Positions 1 through 46,465 of a stretch of 46,465 nt of DNA are shown in pieces. Source of the stretch: Pseudomonadota bacterium (GTDB lineage Bacteria > Desulfobacterota > Syntrophorhabdia > Syntrophorhabdales > Syntrophorhabdaceae); the NCBI GenBank assembly GCA_026388275.1, contig JAPLKB010000025.1, forward strand, positions 1-46,465. The letters run 5' to 3'. Each line of letters begins with the position of its first letter. The stretch's first letter is position 1. A program made the position numbers and the translations under genes. The notes below the pieces were generated by a model, which worked only from the letters and a program-made list of their open reading frames with translations, made no database searches and had not been told where the DNA came from.

Positions 1-1
1 A

Positions 2-205
2 CTGGTTACTTCCCGTCTTAAACCCTTCGTTGTTGACGGAAAACCCATTGAACAGGTAGGAATGCCGTGGCATTTCGGTTACGCCGGTATGGCCACAGGA
101 GACAGCGCCAACGTCCTGACCCCGGAATCATTAAGTCCAACCTCAAACATTCCTGAGTACAAAGCATTTCTTTGTAATGTTGAGAAGGGAGGTAACAGGT
201 CATGA
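2..205 (+). CDS. Formate dehydrogenase alpha subunit, C-terminal end (partial)
   Basis: The frame is open from the window edge to TGA at 203-205 and reads ...GMPWHFGYAGMATGDSANVL... then ...IPEYKAFLCNV. This matches the extreme C-terminus of the large molybdopterin subunit of respiratory formate dehydrogenases (FdnG/FdoG type). That subunit oxidises formate at a Mo/W-bis-MGD centre and is often a selenoprotein; the catalytic part lies outside the window, so this cannot be checked. The stop overlaps the ATG of the iron-sulfur subunit by 3 nt, with GGGAGG upstream, indicating translational coupling. Confidence 0.85.
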   Translation: MVTSRLKPFVVDGKPIEQVGMPWHFGYAGMATGDSANVLTPESLSPTSNIPEYKAFLCNVEKGGNRS

Positions 206-1041
206 GCGCAACAAGAGATTTTTCCCAGGATAGAACATTTCTGATAGATATGACAAGATGCACAGGTTGTCGTGCCTGCCAGGTGGCGTGCAAACAATGG
301 AATCAGATGAAGGCTGAAAAGACCGTGTTTTTCAATGGCGAAGGCTACCAGAACCCGCCTGCCATGTCCGAATACACCCTTACAAAGGTCAAATTCCGCG
401 ATTATGAAAAAAACGGCCATAACCAGTTCGCCTTCTACAAAGAAATGTGTATGCACTGTAACGAACCTGCATGTGTATCGGTATGTCCGGTAAGCGCATT
501 TATCAAGACACCGGAAGGACCTGTTGTGTATGACACAAAACGTTGCATCGGGTGCCGTTTTTGTATGGTCGCCTGTCCCTTTGGCGTGCCCAAATACCAA
601 TGGAGCAAGGCCCTGCCCTTAGTGGTAAAATGCACCGGATGCTACAGCCGGCTTAAGGCAGGACTGAAACCTGCATGCGCAAAGGCATGTCCCTCGGCCA
701 TCTCCTACGGCAGCCGCACGGACATGATTCAGGAGGCAAAACGGCGTCTTGCGGCAAAACCTGACCGTTATTTTAATAAGATCTATGGACTCGAAGAGGC
801 TGGCGGAACAAGCGTTCTTTATCTGACCGAACAGCCTTTTGATGAACTCGGGTTCAAGAACGTCACGAGACGCCCCCTACCCTCTCTCACGTGGGCAGCT
901 CTGCGTTTTGTACCGGCCGTATTCCTCACCATGGGCGGGTCGCTGGCCTTTATTTCATGGCTTACACACAGAAAGGACCGGTTGCGCAAGGAAGAGGAGG
1001 CAAGAAAATCAGCTTCGACCCAGCCAAAGGAGGATAAATAA
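202..1041 (+). CDS. Formate dehydrogenase iron-sulfur (beta) subunit
   Basis: This 279-residue electron-transfer subunit has four ferredoxin-type cysteine clusters in order: CTGCRACQVACKQWN (about residue 21), CMHCNEPACVSVCP (about 88), CIGCRFCMVACP (about 117) and CTGCYSRLKAGLKPACAKACP (from about 147). These would bind four [4Fe-4S] clusters, as in FdnH/FdoH, carrying electrons from the alpha subunit to the membrane subunit. A single hydrophobic helix near residues 230-252 (AALRFVPAVFLTMGGSLAFISW) followed by a charged lysine-rich tail fits the C-terminal anchor of this family. The ATG overlaps the alpha stop and its own stop overlaps the next ATG (TAATG), so the three subunits form one coupled operon. 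Confidence 0.93.
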   Translation: MSATRDFSQDRTFLIDMTRCTGCRACQVACKQWNQMKAEKTVFFNGEGYQNPPAMSEYTLTKVKFRDYEKNGHNQFAFYKEMCMHCNEPACVSVCPVSAFIKTPEGPVVYDTKRCIGCRFCMVACPFGVPKYQWSKALPLVVKCTGCYSRLKAGLKPACAKACPSAISYGSRTDMIQEAKRRLAAKPDRYFNKIYGLEEAGGTSVLYLTEQPFDELGFKNVTRRPLPSLTWAALRFVPAVFLTMGGSLAFISWLTHRKDRLRKEEEARKSASTQPKEDK

Positions 1042-2246
1042 TGTCCGCTATAGCTAATATAAAACAGGAGATTAAAAGCTATCATCCGTTTATCAAGACG
1101 CTTATGTTTCTGGTTACAGCAGGCGTACTTGCTGCTGCAGCCCGTTTCGTCTTCGGTCTGGGCGCTACCACTAACTTAAGCGATACATACCCGTGGGGAC
1201 TTTGGATTTCATTTGACGTTGTTACATCCGTTCCTCTGGCCGCAGGTGCATTTGTCCTGGGGGCTGTAGTTCACTGCTTTCATATTAAAAAACTCGAACC
1301 GCTTGTACGACCTGCAGTTGTGACCGGTTTTCTCGGCTATTCCCTTGTATGTATCGGTCTTATCCTTGATCTGGGGCAGCCCCATCGGGGATGGCACGTC
1401 TTCGCATATCCGAATCTTCATTCACCTATGTTTGAAGTAGCCCTTTGCGTTATGTCTTACACTACGGTTGCCTGCCTTGAGTTTCTTCCATCCGTATGCG
1501 AAAAATTCGGGTTCCATGTTCCGCTGCGCCTTCTCCGCAGCATAGAAGTGCCCCTTATAGTCCTTGGAGCTGCTATTGCCACCTTGCACCAATCTACTAT
1601 CGGCACTTTTTTTCTCATTGCGGCTGACAAATTACACAACCTATGGTACAACCCGCTCTTACCGTTGCTGTTCTGGACTTCAGCGGTTTTTACAGGCTTC
1701 TGCATTATCATTATCGAAGCCGTTATGGTACACAGATACTTAAAACAACCTGACGAAACAGAGTTGCTTGCAACACTGACAAAGATTATCCCCTGGTTTC
1801 TCGGTATTTACCTTATTATCAAGCTTTGTTCGTTATTCTTTCTGAGCGCAAGGCCGCTTTTTGATCGTCCGGGCCTCACAATCCTTTTTCTTATGGAGTT
1901 GGTACTCGGGATCATAATTCCATTAATCATGTTTATGACAAAACGCATCAGGACCGACAGCAGTTGGCAGTTGCGCGCGGCGAGTATGGTAGCTTTCTTC
2001 GGACTTGTGTTGAACAGGTTTAACGTTTCCATGTTCGGCCTTATCCAGAAAGACCAGCAGATATATTATCCGTCATTCCTCGAATCGGTTGTTACAATAG
2101 GGATTATAGCAGCCCATATACTGTTTTTCGCTTTGATCGCAAGGTACTTCCCTATCTTTGAACACCATCCTGAAGAGGTTGATTATACAATCCCGGATCA
2201 TTTTCACAGGATCGATAAACAGACCATTTCTGAAAAGGCAGTGTAA
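1041..2246 (+). CDS. NrfD/HybB-type membrane subunit of formate dehydrogenase
   Basis: This 401-residue integral membrane protein has about ten hydrophobic segments (for example LMFLVTAGVLAAAARFVFGL at residues 21-40 and WFLGIYLIIKLCSLFFLSA). The conserved DTYPWGLWISFDVV near residue 48 is typical of NrfD/HybB/PsrC quinone-interacting subunits. In this operon it replaces the b-type cytochrome FdnI, so electrons from formate would pass to the quinone pool without haem. It starts at ATG overlapping the beta-subunit stop by one base, with AAAGGAGG immediately upstream. No further gene follows closely; a 13-bp perfect hairpin lies 12 nt downstream. Confidence 0.9.
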   Translation: MSAIANIKQEIKSYHPFIKTLMFLVTAGVLAAAARFVFGLGATTNLSDTYPWGLWISFDVVTSVPLAAGAFVLGAVVHCFHIKKLEPLVRPAVVTGFLGYSLVCIGLILDLGQPHRGWHVFAYPNLHSPMFEVALCVMSYTTVACLEFLPSVCEKFGFHVPLRLLRSIEVPLIVLGAAIATLHQSTIGTFFLIAADKLHNLWYNPLLPLLFWTSAVFTGFCIIIIEAVMVHRYLKQPDETELLATLTKIIPWFLGIYLIIKLCSLFFLSARPLFDRPGLTILFLMELVLGIIIPLIMFMTKRIRTDSSWQLRAASMVAFFGLVLNRFNVSMFGLIQKDQQIYYPSFLESVVTIGIIAAHILFFALIARYFPIFEHHPEEVDYTIPDHFHRIDKQTISEKAV

Positions 2247-2257
2247 ACAATATAAAA

Positions 2258-2291
2258 TTGGATTCACACAAGTTTATCTGTGTGAATCCAA
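2258..2291 (+). terminator. 13-bp perfect hairpin after the fdh operon
   Basis: TTGGATTCACACA (2258-2270) is followed by an 8-nt loop and TGTGTGAATCCAA (2279-2291). No T-run follows, so this is a terminator-like or mRNA-stabilising stem rather than a classical intrinsic terminator. The core GGATTCACA...TGTGAATCC also occurs inside the large dispersed repeats at 30110, 31599 and 44707. Confidence 0.55.
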
Positions 2292-2412
2292 ACCGTGAAA
2301 CTCCGGCAGGTTATGTTGTTGACTAACATGCTGAAAAAGTGATATTGCTATTACGGGACACCCGCAAGCTTGGTATAAGCTTTGACGTGGATATCTGCGC
2401 AAGGAGGAAAAT

Positions 2413-2613
2413 ATGTTTGGCCTTGGAATGCCGGAACTTATTGTAATAATGGTAATAGCCCTGATAATTTTCGGAGCGGGTAAACTGCCCGAGGTAGGAG
2501 GAGCTATCGGCAAGAGTATAAAGAGCTTTAAAAAATCAATCAAAGAGCCTGACGAAACAGATATTACCCCAAAAGATGAAAAGGATAACAAAACACCTCC
2601 TTCAAAGACATAA
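2413..2613 (+). CDS. tatA: Twin-arginine translocase subunit TatA/TatE
   Basis: This 66-residue protein has the TatA layout: a short N-terminus, one transmembrane helix ([22 protein letters not shown]), the FGxxKLPE hinge, an amphipathic helix ([17 protein letters not shown]) and a charged tail. TatA forms the pore that exports folded, twin-arginine-tagged proteins such as formate dehydrogenase alpha subunits, consistent with its place just after the fdh genes. AAGGAGGAAAAT precedes the ATG. No tatB or tatC is nearby. Confidence 0.92.
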
Positions 2614-2624
2614 CACCACCCTCT

Positions 2625-3599
2625 ATGGAAATTCTGAACGGTTTTGAGCATTCATCGATAGAAAAAGCAGTTGAAATACTAAAAAAAGGTGCCTTGGTCG
2701 CCTTCCCCACAGAGACCGTATATGGTCTTGGTGCTGACGCCCTGAACCCTTATGCAGTGGCAAAAATATTTGAGACTAAAAAAAGACCGAGATTTGATCC
2801 GCTAATTGTCCACATCGGAGAAAGGGAATGGGTATCAGCCATTGCTGATTATGTGCCCCCCGAAGCTGAAAAACTGATTGACAGATACTGGCCCGGGCCC
2901 CTTACCATGATACTTAAAAAAAAAGATGCTATACCCGGCATCGTCACTGCCGGCCTCTCTACAGTGGCCATACGCATGCCTTCTCACCCGGTAGCACTCC
3001 AGCTTATAAGGAGCTTCGATGGCCCCATTGCTGCGCCAAGCGCCAACCCTTTCGGCTATATAAGCCCTACCAACGCACAGCATGTGGCAAAGATGCTTGG
3101 GGAGAGCGTGCCGCTGATACTTGATGGAGGGAGCAGCAATTACGGAATCGAATCAACAATAGTTTCCTTCCATGAAGGAAAAACATATTTGCACAGACAC
3201 GGTGCAATCAGCTTGGAGGAGCTTTCCGCAACAGCCGGAGCTGTTTATGAAAAGAGTAATAATGGTTCTTGCGAAGCGCCAGGGCAACTGCCCTATCACT
3301 ATGCGCCAATAAAACCGTTGAAAATTATCAAGACAATCGACGAGATACATAACATGCAGTCATCTTTTCTTGCTTTTAAAAAATCGTCCGAAACACCAAT
3401 CTCGAAATATGTTAAGATTTTGTCAAGTACTGGAAATATGAGAGAAGCTGCCGCAAATTTTTTTTCTTGCCTTATCGAATTGGATCGTGATGATATTGAT
3501 ATTATTTACGCTGAAAACATACCGGAAACGGGTCTCGGGAAAGCTATGATGGAAAGGCTAAAGAAAGCATCAAAAAAATATAGGTATATAACCCATTGA
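2625..3599 (+). CDS. Threonylcarbamoyl-AMP synthase (Sua5/YwlC type)
   Basis: The YrdC/Sua5 fold is clear: GALVAFPTETVYGLGADA near residue 22, then KKRPRFDPLIVHI, YWPGPLT, IRMPSHPVALQLI and GPIAAPSANPFGYISPT. These residues bind threonine, bicarbonate and ATP to make threonylcarbamoyl-AMP for the t6A modification of ANN-decoding tRNAs. At 324 residues it is the long Sua5 form: the catalytic domain ends near residue 200 and an APGQLPYHYAP linker leads into the C-terminal Sua5 domain. The ATG lies 12 nt after the tatA stop and lacks a strong ribosome-binding site, so it is probably cotranscribed with tatA. Confidence 0.92.
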   Translation: MEILNGFEHSSIEKAVEILKKGALVAFPTETVYGLGADALNPYAVAKIFETKKRPRFDPLIVHIGEREWVSAIADYVPPEAEKLIDRYWPGPLTMILKKKDAIPGIVTAGLSTVAIRMPSHPVALQLIRSFDGPIAAPSANPFGYISPTNAQHVAKMLGESVPLILDGGSSNYGIESTIVSFHEGKTYLHRHGAISLEELSATAGAVYEKSNNGSCEAPGQLPYHYAPIKPLKIIKTIDEIHNMQSSFLAFKKSSETPISKYVKILSSTGNMREAAANFFSCLIELDRDDIDIIYAENIPETGLGKAMMERLKKASKKYRYITH

Positions 3600-3630
3600 T
3601 AATTTTAATAATCCGTGATAACCTAATTTT

Positions 3631-4101
3631 ATGAAAAAGCTCATATTGAAGTATACATTTATTGGGGAAATAGCTGAAAACATTAGGTTTTTAATTTGCT
3701 TAGTTTGTAGGCAACTTACCTCAACTGCCTTTAAAAACAATATGTTAGGATCGTTATCCTACAATTTATTCACAACATTTCCACAAAAATTGTGGAAAAC
3801 CTGCAAAAACCCTGTTTGTTTAAAGACATGTGCAATTTTGCTTTGCATACTGGTTTTGTTTTCTTGTAGTTCATCCAAATCAGCCAAAAAAGGAAGCTCT
3901 GCTCTTGATAATGCCGTTATATCAATGAGCGAAGATGAGGTAAGGAAAAAGCTCGGCGAACCGGATATAGTGAGTAAAACGCCTGAAAACAATATCATAT
4001 GGACATACAAACCACCATGGAAGATTATGCCGGATAACAAAGGTACAATTTATATTGAATTTGAGAACGGCAAGGTAACAAAAATTGTTAAAGCAAGGTG
4101 A
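3631..4101 (+). CDS. Small lipoprotein with a BamE/SmpA-like C-terminal domain
   Basis: The longest frame is 156 codons, but the lipobox ILVLFSC puts the lipidated cysteine at codon 79, too far in for a normal signal peptide. Translation probably begins later, at ATG 3742 or TTG 3790; the latter gives a 25-residue signal (WKTCKNPVCLKTCAILLCILVLFSC). No clear ribosome-binding site favours either. The mature part (MSEDEVRKKLGEPDIV...WTYKP...IYIEFENGKVTKIVK) matches the small fold of SmpA/BamE-like outer-membrane lipoproteins. The first ~50 codons are AT-rich and may be untranslated leader. Confidence 0.6.
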   Translation: MKKLILKYTFIGEIAENIRFLICLVCRQLTSTAFKNNMLGSLSYNLFTTFPQKLWKTCKNPVCLKTCAILLCILVLFSCSSSKSAKKGSSALDNAVISMSEDEVRKKLGEPDIVSKTPENNIIWTYKPPWKIMPDNKGTIYIEFENGKVTKIVKAR

Positions 4102-4104
4102 ACT

Positions 4105-4350
4105 ATGATATGTGAAAAATGTGCGGGCGAGATTGAGACCGTACTGTGTATTAACTGCAATGAAGAAATTTTAAAACTCGGCTCATATTGTTATATCTGC
4201 GGAAGTAAATTTGAAAAAGACAAGAGAGAAGCAGAAGGATCGGACATTGATCTTGAAAACAGAATACTATGCAGTGACGGTACTTGTATAGGTGTTGTAG
4301 AAAACGGGTTTTGTAAACTATGTGGAAAACCATACAGCCCGGAAGCTTAA
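4105..4350 (+). CDS. Small zinc-ribbon protein
   Basis: This 81-residue protein contains CxxC pairs: CEKC (residue 3), CINC (15), CYIC (29), CSDGTC (56) and CKLCG (70). It looks like two or three stacked zinc ribbons and has no enzymatic domain. It starts 3 nt after the upstream lipoprotein stop and is probably cotranscribed. No specific function can be assigned. The 144 bp to ftsY are AT-rich and show no gene. Confidence 0.7.
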   Translation: MICEKCAGEIETVLCINCNEEILKLGSYCYICGSKFEKDKREAEGSDIDLENRILCSDGTCIGVVENGFCKLCGKPYSPEA

Positions 4351-4494
4351 AGAACAGTTTAAAGCAAATAAAGGATTTAAATACATAATTAAAAACTTAC
4401 AAGTCTATTGAATGAAAGCGATGTTGAACAACTCTTAAACTCAATTTTACAATAGATATCCGGTACAGTTTTTTAATAATCACAGGACAAAACA

Positions 4495-5403
4495 ATGGGT
4501 TTTTTTGACAAGATAAAGGACGGTTTAACAAAAACAAGAGATCAGTTACTTACAAAGATTGAATGGGCCGTAAAAGGAAAGCCCATAGACGAAGACTCAT
4601 TCGATGAATTTGAAGAGGCGCTGCTTCTTTCAGATGCAGGTGTTGAAACAACTGCTTTTCTTGTAAATGCACTGAAAGAACGATGGAAAAGGGGACAAAT
4701 AAAGTCATCCGACGATATTAAGCAGTGTATGATAGAAGAAACTGAAGCCATTCTTAAGCCTGTCGAGGCACCGGTTGCTATCAATACCCACAGGCCTTTT
4801 ATCATACTTGCCCTAGGTGTAAACGGCGTCGGCAAAACAACTACATTAGCGAAAATTGCAAAGTTATATGGTGAATCCGGAAATAAAGTCCTTTTCGGGG
4901 CCTGTGATACATTCAGGGCTGCAGCGGTGGAACAACTTGAGGTATGGGCAGACAGACTTGGTATTGAGATGGTTAAGCATAAAGAAGGCTCCGACCCGGC
5001 CGCAGTAGCCTACGATGCCACAAAAGCTGCTACAGCAAGGGGTATCGATATATTAATGCTTGACACGGCAGGCAGACTCCATACAAAGGTAAACCTTATG
5101 GAGGAGATGAAAAAAATTAAAAGGATAGTAAGTAAGGAAATTGAAGGAGCACCTCACGAAACATTGCTCGTTGTAGATGCAACAAACGGACAAAATGCCA
5201 TAACCCAGGCAAAGGCATTCAATGAAGCAATTGGTGTAACCGGTATTGTAATAACAAAGCTTGACGGCACTGCAAAGGGAGGGTTTATCCTGCCTATTGC
5301 CCATACGTTAAAGATACCGATACGATTTATAGGCGTCGGTGAAAAATTTGATGACCTTATTCCTTTTAACGCAAGTGATTTTGCAAAGGCCCTTTTCGAA
5401 TAG
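4495..5403 (+). CDS. ftsY: Signal recognition particle receptor FtsY
   Basis: This 302-residue SRP GTPase has an N domain (residues 1-95) and a G domain with GVNGVGKTTTLAKIAKL (G1), DTFRAAAVEQLEVW (insertion box), DTAGRLHT (G3), TKLDGTAKGG (G4/closing loop) and a terminal GVGEKFDDLIPF. It docks SRP-ribosome complexes at the membrane. The protein lacks the long acidic A domain of E. coli FtsY, which is common outside the gammaproteobacteria; the N-terminal MGFFDKIKDGLTKTRDQL is the amphipathic membrane-targeting helix. Directly after the stop lies one copy of a ~45-bp repeat also found at 39215. Confidence 0.96.
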   Translation: MGFFDKIKDGLTKTRDQLLTKIEWAVKGKPIDEDSFDEFEEALLLSDAGVETTAFLVNALKERWKRGQIKSSDDIKQCMIEETEAILKPVEAPVAINTHRPFIILALGVNGVGKTTTLAKIAKLYGESGNKVLFGACDTFRAAAVEQLEVWADRLGIEMVKHKEGSDPAAVAYDATKAATARGIDILMLDTAGRLHTKVNLMEEMKKIKRIVSKEIEGAPHETLLVVDATNGQNAITQAKAFNEAIGVTGIVITKLDGTAKGGFILPIAHTLKIPIRFIGVGEKFDDLIPFNASDFAKALFE

Positions 5404-5454
5404 TCATACCAATTCGCCTTAAATCATATAACTTCGTTAATTCGTGCTATCTCA
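5404..5454. repeat. ~45-bp direct repeat, copy 1 (partner 39215-39254)
   Basis: TCATACCAATTCGCCTT followed by AAATCATATAACTTCG and GCTATCTC recurs in the same orientation at 39215-39254, with small internal indels. Each copy lies just outside a decayed tyrosine-recombinase fragment (5490-5802 and 38974-39123), and both fragments are on the minus strand. Confidence 0.7.
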
Positions 5455-5489
5455 GGAAATGCTCCCATCCACGCATTGATTTCACATTT

Positions 5490-5802
5490 TCAACCTGTTT
5501 CAAGGTTTACTCCCATATTTGCCATTAGGATTGGCAACTGTTTAATCGCGAGGGAAGTAATGAGCGACAAAGACCAGGCTCCCTTGTATGTAATCACCGT
5601 ATCTGCTGCCTGTTTTACCTGCCACTCAGCAACTTTCTCGTCTGCCTCAAGGGAGTCGTCAAGATATTGATTTATTTTATTTAAATCCATATCTTCAGGT
5701 TCATATTCACAGAACTTAAGATATTTTTTTGTCCAGTGGATATAATACTTAATCTTATTCTCCGGTACCTTGTTTGATTTAGACAGGAATGTCTGAAATT
5801 AG
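5490..5802 (-). pseudogene. Integron-type tyrosine recombinase, N-terminal remnant
   Basis: The minus frame from a TAA at about 5803 reads FQTFLSKSNKVPENKIKYYIH, then WTKKYLKFCE, and later EKVAEWQVKQAADTVITYK. This is the SAM-like core-binding domain that begins XerC/D-like and IntI integrases (VPEK..YY..W..RFL...WQV.QA..A...Y). After about 80 residues the similarity stops and unrelated codons lead to TGA at 5490. There is no start codon in frame upstream and no catalytic domain, so this is a remnant. It is oriented away from the + strand cassettes, as an integron integrase normally is. Confidence 0.65.
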
Positions 5803-5934
5803 CTTAGCAAGCCAACTCCTTTTGATTAAAACTGAGCAATTACTGCATATCTTCTATTGTCAACCATAGCTATTATTTTTTGTATCTATCTGATTTTATA
5901 TGTATTATCTTTCAATGTCTAATTATTTAATGTG

Positions 5935-5963
5935 TTGACATCTTTCTTAGCAAATACTAATAT
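5935..5963 (+). promoter_or_regulatory. Strong sigma70-type promoter, Pc-like position
   Basis: TTGACA (5935-5940), a 17-nt spacer and TAATAT (5958-5963) form a near-consensus promoter reading toward the + cassettes. It lies between the integrase remnant and the first cassette gene, where an integron cassette promoter Pc would be expected. The rest of 5803-6035 is AT-rich and contains no gene. Confidence 0.6.
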
Positions 5964-5994
5964 TTCGTAAATTACTGCATGCAATATATTAATT

Positions 5995-6001
5995 GTTGGG
6001 C
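5995..6001 (+). other. Candidate integron recombination core GTTGGGC
   Basis: GTTGGGC fits the core GTTRRRY at which cassettes join attI or attC. It sits 32 nt past the Pc-like promoter and 35 nt before the first cassette gene. A seven-base match alone is weak; position is the main support. Confidence 0.35.
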
Positions 6002-6035
6002 AGCATCAAACTGATAAATTGAAAAAGGAGACGCC

Positions 6036-6845
6036 ATGAGACAGAAAGGAATCGCACTCGTCTTGACCATAATAGTTTCAACATGCTTAGTGATCTTGTT
6101 GCAAACGTCCATGGGGGCACAGGAGCCAACCAAGCCTGATAAGACAGGTGTTGTATTGCGAGCCTATGGTCCTGGCGGCCCTGCTCCGGCTATGCGCGAG
6201 GCCGCGAAGGTATTTGGAGAAATGAAGGGAATTAAGGTTGAAATCACCGCTGGTCCCACACCGGCCTGGAAGGACCAGGCGATGAAAGATGCCGATTTAA
6301 TCTTTAGCGGTTCCGAGTATATGATGACCGACTTCGCGCAGAAAGACCTCCCTGCGCTAATCGACACATCAACGATCCGTACTCTGTACCTGCGTCCTTC
6401 GGCAATTCTCGTCCGCCCCGGAAATCCGAAGGGTATTAAAGGCATTAAAGATCTTGCCAAGATAGGTGTTAGGATTCTCGTGGTTCAAGGTGCCGGACAA
6501 GTTGGCATGTGGGAGGATGTAGCTGGCCGAACAGGGAATGTTAACCTAGTAGATGGGGTGCGCCGTAACATCGGCTTCTTCGCACCAAACAGTGCTGAGG
6601 CCAAAAAACTCTGGGCCAATGATCATACCTATGATGTTTGGCTCATTTGGACCATTTGGCAAAAAGAGAGTCCGGCTTCTGCCGACCTAATCAACATTGA
6701 ACCAGAGAACACAATTTATCGCTCGTGCGGCATTGCAATCACAAATAGTTCAGAGAGAAAAGTATTGGGAAAGGAGTTCGCCGATTTCCTTCAGTCTCCC
6801 GTCGGACAAGCAATATTCGTGAAATGGGGTTGGATAGCACCATAG
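6036..6845 (+). CDS. Periplasmic solute-binding protein (ModA/AccA-like)
   Basis: This 269-residue protein has an N-terminal signal peptide (hydrophobic IALVLTIIVSTCLVILLQ, cleavage near SMGAQE). The rest is a type 2 periplasmic binding fold: AYGPGGPAPAMREAAKVFGE, KDADLIFSGSEYMMTDF, LYLRPSAILVRPGNPKGI, VVQGAGQVGMWEDVAGR and a terminal FADFLQSPVGQAIFVKWGW. The family resembles molybdate/oxyanion-binding components, but no permease or ATPase gene is adjacent, so the ligand and transporter are unknown. A good AAAAAGGAG precedes the ATG. It would be the first gene after the Pc-like promoter; no attC is recognisable downstream, where an IS-end scrap lies. Confidence 0.75.
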   Translation: MRQKGIALVLTIIVSTCLVILLQTSMGAQEPTKPDKTGVVLRAYGPGGPAPAMREAAKVFGEMKGIKVEITAGPTPAWKDQAMKDADLIFSGSEYMMTDFAQKDLPALIDTSTIRTLYLRPSAILVRPGNPKGIKGIKDLAKIGVRILVVQGAGQVGMWEDVAGRTGNVNLVDGVRRNIGFFAPNSAEAKKLWANDHTYDVWLIWTIWQKESPASADLINIEPENTIYRSCGIAITNSSERKVLGKEFADFLQSPVGQAIFVKWGWIAP

Positions 6846-7014
6846 AACGGGCCGATCAGCCGTCCACCCAGTTAGGTGATAGAGCTAAATGGCCAAGGCG
6901 TAAACAACGTATGGTTTGTTATCAATCCAGATAATTTTCCACCTAAGTAGTTGTACGACAGGAGTTCTTGTAACCAGCCGATAGTGCCACCTATCCAGCG
7001 GGTGGAGCGGACGG

Positions 7015-7092
7015 TGTACCCCCCCAATAAAGTGGGCACTCTCGAGTAACTATAAGGAGGAAGTGTACAATGGGAAAAGGGGGGATGAGATA
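7015..7092 (+). mobile_element. Possible IS3-family left-end remnant
   Basis: TGTACCCCCCCAATAAAGTG followed by GGCACT, then AAGGAGG and ATGGGAAAA, resembles the left inverted repeat and orfA start of IS3-family elements. The frame stops after seven codons (MGKGGMR) and nothing transposase-like follows. The rest of 6846-7140 shows no gene. Identification is from pattern only. Confidence 0.35.
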
Positions 7093-7158
7093 GGAATATC
7101 CAACAAGTCTTGCTACTAATTTAAGTATGTAAGTTCAATTATGGAAAGGAGATTTTAT

Positions 7159-7776
7159 ATGAAATGCTTTATGAAAATATCCTTCCTTGTAGTACTATTC
7201 GGAATGTTTTCTGCACAAGCATTTGCACAAGTTGAAATACATAAGTATGAAGGGAAAGCCCTATCCCCATATGATAGACAGTATGATAATTCTATCAAAG
7301 GCCCGCAAACCGTTGATATAGGCAAGTATAAGCTACTCATTAACGGGAAAGTTCAACAGCCACAATCTTTTACCTATAATGAGATACTAGGACTTCATTC
7401 GGTTACACGAGCTATAACGCTGCATTGTGTTGAAGGATGGAACGAATACTTGCTTTTTAAAGGTGTACGTTTAGTAGATTTACTTAAGAAAGCGAATCCA
7501 AATAAAGAAGTACAAACAGTCATATTCTATGCAGCAGATGGCTATTCATCATCATTGGAATATAAGTTCATTATTAAAAACGACATTATGATAGCCTACG
7601 AAATCAATGGGAAAAGACTGGATTCTGAGCGAGGATTTCCTTTACAAGTAGTTGCTGAATCAAAGTATGGATATAAATGGGTTAAATGGGTTACACATAT
7701 TGAGTTATCAGATAAGCCATATATAGGATATTGGGAAAAGCAGGGATATGATAATGAGGCAGATATTCTAAAATAA
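7159..7776 (+). CDS. Molybdopterin-dependent oxidoreductase, periplasmic (MsrP/SuoX-like fold)
   Basis: This protein of about 205 residues begins with a signal peptide (MKCFMKISFLVVLFGMFSAQ, then AFA). The mature part has the oxidoreductase molybdopterin-binding fold: LLINGKVQQPQSFTYNEI, ITLHCVEGWN with the probable Mo-ligand cysteine, FKGVRLVDLL, FYAADGYSSSLE, GFPLQVVAESKYGYKWVKWV and ELSDKPYIGYWE. Substrate is unknown. ATG 7159 is chosen because AAAGGAG lies at the right distance; an upstream ATG at 7141 is in frame. The gene is AT-rich and is followed by an attC site, so it is probably an integron cassette. Confidence 0.82.
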   Translation: MKCFMKISFLVVLFGMFSAQAFAQVEIHKYEGKALSPYDRQYDNSIKGPQTVDIGKYKLLINGKVQQPQSFTYNEILGLHSVTRAITLHCVEGWNEYLLFKGVRLVDLLKKANPNKEVQTVIFYAADGYSSSLEYKFIIKNDIMIAYEINGKRLDSERGFPLQVVAESKYGYKWVKWVTHIELSDKPYIGYWEKQGYDNEADILK

Positions 7777-7817
7777 TAAGAATTAGGCAGTATAAGCACG
7801 AAATGTAGTAAAAAGAT

Positions 7818-7933
7818 GCCTGACAACCGCTTCGACCTGACAACGCTATTGTCACGGTTTGCGCGGTTCGCTTCACTCACGTAGCATAAACCGCGCCAAT
7901 TTGACGCGTTTAAGGTCAAGCGAATGTTATCTG
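7818..7933 (+). other. attC-like recombination site (long form, ~116 bp)
   Basis: TGACAACCGCTTCGACCT (7821-7838) is complementary to AAGGTCAAGCG...GTTATCT at the other end (7911-7932) with one unpaired base (CGCTTCGACCT against AGGTCAAGCG), the hallmark of attC L boxes. The inner part carries further stems (GGTTTGCGCGG and CCGCGCC). It follows the oxidoreductase gene and precedes vapBC. Confidence 0.65.
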
Positions 7934-7998
7934 AATACCGCTTGACATGTATGCATCGTATTGGCATACTTATGCATATTATTAAGAGAGGTGGCACT

Positions 7999-8190
7999 AT
8001 GAGAACAACGCTTAATATCGAAGACAGTCTGATTGATCAGGCATCAAGAATGACGGGCATAAAGGAAAAGACCACACTGGTAAAGCTCGGACTGGAGGCG
8101 CTCGTAGCAAGAGAAAGCGCAAAGAGGCTTGCTAAATTAGGAGGTACTGAGAAACAGTTGAAGCCAGTACCAAGGAGGCGCAGTATTTAA
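7999..8190 (+). CDS. vapB: VapB-type antitoxin
   Basis: This 63-residue protein begins MRTTLNIEDSLIDQASRMTG, the ribbon-helix-helix DNA-binding start typical of VapB antitoxins whose partner is a PIN toxin. The C-terminal half (ALVARESAKRLAKLGGTEKQ) would wrap the toxin. GAGAGGTGG precedes this ATG; the frame also extends upstream to 7924, but that part overlaps the attC end. The next gene starts 1 nt after the stop, the usual coupled antitoxin-toxin order. Confidence 0.85.
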   Translation: MRTTLNIEDSLIDQASRMTGIKEKTTLVKLGLEALVARESAKRLAKLGGTEKQLKPVPRRRSI

Positions 8191-8191
8191 A

Positions 8192-8548
8192 ATGGTTCTT
8201 GTCGATACATCGGTTTGGGTATCCCATTTCCGAGAAAGTAATAGCGGTTTGGTGAATCTCCTCAACAATACAGAGGTCATCTGTCACCCATTCATCGTGG
8301 GCGAGCTTGCATGTGGAAATCTCAAGGACAGAATGACCGTGATCTCACTTCTGGAAGCTCTACCAATGGCGGTTCTGGTCGAGCATGATGAGGTACTTGC
8401 TTTTATTGAAAGTCACGACCTTATGGGGAAGGGTTTAGGCTATGTGGATGTCCATCTTCTTGCGTCTGCTGTTTTAACGAGCGTTTCTCTCTGGACAATA
8501 GACAAGAAACTGGAAAAAGCCGCCAAAGGACTTCGCTGCAAGTATTAG
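8192..8548 (+). CDS. vapC: VapC-type PIN-domain ribonuclease toxin
   Basis: This 118-residue PIN domain starts MVLVDTSVWVSHFR, with the first catalytic Asp at residue 4. E44 in IVGELACGN, D86 near LMGKGLGYVDVHLLASA and D104 in LWTIDKKLEKAA supply the remaining acidic metal ligands. VapC toxins cleave tRNA or rRNA until bound by VapB. Length and motifs are intact, so the pair looks functional. Downstream sequence begins CAGACAACC, resembling half of an attC site, but no matching second half is visible. Confidence 0.88.
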   Translation: MVLVDTSVWVSHFRESNSGLVNLLNNTEVICHPFIVGELACGNLKDRMTVISLLEALPMAVLVEHDEVLAFIESHDLMGKGLGYVDVHLLASAVLTSVSLWTIDKKLEKAAKGLRCKY

Positions 8549-8683
8549 TAAAAAATCAGACAACCATTTGCTCGGTTGCATGCGCTTACGGATGGCATCC
8601 TCGTGCCTGCCGCTCAGCGCCGCCTTTGATGGACACCATCGGCGCGATAAAAGATGACAATTTTTTAAAAGGAAATGATATTT

Positions 8684-9322
8684 ATGAATATTATTATTAG
8701 GAATGAGACAGAAAATGATTATCGGGTTGTTGAAGAAATAACAAGAGAAGCTTTTTGGAATTTGTATTTTCCTGGATGTAATGAACATTATTTAGTTCAC
8801 AGAATGAGAAACCATACTGATTTTTTAAAAGAATTAGATTTTGTTGCAGAATATAATGGAAAGGTCATTGGAAATATCATGTATACAAAGGCTTGGTTGA
8901 TTGATGAAATAGGCACAGAAATAGATATTGTTAGCTTTGGCCCTCTTAGTGTATCACCGGAATATCAAAGAAAAGGTATTGGTAGCGGACTGATTAACCA
9001 TACAAAGAATATTGCAATTAAGAATGGTGTGAAAGCAATAGTTATTTTAGGTGATCCACATAATTATTGTAAGCATGGATTTAAGAGTTCTAAAGATTTA
9101 AACATTAGTGATATTAATGGGAACTATCCGTATGGAATGCTTTCCCTTGAATTAGAAGAAGGAGTACTTGCAGGTCATAAATGGAAATATAAATACAGTA
9201 ACGTGTATGAAGTAAATGAAAATGTTGCAGAAGAATATGATAATAGTTTTGAGAAGAAAGAAAAAGGATACAGATATTCCCAAGAAATATTCTCGATTGC
9301 TTTTAGATCATATGTAAAGTAA
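8684..9322 (+). CDS. GNAT-family N-acetyltransferase
   Basis: This 212-residue protein has the GNAT fold: MNIIIRNETENDYRVVEEIT, GKVIGNIMYTKA, FGPLSVSPEYQRKGIGSGLI with the acetyl-CoA pyrophosphate loop (QRKGIGS), then KAIVILGDPHNYCKHGFK. The YCKHGF segment occurs in predicted acyltransferases of the YhbS type. Substrate is unknown. ATG 8684 is preferred over 8675 because of AAAAGG spacing. The gene is markedly more AT-rich than its surroundings and ends 3 nt before a textbook attC, so it is a transferred cassette gene. Confidence 0.85.
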   Translation: MNIIIRNETENDYRVVEEITREAFWNLYFPGCNEHYLVHRMRNHTDFLKELDFVAEYNGKVIGNIMYTKAWLIDEIGTEIDIVSFGPLSVSPEYQRKGIGSGLINHTKNIAIKNGVKAIVILGDPHNYCKHGFKSSKDLNISDINGNYPYGMLSLELEEGVLAGHKWKYKYSNVYEVNENVAEEYDNSFEKKEKGYRYSQEIFSIAFRSYVK

Positions 9323-9325
9323 GTC

Positions 9326-9390
9326 ATCTAACGTACGCTTCACCTGCGAGGGACCTTGTGGCCCGAGACAGGTGGAAGCGTACGTTATGA
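9326..9390 (+). other. attC recombination site (65 bp)
   Basis: ATCTAAC (9326-9332) and GTTATGA (9384-9390) are the R''/R' cores. GTACGCTTCACCTG (9333-9346) pairs with CAGGTGGAAGCGTAC (9369-9383) with one extra unpaired base, the extrahelical base that guides integron integrase. A 9-nt inner stem region closes the hairpin. It immediately follows the acetyltransferase gene. Confidence 0.88.
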
Positions 9391-9451
9391 GTTCAGGGAA
9401 GCAAGAAACGTAGGCAAGGGGAACGATGATACAACCGAGGAGTGAAATATT

Positions 9452-10090
9452 ATGAACACTGAAAAACGGGACTTTGATAAAGAGGCTGCCTCTTGGGATG
9501 AACATCCTGCAAGGGTGAAGTTGGCGAAAGATATTGCCAATGTCATATCAAGACAGATCATCTTGACGCCCGAAATGGATATTATGGACTTCGGCTGTGG
9601 CACTGGACTGTTAACTATCCAATTACAGCCATTGGTCCATTCTATCACCGGCATCGATAGTTCTCAGGGAATGCTAAATATCTTCAACACGAAGGTCGTT
9701 AAGCTGAAGCTGCCCAATGTTAGATCTCAACTTATCGATCTTGACAAGGGCGATACCCTGGCAGGTAATTATCATTTGATTGTAAGCAGTATGACCCTCC
9801 ATCATATCAAGGAAATACAACCGCTCTTCGATCAATTCTATAGTATCATGGCCCCTGGCGGCTATCTGTGCATTGCTGATTTGGACTTGGATGATGGTCA
9901 GTTTCACGAAGACAATACCGGCGTATTTCATTTCGGATTTGATCGAGCGACCCTACGCAAGGTTTTCATAGAATCTGGGTTTGATAATATTCGGGATATA
10001 GGCGCCGCAGAAGTTGTGAAACCGAGCATCAATGGAGAAATGAGGCGGTTCACTATGTTTCTGATGACCGGTCAGAAGAGAGGAGATTAA
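9452..10090 (+). CDS. Class I SAM-dependent methyltransferase
   Basis: This 212-residue protein has the Rossmann methyltransferase motifs: MDFGCGTGLLTIQL (motif I, about residue 46), ITGIDSSQGML (motif II), NYHLIVSSMTLHHIKEI (motif IV) and LCIADLDLDDG. The N-terminus FDKEAASWDEHPARVKLA is common in small-molecule methyltransferases of the UbiE/Methyltransf_11 group. Substrate is unknown. The gene sits downstream of an attC and has GAGG upstream of the ATG. The next frame starts 2 nt after its stop. Confidence 0.85.
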   Translation: MNTEKRDFDKEAASWDEHPARVKLAKDIANVISRQIILTPEMDIMDFGCGTGLLTIQLQPLVHSITGIDSSQGMLNIFNTKVVKLKLPNVRSQLIDLDKGDTLAGNYHLIVSSMTLHHIKEIQPLFDQFYSIMAPGGYLCIADLDLDDGQFHEDNTGVFHFGFDRATLRKVFIESGFDNIRDIGAAEVVKPSINGEMRRFTMFLMTGQKRGD

Positions 10091-10092
10091 GC

Positions 10093-10455
10093 ATGATTAA
10101 GGAATCCAATACATGTCAAATATGCGGGGAGCCGGAACGAAAATGATTTTCAAGCGACTATTTTGATCTGATTGTCTGGTTCGATGAGGAAAGAAAAATC
10201 ATCGGTTTTCAGCTTTGTTATGATAAATACAAAAAGGAAAGGGCAATTACCTGGACGGGAACAGATGGTTACTCGCATTGCCTTATTGACGATGGTGAGA
10301 GCAACCCGGGAAGGTACAAGGCAAGCCCGGTATTGACTAATGACGGCTCGTTCAATAAAGAAAGAATAGCAGCAATCTTCCTGGATGAAAGCAGAGATAT
10401 TGACTCCAGAATATCCACATTTGTCCTTGAGAAGATTCTTGCTCATGAAAAATAA
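10093..10455 (+). pseudogene. Conserved hypothetical protein interrupted by an in-frame TGA
   Basis: From ATG 10093 the frame reads MIKESNTCQICGEPERK, then TGA at codon 18 (10144-10146), then FSSDYFDLIVWFDEERKIIG and on through ITWTGTDGYSHCLIDDGES to TAA at 10453, 121 codons in all. The sequence after the TGA remains perfectly open and protein-like. A TGG-to-TGA change (Trp to stop) in RK-W-FSSDYFDL is the simplest reading. No SECIS-like hairpin was seen within 40 nt, so selenocysteine is unlikely. An intact start within the second part is not obvious. The family is unrecognised; a CxxC pair at residues 8-11 may bind metal. Confidence 0.6.
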
Positions 10456-10607
10456 GGGCCTCCTGAAAGCTTGCCATCTGACTGCAGATGCAGCGATGAT
10501 TTTGGTTCTTTCGTATTTAAGATGCGAATATCTTTATGACACACTGGAATTACATAACAATATGTAATATTAATTATTACAAATAGCTGTATCACGGAGG
10601 TTGATAT

Positions 10608-10770
10608 CCCTGACCTTCTCTAAAGCTTCGTTCCCGACCATGCTATTATCGGGACTTGCGTCGCCCCTGCCACAAGCTCCGGAAGTCTTTTTAAACTCTT
10701 CCTGTTTCTCTTTATCAGCTTTCGGATGTTGGAGGTGGGGTATTACCTTCCTCCATCCGTGCCTATGGAG
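10608..10770 (-). pseudogene. IS630-family transposase scrap
   Basis: The minus frame reads HGWRKVIPHLQHPKADKEKQ followed by EEFKKT, resembling the segment GWR..RPR.HPKADPE.QE.FKK of IS630-type transposases. No catalytic domain remains. The region 10456-11074 otherwise holds only the promoter at 10844 and no convincing gene. Confidence 0.45.
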
Positions 10771-10843
10771 AATATCATATTAATTTAGTAATTGAATACA
10801 AAATTGTATGAGTTTGTCAGACAAATGCGCTTCAAAAAGTGAC

Positions 10844-10872
10844 TTGACAAACATGTGATGCTTGGCTATACA
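10844..10872 (+). promoter_or_regulatory. Strong sigma70-type promoter upstream of the V-ATPase region
   Basis: TTGACA (10844-10849), a 17-nt spacer and TATACA (10867-10872) form a near-perfect promoter reading toward the cytidylate kinase-like gene and the ATPase operon. The leader would be about 225 nt and contains GGAGGTGATGCCC, starting only a 15-codon frame. Confidence 0.65.
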
Positions 10873-11104
10873 TGAATAAGAAAGTTAAAATGTTGCATAA
10901 TGGGAAAGTTAAAAAATTTTTAAATTAAAGGTTGAATTCGGAGGTGATGCCCAATAGACACGCTTGCAGATCAACGCAGATATTGCAGGAATGATTTGTG
11001 AAGCATATAATAGGAAATATAGCATTTTCCACACCTTTCACCAAAAGGGTTTACAAGTGGGTGGATAATTGTAAGTGTTGAAGGAATATGGGGAGGGCCA
11101 AGTT

Positions 11105-11848
11105 ATGTGGGATAATATTGGTTACGGAAAATGTGAGTTTTTCATCGAGAGTTACTTTGAGTCGAAGAGAAAAGAAACTTCTGGTACCTTTATAAAACCG
11201 GCAATAACGATTTCACGGGCAGAGGGAGCAGGCGGACATACAGTTGCTTCCAACCTTGCAGAGTATATGCAGACACATGTTCCTTCCCATGATGTGTGGA
11301 CTGTTTTTGACCGGAATCTCGTGGAAAAAGTGCTGGAAGACCATAACCTCCACAAGCGCGTTGCCGATTTTATGAAGGAAGACCACAAGGCAATGCTGAC
11401 CGATGCAATTGAGGAGTGGCTCGGTTTTCACCCCTCTACCTGGACACTCATAGAGAAAATTAACGCAACCATAATAAGCCTTGCACAGATGGGGAATGTT
11501 ATCCTGGTGGGCCGAGGGGGCAGCATCGTTACATGTGAAATGCAGAACGTTTTTCGTGTACGTTTGGTTGGATCCCTTGAAAAGAGAATTGAGCAGATCC
11601 GGAAGATATACAACCTTGATCAAAAATCTGCCATGCATCATATTAAAAAGGAGGATGAGGGAAGTAGAAGATATGTAAAAGACAATTTCGACAAAGATAT
11701 CGATGATCCATTGCTATACCATATAACCATTAATACGGATATGATTAAATACGACGAAGCCACCCGTTTGATCGGTGACGAAGTGATCAAGCGTTTCAAA
11801 CTGGATAGACCCGTAAAAACTGCGGGAAACAGGATTAGTTCAACATAG
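11105..11848 (+). CDS. Cytidylate kinase-like family protein
   Basis: This protein of about 247 residues resembles the Cytidylate_kin2 family: AITISRAEGAGGHTVASNLAEY is a degenerate P-loop (no GKT), followed by VWTVFDRNLVEKVLEDHN, GNVILVGRGGSIVTC (the conserved G-R-G-G strand) and VRLVGSLEKRIEQIRKIYNL. These proteins are thought to phosphorylate nucleotides or an unknown small molecule; activity is unproven. ATG 11105 is chosen because GGGAGG lies 8 nt upstream; a GTG at 11075 is in frame. The next gene, the first V-ATPase subunit, starts 34 nt downstream, so it is probably transcribed with the ATPase. Confidence 0.75.
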   Translation: MWDNIGYGKCEFFIESYFESKRKETSGTFIKPAITISRAEGAGGHTVASNLAEYMQTHVPSHDVWTVFDRNLVEKVLEDHNLHKRVADFMKEDHKAMLTDAIEEWLGFHPSTWTLIEKINATIISLAQMGNVILVGRGGSIVTCEMQNVFRVRLVGSLEKRIEQIRKIYNLDQKSAMHHIKKEDEGSRRYVKDNFDKDIDDPLLYHITINTDMIKYDEATRLIGDEVIKRFKLDRPVKTAGNRISST

Positions 11849-11881
11849 CAGCGGGAGCTCATTTTCGGGGGAGGTACTGCC

Positions 11882-12196
11882 ATGCGTGATGTAATACAAA
11901 AGATCATCGCTACAGAGAGTGAAGCGAGGCTTATAGTCGAAGCAGCTAAGGCTGAAGCGGATCGTATCTTGTCGGACGCTCAAAAGAAAGGGCATAATAT
12001 TGTTGAACATACCCGTCAACAAGCAATCAATGAAGCCGAAAAAATTGTGAAAACAGCAGTCGAAGCAGCCGAGCAGGAGAAACAGCACCGCTTGGCCGAT
12101 GCTGCAGTGGAGATCGAAAGTCAGATCCGGCTTGAGCCGGCTGCCAGACAATGGGCCATTGAAGAGATCGTGCGGTGCGTATGCAGACAGCCATAG
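11882..12196 (+). CDS. V/A-type ATPase peripheral-stalk subunit G/H
   Basis: This 104-residue, almost wholly alpha-helical and charged protein (IQKIIATESEARLIVEAAKA, then EADRILSDAQKKGHNIVEHT) forms the long coiled coil of subunit G (AhaH/NtpF type). It pairs with subunit E to make the peripheral stalk that holds the catalytic head against rotation. GGGGAGG precedes the ATG. It is first in the ATPase operon, as in many bacterial A/V-ATPases, and overlaps the next gene by 22 nt. Confidence 0.85.
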   Translation: MRDVIQKIIATESEARLIVEAAKAEADRILSDAQKKGHNIVEHTRQQAINEAEKIVKTAVEAAEQEKQHRLADAAVEIESQIRLEPAARQWAIEEIVRCVCRQP

Positions 12197-13284
12197 CTGA
12201 TGTCGCAACTACTTCAGTTATTGCCTCGAAGCAACGAATAACAAATGATGTGAAATTCCTTGCGGCCAATGTCCATGCCCGTCGCAGTCGCATGGCCGAG
12301 GGTGAGCGGCTTGATGGTCTATGCCGCCTCAAAAATCTTTCTGATCTATTTAATACAATTTTTCCGGATTCTCAGCTTAAAGGGGTTCTTGATTTCCAGC
12401 GTCTGCTGGTCCGCGAACTGATCGATGAATTATCGGGCTTCCGTGCCTATATGCCCACTTCCGGAGTCGAGCTTCTCGATTGGATGATGGTTCGGTTTCA
12501 AGTGGAAAACCTGAAAGTATTGATGCGGGCATGTTTGACAAAAACACCTCTCAAAGAAATTGAGATACATCTCATATCCCTCCCAAGGGAATTGGCCCTG
12601 GATAACCAAAGGTTGGCTACGGCGGAATCTTTGAAAGATTTTGTCCGGTTGCTCCCAAGGGGAATTCTTCGGGAGAACCTGACCAAAGCTCTTGAGACCT
12701 ATCATAATTATCCACGGCCATTCTTTTTTGAGGCAGTGTTGGACCGTTTCTATTTTCAGAGGCTGCTTGAGAAGATAAAAAGACTCTGCGGGGCAGATCA
12801 GGGAACCGTAAGACCAATGTTTTGCCAGGAAGTGGATATCTTCCATCTAATGTTGGTTGCTCGGGGAAAATTTCACTACAACCTGACACCTGATATGCTG
12901 CAACCGTTACATGTTGCAGGTACCTTGATACCATACACGTTTTTTACGACTATGCTCAATAGTCCGGATCTTTATACATCTGCAAGTCGTGTTGCAAAGC
13001 GTGTGCTTATATCGCTTTTTGAGCACGGACCAAGTAGTGGATCGATGATTATTGATGTTTCAGATCTGGAAGGGTATGCGTGGAGTCACTTTTTACGTTT
13101 GGCGAACATGGCTTTTCGTCAGAATAATATGGGGTTGGGAGCAATTATGGGCTATATATGTCTTCGTCGTGTGGAAGTGGCCAACCTTATCGCTATTTCC
13201 GAAGGCATTCGAACGGGCATGACTGCCGAGACAATCCTTAGATCTTTAATCCCACGGACAAATGTGGAGGAAGTCTTTGTTTAG
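12175..13284 (+). CDS. V/A-type ATPase subunit C (V0D/AC39)
   Basis: This 369-residue protein has the all-helical V0D/AC39 layout. It shows ANVHARRSRMAEGERL near the N-terminus, DWMMVRFQVENLKVLMRA in the centre and NMGLGAIMGYICLRRVEVAN near the end, the last matching the conserved 'Y...K..E..NLR' region of the family. Subunit C couples the central stalk to the membrane rotor ring. The start overlaps the previous gene by 22 nt and the end overlaps subunit I, arguing for translational coupling. It is somewhat longer than typical archaeal AtpC. Confidence 0.85.
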   Translation: MRMQTAIADVATTSVIASKQRITNDVKFLAANVHARRSRMAEGERLDGLCRLKNLSDLFNTIFPDSQLKGVLDFQRLLVRELIDELSGFRAYMPTSGVELLDWMMVRFQVENLKVLMRACLTKTPLKEIEIHLISLPRELALDNQRLATAESLKDFVRLLPRGILRENLTKALETYHNYPRPFFFEAVLDRFYFQRLLEKIKRLCGADQGTVRPMFCQEVDIFHLMLVARGKFHYNLTPDMLQPLHVAGTLIPYTFFTTMLNSPDLYTSASRVAKRVLISLFEHGPSSGSMIIDVSDLEGYAWSHFLRLANMAFRQNNMGLGAIMGYICLRRVEVANLIAISEGIRTGMTAETILRSLIPRTNVEEVFV

Positions 13285-15283
13285 AACTGTGCCCATGATG
13301 AGACTCCAGGCAATTGTTCTTACTCAGGACGAACGCGCCGTGCTCAAGGGCTTGGGCCGTCTGGGGGCAGTACACCTGATGCGCATGCAGCCAGGTCCTG
13401 ATACTGCGCCTCTGTCCCCTATCGATTATACCGGAGAGATGGTTCAATATGATCGTATCAGAGCTCGTATTCAGGGGCTTCGTAAATTATTGGAAACAAC
13501 TCCCTTGACCAATGAATCATGGTCAGGAGGAGTAGCTCCAGCAGCAATGACGGCGGCAAAGGCCATAGAAAAACTTAGTTCCATGGAACAAGAGGTCGGT
13601 GACCTGTTGGAACATCAACAGCGTCTTGTACAACGCCAGAAGGAACTATCCGCCATTTGCGAACAAGTATTACGCTATCGTGGATTAGAGATTCCGCTCA
13701 CCGGATTTGACCAATTTTCATTCCTCCATTTTGTCACAGGGAGCTTGCCGGAGCAAAACTATGAGAGTCTTAGAAAAAAAGTTGGGGATAATGTTGCCTT
13801 CCTTCCTTTGATCCAACAAAAAGGACGACAATCGATTTTTGCGATTGCCTCTCGCCAGGGATACCCTGTCCTTGAAAAAGCGTTGCAACAGGCCGGTTTC
13901 CAGCAAGAAATACTCCCTGTAGTCGAAGGCGCAACAACAGATAGACTATTTGAAGAAAAAGAGAGAGAGCAAGAACAGTTAGCATCTGAATTGGGACAAT
14001 TGAACAACAAGCTCAAGACGGTTGCCACCGGTTTCACATTGCCCCTGGATGAGATTGAGAGATTTGTTGATACGGAGTGCCGTCTTATAAATGCAAGTCA
14101 GAAATTCCCGCGTACAGAGGCCACGACCCTGATTACAGGTTGGGTTCCGGCCTTTGACGTAGCAGTTCTGGAACAGTCCGTGGGAGAGATTACGGCTGGC
14201 CGGTGTATCATTCAGACTGCCTTGCCTGATGCTTCAATGCAGGAGAGCCCCCCTGTCCTTCTGAGGCATCCGAGACTGTTGCGTCCTTTTGAGATGCTGG
14301 TTTCAGCTTACGGCCTTCCGGATTATCAGGAACTGGAGCCGACATTGTTTGTTGCTCTCAGCTATATTTTGATGTTCGGTATGATGTTCGGTGATGCAGG
14401 GCATGGGATAGTCCTTATTGTATGCGGGTTAATTGCTTTATTTGCAGTCCGGTCTCCGAAGATCAAGGATGTTGGTATAATCCTTCTTTTCGGGGGTTTG
14501 TCAAGCACCATTTTTGGCATGGTCTACGGAAGCTACTTCGGTATTGAAGTGTTCAAGAAATATGCACTCTGGCATGACCCTCTGGAAGGCGACCCGGTCC
14601 AGCTTATGTATGGTGCTATGGGGATCGGCATTGCGTTGATCAGCATCGGTCTTATATTAAATGTTGTCAATCGTTTTAGACAAGGCGATGTAATCGGCGG
14701 CATTCTCGATAAATTCGGCCTTGTTGGTATTCTGTTCTACTGGGGATCTCTGGCTCTCTTAATATATGGACAAGCCATCAAGTCGTTGGGGCTTATGAAT
14801 ATATCGATAATTCTGTTTCTTGTGGTACCCATTATTGGTTGGTCGCTCAAAGAACCTTTAGAACATTTGCTGAACCGTGGAAAGGGTAAGCCGCACGAAA
14901 CTGATGATGGGCTGACAGGCGCAATTATAGAATCCTGTGTCGGCGCCTTTGAGGCTATCCTTAGCTACCTTGCGAATACTATAAGTTTTGTCCGTCTTGC
15001 AGCCTATGCCATGAGTCACGCTGCATTGCTTTTTGCCGCTTTTATGCTGGCTGCCGAGGTAAGAACTTTTCCTGTAGGGGGTGGTTTGTTTAGTTTGTGC
15101 GTAATTGTCGTCGGTAATCTAATTGCTATTGTTCTGGAAGGGGTCATTGCTTCAGTGCAGGCTTTGCGTCTCGAATATTATGAGTTCTTCGGGAAGTTTT
15201 TTGCCGGTAGCGGTAGACCCTTTGAACCGTTTTGTCTGGCCCAGGAAGTTAAGAGTTCAATGTCGCGAGAGGGCGGATTGTGA
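13262..15283 (+). CDS. V/A-type ATPase subunit I (a subunit, membrane stator)
   Basis: This protein of up to 673 residues has an N-terminal soluble coiled-coil half (to about residue 350) and a C-terminal membrane half of seven or eight helices (from PTLFVALSYILMFGMMFGDAGHG). The conserved proton-path arginine region is in LSYLANTISFVRLAAYAMSHAALL near residue 560. It forms the half-channels through which ions reach the c ring. The longest ATG is given; family similarity starts at MMRLQAIVLTQDE, so ATG 13295 or GTG 13289 may be the true start. Neither has an ideally spaced ribosome-binding site. Confidence 0.9.
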   Translation: MWRKSLFRTVPMMRLQAIVLTQDERAVLKGLGRLGAVHLMRMQPGPDTAPLSPIDYTGEMVQYDRIRARIQGLRKLLETTPLTNESWSGGVAPAAMTAAKAIEKLSSMEQEVGDLLEHQQRLVQRQKELSAICEQVLRYRGLEIPLTGFDQFSFLHFVTGSLPEQNYESLRKKVGDNVAFLPLIQQKGRQSIFAIASRQGYPVLEKALQQAGFQQEILPVVEGATTDRLFEEKEREQEQLASELGQLNNKLKTVATGFTLPLDEIERFVDTECRLINASQKFPRTEATTLITGWVPAFDVAVLEQSVGEITAGRCIIQTALPDASMQESPPVLLRHPRLLRPFEMLVSAYGLPDYQELEPTLFVALSYILMFGMMFGDAGHGIVLIVCGLIALFAVRSPKIKDVGIILLFGGLSSTIFGMVYGSYFGIEVFKKYALWHDPLEGDPVQLMYGAMGIGIALISIGLILNVVNRFRQGDVIGGILDKFGLVGILFYWGSLALLIYGQAIKSLGLMNISIILFLVVPIIGWSLKEPLEHLLNRGKGKPHETDDGLTGAIIESCVGAFEAILSYLANTISFVRLAAYAMSHAALLFAAFMLAAEVRTFPVGGGLFSLCVIVVGNLIAIVLEGVIASVQALRLEYYEFFGKFFAGSGRPFEPFCLAQEVKSSMSREGGL

Positions 15284-15364
15284 CCGCTCCATCCGTATCG
15301 GATGAAATGAAAAAGATTACAGTGGGGGATTGTTATGGCGGCAATGGTTGTAAAGATGAAAGGA

Positions 15365-15379
15365 GGCTGCTTCGCAGCC
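15365..15379 (+). promoter_or_regulatory. Stem-loop in the leader of the c-subunit gene
   Basis: GGCTGC-TTC-GCAGCC forms a compact 6-bp stem with a three-base loop, 21 nt before the start of the rotor-ring gene. Such a stem between cotranscribed genes could mark an RNA processing or stability site and help raise output of the c subunit, needed in many copies. Its function is inferred. Confidence 0.4.
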
Positions 15380-15399
15380 CGGGTAATCGGAGGTGTAAA

Positions 15400-15741
15400 A
15401 TGGTAAAGTTGTTCCGGCGAATTGGATCAATTGTAGCTGTTCTGGCGGGTATGATTCTGTCCTGTACGGTTGTTCTGGCTGAGGAGGCTGCGCGTGGAAG
15501 TGTGCCGGCAGACCCGGCATCGTTGTATAGATCCGTTGGCCTCGGAATGGCGGCTGCCTTTGCCATTGCTGCAAGTATTATCGGTGCAGGCCATGCCGTA
15601 GGGCGGATCGGGTCGGCAGCATTAGGTGCGGCAGCGGAGAGACCGGAACTTCTGACCCGCAGCATACTTTTTGTGGCATTGGCAGAAGGGTTGGCTGTTC
15701 TCGGTTTTGCCATTGCCATGATGTTGATACAAAAAATGTAA
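15400..15741 (+). CDS. V/A-type ATPase subunit K (rotor c subunit)
   Basis: This 113-residue protein has an N-terminal hydrophobic segment that looks like a signal or extra helix (RIGSIVAVLAGMILSCTVVLAE), followed by one two-helix hairpin: SVGLGMAAAFAIAASIIGAG and, after the polar loop AAAERPELL, SILFVALAEGLAVLGFAIAM. The ion-binding carboxylate is E in ALAEGLAV. No Gln is seen in the first helix and Gly follows the Glu, so the Q...E-S/T sodium signature is missing and H+ coupling is favoured. ATG 15400 is chosen for GGAGGTG; the frame extends upstream to 15280 without protein-like sequence. Confidence 0.9.
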   Translation: MVKLFRRIGSIVAVLAGMILSCTVVLAEEAARGSVPADPASLYRSVGLGMAAAFAIAASIIGAGHAVGRIGSAALGAAAERPELLTRSILFVALAEGLAVLGFAIAMMLIQKM

Positions 15742-15752
15742 GGGGTAAATCA

Positions 15753-16061
15753 GTGAAGTTTTATTGCATCGCTGATGAGGATACGGTGCGTGGTTTCCGA
15801 TTGGCAGGCGTAGATGCTCAAGCTGTGGCAACGCCTGAGCAGGCTTGGACTGCCATTACTGATGCTTCAGCCCGGTCTGACTTTGGAATCATTATCATCA
15901 CCGAAAAGGTGGCATCCTGGATTCGGCCGCAAATGGAAATGATTCAACTGGAACGGGATCGCCCGCTTATTGTTGAGATACCCGGGCCGGAAGGACCGCT
16001 TCCAGGACGTAAGAGCCTGCGTGAATTTGTACAGGAAGCTGTAGGTGTAAGTGTGGGCTAA
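15753..16061 (+). CDS. V/A-type ATPase subunit F
   Basis: This 102-residue protein fits subunit F: MKFYCIADEDTVRGFRLAGV, FGIIIITEKVASWIRP and RPLIVEIPGPEGPLPGRKSL, which form the small Rossmann-like domain, with a short C-terminal helix. Subunit F sits in the central stalk with subunit D and modulates ATP hydrolysis. The start codon is GTG with AGGGG upstream, 11 nt after the c-subunit stop. Confidence 0.88.
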   Translation: MKFYCIADEDTVRGFRLAGVDAQAVATPEQAWTAITDASARSDFGIIIITEKVASWIRPQMEMIQLERDRPLIVEIPGPEGPLPGRKSLREFVQEAVGVSVG

Positions 16062-16073
16062 AGGGGGTTAAGG

Positions 16074-16724
16074 ATGGAGACGGATCAAGACTCGACTGAA
16101 AAACTGCGCGAAGAGATACTCACAGATGCAAAAAATGACCGAGAAAAAATTATCATCCGTGCAAGACAGGAAGCAGAAGTTATCTTAAGCAATGCCGCAG
16201 CCGAGGCTGACCGGGTACATCAGGAGCAGCTTGACCATGCCGTTGAAGATGCTGCCCGCAGCAATGAATTAATTCTGGCTACGGTTTCCGTCGAAACCGG
16301 CCGGCTACGGGCGGCACGCATTGAAGCACTGCTTGAGTCTGTGTACGAGGAAGTGTGCCGGCGATTGTTGGCCCGGGATGGTTTTGAATATCGCGAAACC
16401 GTAATCGCCCTTGCTTCGCATGCCATAAATCAGATGGCAGGTTCTGCATTTGTGGCTAAGTTGCCGGAGGCGGACTTTAACTTTCTTGGCGACGGCCTGG
16501 CCGATGAGATTGCTCGCCGTGTCGGGCGGCCGGTGAGTGTTACTATTTCGTACGAACCTGTCATTACGGGAGGCGGTGTTATTGTGGAGGATACGGAGGG
16601 TCGCCAGGTGTGGGATAACCGCCTTGCGAAGAGGCTGGAACGGCTGTGGCCGGAACTGAGGCGACAGATAGCCGTGCAGGCGGCATTCGTCCCGGCTAAC
16701 ACAAACGTCGATTTAGTAAACTAG
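16074..16724 (+). CDS. V/A-type ATPase subunit E (peripheral stalk)
   Basis: This 216-residue protein has a long N-terminal charged helix (REEILTDAKNDREKIIIRAR, then QEAEVILSNAAAEADRVHQE) and a globular C-terminal domain with SVTISYEPVITGGGVIVEDT followed by EGRQVWDNRLAKRLE. The GGVIVED...VDN-like segment is the family signature. It pairs with G/H as a stator. The start lies 12 nt after subunit F. An 87-nt gap to subunit A contains a mobile hairpin module, the only sizeable gap in the operon. Confidence 0.88.
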   Translation: METDQDSTEKLREEILTDAKNDREKIIIRARQEAEVILSNAAAEADRVHQEQLDHAVEDAARSNELILATVSVETGRLRAARIEALLESVYEEVCRRLLARDGFEYRETVIALASHAINQMAGSAFVAKLPEADFNFLGDGLADEIARRVGRPVSVTISYEPVITGGGVIVEDTEGRQVWDNRLAKRLERLWPELRRQIAVQAAFVPANTNVDLVN

Positions 16725-16727
16725 CCC

Positions 16728-16790
16728 GTAAGGCGGGCGAGAAGGGGTGGCTCCGACAGCTTTGCTGGTGGAGGGGGCGACGTGAGCCCC
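16728..16790 (+). repeat. ~57-bp hairpin module (partner 33363-33420)
   Basis: GGGCGAGAAGGGGTGGCTCC, GACAGCTTTGCTGG and TGGAGGGGGCGACGTGAGCC recur at 33363-33420 with four or five substitutions. The module folds as two stems, CTCC(G)ACAGC/GCTGGTGGAG and GGGGC/GCCCC. Here it fills the gap between ATPase subunits E and A, ending about 20 nt before the start of subunit A. At 33363 it interrupts another repeat, so it appears mobile. Confidence 0.7.
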
Positions 16791-16811
16791 AATAAAAGGA
16801 GGAGATGGCCC

Positions 16812-18623
16812 ATGACTACCTTTACCAAGACCACTGAACCTGTGGTTACCCGCATCAGCGGTCCCATCGTAACCGCTGTAGGCATGTACGCAGCACAGAT
16901 GTATGAAGTCGTGCAGGTAGGCAGTTTGGGCCTGGTGGGAGAAGTTGTGAGACTGGTTGGTGATCATGCCACCATTCAAGTGTACGAGGACACCACTATG
17001 TTGAAGCCTGGAGCGCCGGTCAAATGTACGGGCGCACCCTTGTCCGTGTGGCTCGGCCCCGGGCTGGTCGGCAACATCTACGACGGCATTCAACGCCCTT
17101 TGCCAGGCATTCAGGCAAGCAGCGGCGCCTGGATTCGTCGCGGCGAAAAAGTGGACCCTCTGGACACCGGTAAGCTCTGGGCCTTTGAGCCGAAAGTCAG
17201 ACCCGGTGAGGTTGTGACGGCAGGTCAGGCCATAGGCCAGATTGTGGAGACACCGCTGGTCAGTCATCGGATTATGGCTCCCCCCGATCTTAGCGGTATT
17301 GTAAAGTCCATTGTCGATAAAGGGGATTATAGACTCCTCGATCCGCTGGCTGTCATCGAAACTGCAACGGGCCCGCGTGAGGTCACTATGCTTCAGCGGT
17401 GGCCTGTAAGAGTACCGCGCCCCATTTCTGAACGATTGCGCATCACCGAACCGCTGATTACAGGACAGCGCATCATTGATACCTTCTTCCCAATCGGCAA
17501 AGGCGGCGCTGCAGCCATTCCGGGCGGATTCGGCACGGGAAAGACAATCACCCAGCACCAGCTTGCAAAATGGTCAAATGCCGAGATTATTGTCTTTATC
17601 GGTTGCGGGGAGCGGGGAAATGAAATGACTGATGTGCTCCGTGAGTTTCCGGAACTTAAAGACCCCCGTTCCGGTCGGCCTCTGATGGAACGGACCATCC
17701 TTATCGCCAACACCTCGAATATGCCTGTGGCGGCTCGGGAAGTATCCATCTATACCGGCATCACCCTGGCTGAGTATTACAGGGATATGGGTCTCAGCGT
17801 GGCGGTCTTTGCCGACTCAACCAGCCGCTGGGCAGAAGCACTGCGTGAATTGGCCGCACGTTTGGAAGAGATGCCCGCGGAAGAAGGCTTTCCGGCGTCG
17901 TTACCCACCAGACTCGCCCAGTTTTATGAGCGCGGCGGCGCTGTAACTACGCTTGCAGGCGAAGAGGCTTCCGTAAGCATTGTGGGCGCTGTCAGCCCAC
18001 CCGGAGGCGACTTTTCCGAACCCGTCACCCAGCATACACGACGTTTTATCCGTTGTTTTTGGGCTCTTGATACGGAACTGGCCAATGCGCGGCATTATCC
18101 TTCAATCCACTGGCTACACTCTTATTCGGAGTATGTGGAGGATGTCGGTCCATGGTGGAAAAAAGAGGCTCCTGACTGGATCGAACTACGCACAGAGGCT
18201 CTGACTCTCCTCCAACGGGAGGATCGTCTCCAGCAAATCGTTAAACTGGTTGGCCCCGATGTCCTGCCCGACAGCCAACGCTTGATCCTTTTTATCGCCG
18301 AGATTATTAAAGATGGTTTCCTCGCCCAAAGCGCTTTTAACGAAAATGACATGTACTGCACACCTGAACGACAAGTTGCGCTCCTGCGCATTATTCTTAC
18401 CCTGTATCGCAGGGGCCGTGACTTAATTCAAGATAATGTGCCACTGACGCGAATCCGCTCTTTAGGCTGTGTACCCTACTTACTGCGGGCAAAGGCGGAT
18501 TTCGGCAACAGTGATCTCGATAAGCTTACGGAACTGGAACAGAGGGTTATGGAAGAAACGGAAACACTGGCAAAAGAATATACCAAGGAGGCTACCCCAA
18601 TATGCACACCACCTTCGAAATAG
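16812..18623 (+). CDS. atpA: V/A-type ATPase catalytic subunit A
   Basis: This 603-residue catalytic subunit has the N-terminal barrel ([20 protein letters not shown]), the non-homologous insertion (about residues 110-200) and the P-loop [19 protein letters not shown]. The catalytic glutamate region [25 protein letters not shown] and [12 protein letters not shown] follow. It hydrolyses or makes ATP at the A/B interface. The frame is open from GTG 16782, but ATG 16812 follows AAAGGAGGAG and begins the conserved sequence. It overlaps subunit B by 22 nt. The upstream gap carries a repeat module that could affect its translation. Confidence 0.96.
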
Positions 18624-20017
18624 AAGACCGGGGATTACAGTACGTCGGCTCCTGGCGAATCGAGGGGCCGCTGGTTGTGGTGGAACGGATTCGTGATGTG
18701 GGCTATGATGAAATTGTTGAGATTATCGATGCAGCCGGTTGTCCCCGTATAGGCCGCGTCCTTGATGTTTCTGAAGCTCAGGTCGTGGTGCAGGTTCTTG
18801 AAGGAACAACAGGTCTTTCGAACCAGAGCTTACGCGCCCGTTTCCTGGGTAAAAGTTTTCGCCTGCCCGTATCAAGGCAGATGCTGGGTCGCGTATTCGA
18901 TGGTCTCGGTCGCCCGGCTGACGGTGGTCCGCCTGCGCTCTCGGCGGAACTGCGCGATGTGAATGGAATGCCAATAAACCCTTATGCCAGGCGCTATCCA
19001 CGCGAATTCATACAGACGGGTGTGTCGGCCATTGACGGCATGAATGCATTGGTCCGCGGCCAGAAACTGCCTGTCTTTTCCGGAAACGGTCTGCCCCATG
19101 ACCGCGTATCCGCTCAGATCGTTCGCCAGGCGCGCCTGCTGGAAGAAGAGGTCGAGTTTTCGATTGTTTTTGCCGCCATGGGCGTGAAGCATGATGTGGC
19201 CGAGTTTTTCATCCGTAACTTCCGGGATTCCGGCGCCCTTGCCCGTGCTGTCATGTTCTTTTCTCTGGCTGATGCGCCGAGCGTGGAGCGTCTTCTTACC
19301 CCGCGTGTCGCACTGACCCTGGCAGAGCACCTGGCCTTTGATTGCGGGCAGCATGTTCTGGTGCTGCTGACGGATATGACAAACTATTGTGAAAGCCTGC
19401 GCGAAGTGGGCACAGCAAGGGGCGAAATCCCGGGACGTAAAGGCTATCCGGGTTACCTTTACTCGGATCTCGCCAGCATTTACGAACGTGCCGGGCGCAT
19501 CGAGGGCTCGCCGGGCTCGATCACTCAGATACCCATTTTAACCATGCCCGCCGATGATATCAGCCATCCTGTCCCCGATCTCACCGGTTATATTACTGAA
19601 GGTCAGATAGTGCTGGATCGCGATCTGTTTCAGCGTGGCGTTTACCCGCCCATTGCCGGCCTTCCAAGCCTGTCGCGTCTGATGAAGGACGGCGTTGGCA
19701 AAGGTTACACCAGGGAAGATCATCCTATTCTTGCAAGCCAGTTATTCGCGTGCTACGCTTACGTGAAACGGGTGCGGGGACTGGCCGATGTCATCGGCGA
19801 AGAGGAGTTGAGCACAATTGATAAGCAATACCTGAAGTTTGGTGAAGCCTTTGAAATGCGTTTCCTGAACCAGGGCGAATATGAGAACCGTACTATCGAG
19901 GCTACACTCGAACTCGGCTGGGATGTGTTATCCACATTACCTAAAGATGAGTTGCACCGTGTGAGCGACGCTCTGTTAAAGGAATACTATCATGAGAAAG
20001 TGGATACCTGTGTCTGA
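18602..20017 (+). CDS. atpB: V/A-type ATPase regulatory subunit B
   Basis: This 471-residue non-catalytic nucleotide-binding subunit shows [39 protein letters not shown] (the place of the P-loop, here lacking GKT), [39 protein letters not shown] and [19 protein letters not shown]. All are diagnostic for V/A-type B subunits. It alternates with A in the head. The start overlaps the A gene by 22 nt, and AAGGAGG lies within the A coding end. Confidence 0.96.
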
Positions 20018-20059
20018 GTGACGCTGCTTCAGGGGGATATAAACGGGTAGAATGGCTCT

Positions 20060-20698
20060 ATGGGAAAACTGAATATTGCACCTACCAAATCGAATCTGCT
20101 TGTACTGAAAAAACAACTTGCCTTTGCTGAAGAGGGTTATGATCTCCTTGAACAAAAAAGGCAAATCCTTATTTTTGAACTTATGAGCCGCCTCAGTCGT
20201 GCCCGTGATGCCGAACAAGCTGTTGATAAAGCTCTCAGTCGGGCTTTTGAAGCTCTTCGCGATGCCCAGTTGGACAAGGGGTCCGAGGCTCTGGACCGTG
20301 CCGCTCTCGCCGTAAAGATGGATCACCAGGTGGATATTTCGGATCAGCATCTTATGGGCATGAAGATTCCCCATGTGATGGTGAGAACGGAGCCGGTCAG
20401 CGTTCAGTTTGGAATAAGTGGAACTTCGGTAAATGCCGATATTGCCATGAGCCGTTTTGTTGAAGTGCTTCCCTTGCTTGCTGAATTGGCAGAGCTGAAA
20501 AATACCGTAATGCGGCTGGCTCGGGAACTTCGCAAGACCCAACGGCGATGCAACGCACTCTCCAAAATCTTTATGCCGGACTACCGTGAAACGATCAACT
20601 ATATCATGGGTTCACTGGAGGAACGGGAACGCGAGTCCTTTGTTATCCTGAAAATGATTCGAGACCGCCTTGAGCAACCACAGCCCGAGAACTCTTAG
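20060..20698 (+). CDS. V/A-type ATPase central-stalk subunit D
   Basis: This 212-residue protein has the two long antiparallel helices of subunit D: APTKSNLLVLKKQLAFAEEG, then YDLLEQKRQILIFELMSRLS at the N-terminus, and ELKNTVMRLARELRKTQRRC, then NALSKIFMPDYRETINYIMG at the C-terminus. It is the rotating shaft that drives conformational change in A3B3. It is the last gene of the operon, 42 nt after subunit B. Confidence 0.92.
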   Translation: MGKLNIAPTKSNLLVLKKQLAFAEEGYDLLEQKRQILIFELMSRLSRARDAEQAVDKALSRAFEALRDAQLDKGSEALDRAALAVKMDHQVDISDQHLMGMKIPHVMVRTEPVSVQFGISGTSVNADIAMSRFVEVLPLLAELAELKNTVMRLARELRKTQRRCNALSKIFMPDYRETINYIMGSLEERERESFVILKMIRDRLEQPQPENS

Positions 20699-20932
20699 AT
20701 ACCCTCCTGTCCTTACTGCAAACCTGTGCATTGTGCCGTAGTTTTAGGTAACAATCCGCAAAGTAGTATCGGGAATTTATTCAAATATATCAGAATAAGA
20801 ATATGGACATGCCGGACAATAACCTGGGATATGCCTTGAAGCAGCCAATTAACATAATTAATACATAAACTTTTCATTGTGGTAAAATAATATGCAAAAG
20901 ACAGGAATGGGTAAAGGGTGCATTTATAAATA

Positions 20933-21060
20933 ATTCCAATCCTAAATCAAGGCGCTATCATCGTTGGCTTCGTCATAAGCTCCTCCGACGTACTATTATA
21001 GTACGCCTACGTCGCCTCTTCCTTGCCGCCTTGATTTCATCCTTTATTTAGAATTGGAAT
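20933..21060. repeat. Palindromic MITE-like repeat, TIR family 1, copy 1
   Basis: The ends are inverted: ATTCCAATCCTAAATCAAGG at the left and TTTAGAATTGGAAT at the right. The core GACGTACTATTATAGTACGC is itself palindromic. The reverse complement aligns along nearly its whole length with 26593-26765 (shared blocks ATCAAGGCGGCAAGG, GACGTAGGCGTAC, GACGAAGCCAACGATGATAG). It codes for nothing and lies in the 409-bp gap after the ATPase operon, which otherwise contains no gene. Confidence 0.8.
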
Positions 21061-21107
21061 AAGATTACAGGAAAATAAATAAATTTTATTTAACCGGAGG
21101 CTAAACT

Positions 21108-21590
21108 ATGGAAATAAAAACAGTTAAAGTTGATATCCCTGAAGGGCTGAATATTATCATCGGTCAATCCCATTTCATAAAAACCGTAGAGGATATGTAT
21201 GAAATACTCATCGGGTCATCAGCATCTCTCAAGTTCGGGATTGCTTTTTCAGAGGCGAGCGAACCCTGTCTTATCAGGTATGAAGGTAATGACGAGGCAC
21301 TTAAGAAACTGGCATATGACACATCCTTTTTAATATCCTGCGGGCACACATTCGTCATATTTCTGAAGGATGGCTTTCCCATTAATGTCCTCAATGCAAT
21401 CAAAGCATGTCAGGAAGTATGTCATGTAATCTGTGCAACGGCAAACCCGCTACAGGTCATAGTCGCAGAAGAAGGTGACGGCCGTGGTATCCTGGGTGTA
21501 ATTGACGGTTTAAAACCTAAAGGCATAGAAGGCGAGGAAGATAAAAAAGCGCGCAAGGAACTTCTCAGGAAATTCGGATATAAGCTGTAA
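21108..21590 (+). CDS. Adenosine-specific kinase family protein (DUF355)
   Basis: This 160-residue protein matches the compact DUF355/adenosine-specific kinase family through most of its length: NIIIGQSHFIKTVEDMYEIL, LKFGIAFSEASEPCLIRYEG, GHTFVIFLKDGFPINVLNAI and CHVICATANPLQVIVAEEGD, then GRGILGVIDG. The family is best known from archaea; binding of adenosine has been described, but its cellular role is not settled. AACCGGAGG precedes the ATG. It ends just before a strong terminator shared with the convergent peptidase gene. Confidence 0.85.
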   Translation: MEIKTVKVDIPEGLNIIIGQSHFIKTVEDMYEILIGSSASLKFGIAFSEASEPCLIRYEGNDEALKKLAYDTSFLISCGHTFVIFLKDGFPINVLNAIKACQEVCHVICATANPLQVIVAEEGDGRGILGVIDGLKPKGIEGEEDKKARKELLRKFGYKL

Positions 21591-21596
21591 ACTATA

Positions 21597-21650
21597 TGCT
21601 CTGCTTCCCCCTGCAAATATTGCAATGGGAAGTAGAGCAGTTTGTTCTTA
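21597..21650. terminator. Bidirectional terminator hairpin
   Basis: TGCTCTGCTTCCC (21597-21609) pairs with GGGAAGTAGAGCA (21627-21639) with one mismatch. The loop contains its own TGCAAATATTGCA stem. GTTTGTTCTT follows on the + strand. It lies exactly between the convergent stops of the adenosine-kinase-like gene and the M29 peptidase. Confidence 0.75.
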
Positions 21651-22847
21651 ATATCTGAACATGCCCTTTTCGTATATAATAAGCTTTTTTCCGGAAGTAA
21701 GATGTGCTGTTACAGTCTTATCCTCCGTATTCACAAGGTCCCAGTGCAGCGCTGAATCGTTAAAACCGAGTTTTTTCTTTAATGCCTTTGTCATGTCGGC
21801 AGGGTTTCCTTCATAGGTATCTGTATATGAGGCGCCAACGGCGATATGTGAATTACCGTATTCTCCTCCGAAGTTTTCATCAAATAGAGTATCGGCCATA
21901 AACCGGTCAATACGCGAAAACCTTTTGTCTGTCAATGAAAATTCACCGACCTTGGATGCTCCCTTATCCATGGCAATCTGCTTTTTGGCAAACTCTTCCC
22001 CGGTTTTTGCCTCGACCTTAACAACAGAGCCTTTTTCAAAGAAGAGCCTCACTTCCTCCACATAGTTGCCGCTTCTGAAGGAAGGCAGATTGGCATAATA
22101 TACGCCTTCAGTGCCCCTCCAGTCAGGGGAGAGGAAGACCTCAAAACTCGGAATGTTATGCCCTGAAATGCCTTTCCATTGTCTTTTTTCTCCGGGTGTT
22201 ATATTCAGGTCGATGTTCTTCGATTCTATATGGAAATATTTGACCTTCAGATTGTTCAGCCACTTTTTTATGCCCATAACATCTTTATAAATCGATTGCC
22301 ATGCACGAATGGGGTCGTCCTTATCGAGATAACATGCCTTTAAAATCTGAGAAGTGTATGCTTCAGTTGTTGTCTTTGCCTGCCTTGCAAGCTCGTCCGT
22401 GGGAAATGTACAAAGCGTCCATCCGTGGAGCCCCTGCTCCTCAAGCCTGTCGAGGATTTCTCTGAGCGGTTTTCTTGAAACAAGTACTTTGCCGATTCTG
22501 GCAGAGTCTATGTCTTTTAAGTGTGTGAGCGACTCAGGGGCACGCAAAAAAATCCTTCCGTGGAGATTCTTATACAGCTCCATATCGCCGGGTGTTATAA
22601 ATACAAGTTGTTTGTCGCTTGCCTTTTGATAGAATGTTTGCTCAATTATATATGTGCCGTTTATACGCTGAACCGGGTTCATACCCATATCAAGTATTTT
22701 ACCGTAAAGTATCTCGGCAAGCCTGACCGCCGGGCGTTCGTACTGAATAAGGATAATATCGCCCTTTTTGAATCTGCCCTTCCGTGCAGTCTTCAATCCC
22801 CAGAGAAGCACGTCTGCATATTTATTGAGCTGCTCATCTGTCAACAT
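21648..22847 (-). CDS. M29-family metalloaminopeptidase
   Basis: This 399-residue protein follows the AmpS/PepS/aminopeptidase T family. Features in order: NKYADVLLWGLKTARKGRFK near the start, GWTLCTFPTDELARQA, HNIPSFEVFLSPDWRGTEGV (metal-ligand region), VRLFFEKGSVVKVEAKTGEE, ASKVGEFSLTDKRFSRI, NSHIAVGASYTDTYEG and SALHWDLV with a ligand His and Asp. Such enzymes carry two metal ions and remove N-terminal residues in the cytosol. CAAGGAGG precedes the ATG. Transcription is opposite to the neighbouring DUF355 gene and in the direction of hisF. Confidence 0.9.
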   Translation of the reverse strand: MLTDEQLNKYADVLLWGLKTARKGRFKKGDIILIQYERPAVRLAEILYGKILDMGMNPVQRINGTYIIEQTFYQKASDKQLVFITPGDMELYKNLHGRIFLRAPESLTHLKDIDSARIGKVLVSRKPLREILDRLEEQGLHGWTLCTFPTDELARQAKTTTEAYTSQILKACYLDKDDPIRAWQSIYKDVMGIKKWLNNLKVKYFHIESKNIDLNITPGEKRQWKGISGHNIPSFEVFLSPDWRGTEGVYYANLPSFRSGNYVEEVRLFFEKGSVVKVEAKTGEEFAKKQIAMDKGASKVGEFSLTDKRFSRIDRFMADTLFDENFGGEYGNSHIAVGASYTDTYEGNPADMTKALKKKLGFNDSALHWDLVNTEDKTVTAHLTSGKKLIIYEKGMFRY

Positions 22848-22938
22848 TACATCCTCCTTGCATCCTTATCATTTATGTATTCGCAGTTCATTTCGCAGTT
22901 AAAACGTAAAGACTGCATTTTCTCAACTCTCTAACCGA

Positions 22939-23703
22939 TTACAATATTACTTGCAGTCCTTTGCCCTTCAGATACTCCTTTACCTGCCGGATACTGAATG
23001 TCCTGAAGTGAAAAACCGATGCAGCGAGGAGCACATCAGCGCCGCCTTTTGTTGCGCCTTCGTAAAAGTGTTCTAATGTCCCTGCTCCGCCTGAAGCAAC
23101 TACCGGTACGGTCACAACATCCGATACAGCCTTTGTAAATTCAAGATCGTACCCTGCAAGTGTTCCGTCACCGTCCATACTTGTCGGTAGAACAACTCCT
23201 GCGCCCAGCTCCTGGCATTGTTTCGCCCATTGGATCGCGTCCTTGCCCACAGGTTTTGTTCCGCCGGATACGACAAGCTCGAAGCCTGAAGGCATTGCCT
23301 TATTCCTTCTTGCATCAACAGCAACAGTGATAGTTTCGGAGCCGAACTTTTTTGCTGCCTCTCTAATAAGCTCAGGGTTCAGAACGGCAGCGCTGTTCAT
23401 CGACACCTTTGATGCCCCGGCTTTAAGAGTCAGTTCAATGTCTTCAAGGCTTCCTATCCCGCCGCCTACTGTTAACGGAATGGTTATCACTGAAGATACC
23501 TGTTTTACCCAATCCAGGCGGGTCTTGCGATTTTCAAGCGTTGCAGCAATGTCGAGCATGGCAAGCTCATCAGCGCCTTCTTTTTCATAAAATGCGGCAT
23601 TTTCCACCGGGTCGCCGGCGTCTTTTATATCGACAAAATGGACGCCCTTTACAACCCTTCCGTTCTTCATATCAAGACAAGGCATGATCTTTATTGTTTT
23701 CAT
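22939..23703 (-). CDS. hisF: Imidazole glycerol phosphate synthase cyclase subunit HisF
   Basis: This 254-residue (beta/alpha)8 barrel has the first catalytic Asp in IKIMPCLDMKNGRVVKGVHF, VGGGIGSLEDI, SMNSAAVLNP, VAVDARRN with the second catalytic Asp, and VVASGGAGTLEHFYEG for phosphate binding. HisF uses ammonia from HisH to close the imidazole ring and release AICAR. The segment usually read as LTSMDRDGT is LPTSMDGDGTLAGYD here. No hisH, hisA or other his gene is in the window, so it may be a stray or paralogous copy. AAGGAG precedes the ATG. Confidence 0.88.
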   Translation of the reverse strand: MKTIKIMPCLDMKNGRVVKGVHFVDIKDAGDPVENAAFYEKEGADELAMLDIAATLENRKTRLDWVKQVSSVITIPLTVGGGIGSLEDIELTLKAGASKVSMNSAAVLNPELIREAAKKFGSETITVAVDARRNKAMPSGFELVVSGGTKPVGKDAIQWAKQCQELGAGVVLPTSMDGDGTLAGYDLEFTKAVSDVVTVPVVASGGAGTLEHFYEGATKGGADVLLAASVFHFRTFSIRQVKEYLKGKGLQVIL

Positions 23704-23853
23704 GGCGACTCCTTATTTAGAGTATTTTCAGTAACGATTGTTTAATTTAATGCATGTACAATTATTACATATCATTTTCTCATAGGTATAAGTCAAGATA
23801 AAGATTTACAGTTTGCAAATCTTATTTATGCAGCAGTCCGAACATCTTTTGCC

Positions 23854-23882
23854 TTGACAACATTAGTCAAGCACATGATAAT
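23854..23882 (+). promoter_or_regulatory. Sigma70-type promoter in the hisF-DUF2939 gap
   Basis: TTGACA (23854-23859), a 17-nt spacer and GATAAT (23877-23882) read toward the DUF2939-like gene and thrC. The 390-bp divergent gap (23704-24093) otherwise holds only short frames, such as a 32-codon one ending at 24075 without a ribosome-binding site. Confidence 0.6.
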
Positions 23883-24093
23883 GGGATTATAACACTGTTA
23901 AATATGGAATATGTATTTGATTTATGTGATGTTCATCATTGATCATAAACAGTATTGATGAGAAAATGAATAACGATGAATACACTAAGCGCAGAAGGAA
24001 AACATACGGGTGATAAACGCCTTCCAGAGGTACTGGCACTTGAAGTTAATAATAACAGTTCCAGGATGATTTGATCGAGAGGGAGGATATATA

Positions 24094-24534
24094 ATGCGAT
24101 ACACAGTTATGGGAAATGAAAAAGGGGGAGTTACAATATATATTTTAATTGCACTTGCTTTATATGCAGGATACTATTACTTTCAAGCAACACCCCGATA
24201 CGCTCTTATTCAGTTCAAAAAGGCCATTATATTTAAAAGTGTTGAAACTGCTGAAGAATTTTTAGATATGAACAGCGTTATAAGCAATTTATCAGGACAG
24301 ATAAAAAAAGGTGCAAGCAAAGAAGAGCTCAAAACAAGAATCTTACGTGAAATAAAATCAGCTGATAAGAAAAGTATTTTTGCCGATGTAAGAGAATGGA
24401 ATGTTTTTACTGTCCCGATACATATTGAAGATGAAGTTGCTACAGCCGAGCCGGACAAAGACACACATGTCAGATTGGAAAAATTAAAAGAAAGACAATG
24501 GGTGATAACATCAATCCAGTTTGATAATCCATAA
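24094..24534 (+). CDS. DUF2939-like membrane-anchored protein
   Basis: This 146-residue protein has one N-terminal transmembrane segment (GVTIYILIALALYAGYYYF) and a soluble domain with TPRYALIQFKKAIIFKSVET, then AEEFLDMNSVISNL. The P-x-Y-A-L-x-Q-x-x-x-A-I...A...FxD pattern is typical of DUF2939 proteins of unknown function. GAGGGAGGATATATA precedes the ATG. It is 106 nt upstream of thrC and could share its promoter. Confidence 0.65.
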   Translation: MRYTVMGNEKGGVTIYILIALALYAGYYYFQATPRYALIQFKKAIIFKSVETAEEFLDMNSVISNLSGQIKKGASKEELKTRILREIKSADKKSIFADVREWNVFTVPIHIEDEVATAEPDKDTHVRLEKLKERQWVITSIQFDNP

Positions 24535-24640
24535 GAAACTCAAAAAGAAAAGTAAACAAAAAAGTAATCCTGTTACACTAATGGGAAAATTGAGAAAAAC
24601 CCGTCAAGCATTCAGTTGAAAATACAGGAGACATTCTGTT

Positions 24641-26116
24641 ATGCTAAAGTCTGTTATGAAACCTGTTACATATTATAATACCAATGATCACAATGACAGA
24701 GCCAACTTTGAAGAAGCGCTCCTGAAAGGCATGGCCTCTAATTATGGCCTGTACATGATCCCGCGAGAGGAGATTCCTCTTGTCTCTCCTGAAATAATAA
24801 GCAGCATGAAGGATATGTCTTATGCCGAAATAGCCTTTGAAGTGTTGAGCCTGTACCTTGCCTCTGAAATACCGGCAGATGCATTAAAGACAATTCTCGA
24901 CGATGCCTACCGGGCTGATAAAATCCCGACCAATGTCCAGCACATTTTTGACAGGACATTTATTATGTGGCTGACACAGGGCCCTACATACTCTTTTAAG
25001 GATTATGCAGCACGCTTTTTCGGAAGGATGCTCAATTATTTCCTCGGTAAAAAGAATTTAAAGAGGGTGGTTGTCGTTGCAACGAGCGGCGATACAGGCG
25101 GTGCAGTGGCTGATGCACTATATGGCCTTGAACGCATTGATAATATTGTGTTTTATCCAAAAGGGTCAATCAGCGACGGTCAGAGAAGGCAGATGACCAC
25201 ACTGGGCTATAACATATATGCTTTTGAAGTGGATGGAGATTTTGATGTGTGTCAGTCCCTGGCAAAGCATATTCTCGGTGATAAAGATTTAGCTCAGGAA
25301 GTTTTTGGAGACTCTGAGAGATTTACCTCTGCAAATTCAATAAGCCTCGGAAGGCTTCTGCCCCAGGCAGTGTATCCCTTTTTTGCATATTCAAGGATTC
25401 CCGAAGATAATGAAGGGTTTGTCGCAAGCGTACCGTCAGGGAATTTCGGGGATATGATGGGAACTGTTGTTGCAAAACAGATGGGGCTTCCTGTAACAAA
25501 GATCATCTGCGGGGTAAACGAGAATACCGAGTTTCCTGATTTCCTTGAAAGCGGTCAATATATAATAAGACCGTCGATAAAAGCGCCCTCCTCTGCCATG
25601 ATAGTGTCGCACCCGAGCAACCTTGCGAGATTAATAGATTTCTACGGGGGACACATGTATGATGAAAGGGACCCCGAAACCGGACAGGTAATAAGGCCTG
25701 GCATCATTGACAGGATGCCGGATATGGATCAAATGAGGAGGGATATATTTTCCATCGGCATAAACAACCCCCAGCACTATGTGACAATGAAGAATGTTTA
25801 TGACAGGCATCACGTTGTTCTTGATCCCCACGGTGCAGTGGGTTGGAGAACGCTTGAGATATTTTTACAGGGCCGGCACGATAAGCCTTCCGTGATTTAC
25901 GAGACAGCAGATCCCGGCAAATTCCCGGATGATGTGAAGGAAGCCATAGGTATAGTGCCGGAACTTCCACCCGGTATGAAGATACAGGCAGGATTGGCAG
26001 AAAGGATTTACAGTATCGAAAACAAACCTGATTCAACACCGCAGGGTATGGGCCTGAGCGACAGTCAGATTGATGAGGCAAAGCATAAAATAAGGGAGAT
26101 ATTTAAGAAAAAATGA
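24641..26116 (+). CDS. thrC: Threonine synthase
   Basis: This 491-residue PLP enzyme matches the long (fungal/gammaproteobacterial-like) threonine synthase class. It has an N-terminal domain from YYNTNDHNDRANFEEALLKG, the PLP-lysine in GPTYSFKDYAARFFGRML, VVVATSGDTGGAVADALYGL (phosphate loop), SGNFGDMMGTVVAKQMGLP and NENTEFPDFLESG. It converts O-phosphohomoserine to threonine. ACAGGAG precedes the ATG. Its TGA overlaps the ATG of the selenoprotein rhodanese by 4 nt, so the two are coupled. Confidence 0.95.
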   Translation: MLKSVMKPVTYYNTNDHNDRANFEEALLKGMASNYGLYMIPREEIPLVSPEIISSMKDMSYAEIAFEVLSLYLASEIPADALKTILDDAYRADKIPTNVQHIFDRTFIMWLTQGPTYSFKDYAARFFGRMLNYFLGKKNLKRVVVVATSGDTGGAVADALYGLERIDNIVFYPKGSISDGQRRQMTTLGYNIYAFEVDGDFDVCQSLAKHILGDKDLAQEVFGDSERFTSANSISLGRLLPQAVYPFFAYSRIPEDNEGFVASVPSGNFGDMMGTVVAKQMGLPVTKIICGVNENTEFPDFLESGQYIIRPSIKAPSSAMIVSHPSNLARLIDFYGGHMYDERDPETGQVIRPGIIDRMPDMDQMRRDIFSIGINNPQHYVTMKNVYDRHHVVLDPHGAVGWRTLEIFLQGRHDKPSVIYETADPGKFPDDVKEAIGIVPELPPGMKIQAGLAERIYSIENKPDSTPQGMGLSDSQIDEAKHKIREIFKKK

Positions 26117-26580
26117 TGAAGAATATTTTTCCATCGCAGATTTTTACGGATCGCCAAAAACACGATTCGAAAGGATTCAGTTTTTTTAAGATTTTCATAT
26201 CGTTGTTTTTTATATTGACGATATTCTTTGTTGCCTCATGTGAATTTACCAATGATTTCAACGAAATAAAAGCGGAAGAGCTGAAAAAGATGATGGATAA
26301 AAAAGTCCCCTTCCTTTTAGTGGATACCAGGAGCGAGTACGAATACAGAGAAGTCCGCATACCGGGAGCAGTCAATATACCCCAGGAACAATTCAGACAT
26401 CTCGATGAACTGCTGCCTAAAGATAAAGCTTTTCCCATTGTGTTTTATTGCAGCGGGTCCAGTTGAAATTTAATAAGCAAAAAGGCTGCGGTCGCAGCCA
26501 AAAAACTCGGATATACCAATATTCAAATATATCTTAAAGGGTTCCCCGACTGGGCAGGCAGGTATCCCTCTGAAAGATAG
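26113..26580 (+). CDS. Rhodanese-like lipoprotein, predicted selenoprotein (Sec at UGA 26464)
   Basis: From ATG 26113 the frame runs 117 codons to TGA (26464-26466), then continues open for 37 more codons to TAG at 26578. Before the TGA: a lipoprotein signal (FILTIFFVASC, lipidated Cys at residue 43) and a rhodanese domain, FLLVDTRSEYEYREVRIPGA and PIVFYCSGSS. After it: NLISKKAAVAAKKLGYTNIQ, IYLKGFPDWAGRYPSE, exactly the end of a rhodanese domain. The UGA occupies the last position of the active-site loop CSGSS-U, where homologues often have Cys. Seventeen nt further on is a hairpin GGCTGC-GGTC-GCAGCC, whose GGUC loop matches the E. coli fdhF SECIS loop. The 155-residue product is predicted to be an envelope sulfur- or redox-active selenoprotein. 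A plain nonsense mutation is the alternative. Confidence 0.8.
26484..26499 (+). promoter_or_regulatory. Bacterial SECIS-like hairpin
   Basis: GGCTGC (26484-26489), loop GGTC (26490-26493) and GCAGCC (26494-26499) form a perfect 6-bp stem. It begins 17 nt after the UGA, and the loop starts 23 nt after it, within the range used by SelB-bound SECIS elements. The G-G-U-C loop equals the SelB-binding loop of E. coli fdhF. Confidence 0.75.
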
Positions 26581-26592
26581 GGTTTTTGTCTT

Positions 26593-26765
26593 ATTCCAAT
26601 TCTAAATCAAGGATGCAATGACTTACCACGCTTCAACTTGCGGGGCAATCAAGGCGGCAAGGGAACACCCGCAAGCGGGTACCCGGACGTAGGCGTACGA
26701 TAGCAGTACGTCGAGGATCTGATGACGAAGCCAACGATGATAGCGCCTTGATTTAAAATTGGAAT
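26593..26765. repeat. Palindromic MITE-like repeat, TIR family 1, copy 2
   Basis: It starts ATTCCAATTCTAAATCAAGG and ends CCTTGATTTAAAATTGGAAT, giving terminal inverted repeats of about 20 bp. It is the inverted counterpart of 20933-21060 with a ~45-bp internal insertion that includes ACACCCGCAAGCGGGT. The core GACGTAGGCGTACGATAGCA, then GTACGTCG, is palindromic. It begins 12 nt after the rhodanese stop. Confidence 0.8.
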
Positions 26766-26847
26766 TACCTGCTTTACTCTCTTTACTGTTACATAGAGAC
26801 CAACGAGACGATTTTTTACGGATTTGCTGCATCAATTTATTCGGCCT

Positions 26848-26990
26848 TCAAAAAATGCAAGCATCAAGTATGGAAAGCACCATGTCGATTACCTCATCCG
26901 ATGCCTTTCCAATGAACTTGGCCTTACGTGCTTGATAATCTATGGATTTCACCTGCTCAACCATGACAAAACCGTTTATGTGTGGGTAAT
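26848..26990 (-). pseudogene. MazF/PemK toxin, C-terminal remnant
   Basis: The minus frame reads HINGFVMVEQVKSIDYQARK, then AKFIGKASDEVIDMVLSILD to TGA at 26848. This is the tail of MazF-type endoribonucleases (VMV.Q.RSID..AR.A..IGK...EV.....). The N-terminal catalytic part is missing, replaced by the DUF559 gene end and a repeat, and no antitoxin is present. Confidence 0.65.
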
Positions 26991-27374
26991 TACTTCCCCT
27001 CCCTTGAGGGGAGGGGATTGAGGGGAGGGTGTCCTGTAAAGCCTCTCCTGGATTGTCTCAAGAACTCCGTTTGTATTCATTAAAACTTCATTATCCCAAA
27101 AACGCATTACAGTGTAGCCCTCTTTTTCAAGCCAAACATCTCGTTGTCTGTCTTTTGGAACCGTATCAGGCAAAGCATGTTGACCACCATCCAATTCAAT
27201 AATCAGCTTTCTTTCAAGGCAAACAAAGTCTACGATATAGTGTCCGATAGAGTGCTGACGTCTAAACTTCAGGCCTTCAAATCGGCCTGTCCGTAAACGG
27301 CTCCATAATAGTCGTTCCACATCAGTCGATCTTTTTCTGAGACCTTTTGCAAGGTGCGTTAACCCTTTTGTCAT
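26976..27374 (-). CDS. DUF559-family endonuclease-like protein
   Basis: This protein of about 132 residues is of the Vsr-related DUF559 type: LAKGLRKRSTDVERLLWSRL, RTGRFEGLKFRRQHSIGHYI, VDFVCLERKLIIELDGGQHA and RFWDNEVLMNTNGVLETIQE. The D..C.E..LIIELDG core carries the PD-(D/E)XK acidic residues; cellular targets are unknown. ATG 27374 is favoured because the upstream codons come from a repeat. The last ~15 residues (TPSPQSPPLKGGE) are also encoded by a flanking CCCTCAAGGGAGAGG-type repeat, so the natural C-terminus was replaced or extended by repeat sequence. Confidence 0.75.
   Translation of the reverse strand: MTKGLTHLAKGLRKRSTDVERLLWSRLRTGRFEGLKFRRQHSIGHYIVDFVCLERKLIIELDGGQHALPDTVPKDRQRDVWLEKEGYTVMRFWDNEVLMNTNGVLETIQERLYRTPSPQSPPLKGGEVITHT
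26996..27030. repeat. CCCCTCAAGGGGAGGGG-type repeat, 3' side of DUF559 gene
   Basis: CCCCTCCCTTGAGGGGAGGG is a self-complementary repeat that reappears on the other side of the DUF559 gene at 27380-27470 as CTCCCCTCAAGGGAGAGG, there in two copies. Such repeats commonly flank DUF559 genes in related genomes. Confidence 0.5.
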
Positions 27375-27384
27375 TGATTTATTC

Positions 27385-27468
27385 ACCCTCACCCTACCCT
27401 CTCCCCTCAAGGGAGAGGCAACTGGAAGCACTGTCCTTATTGCCGCCTCCCCTCAAGGGAGAGGGACA
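27385..27468. repeat. Paired CTCCCCTCAAGGGAGAGG repeats, 5' side of DUF559 gene
   Basis: Two copies of CCTCCCCTCAAGGGAGAGG-like sequence (about 27401-27418 and 27448-27465) are separated by about 30 nt. The first carries a preceding CCTCACCCTACC. They lie immediately upstream of the DUF559 start. Confidence 0.5.
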
Positions 27469-27533
27469 TTACCCACTCAATGCGGAAAAGAACCTTTATT
27501 TTCTTAAGAGCATCCCCTTACCTACCAACGCAT

Positions 27534-28139
27534 TTATGTGACATGCCGTTTCTGCATCAGGCATCTCCAGGCTCTGGGTGGATTGGGACGATTAGATCCG
27601 AAACGGCTGGATGTAAGTGAAAGAACCTCAAAATAAGGCTCCACTGCCATGACTATGTCTCCTGCAGTCCGTTGAGGCGGACCAGGACTCTGGCGTACCT
27701 CATCAGCATTGCCGACGATTGTCAGCCACAGCCCGGTTTCTTCCAAATGAGCAGCGACATTTTGGGCAAACCTCCTTCGATCATTTTCAGAACTGAATAA
27801 GTGAAAACAGCCTCTGTCAAATACAAAACCAAAAGGAGCACCTTCGATTTTGTTCTCAAGAAAATCAACAAGCATGAAATTGCATTCAACGTTAGCTTTA
27901 GAGGCTTTTTCTCTTGCCTTTTCAAGAGCAATGTCCGAAGTATCAGTACTAATAACCTGAAAGCGGTTTTGGGCAAGCCATACGGAATTGTCTCCGGTTC
28001 CGCAGCCAATATCTAAGACCTTGCAGCTCAGAATAGGTTTTTCGTTCACAACTTCAATAAGATTGAAATCCGGCTGACCGAGGTCCCAGGGAGTGTCCCC
28101 TGATTTGTATCTTTCTCTGTAACGTTCTTCGATTGTCAT
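27534..28139 (-). CDS. Class I SAM-dependent methyltransferase
   Basis: This 201-residue protein begins MTIEERYRERYKSGDTPWDL and contains CKVLDIGCGTGDNSVWLAQN (motif I), VISTDTSDIALEKAREKA (motif II), FVFDRGCFHLFSSENDRRRF (motif IV region) and SRFGSNRPNPPRAWRCLMQK. The TPWDxGxP start and DRGCFH block are typical of TehB/thiopurine-methyltransferase-like proteins. These often methylate small thiols or metalloids such as tellurite, but the substrate here is unknown. It is flanked by repeats and has no operon partner. Confidence 0.85.
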   Translation of the reverse strand: MTIEERYRERYKSGDTPWDLGQPDFNLIEVVNEKPILSCKVLDIGCGTGDNSVWLAQNRFQVISTDTSDIALEKAREKASKANVECNFMLVDFLENKIEGAPFGFVFDRGCFHLFSSENDRRRFAQNVAAHLEETGLWLTIVGNADEVRQSPGPPQRTAGDIVMAVEPYFEVLSLTSSRFGSNRPNPPRAWRCLMQKRHVT

Positions 28140-28167
28140 CTGATTACCCTCTTATAAAATGTCATAA

Positions 28168-28358
28168 ACCCATATTTTCCGTTAGGATAAGTAACGGTGT
28201 CAGGTTGTCCCCGGCAAACACGCTCATTACGCTCCTGCGGCTTCATTCGCTCGCGTTCGGCTTCGGAACTTCTGCTTACGCAGAAGACCAAGCTTCCTCG
28301 CCTCTCGACGGTTTGCCAAGGACAACCCGACACCGCTGCCAATGACATATCCAGGATA
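28168..28358. repeat. TIR family 3 repeat, copy 1 (partner 33235-33511)
   Basis: The core 28196-28334 has 24-bp terminal inverted repeats: GGTGTCAGGTTGTCCCCGGC at the left pairs with GCCAAGGACAACCCGACACC at the right, 21 of 24 positions matching over the full arms. An internal stem CTTCTGC-TTAC-GCAGAAG lies at about 28269. Similarity to the inverted copy at 33235-33511 continues outside the arms (CCCATATTTTCC, AATGACATATC). Confidence 0.8.
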
Positions 28359-28413
28359 AACACAAAAAATAGCGCGAGGCCCGACTTCAGGCCGTTCCGC
28401 TGCATTGAATTTT

Positions 28414-28971
28414 TTATCCCTTTTTCAAAATCACTGCCTTATTAAGAAATATTTTCGGCCTTTCATCAGCCGCAAAACCGGCGCTCCGGGCTTTTCTGAT
28501 AGTCTCTTCAAATGCCGTCTTTGAGGTATGGAGCGGCGGTTCAACTACAAGAATTTTTCCATTCAGCTTAAGTATTGATTTTATCTCATTGAAAAAATCT
28601 TCCTGATTTGGGATTTCGTGAACCATATAGAATGCTAAAATAAAATCTACACTCTCTGACAAGCCCAACTTGTTCTTTTCGCACTTATGCAGTGTGATGC
28701 GTTCTTCAAGCTCTGTTCCCTGAATTTTCTCTCTTAGTTTTTGAAGCATCCCTTCCTGCAGATCCGAAGCAATAACTCTGCCTGATTTGCCAACCATTTG
28801 AGCCAGTTCAATAGAGAAAAAACCTGGGCCGCAACCTACATCCAGGACTGTCATTCCTTCTTTAATATAGGGTCCAAGTATTTTGCGAGGGTTTTGTAGC
28901 CATCTTCGAATTCTATTGTCGAGGCTGCCTGCTATTGCTACCGGGCATATATGATTCTTTTTACAAATCAC
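28414..28971 (-). CDS. Class I SAM-dependent methyltransferase
   Basis: This 185-residue protein has MTVLDVGCGPGFFSIELAQM (motif I, about residue 39), GRVIASDLQEGMLQKLREKI (motif II), VDFILAFYMVHEIPNQEDFF (motif IV) and LKLNGKILVVEPPLHTS. The short N-terminus carries C3 and C9 (MICKKNHICP). It resembles methyltransferases found near anaerobic metal-cofactor genes, but the substrate is unknown. It reads in the same direction as the other minus-strand genes, with no obvious partner. Confidence 0.83.
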   Translation of the reverse strand: MICKKNHICPVAIAGSLDNRIRRWLQNPRKILGPYIKEGMTVLDVGCGPGFFSIELAQMVGKSGRVIASDLQEGMLQKLREKIQGTELEERITLHKCEKNKLGLSESVDFILAFYMVHEIPNQEDFFNEIKSILKLNGKILVVEPPLHTSKTAFEETIRKARSAGFAADERPKIFLNKAVILKKG

Positions 28972-29051
28972 TATATCTTTCTCCTGTCAAGAGCTGACAT
29001 CAGCAGTCAGCCGGCGGTGCCTGTTTCTGTCACCTCTTGTTTCCGATACTT

Positions 29052-29849
29052 TTATTCATCGACAATCTTTCTTTTTAGAAAAAAACCGTCAGGGTCGCAT
29101 TTAGTTCTTAAGAGCATGAGATCGTGGTCAGTGGGAAGTGCCATTTCCTTTACATCCGGGGAAATCATAAGCTCAAAATCCACCAGGTCCTGAATAGTCT
29201 CGGGGCTTTTGCCGGGGAGGTATTCCAGCAGCATCATCCTCCTGCTGTCGCGATCATAGCCGAACAGTGCCTGGTCCGTAATTACCCGATAAGGTCCTGA
29301 TCCCATGACGCCTGCCTTCTTTCGGTAATCAGGCGACCCGTCGCCGAACCCGATGCTGGTGATAAAATCCACCTTCTTTACGAACCTTCTTTTTTCGAGG
29401 ACCATGATAGCGATGGTCTTCTCGCAGTTGGCCGCCATGGCGCCCGCTCCGCCGCTACCGGGAAACCGGACCCTGGGCCTGGCATAGGTGCCTCCTTCGT
29501 AGGTGGAACACAGATTGCCGTACATATCAATCTGCGCCCCGCCGATAAATGCATAGTCCGCATAGCCCCTCTGGGTCAGATCAAAGACAGCGCATAATCC
29601 TTTTGCATACACGGCATTACGGAAGGCCCGCGTGTCACCCACGGACATAGGCATACCCTGATCAAGGATGGAAGCGAGTGAGCCTGCTTCGAAGATTAGA
29701 TTTATATTGGGAGCGTGCGTCATCTGTGCATGCATTGAAGCAATAATGGGTAGACCCGTGCCGACAAATACAATCGTCTGGTCTTCAAGTACCCTTGATC
29801 CTGTATAAGCAATCATCTCATAGGGATTGATATCATCTGTTGCTGCCAT
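29052..29849 (-). CDS. CoA-transferase subunit B (glutaconate CoA-transferase-like)
   Basis: This 265-residue family I CoA-transferase beta chain has DQTIVFVGTGLPIIASMHAQ, NINLIFEAGSLASILDQGMP (probable catalytic Glu in FEAG), YADYAFIGGAQIDMYGNLCS, GSGGAGAMAANCEKTIAIMV and GPYRVITDQALFGYD. The enzyme would move CoA between a carboxylic acid and acetyl-CoA, a reaction used in anaerobic acid or aromatic degradation; the actual acid is unknown. GGAGG precedes the ATG on the minus strand. The alpha-subunit gene is upstream in the same direction, but separated by a 438-bp gap filled by a dispersed repeat, unusual for these normally adjacent genes. Confidence 0.88.
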   Translation of the reverse strand: MAATDDINPYEMIAYTGSRVLEDQTIVFVGTGLPIIASMHAQMTHAPNINLIFEAGSLASILDQGMPMSVGDTRAFRNAVYAKGLCAVFDLTQRGYADYAFIGGAQIDMYGNLCSTYEGGTYARPRVRFPGSGGAGAMAANCEKTIAIMVLEKRRFVKKVDFITSIGFGDGSPDYRKKAGVMGSGPYRVITDQALFGYDRDSRRMMLLEYLPGKSPETIQDLVDFELMISPDVKEMALPTDHDLMLLRTKCDPDGFFLKRKIVDE

Positions 29850-29874
29850 ATTCCTGGCCTCCTTAATCTGTCTG

Positions 29875-30250
29875 GGTTATGTCAAAAGTTTTCATCATAT
29901 TGTTCTTATTCTTTAGCAGCTTATCTGCCTTATGGTTCTTTTCTCTTGGTCGGTCAGCGGCATGATTGAAATGTCCATCTGCGGCGATCTGCTTCTCCTT
30001 GCGCCCTCCAACATACGTAAAGTATAGTCTTCGGTCAGCAAGGCTTGCATCTCATCCACATCTGAAGCATTTCTTCCATGCCGCTGCCCACTCAACCCGG
30101 ATTCACATATACGTTTATGTGAACCCGGAATAAAGAAGGGGGCGAATTTCTTCATTTTCATTCCATTTTCCCCCTCACCCCTGATTTCTCCATGTATAAG
30201 CTTATCTACACTCGTTCTATACATCATTTTTCATGTAACTGAAGTACCCC
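29875..30250. repeat. Large dispersed repeat family 2, copy A
   Basis: The left end GGTTATGTCAAAAGTT is followed by CGGTCAGCGGCATG, later by GCCGCTGCCCACTCAACCCG, then the hairpin GATTCACATATACGTTTATG, then TTCTTCATTTTCATTCCATT. The same blocks in the same order occur in copies B (31391) and C (44509). Here it separates CoA-transferase A from B. An open frame across it on the minus strand (29913-30227) is repeat sequence, not a supported gene. Confidence 0.8.
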
Positions 30251-30287
30251 TGTCTGATTTATAAGCGCAAGAGCGCCGGATTCATCA

Positions 30288-31373
30288 TCAGAGGACTATC
30301 GGCTGACCGCCGTCCATCTTCATCAACTGGATGAGTTTCTTATGAGGAACGACCTTTGCGATGAAATCATCCCAGGTATCGCAGTTGAAGAAGTAATCGT
30401 CGTAGTATTTCTTGAGCCCGTCCTTGTTGCCAGTCTTGCGGAAATTATCACAGATGCTCCGGAACATGAGGAAATGCTCCATGTCAAACCAGTATGAGCC
30501 GTAGACTGCGCCCGGATAGGCGCCGAAAGGCTGATCACACACGGCATCCACCACCGGATAGGGGATCTCTGTCAGGTTGGGATATTTCCGAATAGTCATG
30601 TTGTCGATGATGACCTCGGCGCTCAGGATTGTATGGACAGAGGCCATGGCGATCTCCGGGCACGTGCACAGTGCTCCGAATATGCGGGCATTGCCGTACA
30701 TGTCGGCTGCGCTCACGTGGACAATGCCGACATCCGGGTGACAGGCAGGGACAAGATACGTGTTGTCTCCGGTGAAGGGGCACTTGATCATAACGCCGCG
30801 GTTCACCAGTTCCATATCGGAACCGCCATGATCCCGCACCGGCAGAAACGGGACACCCATGGCACCGGCCCTGAACCTTGCGGACATGCCGTAGTTGGTA
30901 TAATCATCCAGCTCAATCAGGCCATTGCCTGCCAGATGCCTCAAAAGCGGCGCTATGCCGATGATTTCATATCCCCACCAGGCGAGTTCTGCCCTCCTGA
31001 CTGAAAGATGATCGGGATTCACGATCATTGCGCCGGCCAGCCACTCACAACAGATGGAATTCGACTGAAAGGAGAGTGTCAGGTCCCTGGCTCCCTTTTT
31101 CACAATATTCCAGATGATTGCAGTTGGAACACGGGTGTTGACGAAACCGCCGATGCCAATGTTCATGCCGTCTTTCACGTACTTCCCGACCGCTTCCTCT
31201 ATGGTCTGTCTCTTGTCAACGAGGCCTTTTACCTTTCCGACAGCCGCCTTCCTGGCCTGGTCAGGCGTGGCTCCCCAATACTCAAAGTCCTCTTTTCTGG
31301 CTCTTTGCTTATCGAGAATCTCCTTGTCAACCTGGGTTATTTCTGTGATTTTGGAATTGATCCCTGTTAACAT
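30288..31373 (-). CDS. CoA-transferase subunit A (glutaconate CoA-transferase-like)
   Basis: This 361-residue alpha chain of a family I CoA-transferase has YVKDGMNIGIGGFVNTRVPT, LSFQSNSICCEWLAGAMIVN, CPFTGDNTYLVPACHPDVGI, VHVSAADMYGNARIFGALCT and EIPYPVVDAVCDQPFGAYPG. It is about 40 residues longer at the N-terminus than classical GctA and has a longer C-terminal tail (KDGLKKYYDDYFFNCDTWDD). It works with the beta chain encoded downstream. Copies A and B of repeat family 2 lie on either side of this gene in the same orientation. GGAGGGAGCAG precedes the ATG. Confidence 0.88.
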   Translation of the reverse strand: MLTGINSKITEITQVDKEILDKQRARKEDFEYWGATPDQARKAAVGKVKGLVDKRQTIEEAVGKYVKDGMNIGIGGFVNTRVPTAIIWNIVKKGARDLTLSFQSNSICCEWLAGAMIVNPDHLSVRRAELAWWGYEIIGIAPLLRHLAGNGLIELDDYTNYGMSARFRAGAMGVPFLPVRDHGGSDMELVNRGVMIKCPFTGDNTYLVPACHPDVGIVHVSAADMYGNARIFGALCTCPEIAMASVHTILSAEVIIDNMTIRKYPNLTEIPYPVVDAVCDQPFGAYPGAVYGSYWFDMEHFLMFRSICDNFRKTGNKDGLKKYYDDYFFNCDTWDDFIAKVVPHKKLIQLMKMDGGQPIVL

Positions 31374-31390
31374 CTGCTCCCTCCTGAGAT

Positions 31391-31646
31391 GGTATTGTCA
31401 AAAGTTATCTGCTATGATTCTTGAGCAGCTTTAGCCCTTTTATCTTGGTCGGTCAGCGGCATGTTCGGGGATATTGATCTGCGGCGGTCTGCTTCGCCTT
31501 GCGATCCTCCGACGTACATTGAGTACGCCTGCGGCCTGCAAATCTCACAGCCCATCCACATCTGCAACATCCCCGACATGCCGCTGCCCACTCAACACGG
31601 ATTCACATATACGTTTATGTGAATCCGGGATAAAGAAGGCGGTGAA
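31391..31646. repeat. Large dispersed repeat family 2, copy B (3' truncated)
   Basis: It begins GGTATTGTCAAAAGTT and shares CTTGGTCGGTCAGCGGCATG, the ATCTGCGGCGGTCTGCTTCG block, ACGTACATTGAGTACGC and CCCCGACATGCCGCTGCCCA with copies A and C. The ~100-bp tail present in A and C is missing. Its right part supplies the last codons and stop of the truncated EthD gene, showing insertion into or deletion at that gene. Confidence 0.8.
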
Positions 31647-31795
31647 TCTATAGTATGGCTCTGCACGTAACGTACTGCCCTATAGTTGTCTGCGAACTTC
31701 TTGAATAAGGGGCCATGATGATTTAGCCAATAATCTTGAATTTCAGCCCGTGTCATACCAGGATGGCGCTTTGCACAAAAAACAAATTTTATCAT
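31592..31795 (-). pseudogene. EthD-domain protein, truncated by repeat
   Basis: The frame begins MIKFVFCAKRHPGMTRAEIQ, DYWLNHHGPLFKKFADNYRA, the start of an EthD-type ferredoxin-like-fold protein (usually ~100 residues or more). After VRYVQSHTID the sequence enters copy B of repeat family 2 and ends in repeat-encoded codons (SLSRIHINVYVNPC). The native C-terminal half is absent, so it is probably non-functional. It starts next to the last attC of the minus-strand array and may itself once have been a cassette. Confidence 0.65.
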
Positions 31796-31815
31796 GCATT
31801 CATCTCCTTGCTATA

Positions 31816-31880
31816 GCTCAACGCAAAGCCGACCCGGAGTGGCCCGAAAAGCTGCAATCAGGTTCAGTGCTTGGTTAACA
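31816..31880 (-). other. attC-like site 1 (degenerate)
   Basis: On the minus strand the cores are TGTTAAC (31880-31874) and GTTGAGC (31822-31816). The arms CAAGCACTGAAC and GTCGGCTTTGC pair imperfectly. It lies 9 nt beyond the stop of the broken methyltransferase gene, the normal cassette position. Confidence 0.55.
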
Positions 31881-31888
31881 TTTCGCAA

Positions 31889-32650
31889 TCATTTCTCTGC
31901 GATTACTAACATTTCAAAATCTTCAGTCGATAATTTGTCATCCCGACTAAAAGCACCAAGCTTCGCACCGCAAATATCCATTTTATTGAAATCAAGGGTC
32001 TTTAACAACCAGGTTATTTCTGATGGTATATAATACCTTACGTTGCACTGGAGTTCTTTTTTGTTTCCAAGATCATCTTCGGTATTTACAGTGTTGTGTT
32101 CCCGGAAGGTCATCAGATCAAATGAAATGTCGCCGCATTTTGCGTTCCCCTCTTTTGTGCTTGAATCAAAGAAATCTTTGACAGAATGGAACAGGGGAAA
32201 TAACGCATTCAGGGTAGTAAATATCAGTTTCCCTTTCGGCTTTAGGGCGTTGGAGGCATTCCGGAGAATCTGATAATTCATTTCGTCGGTCTCCATCAGT
32301 GAAAATCCTCCTTCACACAGCATGATGACCAGGTCAAATTCATGTAAGAATGAGAGACTCCTGGCATCATTCTTTTGAAAAAGAATCTGCAGATTATGCA
32401 TTGATGCCTTTTATCTTGCCCGTTCTAATTGCGAATCTGAAAGATCGATCCCCATAACGGTATAGCCTCTTTTTGTCAGCTCAATTACATGCCTGCCTGT
32501 TCCGCACCCGATATCCAGTATCCTTAGGCTTTTATCATAATTGATCTCTTTTTCAATAAAGTCGCATTCACCAATGGTGCCCTGTGTGTAGCACTCGTTA
32601 TCATATTTAATTCCGTAGTTTTCAAATAATTCTTCATACCATTGTTTCAT
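31889..32650 (-). pseudogene. SAM-dependent methyltransferase cassette with in-frame TAA
   Basis: The frame begins MKQWYEELFENYGIKYDNEC with ILDIGCGTGRHVIELTKRGY (motif I) and VMGIDLSDSQLERAR, then TAA at 32411-32413. It resumes in the same frame as KASMHNLQILFQKNDARSL, FDLVIMLCEGGFSLMETDE and LKPKGKLIFTTLNALFPL, ending at 31889. A GAA-to-TAA change (LERAR-E-KAS) is the simplest explanation. Full length would be about 253 residues. No SD-like restart precedes Met at 32401, so it is probably inactive. It is bounded by attC sites 31816 and 32673. Confidence 0.75.
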
Positions 32651-32672
32651 GTTGTTATATCCTTTCGTTTTA

Positions 32673-32737
32673 GTGTTAACAAAAAGCTGAGACAGAGGCG
32701 GAGCGCCTCTTTCCGCCGATTAACTCCAGCGTTGAAA
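32673..32737 (-). other. attC site 2
   Basis: Minus-strand cores are TTTCAAC (32737-32731) and GTTAACA (32679-32673). The arms GCTGGAGTTAATCGGCGG and CCGCCTCTGTCTCAGC match the common CR-type attC design. The region upstream of it in cassette sense (32750-33540) no longer holds an intact gene. Confidence 0.82.
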
Positions 32738-32844
32738 CTACTTTTTGCCTCTATCGGCGCTTCCATGTTTTTGTTTTATTATATCTTCTATTTTATTTTT
32801 TGTCTTTATTCTTTTCTCAACTTTCAATCCAAATGATTCCCTGC

Positions 32845-32960
32845 AGCTTCCTGCAGGGTTACTACTTGCCCTGCAGCTTCCTGCAGGGTTACTACCTGCC
32901 CTCGCCCCTCCGGGGGAGAGGGCAGGGTGAGGGGGATATGAGCCTCTTTCCGGTGATACC
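32845..32960. repeat. Tandem CCTGCAG palindrome repeats and GC-rich repeat
   Basis: CCCTGCAGCTTCCTGCAGGG followed by TTACTAC occurs twice in tandem (32843-32870 and 32871-32899). Then follow CCCCTCCGGGGGAGAGGGCA and a stem CCCGCAGC-TTT-GCTGCGGG. No gene is visible from 32750 to 33060. Confidence 0.65.
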
Positions 32961-33060
32961 CCGCAGCTTTGCTGCGGGAAGGTTCACCAGCTGTTTTTAA
33001 GAACCTTCTTTTTTGCCTTTCTGTACTCCATAAAATACAATTTAAAAATAGGTTTCCATA

Positions 33061-33183
33061 TTTGCATTCACAGTGAATGCAAAATATACTTAATTGTCCA
33101 AACCAAAGCCTGTATTGGCTTTTCAGGGATATTAAGTTTTTTAGCAACAGTTTCTAAAAATGTTTCAGACACAGTGTCTGAAA
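33061..33183. other. Two perfect palindromes around a 34-codon frame
   Basis: Palindrome 1 (33061-33083) is TTTGCATTCAC-A-GTGAATGCAAA and palindrome 2 (33163-33183) is TTTCAGACAC-A-GTGTCTGAAA; both centre on CACAGTG. Between them on the minus strand a GTG-started frame (33172-33068) reads SETFLETVAKKLNIPEKPIQ, then ALVWTIKYILHSL, beginning and ending inside the palindromes. Whether it is expressed is unknown. Confidence 0.45.
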
Positions 33184-33234
33184 AGTCTCATTTTTGAAGA
33201 TTTATGACTTTTCATTCTACTTCCTGCCATCCGT

Positions 33235-33511
33235 TTAACCCAGATATGTCATTGACAATGATGTCGGGCTGTCCTGAGCAAACCGTCGTGAGGCAAGGAA
33301 GCTGGGTCTTCTGCATAAGCAGAAGTTCCGAAGCCGAACGCGAGCATAAACCAGCCCACACCGTGGGCGAGAAGGGGAGGCTCCGACAGCTCTGCTGGTG
33401 GAGGGGGCGACGCAAGCCCCGGTATTTGAAGCCGCCGGAGCGCAATGAGCGTGTTTGCCGGGGACAACCCGACATCGTTGTCGATCCTAATGGAAAATAT
33501 GGGTTTAATTG
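33235..33511. repeat. TIR family 3 repeat, copy 2, with nested hairpin module
   Basis: This is an inverted copy of 28168-28358. The arms are GATGTCGGGCTGTCCTGAGC at 33260 and GCCGGGGACAACCCGACATC ending 33476, with internal CTTCTGC-ATAA-GCAGAAG. Relative to copy 1 it carries about 80 extra bases (about 33345-33430) that include the module also found at 16728-16790 in the ATPase operon. The ORFs crossing it are repeat-derived. Confidence 0.8.
33363..33420. repeat. Hairpin module, copy 2 (partner 16728-16790)
   Basis: GGGCGAGAAGGGGAGGCTCC, GACAGCTCTGCTGG and TGGAGGGGGCGACGCAAGCC match the module in the E-A gap of the V-ATPase operon, with only a few substitutions, several of them within stem loops. 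Confidence 0.75.
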
Positions 33512-33544
33512 AAATATTGAACGGTGTCCCCGTCTCGTCCAGTT

Positions 33545-34084
33545 CTACTCAATCAACAAAAAAGCGTATCTATTCATGGCTTCGTCATAGTTTTTTAAAA
33601 CCTGAATAGGATAACCTATACTGCGGGCGGTTGCATACACGTCTATACCCATGGCGTCGGCGCCCGGCCGGGCAATTTTAGGGTTCTTACATTTCGTACG
33701 ATCAGCGTCGCAGGTCTCACAAAGACCGCATGCATCAAACGAGATAAGAAATGTTTTGTAGTAGCCGGAAAGGAATACTTCTCTTTCGAGTTCCATGAGC
33801 TTCAAGACAACTCCTTTACTCCACGCTTTCCTGTCATCAGGTTTCTCCAGTTCTTTTTTAAAATGAAACACCGCCCCCTGAGTATATTCTGAAATCATCT
33901 GCCTGCACTCATCAATAGATGGGACATTGGGAGGACACGTTCCTCTCTTGCCGTAAGCTGGACAACCAAACATACATCTGAATCGCACCCATTGCGACAC
34001 CACGATATCTTTCGCTTCAATCCATTTGAAATCAGGAAATCCATGATCTATAAACAACTTTTCCAGTACTGCCTTTTCCAACAT
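33545..34084 (-). CDS. DUF2284 metal-binding protein
   Basis: This protein of about 179 residues is rich in Cys: FRCMFGCPAYGKRGTCPPNV near residue 35, then FDACGLCETCDADRTKCKNP near 120, followed by KIARPGADAMGIDVYATARS. This is the DUF2284 pattern of a predicted Fe-S or metal protein common in anaerobes; its function is unknown. ATG 34084 is chosen because an upstream in-frame ATG (34108) lies inside the attC. GGGAGG of the attC core itself serves as ribosome-binding site. No attC follows the gene; a repeat lies there instead. Confidence 0.85.
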   Translation of the reverse strand: MLEKAVLEKLFIDHGFPDFKWIEAKDIVVSQWVRFRCMFGCPAYGKRGTCPPNVPSIDECRQMISEYTQGAVFHFKKELEKPDDRKAWSKGVVLKLMELEREVFLSGYYKTFLISFDACGLCETCDADRTKCKNPKIARPGADAMGIDVYATARSIGYPIQVLKNYDEAMNRYAFLLIE

Positions 34085-34092
34085 TTTATACC

Positions 34093-34144
34093 TCCCAACG
34101 CTCCGCATAACCGGCTCCAGTCCGGGTTGATACGGTGGTTAGCG
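34093..34144 (-). other. attC site 3
   Basis: Minus-strand cores are CGCTAAC (34144-34138) and GTTGGGA (34099-34093). CACCGTATCAACCCGG pairs with CCGGTTATGCGGAG with unpaired bases. The stop codon of the upstream cassette gene overlaps the first core, and the second core supplies the ribosome-binding site of the next gene. Confidence 0.78.
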
Positions 34145-34675
34145 TTGCATTTTCTGGTTGTCATGCGTGATTAGTCTCGCATTCAAAGTTTCTAACTCAT
34201 TTCCGTGAGCATTAATTGTATATTCCCTTAGGGTTATCCATTGTTTTTTATGTCCTAGTAGCGCCTGAATCTTAAATTCATGCTCACCTTCTTCAAATCT
34301 AAATGATGTCGAGGTGTTTTGAAATTCGCAAATCAGCTCCATGACATCTCCGCCACGAATTGAAAAAGGTTTTGCAAAACCTCTATCCTCAACAGTACCA
34401 AGTTTGGCAACGGTGGCATTAAAAAATAGATACTTGTTTTCTTCAGTGATCTTTGGAAAGTGTAATCTCAGGTTTTCTACAACCAGAGGGACTGCCCCGG
34501 TATTGAAGAAAATCAAAGGCAGCTCGATAAGTAGTCTGTTTTGGCTTGCACATGCAGCATAGCTTCTTAAGTTCGATCCGAGGCAGATTTTTCCTTTTCG
34601 CCAGTTCATCCACCAAAAGCTGAAAACAGTAAAGGCTAGTGCTGAGGTACTAATTATGATTGCTGTATAGCCCAT
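34139..34675 (-). CDS. Membrane-anchored hypothetical cassette protein
   Basis: This 178-residue protein has one N-terminal transmembrane helix (IIISTSALAFTVFSFWWM) followed by a basic turn (NWRKGKICLG) and a soluble beta-rich domain (LLIELPLIFFNTGAVPLVVE, NLRLHFP; SIRGGDVMELICEFQN). The family is not recognised; the domain resembles Ig-like sandwiches only in general pattern. It lies between attC sites 34093 and 34690 as a single-gene cassette. Confidence 0.7.
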   Translation of the reverse strand: MGYTAIIISTSALAFTVFSFWWMNWRKGKICLGSNLRSYAACASQNRLLIELPLIFFNTGAVPLVVENLRLHFPKITEENKYLFFNATVAKLGTVEDRGFAKPFSIRGGDVMELICEFQNTSTSFRFEEGEHEFKIQALLGHKKQWITLREYTINAHGNELETLNARLITHDNQKMQR

Positions 34676-34689
34676 ATATCTGTTACCTC

Positions 34690-34761
34690 TAATAACCCTA
34701 GCACGGTGGTAAACGGCGTGGCGCGTTTTATTGCCACGTCCGGTTCACCTACTTGTTACAG
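34690..34761 (-). other. attC site 4
   Basis: Minus-strand cores are CTGTAAC (34761-34755) and GTTATTA (34696-34690). The arms GTAGGTGAACCGGACGTGGC and GCCACGCCGTTTACCACC pair well. The site begins at the stop of the 34762 gene. Confidence 0.8.
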
Positions 34762-35334
34762 CTATTCCCATATTTGTCCCTTAAGCACATAGATATCGCG
34801 CTTCCTATTAGTGGGTAGCATGGCTACCTTGTGCGGTTTAGCTTTCGGGAAGTTTGGGAAGTTCCGAATCTTTCGCGTAATCCAGCTATCGATGTACCAA
34901 TCCATTCTGTGTTTCTTCAGTTGCTCCTCCACCGTGAAACAATTCTTGAAAGCGTAACCGGATGCTTTAAAGAAAATGAATTTTGACTGACCGCCTACCT
35001 CCGTACCATAAGTACATGGTGGTTCCGGTATGGGTTGGCCTTTCACGCAAATGGCATAACTATGGCAGATTTCATCAATTCGAGGTTTGACTGCATTAAG
35101 TTCCCGCATTATGGTCTCGTAGCCGCCGTCATTCTTTGGAAAGGCAAGAAACATAGCGGAGTCATTCCATGCATAAGCGTGTCGGTGGGCCGGCATATCC
35201 ATATTTATGCTTTTGTAGACCAAGACGTGGAGTTGCCGCATAAGATCGGTAGCCTTGCTATTCCCGGGTTTAATCAGTCTACTGATACCAATCAGATCGA
35301 AATAAGAAACTATGCAGTCTTCCCAGTTCCTCAT
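34762..35334 (-). CDS. Hypothetical cassette protein
   Basis: This 190-residue soluble protein begins MRNWEDCIVSYFDLIGISRL and includes HAYAWNDSAMFLAFPKND and a basic C-terminus (KAKPHKVAMLPTNRKRDIYV). The YFDLIG strand and later WNDS strand faintly recall cyclase- or polymerase-palm-like folds, but no catalytic pattern can be assigned. It is a complete single-gene cassette between attC sites 34690 and 35348. Confidence 0.68.
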   Translation of the reverse strand: MRNWEDCIVSYFDLIGISRLIKPGNSKATDLMRQLHVLVYKSINMDMPAHRHAYAWNDSAMFLAFPKNDGGYETIMRELNAVKPRIDEICHSYAICVKGQPIPEPPCTYGTEVGGQSKFIFFKASGYAFKNCFTVEEQLKKHRMDWYIDSWITRKIRNFPNFPKAKPHKVAMLPTNRKRDIYVLKGQIWE

Positions 35335-35347
35335 ACGTAGTCTCCTG

Positions 35348-35422
35348 CCCTAACGCCGCGGTTAAGTGGGCGGCAAAGGAGCGAAGCGGATTTGCCGATC
35401 CATCTTCAACCGGTTGTTCGGC
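35348..35422 (-). other. attC site 5
   Basis: Minus-strand cores are GCCGAAC (35422-35416) and GTTAGGG (35354-35348). The arms AACCGGTTGAAGATGGATCG and CCGCCCACTTAACCGCGG pair with mismatches, and an internal GGCAAATCCGC-TTC-GCTCCTTTGCC stem closes the structure. Confidence 0.85.
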
Positions 35423-35430
35423 CTCCTCAG

Positions 35431-35958
35431 CTAGGTCTTTAAACCGGCCAGATACAGGAACTCCTCGGCAGACACTCGGAGATCCACGATAATGTCGTCA
35501 ATGTACTCCTTCCGGGCATTATATCTCCGGCTGTGTGCCGACTGGTCCCCAATGGTTTTCAATTTCGATAGTGCTGTCTTCGTGTTTCGCCCAAGTGTCC
35601 ATGAATTTTCTGCGAGGGTGCACCTGACCAAGTCTTCTAAACGGGAATAGTTCCCGTTCGCGTCGAGGATTTTGGCTGCAAGGGCGCTATGTTCAAAGGC
35701 TTCGATGATTAGGACCTCCATTAAACGTCGAATCATGACCGCACAAGCATCATAGGAAGTACCTGTGTAGCTACGGTTTATTTGGAAGACAATTTTTTCG
35801 ATGTAGCCACGCGTTCCTTGGAATAGTGAATGCGGTAGGACTGGCTGGTCTGTGGGCGCTGTGACCTCCGATGCCAACTGCCGATGGAGCGATGCAGCTG
35901 CCGCTTGAAGACGACGTGCCGTTGCAAGCGCTATTTTGGCATATGAGCTTTCGTCCAT
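35431..35958 (-). CDS. HEPN/DUF4145-like cassette protein
   Basis: This 175-residue all-helical protein has SYTGTSYDACAVMIRRLMEV, LIIEAF, then LSKLKTIGDQSAHSRRYNAR and IDDIIVDLRVSAEEFLYLAG. The R-R-L-[ML]-E helix and G-D-Q-S-A-H segment resemble DUF4145/HEPN-like proteins often encoded in defence loci. The canonical RxxxxH catalytic spacing is not clear, so it may be an inactive or binding member. It starts 12 nt after the DUF5343 stop, so the two form one two-gene cassette. Confidence 0.62.
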   Translation of the reverse strand: MDESSYAKIALATARRLQAAAASLHRQLASEVTAPTDQPVLPHSLFQGTRGYIEKIVFQINRSYTGTSYDACAVMIRRLMEVLIIEAFEHSALAAKILDANGNYSRLEDLVRCTLAENSWTLGRNTKTALSKLKTIGDQSAHSRRYNARKEYIDDIIVDLRVSAEEFLYLAGLKT

Positions 35959-35969
35959 TTTCTACGTCG

Positions 35970-36644
35970 CTATCGCAGGTCTTTTAGATGTTTGGCCATG
36001 GAGGCAAAAATGGCTTCTATCTGCTCTGGTGTCGATTCCGGAGAGATGTGAATCTGAATGTCAAAATGGATTTGCGGCGCCTGTCCTCCCTCAACTTTCT
36101 TGTCCTGTTGGTTCTGACTCTCAGGGGGCTGCTTTCGAGCCTTCTCAATCACGTCTACCTTGGGCTTTGCCGACCCCGTGACGCTTTTATGTGGCTTTAA
36201 TTCTCCCTCGCTTGGCCCATTTGCCTTAGAAGGGTCGGCTTCCTGCAACAACAAGTACAACGCTGCCATCTTGCCGGCCGCACTTGCGCCAACGCGACAA
36301 TGGGTTGCAAACCAACGTTGAACCTCATGCTTGCTGTCCGCGCCAAGATCGATCAGCTCCTGTGGGTACGCGTCTTTGATAATGGTGCCACATGCCTCCT
36401 TGTAGTGCACATCATCTCGCCACTTCACGGCAAGGTCGGTTGGTTTACCAGTGTCGTCGATCAGTCCGGTGCCGCGCAGAGCGGGAAGGACATTGTTCCT
36501 CGCGGAAACATCCGACATGCTGAGCACTGACGCGATATACGACGACGATACTGTAGCGGGGATAGTTCGTTTGAACCGTTCTCCTAGACCCCACCACACC
36601 TTCCCAGCAATCATGGGATAACTTTTCTTTTCAGGTTCTGGCAT
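35970..36644 (-). CDS. DUF5343-domain protein
   Basis: This 224-residue protein begins MPEPEKKSYPMIAGKVWWGL, GERFKRTIPATVSSSYIASV and SARNNVLPALRGTGLIDDTG, matching the winged-helix-like DUF5343 domain (Y-P-M-I...WW.L...F....P..V...Y...VL). A Pro/Gln/Lys-rich linker (about residues 140-185) leads to a short conserved tail, IHFDIQIHISPESTPEQIEA, IFASMAKHL, seen in prokaryotic DUF5343 proteins. A role in recognition or regulation is plausible but unproven. GAGG precedes the ATG. Confidence 0.75.
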   Translation of the reverse strand: MPEPEKKSYPMIAGKVWWGLGERFKRTIPATVSSSYIASVLSMSDVSARNNVLPALRGTGLIDDTGKPTDLAVKWRDDVHYKEACGTIIKDAYPQELIDLGADSKHEVQRWFATHCRVGASAAGKMAALYLLLQEADPSKANGPSEGELKPHKSVTGSAKPKVDVIEKARKQPPESQNQQDKKVEGGQAPQIHFDIQIHISPESTPEQIEAIFASMAKHLKDLR

Positions 36645-36667
36645 ATCTTATCCTCCTTTTGTTTGCG

Positions 36668-36733
36668 GCCGAATATGATGCTCACCAGCGTGGCTCACTG
36701 TTTTGCCACGTCCGGTGCAGCTATTTGTTCGGC
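36668..36733 (-). other. attC site 6
   Basis: Minus-strand cores are GCCGAAC (36733-36727) and ATTCGGC (36674-36668), one base off GTTRRRY. The arms GCTGCACCGGACGTGGC and GCCACGCTGGTGAGC pair with an unpaired base. The stop of the tandem-HEPN gene overlaps the site. Confidence 0.82.
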
Positions 36734-37428
36734 AGTGTTTTCACCCGATCCAAAAGCTTCCGTAAGGCAGCAGTAGCTTCCTGCAGCTCTGTGACACCGG
36801 GTTCACTCAATCCATGAACAACCTCATTTCGAAACTGAGATACAGATGAATAAAGAATCTCTGTTTCAGGCGAAAGTTCTTTAAGAAAATCACGCTTCCA
36901 GTAGTAGGCCGGTCCGGTCTTCTCCGGAAGTCTATTCCTAAGCTCTCGCTCAAACTGAACCCACAGATCGAGGAACTCACCGGTACTGGTTCTTATGGCT
37001 CCGGTGTGAGATAGCTCCGGCATTTCATCGAACAAACTCACAAAAAGAGTTATGGCTAATTCGAGATATGTCTCGACCTTTTTCTTTTCAACCGTGATAC
37101 CATTGCCTGAATGGTAAAGTTGATTGCGTAAACGATGATACCATTCGATATCGTTAAGGCTGAGCCCCACTATGCGATCTGAGGCATACTTTTCCAAGAG
37201 ATTAAGGAGATCTGGGAAAGACTCCCCTGCGTCCTCCAGCTCTTTTCTTCCCGGACCTGACTTGGTCTGACCCCGCTTTGGTAGACCAAGAAACGTCTTT
37301 ATCGTAAGTTCCACAGCATTGTCAGTGCTGACCATCGCAATGCGATTATCAAAATCGCGCCCTAGCATCATATGATCAAGGGCATGCTGCAATAGTTCAC
37401 TTGGTCCATCCATCCACGGTGCTTTCAT
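36721..37428 (-). CDS. Tandem HEPN-domain protein, predicted RNase
   Basis: This 235-residue helical protein contains two RNxxxH motifs: RLRNQLYHSGNGI near residue 101 and FRNEVVHGLSEPG near residue 207. R-N-X3-H is the catalytic signature of HEPN ribonucleases found in toxins and anti-phage systems. The N-terminus (GPSELLQHALDHMMLGRDFD, NRIAMVSTDNAVELTIKTFL) matches the first HEPN helix pair. Both sites are intact, suggesting an internally duplicated toxin-like RNase. No obvious nucleotidyltransferase partner is adjacent. It is a single-gene cassette. Confidence 0.72.
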   Translation of the reverse strand: MKAPWMDGPSELLQHALDHMMLGRDFDNRIAMVSTDNAVELTIKTFLGLPKRGQTKSGPGRKELEDAGESFPDLLNLLEKYASDRIVGLSLNDIEWYHRLRNQLYHSGNGITVEKKKVETYLELAITLFVSLFDEMPELSHTGAIRTSTGEFLDLWVQFERELRNRLPEKTGPAYYWKRDFLKELSPETEILYSSVSQFRNEVVHGLSEPGVTELQEATAALRKLLDRVKTLPNK

Positions 37429-37438
37429 GTTCTCTCCT

Positions 37439-37501
37439 TCACAACATAGCCATCAGCGAGAGGCCTGCTTTATGCCCATTCGCTGGATGGTATGGTTATA
37501 C
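37439..37501 (-). other. attC site 7
   Basis: Minus-strand cores are GTATAAC (37501-37495) and GTTGTGA (37445-37439). CATACCATCCAGCG pairs with CGCTGATGGCTATG, and GGGCATAAAGCAGGCC lies in the head. It lies directly after the nuclease gene stop. Confidence 0.78.
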
Positions 37502-37503
37502 CT

Positions 37504-38391
37504 TTATTCACCGGCATCACCGTAAGCCATTTTCATTAGTTCGCGGAGGAGTGGTTCGTGTTTCTTGACATCTCCTTTTCCAAGACGGATACGGTAACGA
37601 CCCCACCGGCTGTCATACTCCATGACATCAATACCAGCTTCTTCCAGCTTGGATTGTATTTCTTCTGAACGATCAAGGCGTGGTTCAAACCTTACCCAGC
37701 CCTTCTTAGGGCGGAAGATAACAAAGTTGTTCGGCTGACCGTTTTTTGTGGCTAGGCCGATATAAAACTTGTTGTACTTGAGTGTTAGATCTGGCGCGAA
37801 CTCGTTCACCAAGCTCAACAATGAGTCTGTAATCTCCAACGTGCCTTTCGTTCCGCGCTTTTCCCAGTATGTTCTGTCTGTTGCTTCCTGGCTTTCTTCG
37901 TCTTCATCGACCAGACCCAGGCGCATTTCATTCAGGACGGTTGTAAATACAAGCGAGACTTGATCGCCAAGCCGGAATGCCTGTATCTGGATGGCGACGA
38001 GTGGGATGAAGCCGTTAAAGAGCCCAATGACATTTAGAAAGCGGCCTGTGATTTCCTCTGCCACCAGAACTGCGGTATGCTCGTATTGTGGGTAGCGTTT
38101 CCTTTCGATATCCCAATACTCGATTGTCCGAATGATATGCGACTCATCTGACTTCCCAAGCTGGATTTCAATCTCGTAGCGCCTGTTTGTTTCTGCGTCC
38201 TGGCACAAAAGATCCAGACGACCGCCTTGGTGATGAATTCTTTCTTTGTCCTTCAGGATGAGATCACCAAGCCCAAGAAGGGATGGGTCCTCGGCAATTC
38301 GCTCCTGCAGCCAACGCTCATTTAATTCAGAGTGACCCTTGATGGAAATCCTTTCAGGCTTGACGTATTTCAGGTTGCTCAATTTCAACAC
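37504..38391 (-). CDS. PD-(D/E)XK-like nuclease cassette protein
   Basis: This 295-residue protein has WLQERIAEDPSLLGLGDLIL, then GGRLDLLCQDAETNRRYEIE, IQLGKSDESHIIRTIEYWDI and ERKRYPQYEHTAVLVAEEIT. The G-x-L-D-L-L...E-I-E-x-Q arrangement is the D...(E/Q)xK-type nuclease core found in NucS/DUF91-like and REase-like proteins, with Q replacing K. The C-terminal half (YIGLATKNGQPNNFVIFRPK, KGWVRFEP) resembles the DUF5655-like domain often attached. A DNA-processing or defensive role is likely but unproven. It is a single-gene cassette. Confidence 0.75.
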   Translation of the reverse strand: MLKLSNLKYVKPERISIKGHSELNERWLQERIAEDPSLLGLGDLILKDKERIHHQGGRLDLLCQDAETNRRYEIEIQLGKSDESHIIRTIEYWDIERKRYPQYEHTAVLVAEEITGRFLNVIGLFNGFIPLVAIQIQAFRLGDQVSLVFTTVLNEMRLGLVDEDEESQEATDRTYWEKRGTKGTLEITDSLLSLVNEFAPDLTLKYNKFYIGLATKNGQPNNFVIFRPKKGWVRFEPRLDRSEEIQSKLEEAGIDVMEYDSRWGRYRIRLGKGDVKKHEPLLRELMKMAYGDAGE

Positions 38392-38417
38392 CTCCTATTT
38401 GGTATTGTTTCATGGGC

Positions 38418-38480
38418 GTATAACAAAAAGTTAAGCGGGAGCCCTATTTTTGGGCGATCCGCTCCAACGCCTTGTTATGA
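38418..38480 (-). other. attC site 8
   Basis: Minus-strand cores are TCATAAC (38480-38474) and GTTATAC (38424-38418). Arms GGCGTTGGAGCGGATCGCCC and GGGCTCCCGCTTAACTTTTT follow the textbook CR-attC pattern with extrahelical bases. This is the best-formed site in the minus array. Confidence 0.88.
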
Positions 38481-38497
38481 CTTCCTCTTTTCTTCTC

Positions 38498-38839
38498 TCA
38501 GTCTTTCCATGCCCAAATTGAAGTTGCCTCTTTGTTGCCCGGCACTATGCCTTGAACTTCGATGTCGTTAGAATCGAACCATTCCTTTTTGATTTCAGGG
38601 TGTGCATCCTTGAACTTGTTTAAGGCTTTTGCAACAAAGGAAGCAGCAGAGTAGTAAATACCAGCCCCTTCACCCATTATCGGCTTGCCTGATTTTGTGG
38701 CATAAGCGGTTTCGATTTTCTTTCCTAGTACCGGGTCCCGTGTTCTTATCCGATTGAAGATTTGATAAGGAAATAGAAACTTCTCATCTGCGTCTTGAAG
38801 GATTTTGATGGCTATTGTTTCAATTTGTTTGAATTGCAT
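38498..38839 (-). CDS. Hypothetical cassette protein
   Basis: This 113-residue protein reads MQFKQIETIAIKILQDADEK, FLFPYQIFNRIRTRDPVLGK and ends VPGNKEATSIWAWKD. The FLFPYQIFNRI helix and central GAGIYYSAASFVAKALNKF suggest a small winged-helix-like or effector domain; similar proteins occur in other cassette arrays, but no function is known to me. GAGAG precedes the ATG. It is the first intact cassette downstream of the integrase remnant. Confidence 0.68.
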   Translation of the reverse strand: MQFKQIETIAIKILQDADEKFLFPYQIFNRIRTRDPVLGKKIETAYATKSGKPIMGEGAGIYYSAASFVAKALNKFKDAHPEIKKEWFDSNDIEVQGIVPGNKEATSIWAWKD

Positions 38840-38866
38840 ATCGTCTCTCCTTTTTGCCGTTTCTGG

Positions 38867-38873
38867 TCATAAC
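38867..38873 (-). other. Junction core GTTATGA ahead of first minus-array cassette
   Basis: On the minus strand GTTATGA is followed by CCAGAAACGGC and the first cassette gene. No matching attC left half lies upstream, so this may be the old attI/cassette junction. Between it and the integrase remnant (38874-38973) is an imperfect inverted repeat, GGCTGTATATCCC against GGGATATACGGCAGCC. Confidence 0.45.
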
Positions 38874-38973
38874 AATTAACTATACATCTCTACGGCTGTA
38901 TATCCCAATATTCCTCCACCGAAGCCGTATGTCCCCCGTCATAGTCGGGATATACGGCAGCCTTGAATATCTC

Positions 38974-39123
38974 TTATCCATCCAGGGGTCTTTTAACGCT
39001 AAGCCCCGTTTTATTCAATACGTTGGTGTAAATCATTGTTGTTGAAACATTGGCATGATCCAAAAGTTTCTGGACGGTTTTTATATCGTAGTTTGTATCC
39101 TATAGGTGAGTTGCAAGAGAATG
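38974..39123 (-). pseudogene. Integron integrase (IntI), C-terminal remnant
   Basis: The minus frame reads HSLATHL, then an in-frame TAG, then [41 protein letters not shown], stop. This is the end of IntI-type tyrosine recombinases ([34 protein letters not shown]...G...SPLD), with the catalytic Tyr in TTMIYT. The upstream catalytic HxLR is lost and the rest of the gene is absent. Unusually for an integron, it reads in the same direction as the cassettes that follow. Confidence 0.8.
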
Positions 39124-39214
39124 ATAGAAAATCTTTAATGATCCCCCCTGCCCCTGATGCCCACCCTTTTTTATTTCTATTGTCCTGCTATTTCAATAAC
39201 ATGTCAAGCTTTTT

Positions 39215-39254
39215 TCATACCAATTCGCCTTCAATAATATAACTTCGCTATCTC
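39215..39254. repeat. ~45-bp direct repeat, copy 2 (partner 5404-5454)
   Basis: TCATACCAATTCGCCTT, AATAATATAACTTCGC and TATCTC match 5404-5454 in the same orientation with a ~10-bp deletion. It lies just outside the IntI C-terminal remnant. A separate palindromic segment, CAGGCAGTACGCCTGCG, follows at about 39279. Confidence 0.7.
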
Positions 39255-39319
39255 GTCGTCACATTCCTCGACATACAGGCAGTACGCCTGCGTTTAAGCA
39301 GGTCGGGTGCAACGATGGG

Positions 39320-39616
39320 TTATACCGTAATTTCATCAACCGGCAAGATCTGCTTTCCGTGCCGAACAGTGAGCACTGAAATCCTCTTCTCTTCAAGCCG
39401 GTAAATCAGTCGGTAGTTTCCGTATATCAGCTCTCTTATAGCTTTGTTTTCGGTTTCAGGTACGACCCTGCCGCTTTCAGGAAAGTCCTGTAGATCTTCC
39501 ACCTTCCGAAAAACCGTGTCTACCCACTTTTCTGCGGCAGCGGGATTCTCTTGAGCTATGTATGTGGCGATCTCTGAGACCCTGTCTATTGCGAGAGGAG
39601 ACCAGATAATCCTCAT
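39320..39616 (-). CDS. ParE/RelE-family toxin
   Basis: This 98-residue protein reads MRIIWSPLAIDRVSEIATYI, AAAEKWVDTVFRKVEDLQDF, PESGRVVPETENKAIRELIY and GNYRLIYRLEEKRISVLTVR, a canonical ParE/RelE plasmid-stabilisation fold (P-x-S-G-R-x-V-P-E...R-E-x-x-x-x-x-Y-R-x-x-Y). ParE toxins inhibit gyrase and RelE toxins cut mRNA; which applies cannot be told. The start overlaps the antitoxin gene by 4 nt. Confidence 0.9.
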   Translation of the reverse strand: MRIIWSPLAIDRVSEIATYIAQENPAAAEKWVDTVFRKVEDLQDFPESGRVVPETENKAIRELIYGNYRLIYRLEEKRISVLTVRHGKQILPVDEITV

Positions 39617-39894
39617 TTCCTGATACGGTCCAATACAGTTCTTTTGGCCTGGTCATGGTCTACTCCCTGGTCGGTTTCAATCTGACCGATGGATATCTGT
39701 ATGTCCTGGAGCAACTCTATTCTCTCCTGCATTGCCTCATATTCGCCTGCATCGAGCAGAACAGCTACTCCTTTGCCGTGTTGTGTAATGATCATGGGGC
39801 GTTTTGTGTCGTGTACTTGTTTAAGGAAGGAAGCAATACTGGTGCGAAACTCCGACATTGGTCTAATATCTTCATTGACTCTAACTCTTTTCAT
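39613..39894 (-). CDS. Phd/YefM-family antitoxin
   Basis: This 93-residue protein begins MKRVRVNEDIRPMSEFRTSI, ASFLKQVHDTKRPMIITQHG, KGVAVLLDAGEYEAM, the DNA-binding domain of Phd/YefM antitoxins. The helical C-terminus (ELLQDIQISIGQIETDQGVD) binds toxin. ATG 39894 is favoured by GAGGTG upstream; the frame extends to 39921. The direct repeat TAACGTAC just upstream may be its autoregulatory operator. Confidence 0.88.
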   Translation of the reverse strand: MKRVRVNEDIRPMSEFRTSIASFLKQVHDTKRPMIITQHGKGVAVLLDAGEYEAMQERIELLQDIQISIGQIETDQGVDHDQAKRTVLDRIRK

Positions 39895-39908
39895 ATGGCA
39901 CCTCACAT

Positions 39909-39936
39909 AAATAACGTACATTATAACGTACTTTAA
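39909..39936 (-). promoter_or_regulatory. Repeated TAACGTAC motif upstream of Phd/ParE genes
   Basis: ATAACGTACATTATAACGTA contains TAACGTAC twice, 13 bp apart and so on nearly the same DNA face, directly before the antitoxin start. Antitoxins of this type bind such repeats to repress their own operon. Confidence 0.5.
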
Positions 39937-39969
39937 ATATGTCAGTCAATATTCTTTTCAGGGAAAACG

Positions 39970-40034
39970 AAGGGGATATTCCTAAGAAAGTAAGAAACTC
40001 CTGATGTTATTTACTTCTTAAAGAATGTCCCCTT
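39970..40034. repeat. Imperfect palindrome with GGGGAYATTC ends
   Basis: AAGGGGATATTCCTAAGAAA, GTAA (39970-39993) pairs with TTACTTCTTAAAGAATGTCC, CCTT (about 40011-40034), 20 of 24 positions. GGGGACATTC-type ends are common on small palindromic repeats moved by REP-associated (Y1) transposases. It occupies the gap between the antitoxin promoter and the next gene. Confidence 0.6.
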
Positions 40035-40055
40035 TCATCTTACTTTTGTTCACCT

Positions 40056-40427
40056 TCACAAAGTTTGAGTAGCAGAATCGATAGTAATGGCCAAGGTGGC
40101 TCGCAGCCAACTGAACTTTGCCTTCATGAAATCAAAATCAGGTCCGGACGTAATAAAGGCCGCCTTTCCCTTGATCAGGTAGCCGGTACCAGCCCCACGC
40201 AAGCCCTGAACCTTGCTGCTTCCCAGCGTAATCAGCACATTGGGGTTGTAGGCAACGTTAGCTTCTGTTTTGTTCATGTAACCTGCAGGAATAAACAATC
40301 GTCCATCTGATGATATTCTGACGTAGCTATTCCAGGTATTGACCATATGCGGCCCATCCTGTCCCAATGTCGCAATGGCAACAACCCCATCCTGTTTCAA
40401 AATTTCCAGCAATTTTTCCGGAATCAT
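40056..40427 (-). CDS. Pyridoxamine 5'-phosphate oxidase-fold flavoprotein
   Basis: This protein of about 123 residues begins MIPEKLLEILKQDGVVAIAT, LGQDGPHMVNTWNSYVRISS and DGRLFIPAGYMNKTEANVAY, the split-barrel FMN-binding fold of small PNPOx-like proteins, with VLITLGSSKVQGLRGAGTGY, LIKGKAAF completing the barrel. These proteins reduce or bind flavins or haem breakdown products; the substrate here is unknown. ATG 40427 follows GGAGG; an upstream ATG at 40472 lies in the attC. It is a cassette gene by position, though no attC follows it. Confidence 0.82.
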   Translation of the reverse strand: MIPEKLLEILKQDGVVAIATLGQDGPHMVNTWNSYVRISSDGRLFIPAGYMNKTEANVAYNPNVLITLGSSKVQGLRGAGTGYLIKGKAAFITSGPDFDFMKAKFSWLRATLAITIDSATQTL

Positions 40428-40460
40428 TTGACTACCTCCTTTTGTTTGGTTTGTTGTTCT

Positions 40461-40527
40461 GTCTAACGACAAGCTGAGCCAGAGGCAACGCTCTTAGTTG
40501 CCGATTGGCTCCAGCGATTGGTTATGC
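40461..40527 (-). other. attC site 9
   Basis: Minus-strand cores are GCATAAC (40527-40521) and GTTAGAC (40467-40461). CAATCGCTGGAGCCAATCGG pairs with GCCTCTGGCTCAGCTTGT. The stop of the HicB-like gene overlaps the first core. It resembles attC site 2 closely (shared GCTGGAG and CTCAGCTT). Confidence 0.85.
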
Positions 40528-40761
40528 TACTTTTTGTAACTTATTCACAAGTTCTTTGCCAGATATCGGTACAGGGAGTCGTTTGTTGTCCTCTTTATAG
40601 AGCAGTATTGTTTCCTCTATAATCTCACAAAGTTCGTTGAATACTTCGCGCTCATCGTCTCCATGACACCCGCCATAGAAAAGTTCAGGACAACTACCTA
40701 TGAAACAGTTATCAGTGTCTGACCACTCAATGATTTTTACGTATTTTGATCCAGGGGTCAT
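40522..40761 (-). CDS. HicB-like protein
   Basis: This 79-residue protein reads MTPGSKYVKIIEWSDTDNCF, IGSCPELFYGGCHGDDEREV, FNELCEIIEETILLYKEDNK, the partial RNase-H fold of HicB antitoxins (strand-turn-C-P-E-L-x-x-x-G-C-H-G...). A short C-terminal tail replaces the usual DNA-binding domain. No intact hicA is adjacent; a short open frame upstream ends in an overlap with the ATG (ATGA). It has its own attC. Confidence 0.75.
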   Translation of the reverse strand: MTPGSKYVKIIEWSDTDNCFIGSCPELFYGGCHGDDEREVFNELCEIIEETILLYKEDNKRLPVPISGKELVNKLQKVA

Positions 40762-40762
40762 T

Positions 40763-40935
40763 TTTTAACCTCCTCAATGGCAGTTTGTACTGCTTTTTCC
40801 TGGTAGTGCTTCGCGTCTTCATTTCCATTACCTGAAATAGGGTAAATTCACCCTGCCTGGGACCAAGAATGCCGACAACCGGATATTTTTTCATGGAAGT
40901 GATGATAGCCTCCTGGAAGGTTCTTTGGATCATCC
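40763..40935 (-). pseudogene. Scraps upstream of the HicB-like gene (AAA_14-like start)
   Basis: The minus strand reads MIQRTFQEAIITSMKKYPVV, GILGPRQ (40933 to about 40855), like the beginning of ATPases of the DUF4143/AAA_14 type (K..P.V.I.GPRQ.GKTT), but the P-loop is cut after GPRQ. A different frame then gives GNGNEDAKHYQEKAVQTAIE, EVKK and a stop overlapping the next ATG. Both look like fragments. Confidence 0.4.
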
Positions 40936-41150
40936 TTGTATATTGAAACACATCATTTAAATATGCAAGGTAATATTTGATATTGGGGAATTTATAAACA
41001 ATTAAAAAGATGCCTGAGCAATGTCCCAAGGTCCAATATTTTACCTGCCCGAACGACCATAAGGGAGTGGGCGAGAGGGAAAAGAATTAAAGGCATTGCC
41101 TCTCACAGGGCACTGCCGGAAAAAATTGCTCTCACTGTGAAAGCAATTGT

Positions 41151-41181
41151 GGAAATCCGTGTAACATTTACACGGATTTCC
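41151..41181. other. Strong hairpin in the gap before zur
   Basis: GGAAATCCGTGTAA-CAT-TTACACGGATTTCC is a perfect 14-bp stem with a three-base loop and no T-run. The 472-bp gap 40936-41407 otherwise holds no convincing gene and is AT-rich near its end. Confidence 0.6.
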
Positions 41182-41371
41182 TGTAATAGTCGATAAATCA
41201 ATAATAACAGCATGTTGCATAATATCATTTTATAACTGGTTCCTAATAAATTTTCTGATGGGACACTCCATGCATTCTGTGGGAATAAAAACTATTATCA
41301 TTTATATGATTATACAATCTACATCATTACTTATGTTTGCCACGCATTTGAGTGCATAATATGATGCTTAA

Positions 41372-41399
41372 TTGAAAATAAGTTTCATTTGTGTATAAA
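41372..41399 (+). promoter_or_regulatory. Candidate zur promoter close to the start codon
   Basis: TTGAAA (41372-41377), a 16-nt spacer and TATAAA (41394-41399) lie just 8 nt before the zur ATG, so transcription would begin at or near the start codon. Upstream AT-rich dyads such as AACTATTATCATTTATATGA could be Fur/Zur-type operators. Confidence 0.5.
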
Positions 41400-41407
41400 A
41401 TAAGATC

Positions 41408-41839
41408 ATGGACTTTATCACACAGTTGAAAACGCTGAATCTGAAAGCCACACCGAAACGGCTGGCTATTCTCGAAATACTGGCGGAAGCGCCGGGGTAT
41501 CTGGGGCCTGAAGAGGTCTGGAACACGATGAAAGAGAAGTTCAAGAACATCGGTCTTCCCACTGTTTACAGAAACCTCGAAGACCTGTCAAGGGGAGATA
41601 TAATTATCAAGGTTATCCACCCTGACCGCAAACTCTACTATTTCTATTGCCATAATGCCGGTCACCACCACCATTTCGTGTGTATTTCCTGCAGAAAGGT
41701 GGAGGATATTCAATTCTGCGGGATGAAGGAAATTGAGGACGAGGTCGAAAGCACCCTGAAGGGTCATGTGGTATCTCATTTGCTGCAGGTTTACGGGTTT
41801 TGTAATACATGTCTGAAGAACAAGGTGATATCAATATGA
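41408..41839 (+). CDS. Fur-family regulator, probable Zur
   Basis: This 143-residue protein has the Fur layout: an N-terminal winged helix (LNLKATPKRLAILEILAEAP, FKNIGLPTVYRNLEDLSRGD) and a metal-binding dimer domain (HNAGHHHHFVCISCRKVEDI with CxxC, and FCNTCLKNK with the second CxxC). The two CxxC pairs bind structural zinc, and the His cluster would be the sensing site. Its place directly upstream of znuACB strongly suggests it is the zinc repressor of this operon. No Shine-Dalgarno sequence precedes the ATG. The stop overlaps znuA's start (ATGA). Confidence 0.86.
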   Translation: MDFITQLKTLNLKATPKRLAILEILAEAPGYLGPEEVWNTMKEKFKNIGLPTVYRNLEDLSRGDIIIKVIHPDRKLYYFYCHNAGHHHHFVCISCRKVEDIQFCGMKEIEDEVESTLKGHVVSHLLQVYGFCNTCLKNKVISI

Positions 41840-42795
41840 CAAAAGGTTTTTTGAAAACCAGGAATTTTTTAAGCTTTTTGCTGATTTTAGCGCTTTCTCT
41901 CACTATGATAAGCTGCAGGAAGACAGAACAGCTCCCAACAGGGCAAAAAAAGTTAAATATCGTTACAACTCTTTTCCCCCTCTATGATTTTACAAGAAAT
42001 ATTGCCGGCGATAAGGCGCAGGTAACGCTGCTCCTGCCTCCAGGTGTAGAGCCGCACAGTTTTGAACCGAAACCGGGCGACATGCTGAGAATAAATAATG
42101 CCGACGTGTTTATATATACCGGTAAATTTATGGAACCCTGGGTTGAGAGTATCCTGAAAGGGGTAGACCGCAAGAAGCTCGTTGTTGTTGATACGAGCAG
42201 GGGCATTGTTTTAAACAAGGAAAAAGAAGATGAAAAAGACCATGACAATAAGCACGGGCATGGAAAGATAGACCCCCACATATGGCTTGACCTGTCAAAT
42301 GCCGGAAAGATAGTGGATAACATTCTCGACAGCCTGATAGAGAAGGATGCAGGTAACAGGGATTATTATACAAAAAATGCCCTGGCATATAAGGCAAAAC
42401 TGAACGGAATGGATGCAAAATACCGGGAAGCTTTCTTGACATGTAAAAAGCATACTTTTGTCCACGGCGGCCATTTTGCCTTTAACTATCTTGCAAAGAG
42501 ATATAATCTCCAATATATTGCGGCATATCACGGGTCTCCTGATGCGGAGCCCACCCCGAAACGCCTGATCGAATTGAAAAACAAACTGAAACAATACGAT
42601 ATAAAATACATATATTTTGAAGAACTGATATTACCAAAGGTTTCCGAGGTTATATCAAGGGAAACCGGGGCAACCATGCTGAAACTTCACGGTGCTCATA
42701 ATATCAGCAAAGAAGATATGGATAAAGGTATAACTTTCCTTGACGTAATGGAGGAAAATCTGAAAAACTTAAAGGTCGGGCTTGAATGTCAGTAA
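41836..42795 (+). CDS. znuA: Zinc ABC transporter substrate-binding lipoprotein
   Basis: This protein of about 319 residues is a cluster A-I metal-binding protein. It has a lipoprotein signal (FLLILALSLTMISC), VTTLFPLYDFTRNIAGDKAQ with VTLLLPPGVEPHSFEPKPGD (first ligand His), WVESILKGVDRKKLVVVDTS, a charged His-rich loop (KEKEDEKDHDNKHGHGK), IDPHIWLDLSNAGKIVDNIL (second His), TFVHGGHFAFNYLAKRYNLQ (third His region) and a terminal ligand in FEELILPKVSEVISRETG. The His loop favours zinc over manganese. ATG 41836 is preferred over 41809 because of AAGGTGA at proper distance. Confidence 0.92.
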   Translation: MTKGFLKTRNFLSFLLILALSLTMISCRKTEQLPTGQKKLNIVTTLFPLYDFTRNIAGDKAQVTLLLPPGVEPHSFEPKPGDMLRINNADVFIYTGKFMEPWVESILKGVDRKKLVVVDTSRGIVLNKEKEDEKDHDNKHGHGKIDPHIWLDLSNAGKIVDNILDSLIEKDAGNRDYYTKNALAYKAKLNGMDAKYREAFLTCKKHTFVHGGHFAFNYLAKRYNLQYIAAYHGSPDAEPTPKRLIELKNKLKQYDIKYIYFEELILPKVSEVISRETGATMLKLHGAHNISKEDMDKGITFLDVMEENLKNLKVGLECQ

Positions 42796-42815
42796 AATTT
42801 AAAGGGCGGGTTTGA

Positions 42816-43586
42816 ATGTCAATAGAAGTCATATCAGTGGATGGGCTGTCTTTTCAGTATAATGCCGTGGATGTCCTCACCGATTTATCATTTGATTTGA
42901 GCGAAGGCGGTTATATCGGGCTTGTCGGTCCGAACGGGTCAGGCAAGACAACGCTGATAAAGCTGCTTCTCGGATTCTACAAACCAACTAAGGGGACTGT
43001 CAAACTCTTCGGCTATGACCCTGCCGGTTTCCAGGACTGGTATAAAATCGGGTATTTGCCGCAGAAGATCGTTTCTTTTAATCCCAACTTTCCCGCTACA
43101 GTAAAAGAAATTGTTGCACTGGGTCTTCTTTCAAGAAAAAAGCTTCCAAAATGGCTAAGCAAAGCTGACAAAATGGCAGTAGGCAATGCTATGGAATTAA
43201 TGGACATTACGAATATCAAGAATGAGCTTGTCGGTGAGCTTTCAGGCGGGCAGCAGCAGAGAGCTCTTATTGCAAAGGCAATAGTAAGCGAGCCCGAGTT
43301 GCTCATCCTTGACGAACCGACAACCGCCCTTGACCCTGAGACAAGAGAGAAATTTTTCAGCCTTTTGAAAGAGCTTAACGAGCAGAAGAAGGTAACGATT
43401 ATCATTATTACCCATGACACAGGGACAATCGGTAAATATGCATCAAAGCTCCTCTATCTTGACAAAAAGATCATCTTTTACGGAAGTTTTGAGTCTTTTT
43501 GCATATCCACCGATATGGCGAATTATTTTGGTGAATATTCACAGCATTTGATTTGTCACAGACACGATACAATAAACCAATTATGA
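42816..43586 (+). CDS. znuC: Zinc ABC transporter ATP-binding protein
   Basis: This 256-residue ABC ATPase has Walker A GLVGPNGSGKTTLIKLLLGF, Q-loop GYLPQKIVSFNPNFPATVKE, signature ELSGGQQQRALIAKAI, Walker B LLILDEPTTALDPETRE and the switch His in IIITHDTGTIGKYASK. The GYLPQ...FP.TV pattern is typical of metal (ZnuC/MntB-type) transporters. It powers uptake by ZnuB. It starts 20 nt after znuA, where the preceding 21 bases partly repeat the end of znuA (AAAGGGCGGGTTTGAATGTC). Confidence 0.94.
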   Translation: MSIEVISVDGLSFQYNAVDVLTDLSFDLSEGGYIGLVGPNGSGKTTLIKLLLGFYKPTKGTVKLFGYDPAGFQDWYKIGYLPQKIVSFNPNFPATVKEIVALGLLSRKKLPKWLSKADKMAVGNAMELMDITNIKNELVGELSGGQQQRALIAKAIVSEPELLILDEPTTALDPETREKFFSLLKELNEQKKVTIIIITHDTGTIGKYASKLLYLDKKIIFYGSFESFCISTDMANYFGEYSQHLICHRHDTINQL

Positions 43587-43678
43587 GTGTTGAATTATGA
43601 ATGATAAATTAAAACAGGTCAATGACTTGCAATTACCGGGGCTTAATCACGATAAAATCGGGACAATCCGAAATTGAT

Positions 43679-44491
43679 ATGATAAATATGCTCGATTTTC
43701 TCAATCATGGTTTTGTCCAGAAGGCGCTCATTGCCGGGTCATTCATTGCCATCTTATGCTCAACGCTCGGGGTTTTTCTTGTGCTGAGGCGTCTTTCGCT
43801 CATCGGAGACGGTCTTGCTCACGTCACCTTCGGCAGCATTGCCGTCGGGCTTTTTTTTAAATCTTCTCCTGTTTATGTGGCAGTGCCTATTGTGATGCTG
43901 AGTTCGCTTGGTATTCTGAAATTGGTAGAAAAAGCCCGTATCTATGGGGATGCGGCAATAGGCATTGTATCATCCCTCGGGATTGCAGCAGGAGTTATGA
44001 TGGCGAGCATTGCCGGCGGCTTCAATGTGGATCTTTTCAGCTATCTCTTCGGGAATATATTGTCCATCAGCATTGAAGAGGTAATAGCCTCAATTGTCCT
44101 GTCAATCATACTGATTACCGTGATATTGCTCTTTTACCAGGAGCTCCTTTCAGTGACTTTTGATGAAGAGTCTGCCAAAGCATCGGGAGTCAATACAAAA
44201 AGGATCAATTCGATCCTTGTACTCCTCACCGCATTAACGGTTGTTCTTGCTATGAAGATGGTGGGGATCATGCTTGTATCAGCCCTTCTGATAATACCCT
44301 CTGTTACGGCGCTGCAGATGGCAAGAAGCTTCAGGTCTACCATGTTCATTGCCTCTATTGCAGGGGTACTGTCTGTTGTAATTGGTATCTGCATCTCTTT
44401 TGCTGCGGACCTGCCCACAGGGGCTACAATTGTGCTCTTGAATATCCTGTTTTTTATCTGCGCCTTTATCTATAAAACCCTGCGCTCGTAA
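43679..44491 (+). CDS. znuB: Zinc ABC transporter permease
   Basis: This protein of about 270 residues has about eight or nine membrane helices and matches the ABC-3 permease family: GFVQKALIAGSFIAILCSTL, GVFLVLRRLSLIGDGLAHVT (conserved R-R-x-S-L-I-G-D-x-L-A-H), GIVSSLGIAAGVMMASIAGG, KASGVNTKRINSILVLLTAL and ALLIIPSVTALQMARSFRST. It forms the zinc path with ZnuC. The frame extends up to 43622; ATG 43679 (or 43688) begins the family-like part, although no strong ribosome-binding site is seen. Confidence 0.93.
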   Translation: MINMLDFLNHGFVQKALIAGSFIAILCSTLGVFLVLRRLSLIGDGLAHVTFGSIAVGLFFKSSPVYVAVPIVMLSSLGILKLVEKARIYGDAAIGIVSSLGIAAGVMMASIAGGFNVDLFSYLFGNILSISIEEVIASIVLSIILITVILLFYQELLSVTFDEESAKASGVNTKRINSILVLLTALTVVLAMKMVGIMLVSALLIIPSVTALQMARSFRSTMFIASIAGVLSVVIGICISFAADLPTGATIVLLNILFFICAFIYKTLRS

Positions 44492-44508
44492 GCCCTCTCC
44501 CCTCCATC

Positions 44509-44861
44509 GGTTATGTAATTGTTCTGTTTCTTGCTTATTCTTAGCTCTTTTCTCCTGGACGGTCAGCGGCATGTCGGGGATATTGATCTGCGGCGGTCTG
44601 CTTCGCCTTGCGATCCTCCAGCGTACATTAAGTACGCTTACGGCCTGCAAATCTCACAGCCCATCCACATCTGCAAAATCCCCGACATGCCGCTGCCCAC
44701 TCAACCCGGATTCACATATACACTTATGTGAATCCGGAATAAAGAAGGTGGTGAGTTTCTTCATTTCTATTTCTATTTTCTCCCTCCCCATGTTTTCTCT
44801 TTGTAAAAGCTTGTCAATAATCATTCTGTGAGTCAATTTTTCATACAACTATGACAATACC
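44509..44861. repeat. Large dispersed repeat family 2, copy C
   Basis: This most complete copy begins GGTTATGTAATTGTTC, has GGTCAGCGGCATGTCGGGGA, a central AGCGTAC-ATTA-AGTACGCT core, ATCCCCGACATGCCGCTGCC, the hairpin GATTCACATATACACTTATG and ends TATGACAATACC, the inverse of copy B's start GGTATTGTCA. It lies just after znuB. The minus-strand frame across it (44654-44848) shares HK.ICESGLSGQRH with the frame in copy A and is repeat-derived. Confidence 0.82.
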
Positions 44862-45034
44862 TTTGCCTCCCCCTCGGATGGGAAAATGTGGGTGGGGGTG
44901 AAGCACAAATAACTTCCGAAGTCCTTAGCTTGAACATCACTTCCTTCATACTGTATTTCAAACGGAAAGAGCGATTATGAATATGGAAATTTTCAGAGGC
45001 CCTGGACTTGAAAATAGTGTATAGTGTTAAGATA

Positions 45035-46465
45035 ATGATGGACGAACACAAGACGAAAGAACAACTGATGCATGAACTGGCAGAGTCGCGCCTGCAGGTT
45101 GGTGATCTGAAAACATTACTTACTACATACATGCAGCAGGAAGAAACATTGAAGGAGACCGAAGAGATACTCCAGGCATTGATCAATGCTACAAGAGAAA
45201 CCTTGTTGCTCATTGACACTGGAGGTACGGTTCTTCTGGCGAATGAGGTAGTGGCCCAGAGGTTGGGCAAAAGCGTCAAGGAACTCATCGGAAGCTATCT
45301 GTACGACCATTTCCCTCCAGAAGTCACGAGGGTTAGAAAAGAACAACACGATAAAGTTATCCTTTCCGGTGAACCAGTGCACTTTGAAGATGCCAGGGGA
45401 GGGATGTTCTTCGAAACATATTGCTACCCTGTTTTTGATAAGGAAGGGAAGGCATCAAGAGTAGCCATTTTTTCTCATGAAATTACAGAGCGGAAGGAAG
45501 CTGAGAGAAAGCTCGTTGAATCTGAAGAACGTTACCGGATAGCGATAGAACACTCCAACGACGGGGTAGCCCTGTTAAGGGGAGACAAGCACATATATGT
45601 GAATAAGAAATTCCTGGAAATCTTCGGCTACGACAGCCCTGATGAGGTCATAGGGAAAACCCATGAGCTAACTGTGCACCCCGATGCTCTTCCTATGGTT
45701 ATAGAGTACAACAGGAAGAGACAAAGAGGCGAACCCGCCCCGTCGAACTACGAGTTTAAGGGTATTCGCAAGGACGGTACACCAATCTTTGTGGACATCT
45801 CCGGTGCCGGGACTATATTCCGTGGTGAACCGGTCGCGCTTGTGTATTTCAGGGACATTACCGAGCGCAAGCGGGCCGAGGATACGCTTCGGGAAAGTGA
45901 AGAAAGATACCGCTCCATCTTCGATAATGCCATTGAAGGTATATATCAGGGATTACCTGGAGGACAATACATAAGTGTCAATCCTGCCCTTGCCAGAATG
46001 CACGGCTTTGAATCTCCTCAGGAGATGATGACTACCGTTACTGATATTGGAAGCCAGATATTCGTGAATCCCGAAGATCAGGAAAAATACAGAGAAATAG
46101 TTGAGAAAGAAGGCGCTGTCGTTAACTTCGAATTTGAACTCTATCGTAAGGATAGAAGCAAGATATGGGTTTCCACAAATGCCCGTGCTGTTCGTAACAA
46201 CAACGGTGAGACGCTCTATTACGAAGGCACCGTTGAAGACATCACCTCCCGCAAGCAGGCTGAAGAAGAAAGAACACGCCTTGAATCCCAGCTCCGCCAT
46301 GCCCAGAAGATGGAAGCAATAGGCACCCTTGCAGGAGGCATTGCCCACGACTTCAACAACCTCCTCATGGGGATCCGCGGCTATGCTTCACTTATGCTGA
46401 TGGAGTTCGATCCATCCCATCCCCATTATGAAAAGCTCACACGGATTGAAAGTCAGGTGCAAAGC
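45035..46465 (+). CDS. PAS-domain sensor histidine kinase (partial, runs off the end)
   Basis: The frame is open from ATG 45035 to the window edge, 477 codons. After a coiled-coil start (KTEQ-like [20 protein letters not shown]) come three PAS domains at about residues 45-155, 165-280 and 290-410, each ending in a D/E-I-T-E-R-K-like signature ([60 protein letters not shown]). Then follows the dimerisation domain with [20 protein letters not shown], the autophosphorylated His being in IAHDFNN. No transmembrane segment is seen, so it is probably cytosolic. The ATPase domain and any partner regulator lie beyond the window. Confidence 0.88.

Follow-up and report, generated by a model that had tools for sequence, protein, structure and literature searches.

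Does the single in-frame TGA of a small rhodanese-like gene from a member of the Syntrophorhabdaceae end a short protein, or is it read as selenocysteine (Sec)? The gene lies in contig JAPLKB010000025.1 of assembly GCA_026388275.1, in a stretch of 46,465 nucleotides that was analysed as a whole (the window). The features on which the argument draws are the following, with A1 denoting the homologue alignment described below.

24641..26116, + strand: thrC, threonine synthase, the upstream neighbour, with a 4-nt overlap (identified by its orthologue's Pfam match and a shared cluster)
26113..26580, + strand: predicted rhodanese selenoprotein gene, single-domain, lipid-anchored by motif, 155 aa, Sec at 118
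26179..26241, + strand: hydrophobic signal segment and lipobox VASC (residues 40-43, Cys43 at 26239-26241; helix 24-43 in the model)
26272..26556, + strand: rhodanese domain PF00581 (Pfam match; Z 13-17 against solved rhodanese folds)
26449..26451, + strand: TGC, Cys113 at the catalytic position, first residue of the active-site loop, invariant in A1, directly after strand 109-112 of the model
26464..26466, + strand: in-frame UGA for the predicted Sec118, at position six of the loop, opening helix 118-131
26484..26499, + strand: predicted bacterial SECIS hairpin of 6 bp, GGCTGC-GGTC-GCAGCC, with the GGUC loop at 26490-26493

Reading frame and predicted fold

The frame opens with ATG at 26113, inside the last four bases of thrC (26113-26116, the overlap first claimed for it), and closes with TAG at 26578-26580. 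Its lone in-frame TGA, at 26464-26466, is codon 118; 117 codons precede it, and the 37 codons from the TGA to the TAG hold no further stop or frameshift. PF00581 spans the TGA with 71-72 bits (72.1 at best) against a Pfam gathering cut-off of 22.2, which bears out the original prediction of a frame that is rhodanese-like on either side of one TGA. The active-site loop reads VFYC-SGSS-U, and the TGA does fall at its last position, codon 118 being the sixth residue of the loop.

Structure prediction gives an ordinary rhodanese fold (mean pLDDT 86, with most of the rhodanese domain above 94), in which strand 109-112 leads to Cys113, a six-residue loop and a helix from 118, and the model matches solved rhodanese domains with Z up to 17.3. 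Both marks of the rhodanese superfamily are therefore present: PF00581 over its cut-off together with the fold, and a loop-start Cys after the core strand. Because Cys113 follows the strand and residue 118 opens the helix, the Sec would occupy the last residue of the loop and not the position of the catalytic nucleophile. At the N-terminus the VASC lipobox is found as predicted, at residues 40-43. Its Cys is kept in 23 of the 23 A1 rows from the window's order and in none of the three rows of family f78. On the signal segment and lipobox motif, which are the whole basis of the lipoprotein call, we infer that the protein is exported and lipid-anchored.

The UGA codon and its hairpin among homologues

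Homologue searches covered 297 relatives and 395 genomes of the phylum and returned many homologues with exactly one TGA (a scan limited to Cys codons returned Cys relatives only). The loop (I/V)FYC-x-x-x-x-X is kept in all 27 close homologues checked, and in 26 of them X, five residues past the invariant Cys, is a UGA in the same alignment column; the same UGA arrangement occurs in about 25 related genomes. Alignment A1 comprises 26 rows, 23 from the window's order and three of family f78. The 27th close homologue, from Syntrophorhabdus (L034, G031:C90:6144-6512; also L058), carries TGC (Cys) at this position with its hairpin unchanged, likely a fossil SECIS left by a recent Sec-to-Cys change, and its genome still has selB. 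An alignment with UGA or Cys at the Sec column and a conserved hairpin, the pattern proposed at the outset as a check on the Sec assignment, is thus what the homologues give. The same rows bear on a more trivial source of the codon. A TGA is one base away from a Cys codon (TGC or TGT) and might have replaced one through a sequencing or assembly error, but 26 of the 27 close relatives show the same TGA with a conserved hairpin, and since these 26 were assembled separately, such an error is excluded in practice.

Translation beyond the UGA can be judged from the codons that follow it. Between the window and the same-genus genome G001, 28 post-UGA codons show 20 nucleotide changes and seven amino acid changes, where neutral evolution predicts 12.7 (P 0.0008), and this stretch is therefore very probably translated. 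G143 and W147, both past the UGA, are invariant in A1. A reading in which the UGA is a true stop, leaving a truncated 117-aa lipoprotein and a relic frame downstream, agrees with standard ORF calling, which ends at the UGA, and with the accelerated window copy and its inserted codon. It is nonetheless very unlikely, given the 37 codons free of other stops and frameshifts, the selection on the downstream peptide, the two invariant residues, and 26 homologues with UGA at this place and never TAA or TAG. A pseudogene was likewise considered and rejected, on the open frame, the post-UGA selection, the invariant G143 and W147 and the conservation of the UGA.

The perfect stem with a GGTC loop 17 nt after the codon, on which the original prediction leaned, is present at 26484-26499: the stem starts 17 nt and the loop 23 nt past the TGA, with an MFE of -11.7. 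Published limits for bacterial SECIS elements are a loop of 3-9 nt, a stem of 4-16 bp, a spacing of 16-37 nt, a G in the first two loop positions and an MFE of -7.5 or lower (PMC13188914); the window hairpin lies inside all of them and is conserved in relatives. When the TGAs on both strands of the window that have at least 60 open codons before them and at least 25 after are taken as a chance test, 44 qualify, and a GG-loop hairpin at least as stable as -9 kcal/mol follows the rhodanese TGA alone. When the same peptide is re-coded with the codon usage of the window, an equal or better hairpin arises in 2.4% of trials, so the window hairpin by itself is moderate, suggestive evidence. An Rfam scan of the rhodanese gene gave no match near the gathering score.

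Among relatives, synonymous re-coding gene by gene also gives modest p-values (median 0.15 over the UGA forms), and the case for the hairpin therefore rests on its fixed position and on the contrast between Sec and Cys forms. More remote CxxxxX domains, borne by single, tandem or haem-motif-bearing proteins, include Sec as well as Cys forms. A GG-loop hairpin 20-23 nt downstream is found in 41 of 47 UGA domains versus two of 26 Cys domains, one of the two being the Syntrophorhabdus L034; over these 73 CxxxxX domains of the phylum the association has a Fisher p of 1e-11, calculated on rows that are not independent. The tree of the 73 domains requires nine Sec/Cys state changes, at least seven of them on supported branches, and the phylogenetically independent pairs (n = 7) mostly follow the link between Sec and hairpin, with a median p of 0.06-0.25 that is not formally significant. 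The hairpin bases also encode the conserved AAVAA peptide, a confounder that calls for a control; the association over the 73 domains is seen although the peptide coded at the hairpin varies between groups (AAVAA, AGLA, ARKA, ARIA). One stem pair switches from C-G to U-A in nine sequences; it is the one pair that varies freely, since alanine codons make up most of both stem arms, and it supplies most of the covariation count.

The window copy departs from its relatives after the Sec codon. An extra codon stands between the U and the AAVAA helix (UNLISKKAAVAA, versus UAPSVNAAVAA in every A1 relative), which places the hairpin loop at 23 nt and not at 20, and displaces the usual Ser of UxPS. The branch of the window copy is also long (0.32, versus 0.038 for its sister). 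Faster evolution together with the extra codon suggests that this copy may be changing function.

A genome that reads UGA as Sec should carry the machinery, and the original prediction named the sel genes as the first thing to look for. All are found in the organism's own assembly, over their cut-offs: selA (583 bits), selB (366 bits), tRNA-Sec (72 bits) and selD (370 bits). A UGA-containing formate dehydrogenase is there too, in line with the early remark that the catalytic subunit of this enzyme often contains Sec: one formate dehydrogenase, fdhA (864 bits), and selD each contain one in-frame TGA, with hairpins whose loops start with G 17-18 nt downstream. In three UGA-bearing relatives (G004, G005 and G019) selB over the cut-off was not found, possibly because these assemblies are incomplete. 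A side observation concerns selA itself. In this genome (C1:13351-18817; L004, L006, L024) two tandem-rhodanese genes follow selA at a distance of about 2.6 kb, close to a multihaem cytochrome; one of these tandem rhodaneses, a two-domain protein, has a Cys-Cys form of the same loop (CESKNC).

The frame would also stay open if UGA were read as Trp or Cys under a changed genetic code or by a suppressor. The neighbouring thrC, however, ends in TGA, so that TGA is a normal stop in this genome; the set of SelA, SelB, tRNA-Sec and SelD is full; and in homologues the UGA interchanges with Cys and not with Trp, all of which makes such a reading extremely improbable. Genetic code 4 in particular was rejected because thrC stops at TGA, the Sec machinery is complete and the UGA alternates with Cys. 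With the sel genes, the Sec/Cys interchange and the hairpin all in support, we infer that Sec is inserted here: on comparative sequence evidence, the ORF at 26113-26580 very probably encodes a rhodanese selenoprotein with Sec at codon 118.

Gene neighbourhood

The coupling of such a protein to threonine synthase was singled out as unusual in the original prediction. As an arrangement it is real and conserved: thrC lies directly upstream, on the same strand, in all family loci where it was found (16 including the window), the gap between the two genes ranging from -8 to +93 nt. In many family loci the gene is followed by a fur-type regulator, then a znuA-type zinc-uptake operon (ABC ATPase, ABC permease) and then dnaK. 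The window and its sister species (G001) do not have these downstream genes, and of the members examined outside the family none has thrC or the fur/znuA neighbours. Since fur, the zinc-uptake genes and dnaK are frequent neighbours too, the arrangement does not indicate that the protein works with threonine synthesis. A functional thrC link was rejected since, for all the conserved adjacency, the chemistry is unconnected and the members outside the family are without thrC; the association seems to reflect co-transcription and not a common function.

An element of about 180 bp (26586-26767), with a second copy on the minus strand at 20931-21064, lies a few bases past the stop codon of the rhodanese gene. 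It is a multicopy repeat of this genome, with 57 matches on many contigs; some ten copies are near full length (80-95% identical) and dozens are partial. The ends of the element resemble inverted repeats (ATTCCAATT..TAAATCAAGG / CCTTGATTTAAAATTGGAAT), as in a MITE.

Known rhodanese selenoproteins and a possible role for Sec118

Rhodanese-type selenoproteins are indeed listed in surveys, as the original prediction stated, and the literature examined gives no function for them; the deep-Sep paper makes no mention of rhodanese. A 2026 review describes five rhodanese selenoprotein forms, including UxxS, CxU (NF041203) and UxxxxU (TsoB) (PMC13188914). The closest is TsoB. Its model NF045694 matches 26 of 26 A1 rows and is the best NCBIfam match of the window protein; the loop is the same, and the second Sec of TsoB is at the position of Sec118. 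TsoB differs in having Sec at the catalytic position as well, and in being fused to DsbD-like and thioredoxin-like parts in frames of 584 aa and more, whereas the window protein has Cys at the loop start (CxxxxU) and is a 155-aa lipoprotein by motif. Accordingly, it scores 66.7 bits with NF045694, over the rhodanese part only, against a cut-off of 805. TsoB-type proteins of five genomes (L135-L139) have the loop UAGL(A/T)U, with Sec at both ends. NF041203 (CxU, form 3) describes a rhodanese that resembles the window protein in being small and exported and in placing Sec within the active-site loop, but there the Sec comes two residues after the Cys; the window protein, with CxxxxU instead of CxU, reaches 48.3 bits against a cut-off of 115, while a true member in the phylum (L130, loop CTU) scores 125.7 bits. 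Form 1 (UxxS, WP_010941598.1; PMC13188914), compared here by its catalogue description, shares PF00581 with the window protein. Its Sec site is probably the same as Sec118: most relatives read UxPS or UxxS, the window copy UNLIS.

Among solved structures the same fold (Z 13.7-15.8) is seen in GlpE (1gmx), BH2092 (3nhv), CoADR-RHD (3ict) and a persulfide reductase (3nta), none of which is, to our knowledge, a selenoprotein. None of the NCBIfam selenoprotein models scores over its cut-off with the window protein, or with any of the CxxxxU relatives that were scanned singly, and standard gene calling may therefore truncate these genes at the UGA, an annotation gap. It would appear from these sequence comparisons that the window protein belongs to the known rhodanese-like selenoproteins and forms within them a distinct thrC-linked, lipid-anchored CxxxxU subfamily.

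The phylum holds further predicted rhodanese selenoproteins of other architectures. One three-domain rhodanese (L117, G348:C211:48800-50600) has two CxxxxU loops, hence two predicted Sec residues in one protein, and a comparison of 60 bases downstream of the two UGAs shows no difference between them. Five others of about 430-490 aa (L116, L119, L123, L124, L127) are ordered as a CxxxxU domain, a Cys-less domain and a C-terminal ordinary rhodanese; a CxxCH-type N-terminal motif is present in L116, L123 and L124 and is not found in the same form in L119 and L127. At L120 and L121 there are adjoining pairs of two-domain rhodaneses with a CxxxxU loop in each gene, one of these loops reading CLSERUAYG (UxxG), possibly the catalogued form 2.

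What the Sec would do can be sketched as follows. SelB and tRNA-Sec would read codon 118 as Sec, directed by the GGUC hairpin 17 nt downstream. In the usual rhodanese manner, Cys113 would accept sulfane sulfur donated by thiosulfate, polysulfide or a persulfide, and Sec118, at the other end of the loop, would attack the Cys-persulfide, releasing sulfide and closing a selenenylsulfide between Cys113 and Sec118 that a thiol reductase of the DsbD/CcdA/thioredoxin type in the periplasm would re-open. Substrate, selenenylsulfide step and electron donor are conjectural parts of this scheme. By analogy, from the loop position, the Cys-Cys versions and the TsoB fusion, we tentatively suggest that Sec118 is the resolving selenol for the Cys113 persulfide. 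In TsoB the UxxxxU loop shares one protein with a DsbD-like membrane part and a thioredoxin-like domain, and this arrangement suggests that electrons for the pair cross the membrane.

Alternatively, Sec might be inserted and act otherwise, as a primary nucleophile or as a ligand for metal or selenium, in a peroxide reductase, a redox sensor or a metal-trafficking factor. Most selenoproteins are thought to work in redox reactions (PMC9312934), and the fur-znuA-ABC ATPase-ABC permease neighbours in many family genomes hint at metal supply. We consider this rather unlikely: Cys113 is invariant and the fold is that of a plain rhodanese, and the fur/znuA neighbourhood is missing from the window, from G001 and beyond the family.

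For the family, a resolving role would have a definite meaning, which we put forward as a tentative proposal. The thrC-adjacent, lipid-anchored subfamily of the Syntrophorhabdaceae may use a Cys with a resolving Sec in one six-residue loop to reduce sulfane sulfur to sulfide on the periplasmic side, with electrons supplied by a DsbD-type route; TsoB would then be the fused, double-Sec version. The fused relative would in this way hint at the electron source. Natural Sec and Cys versions that differ at one loop residue, together with a relic SECIS and a fused relative, make the benefit of Sec to a rhodanese a testable matter.
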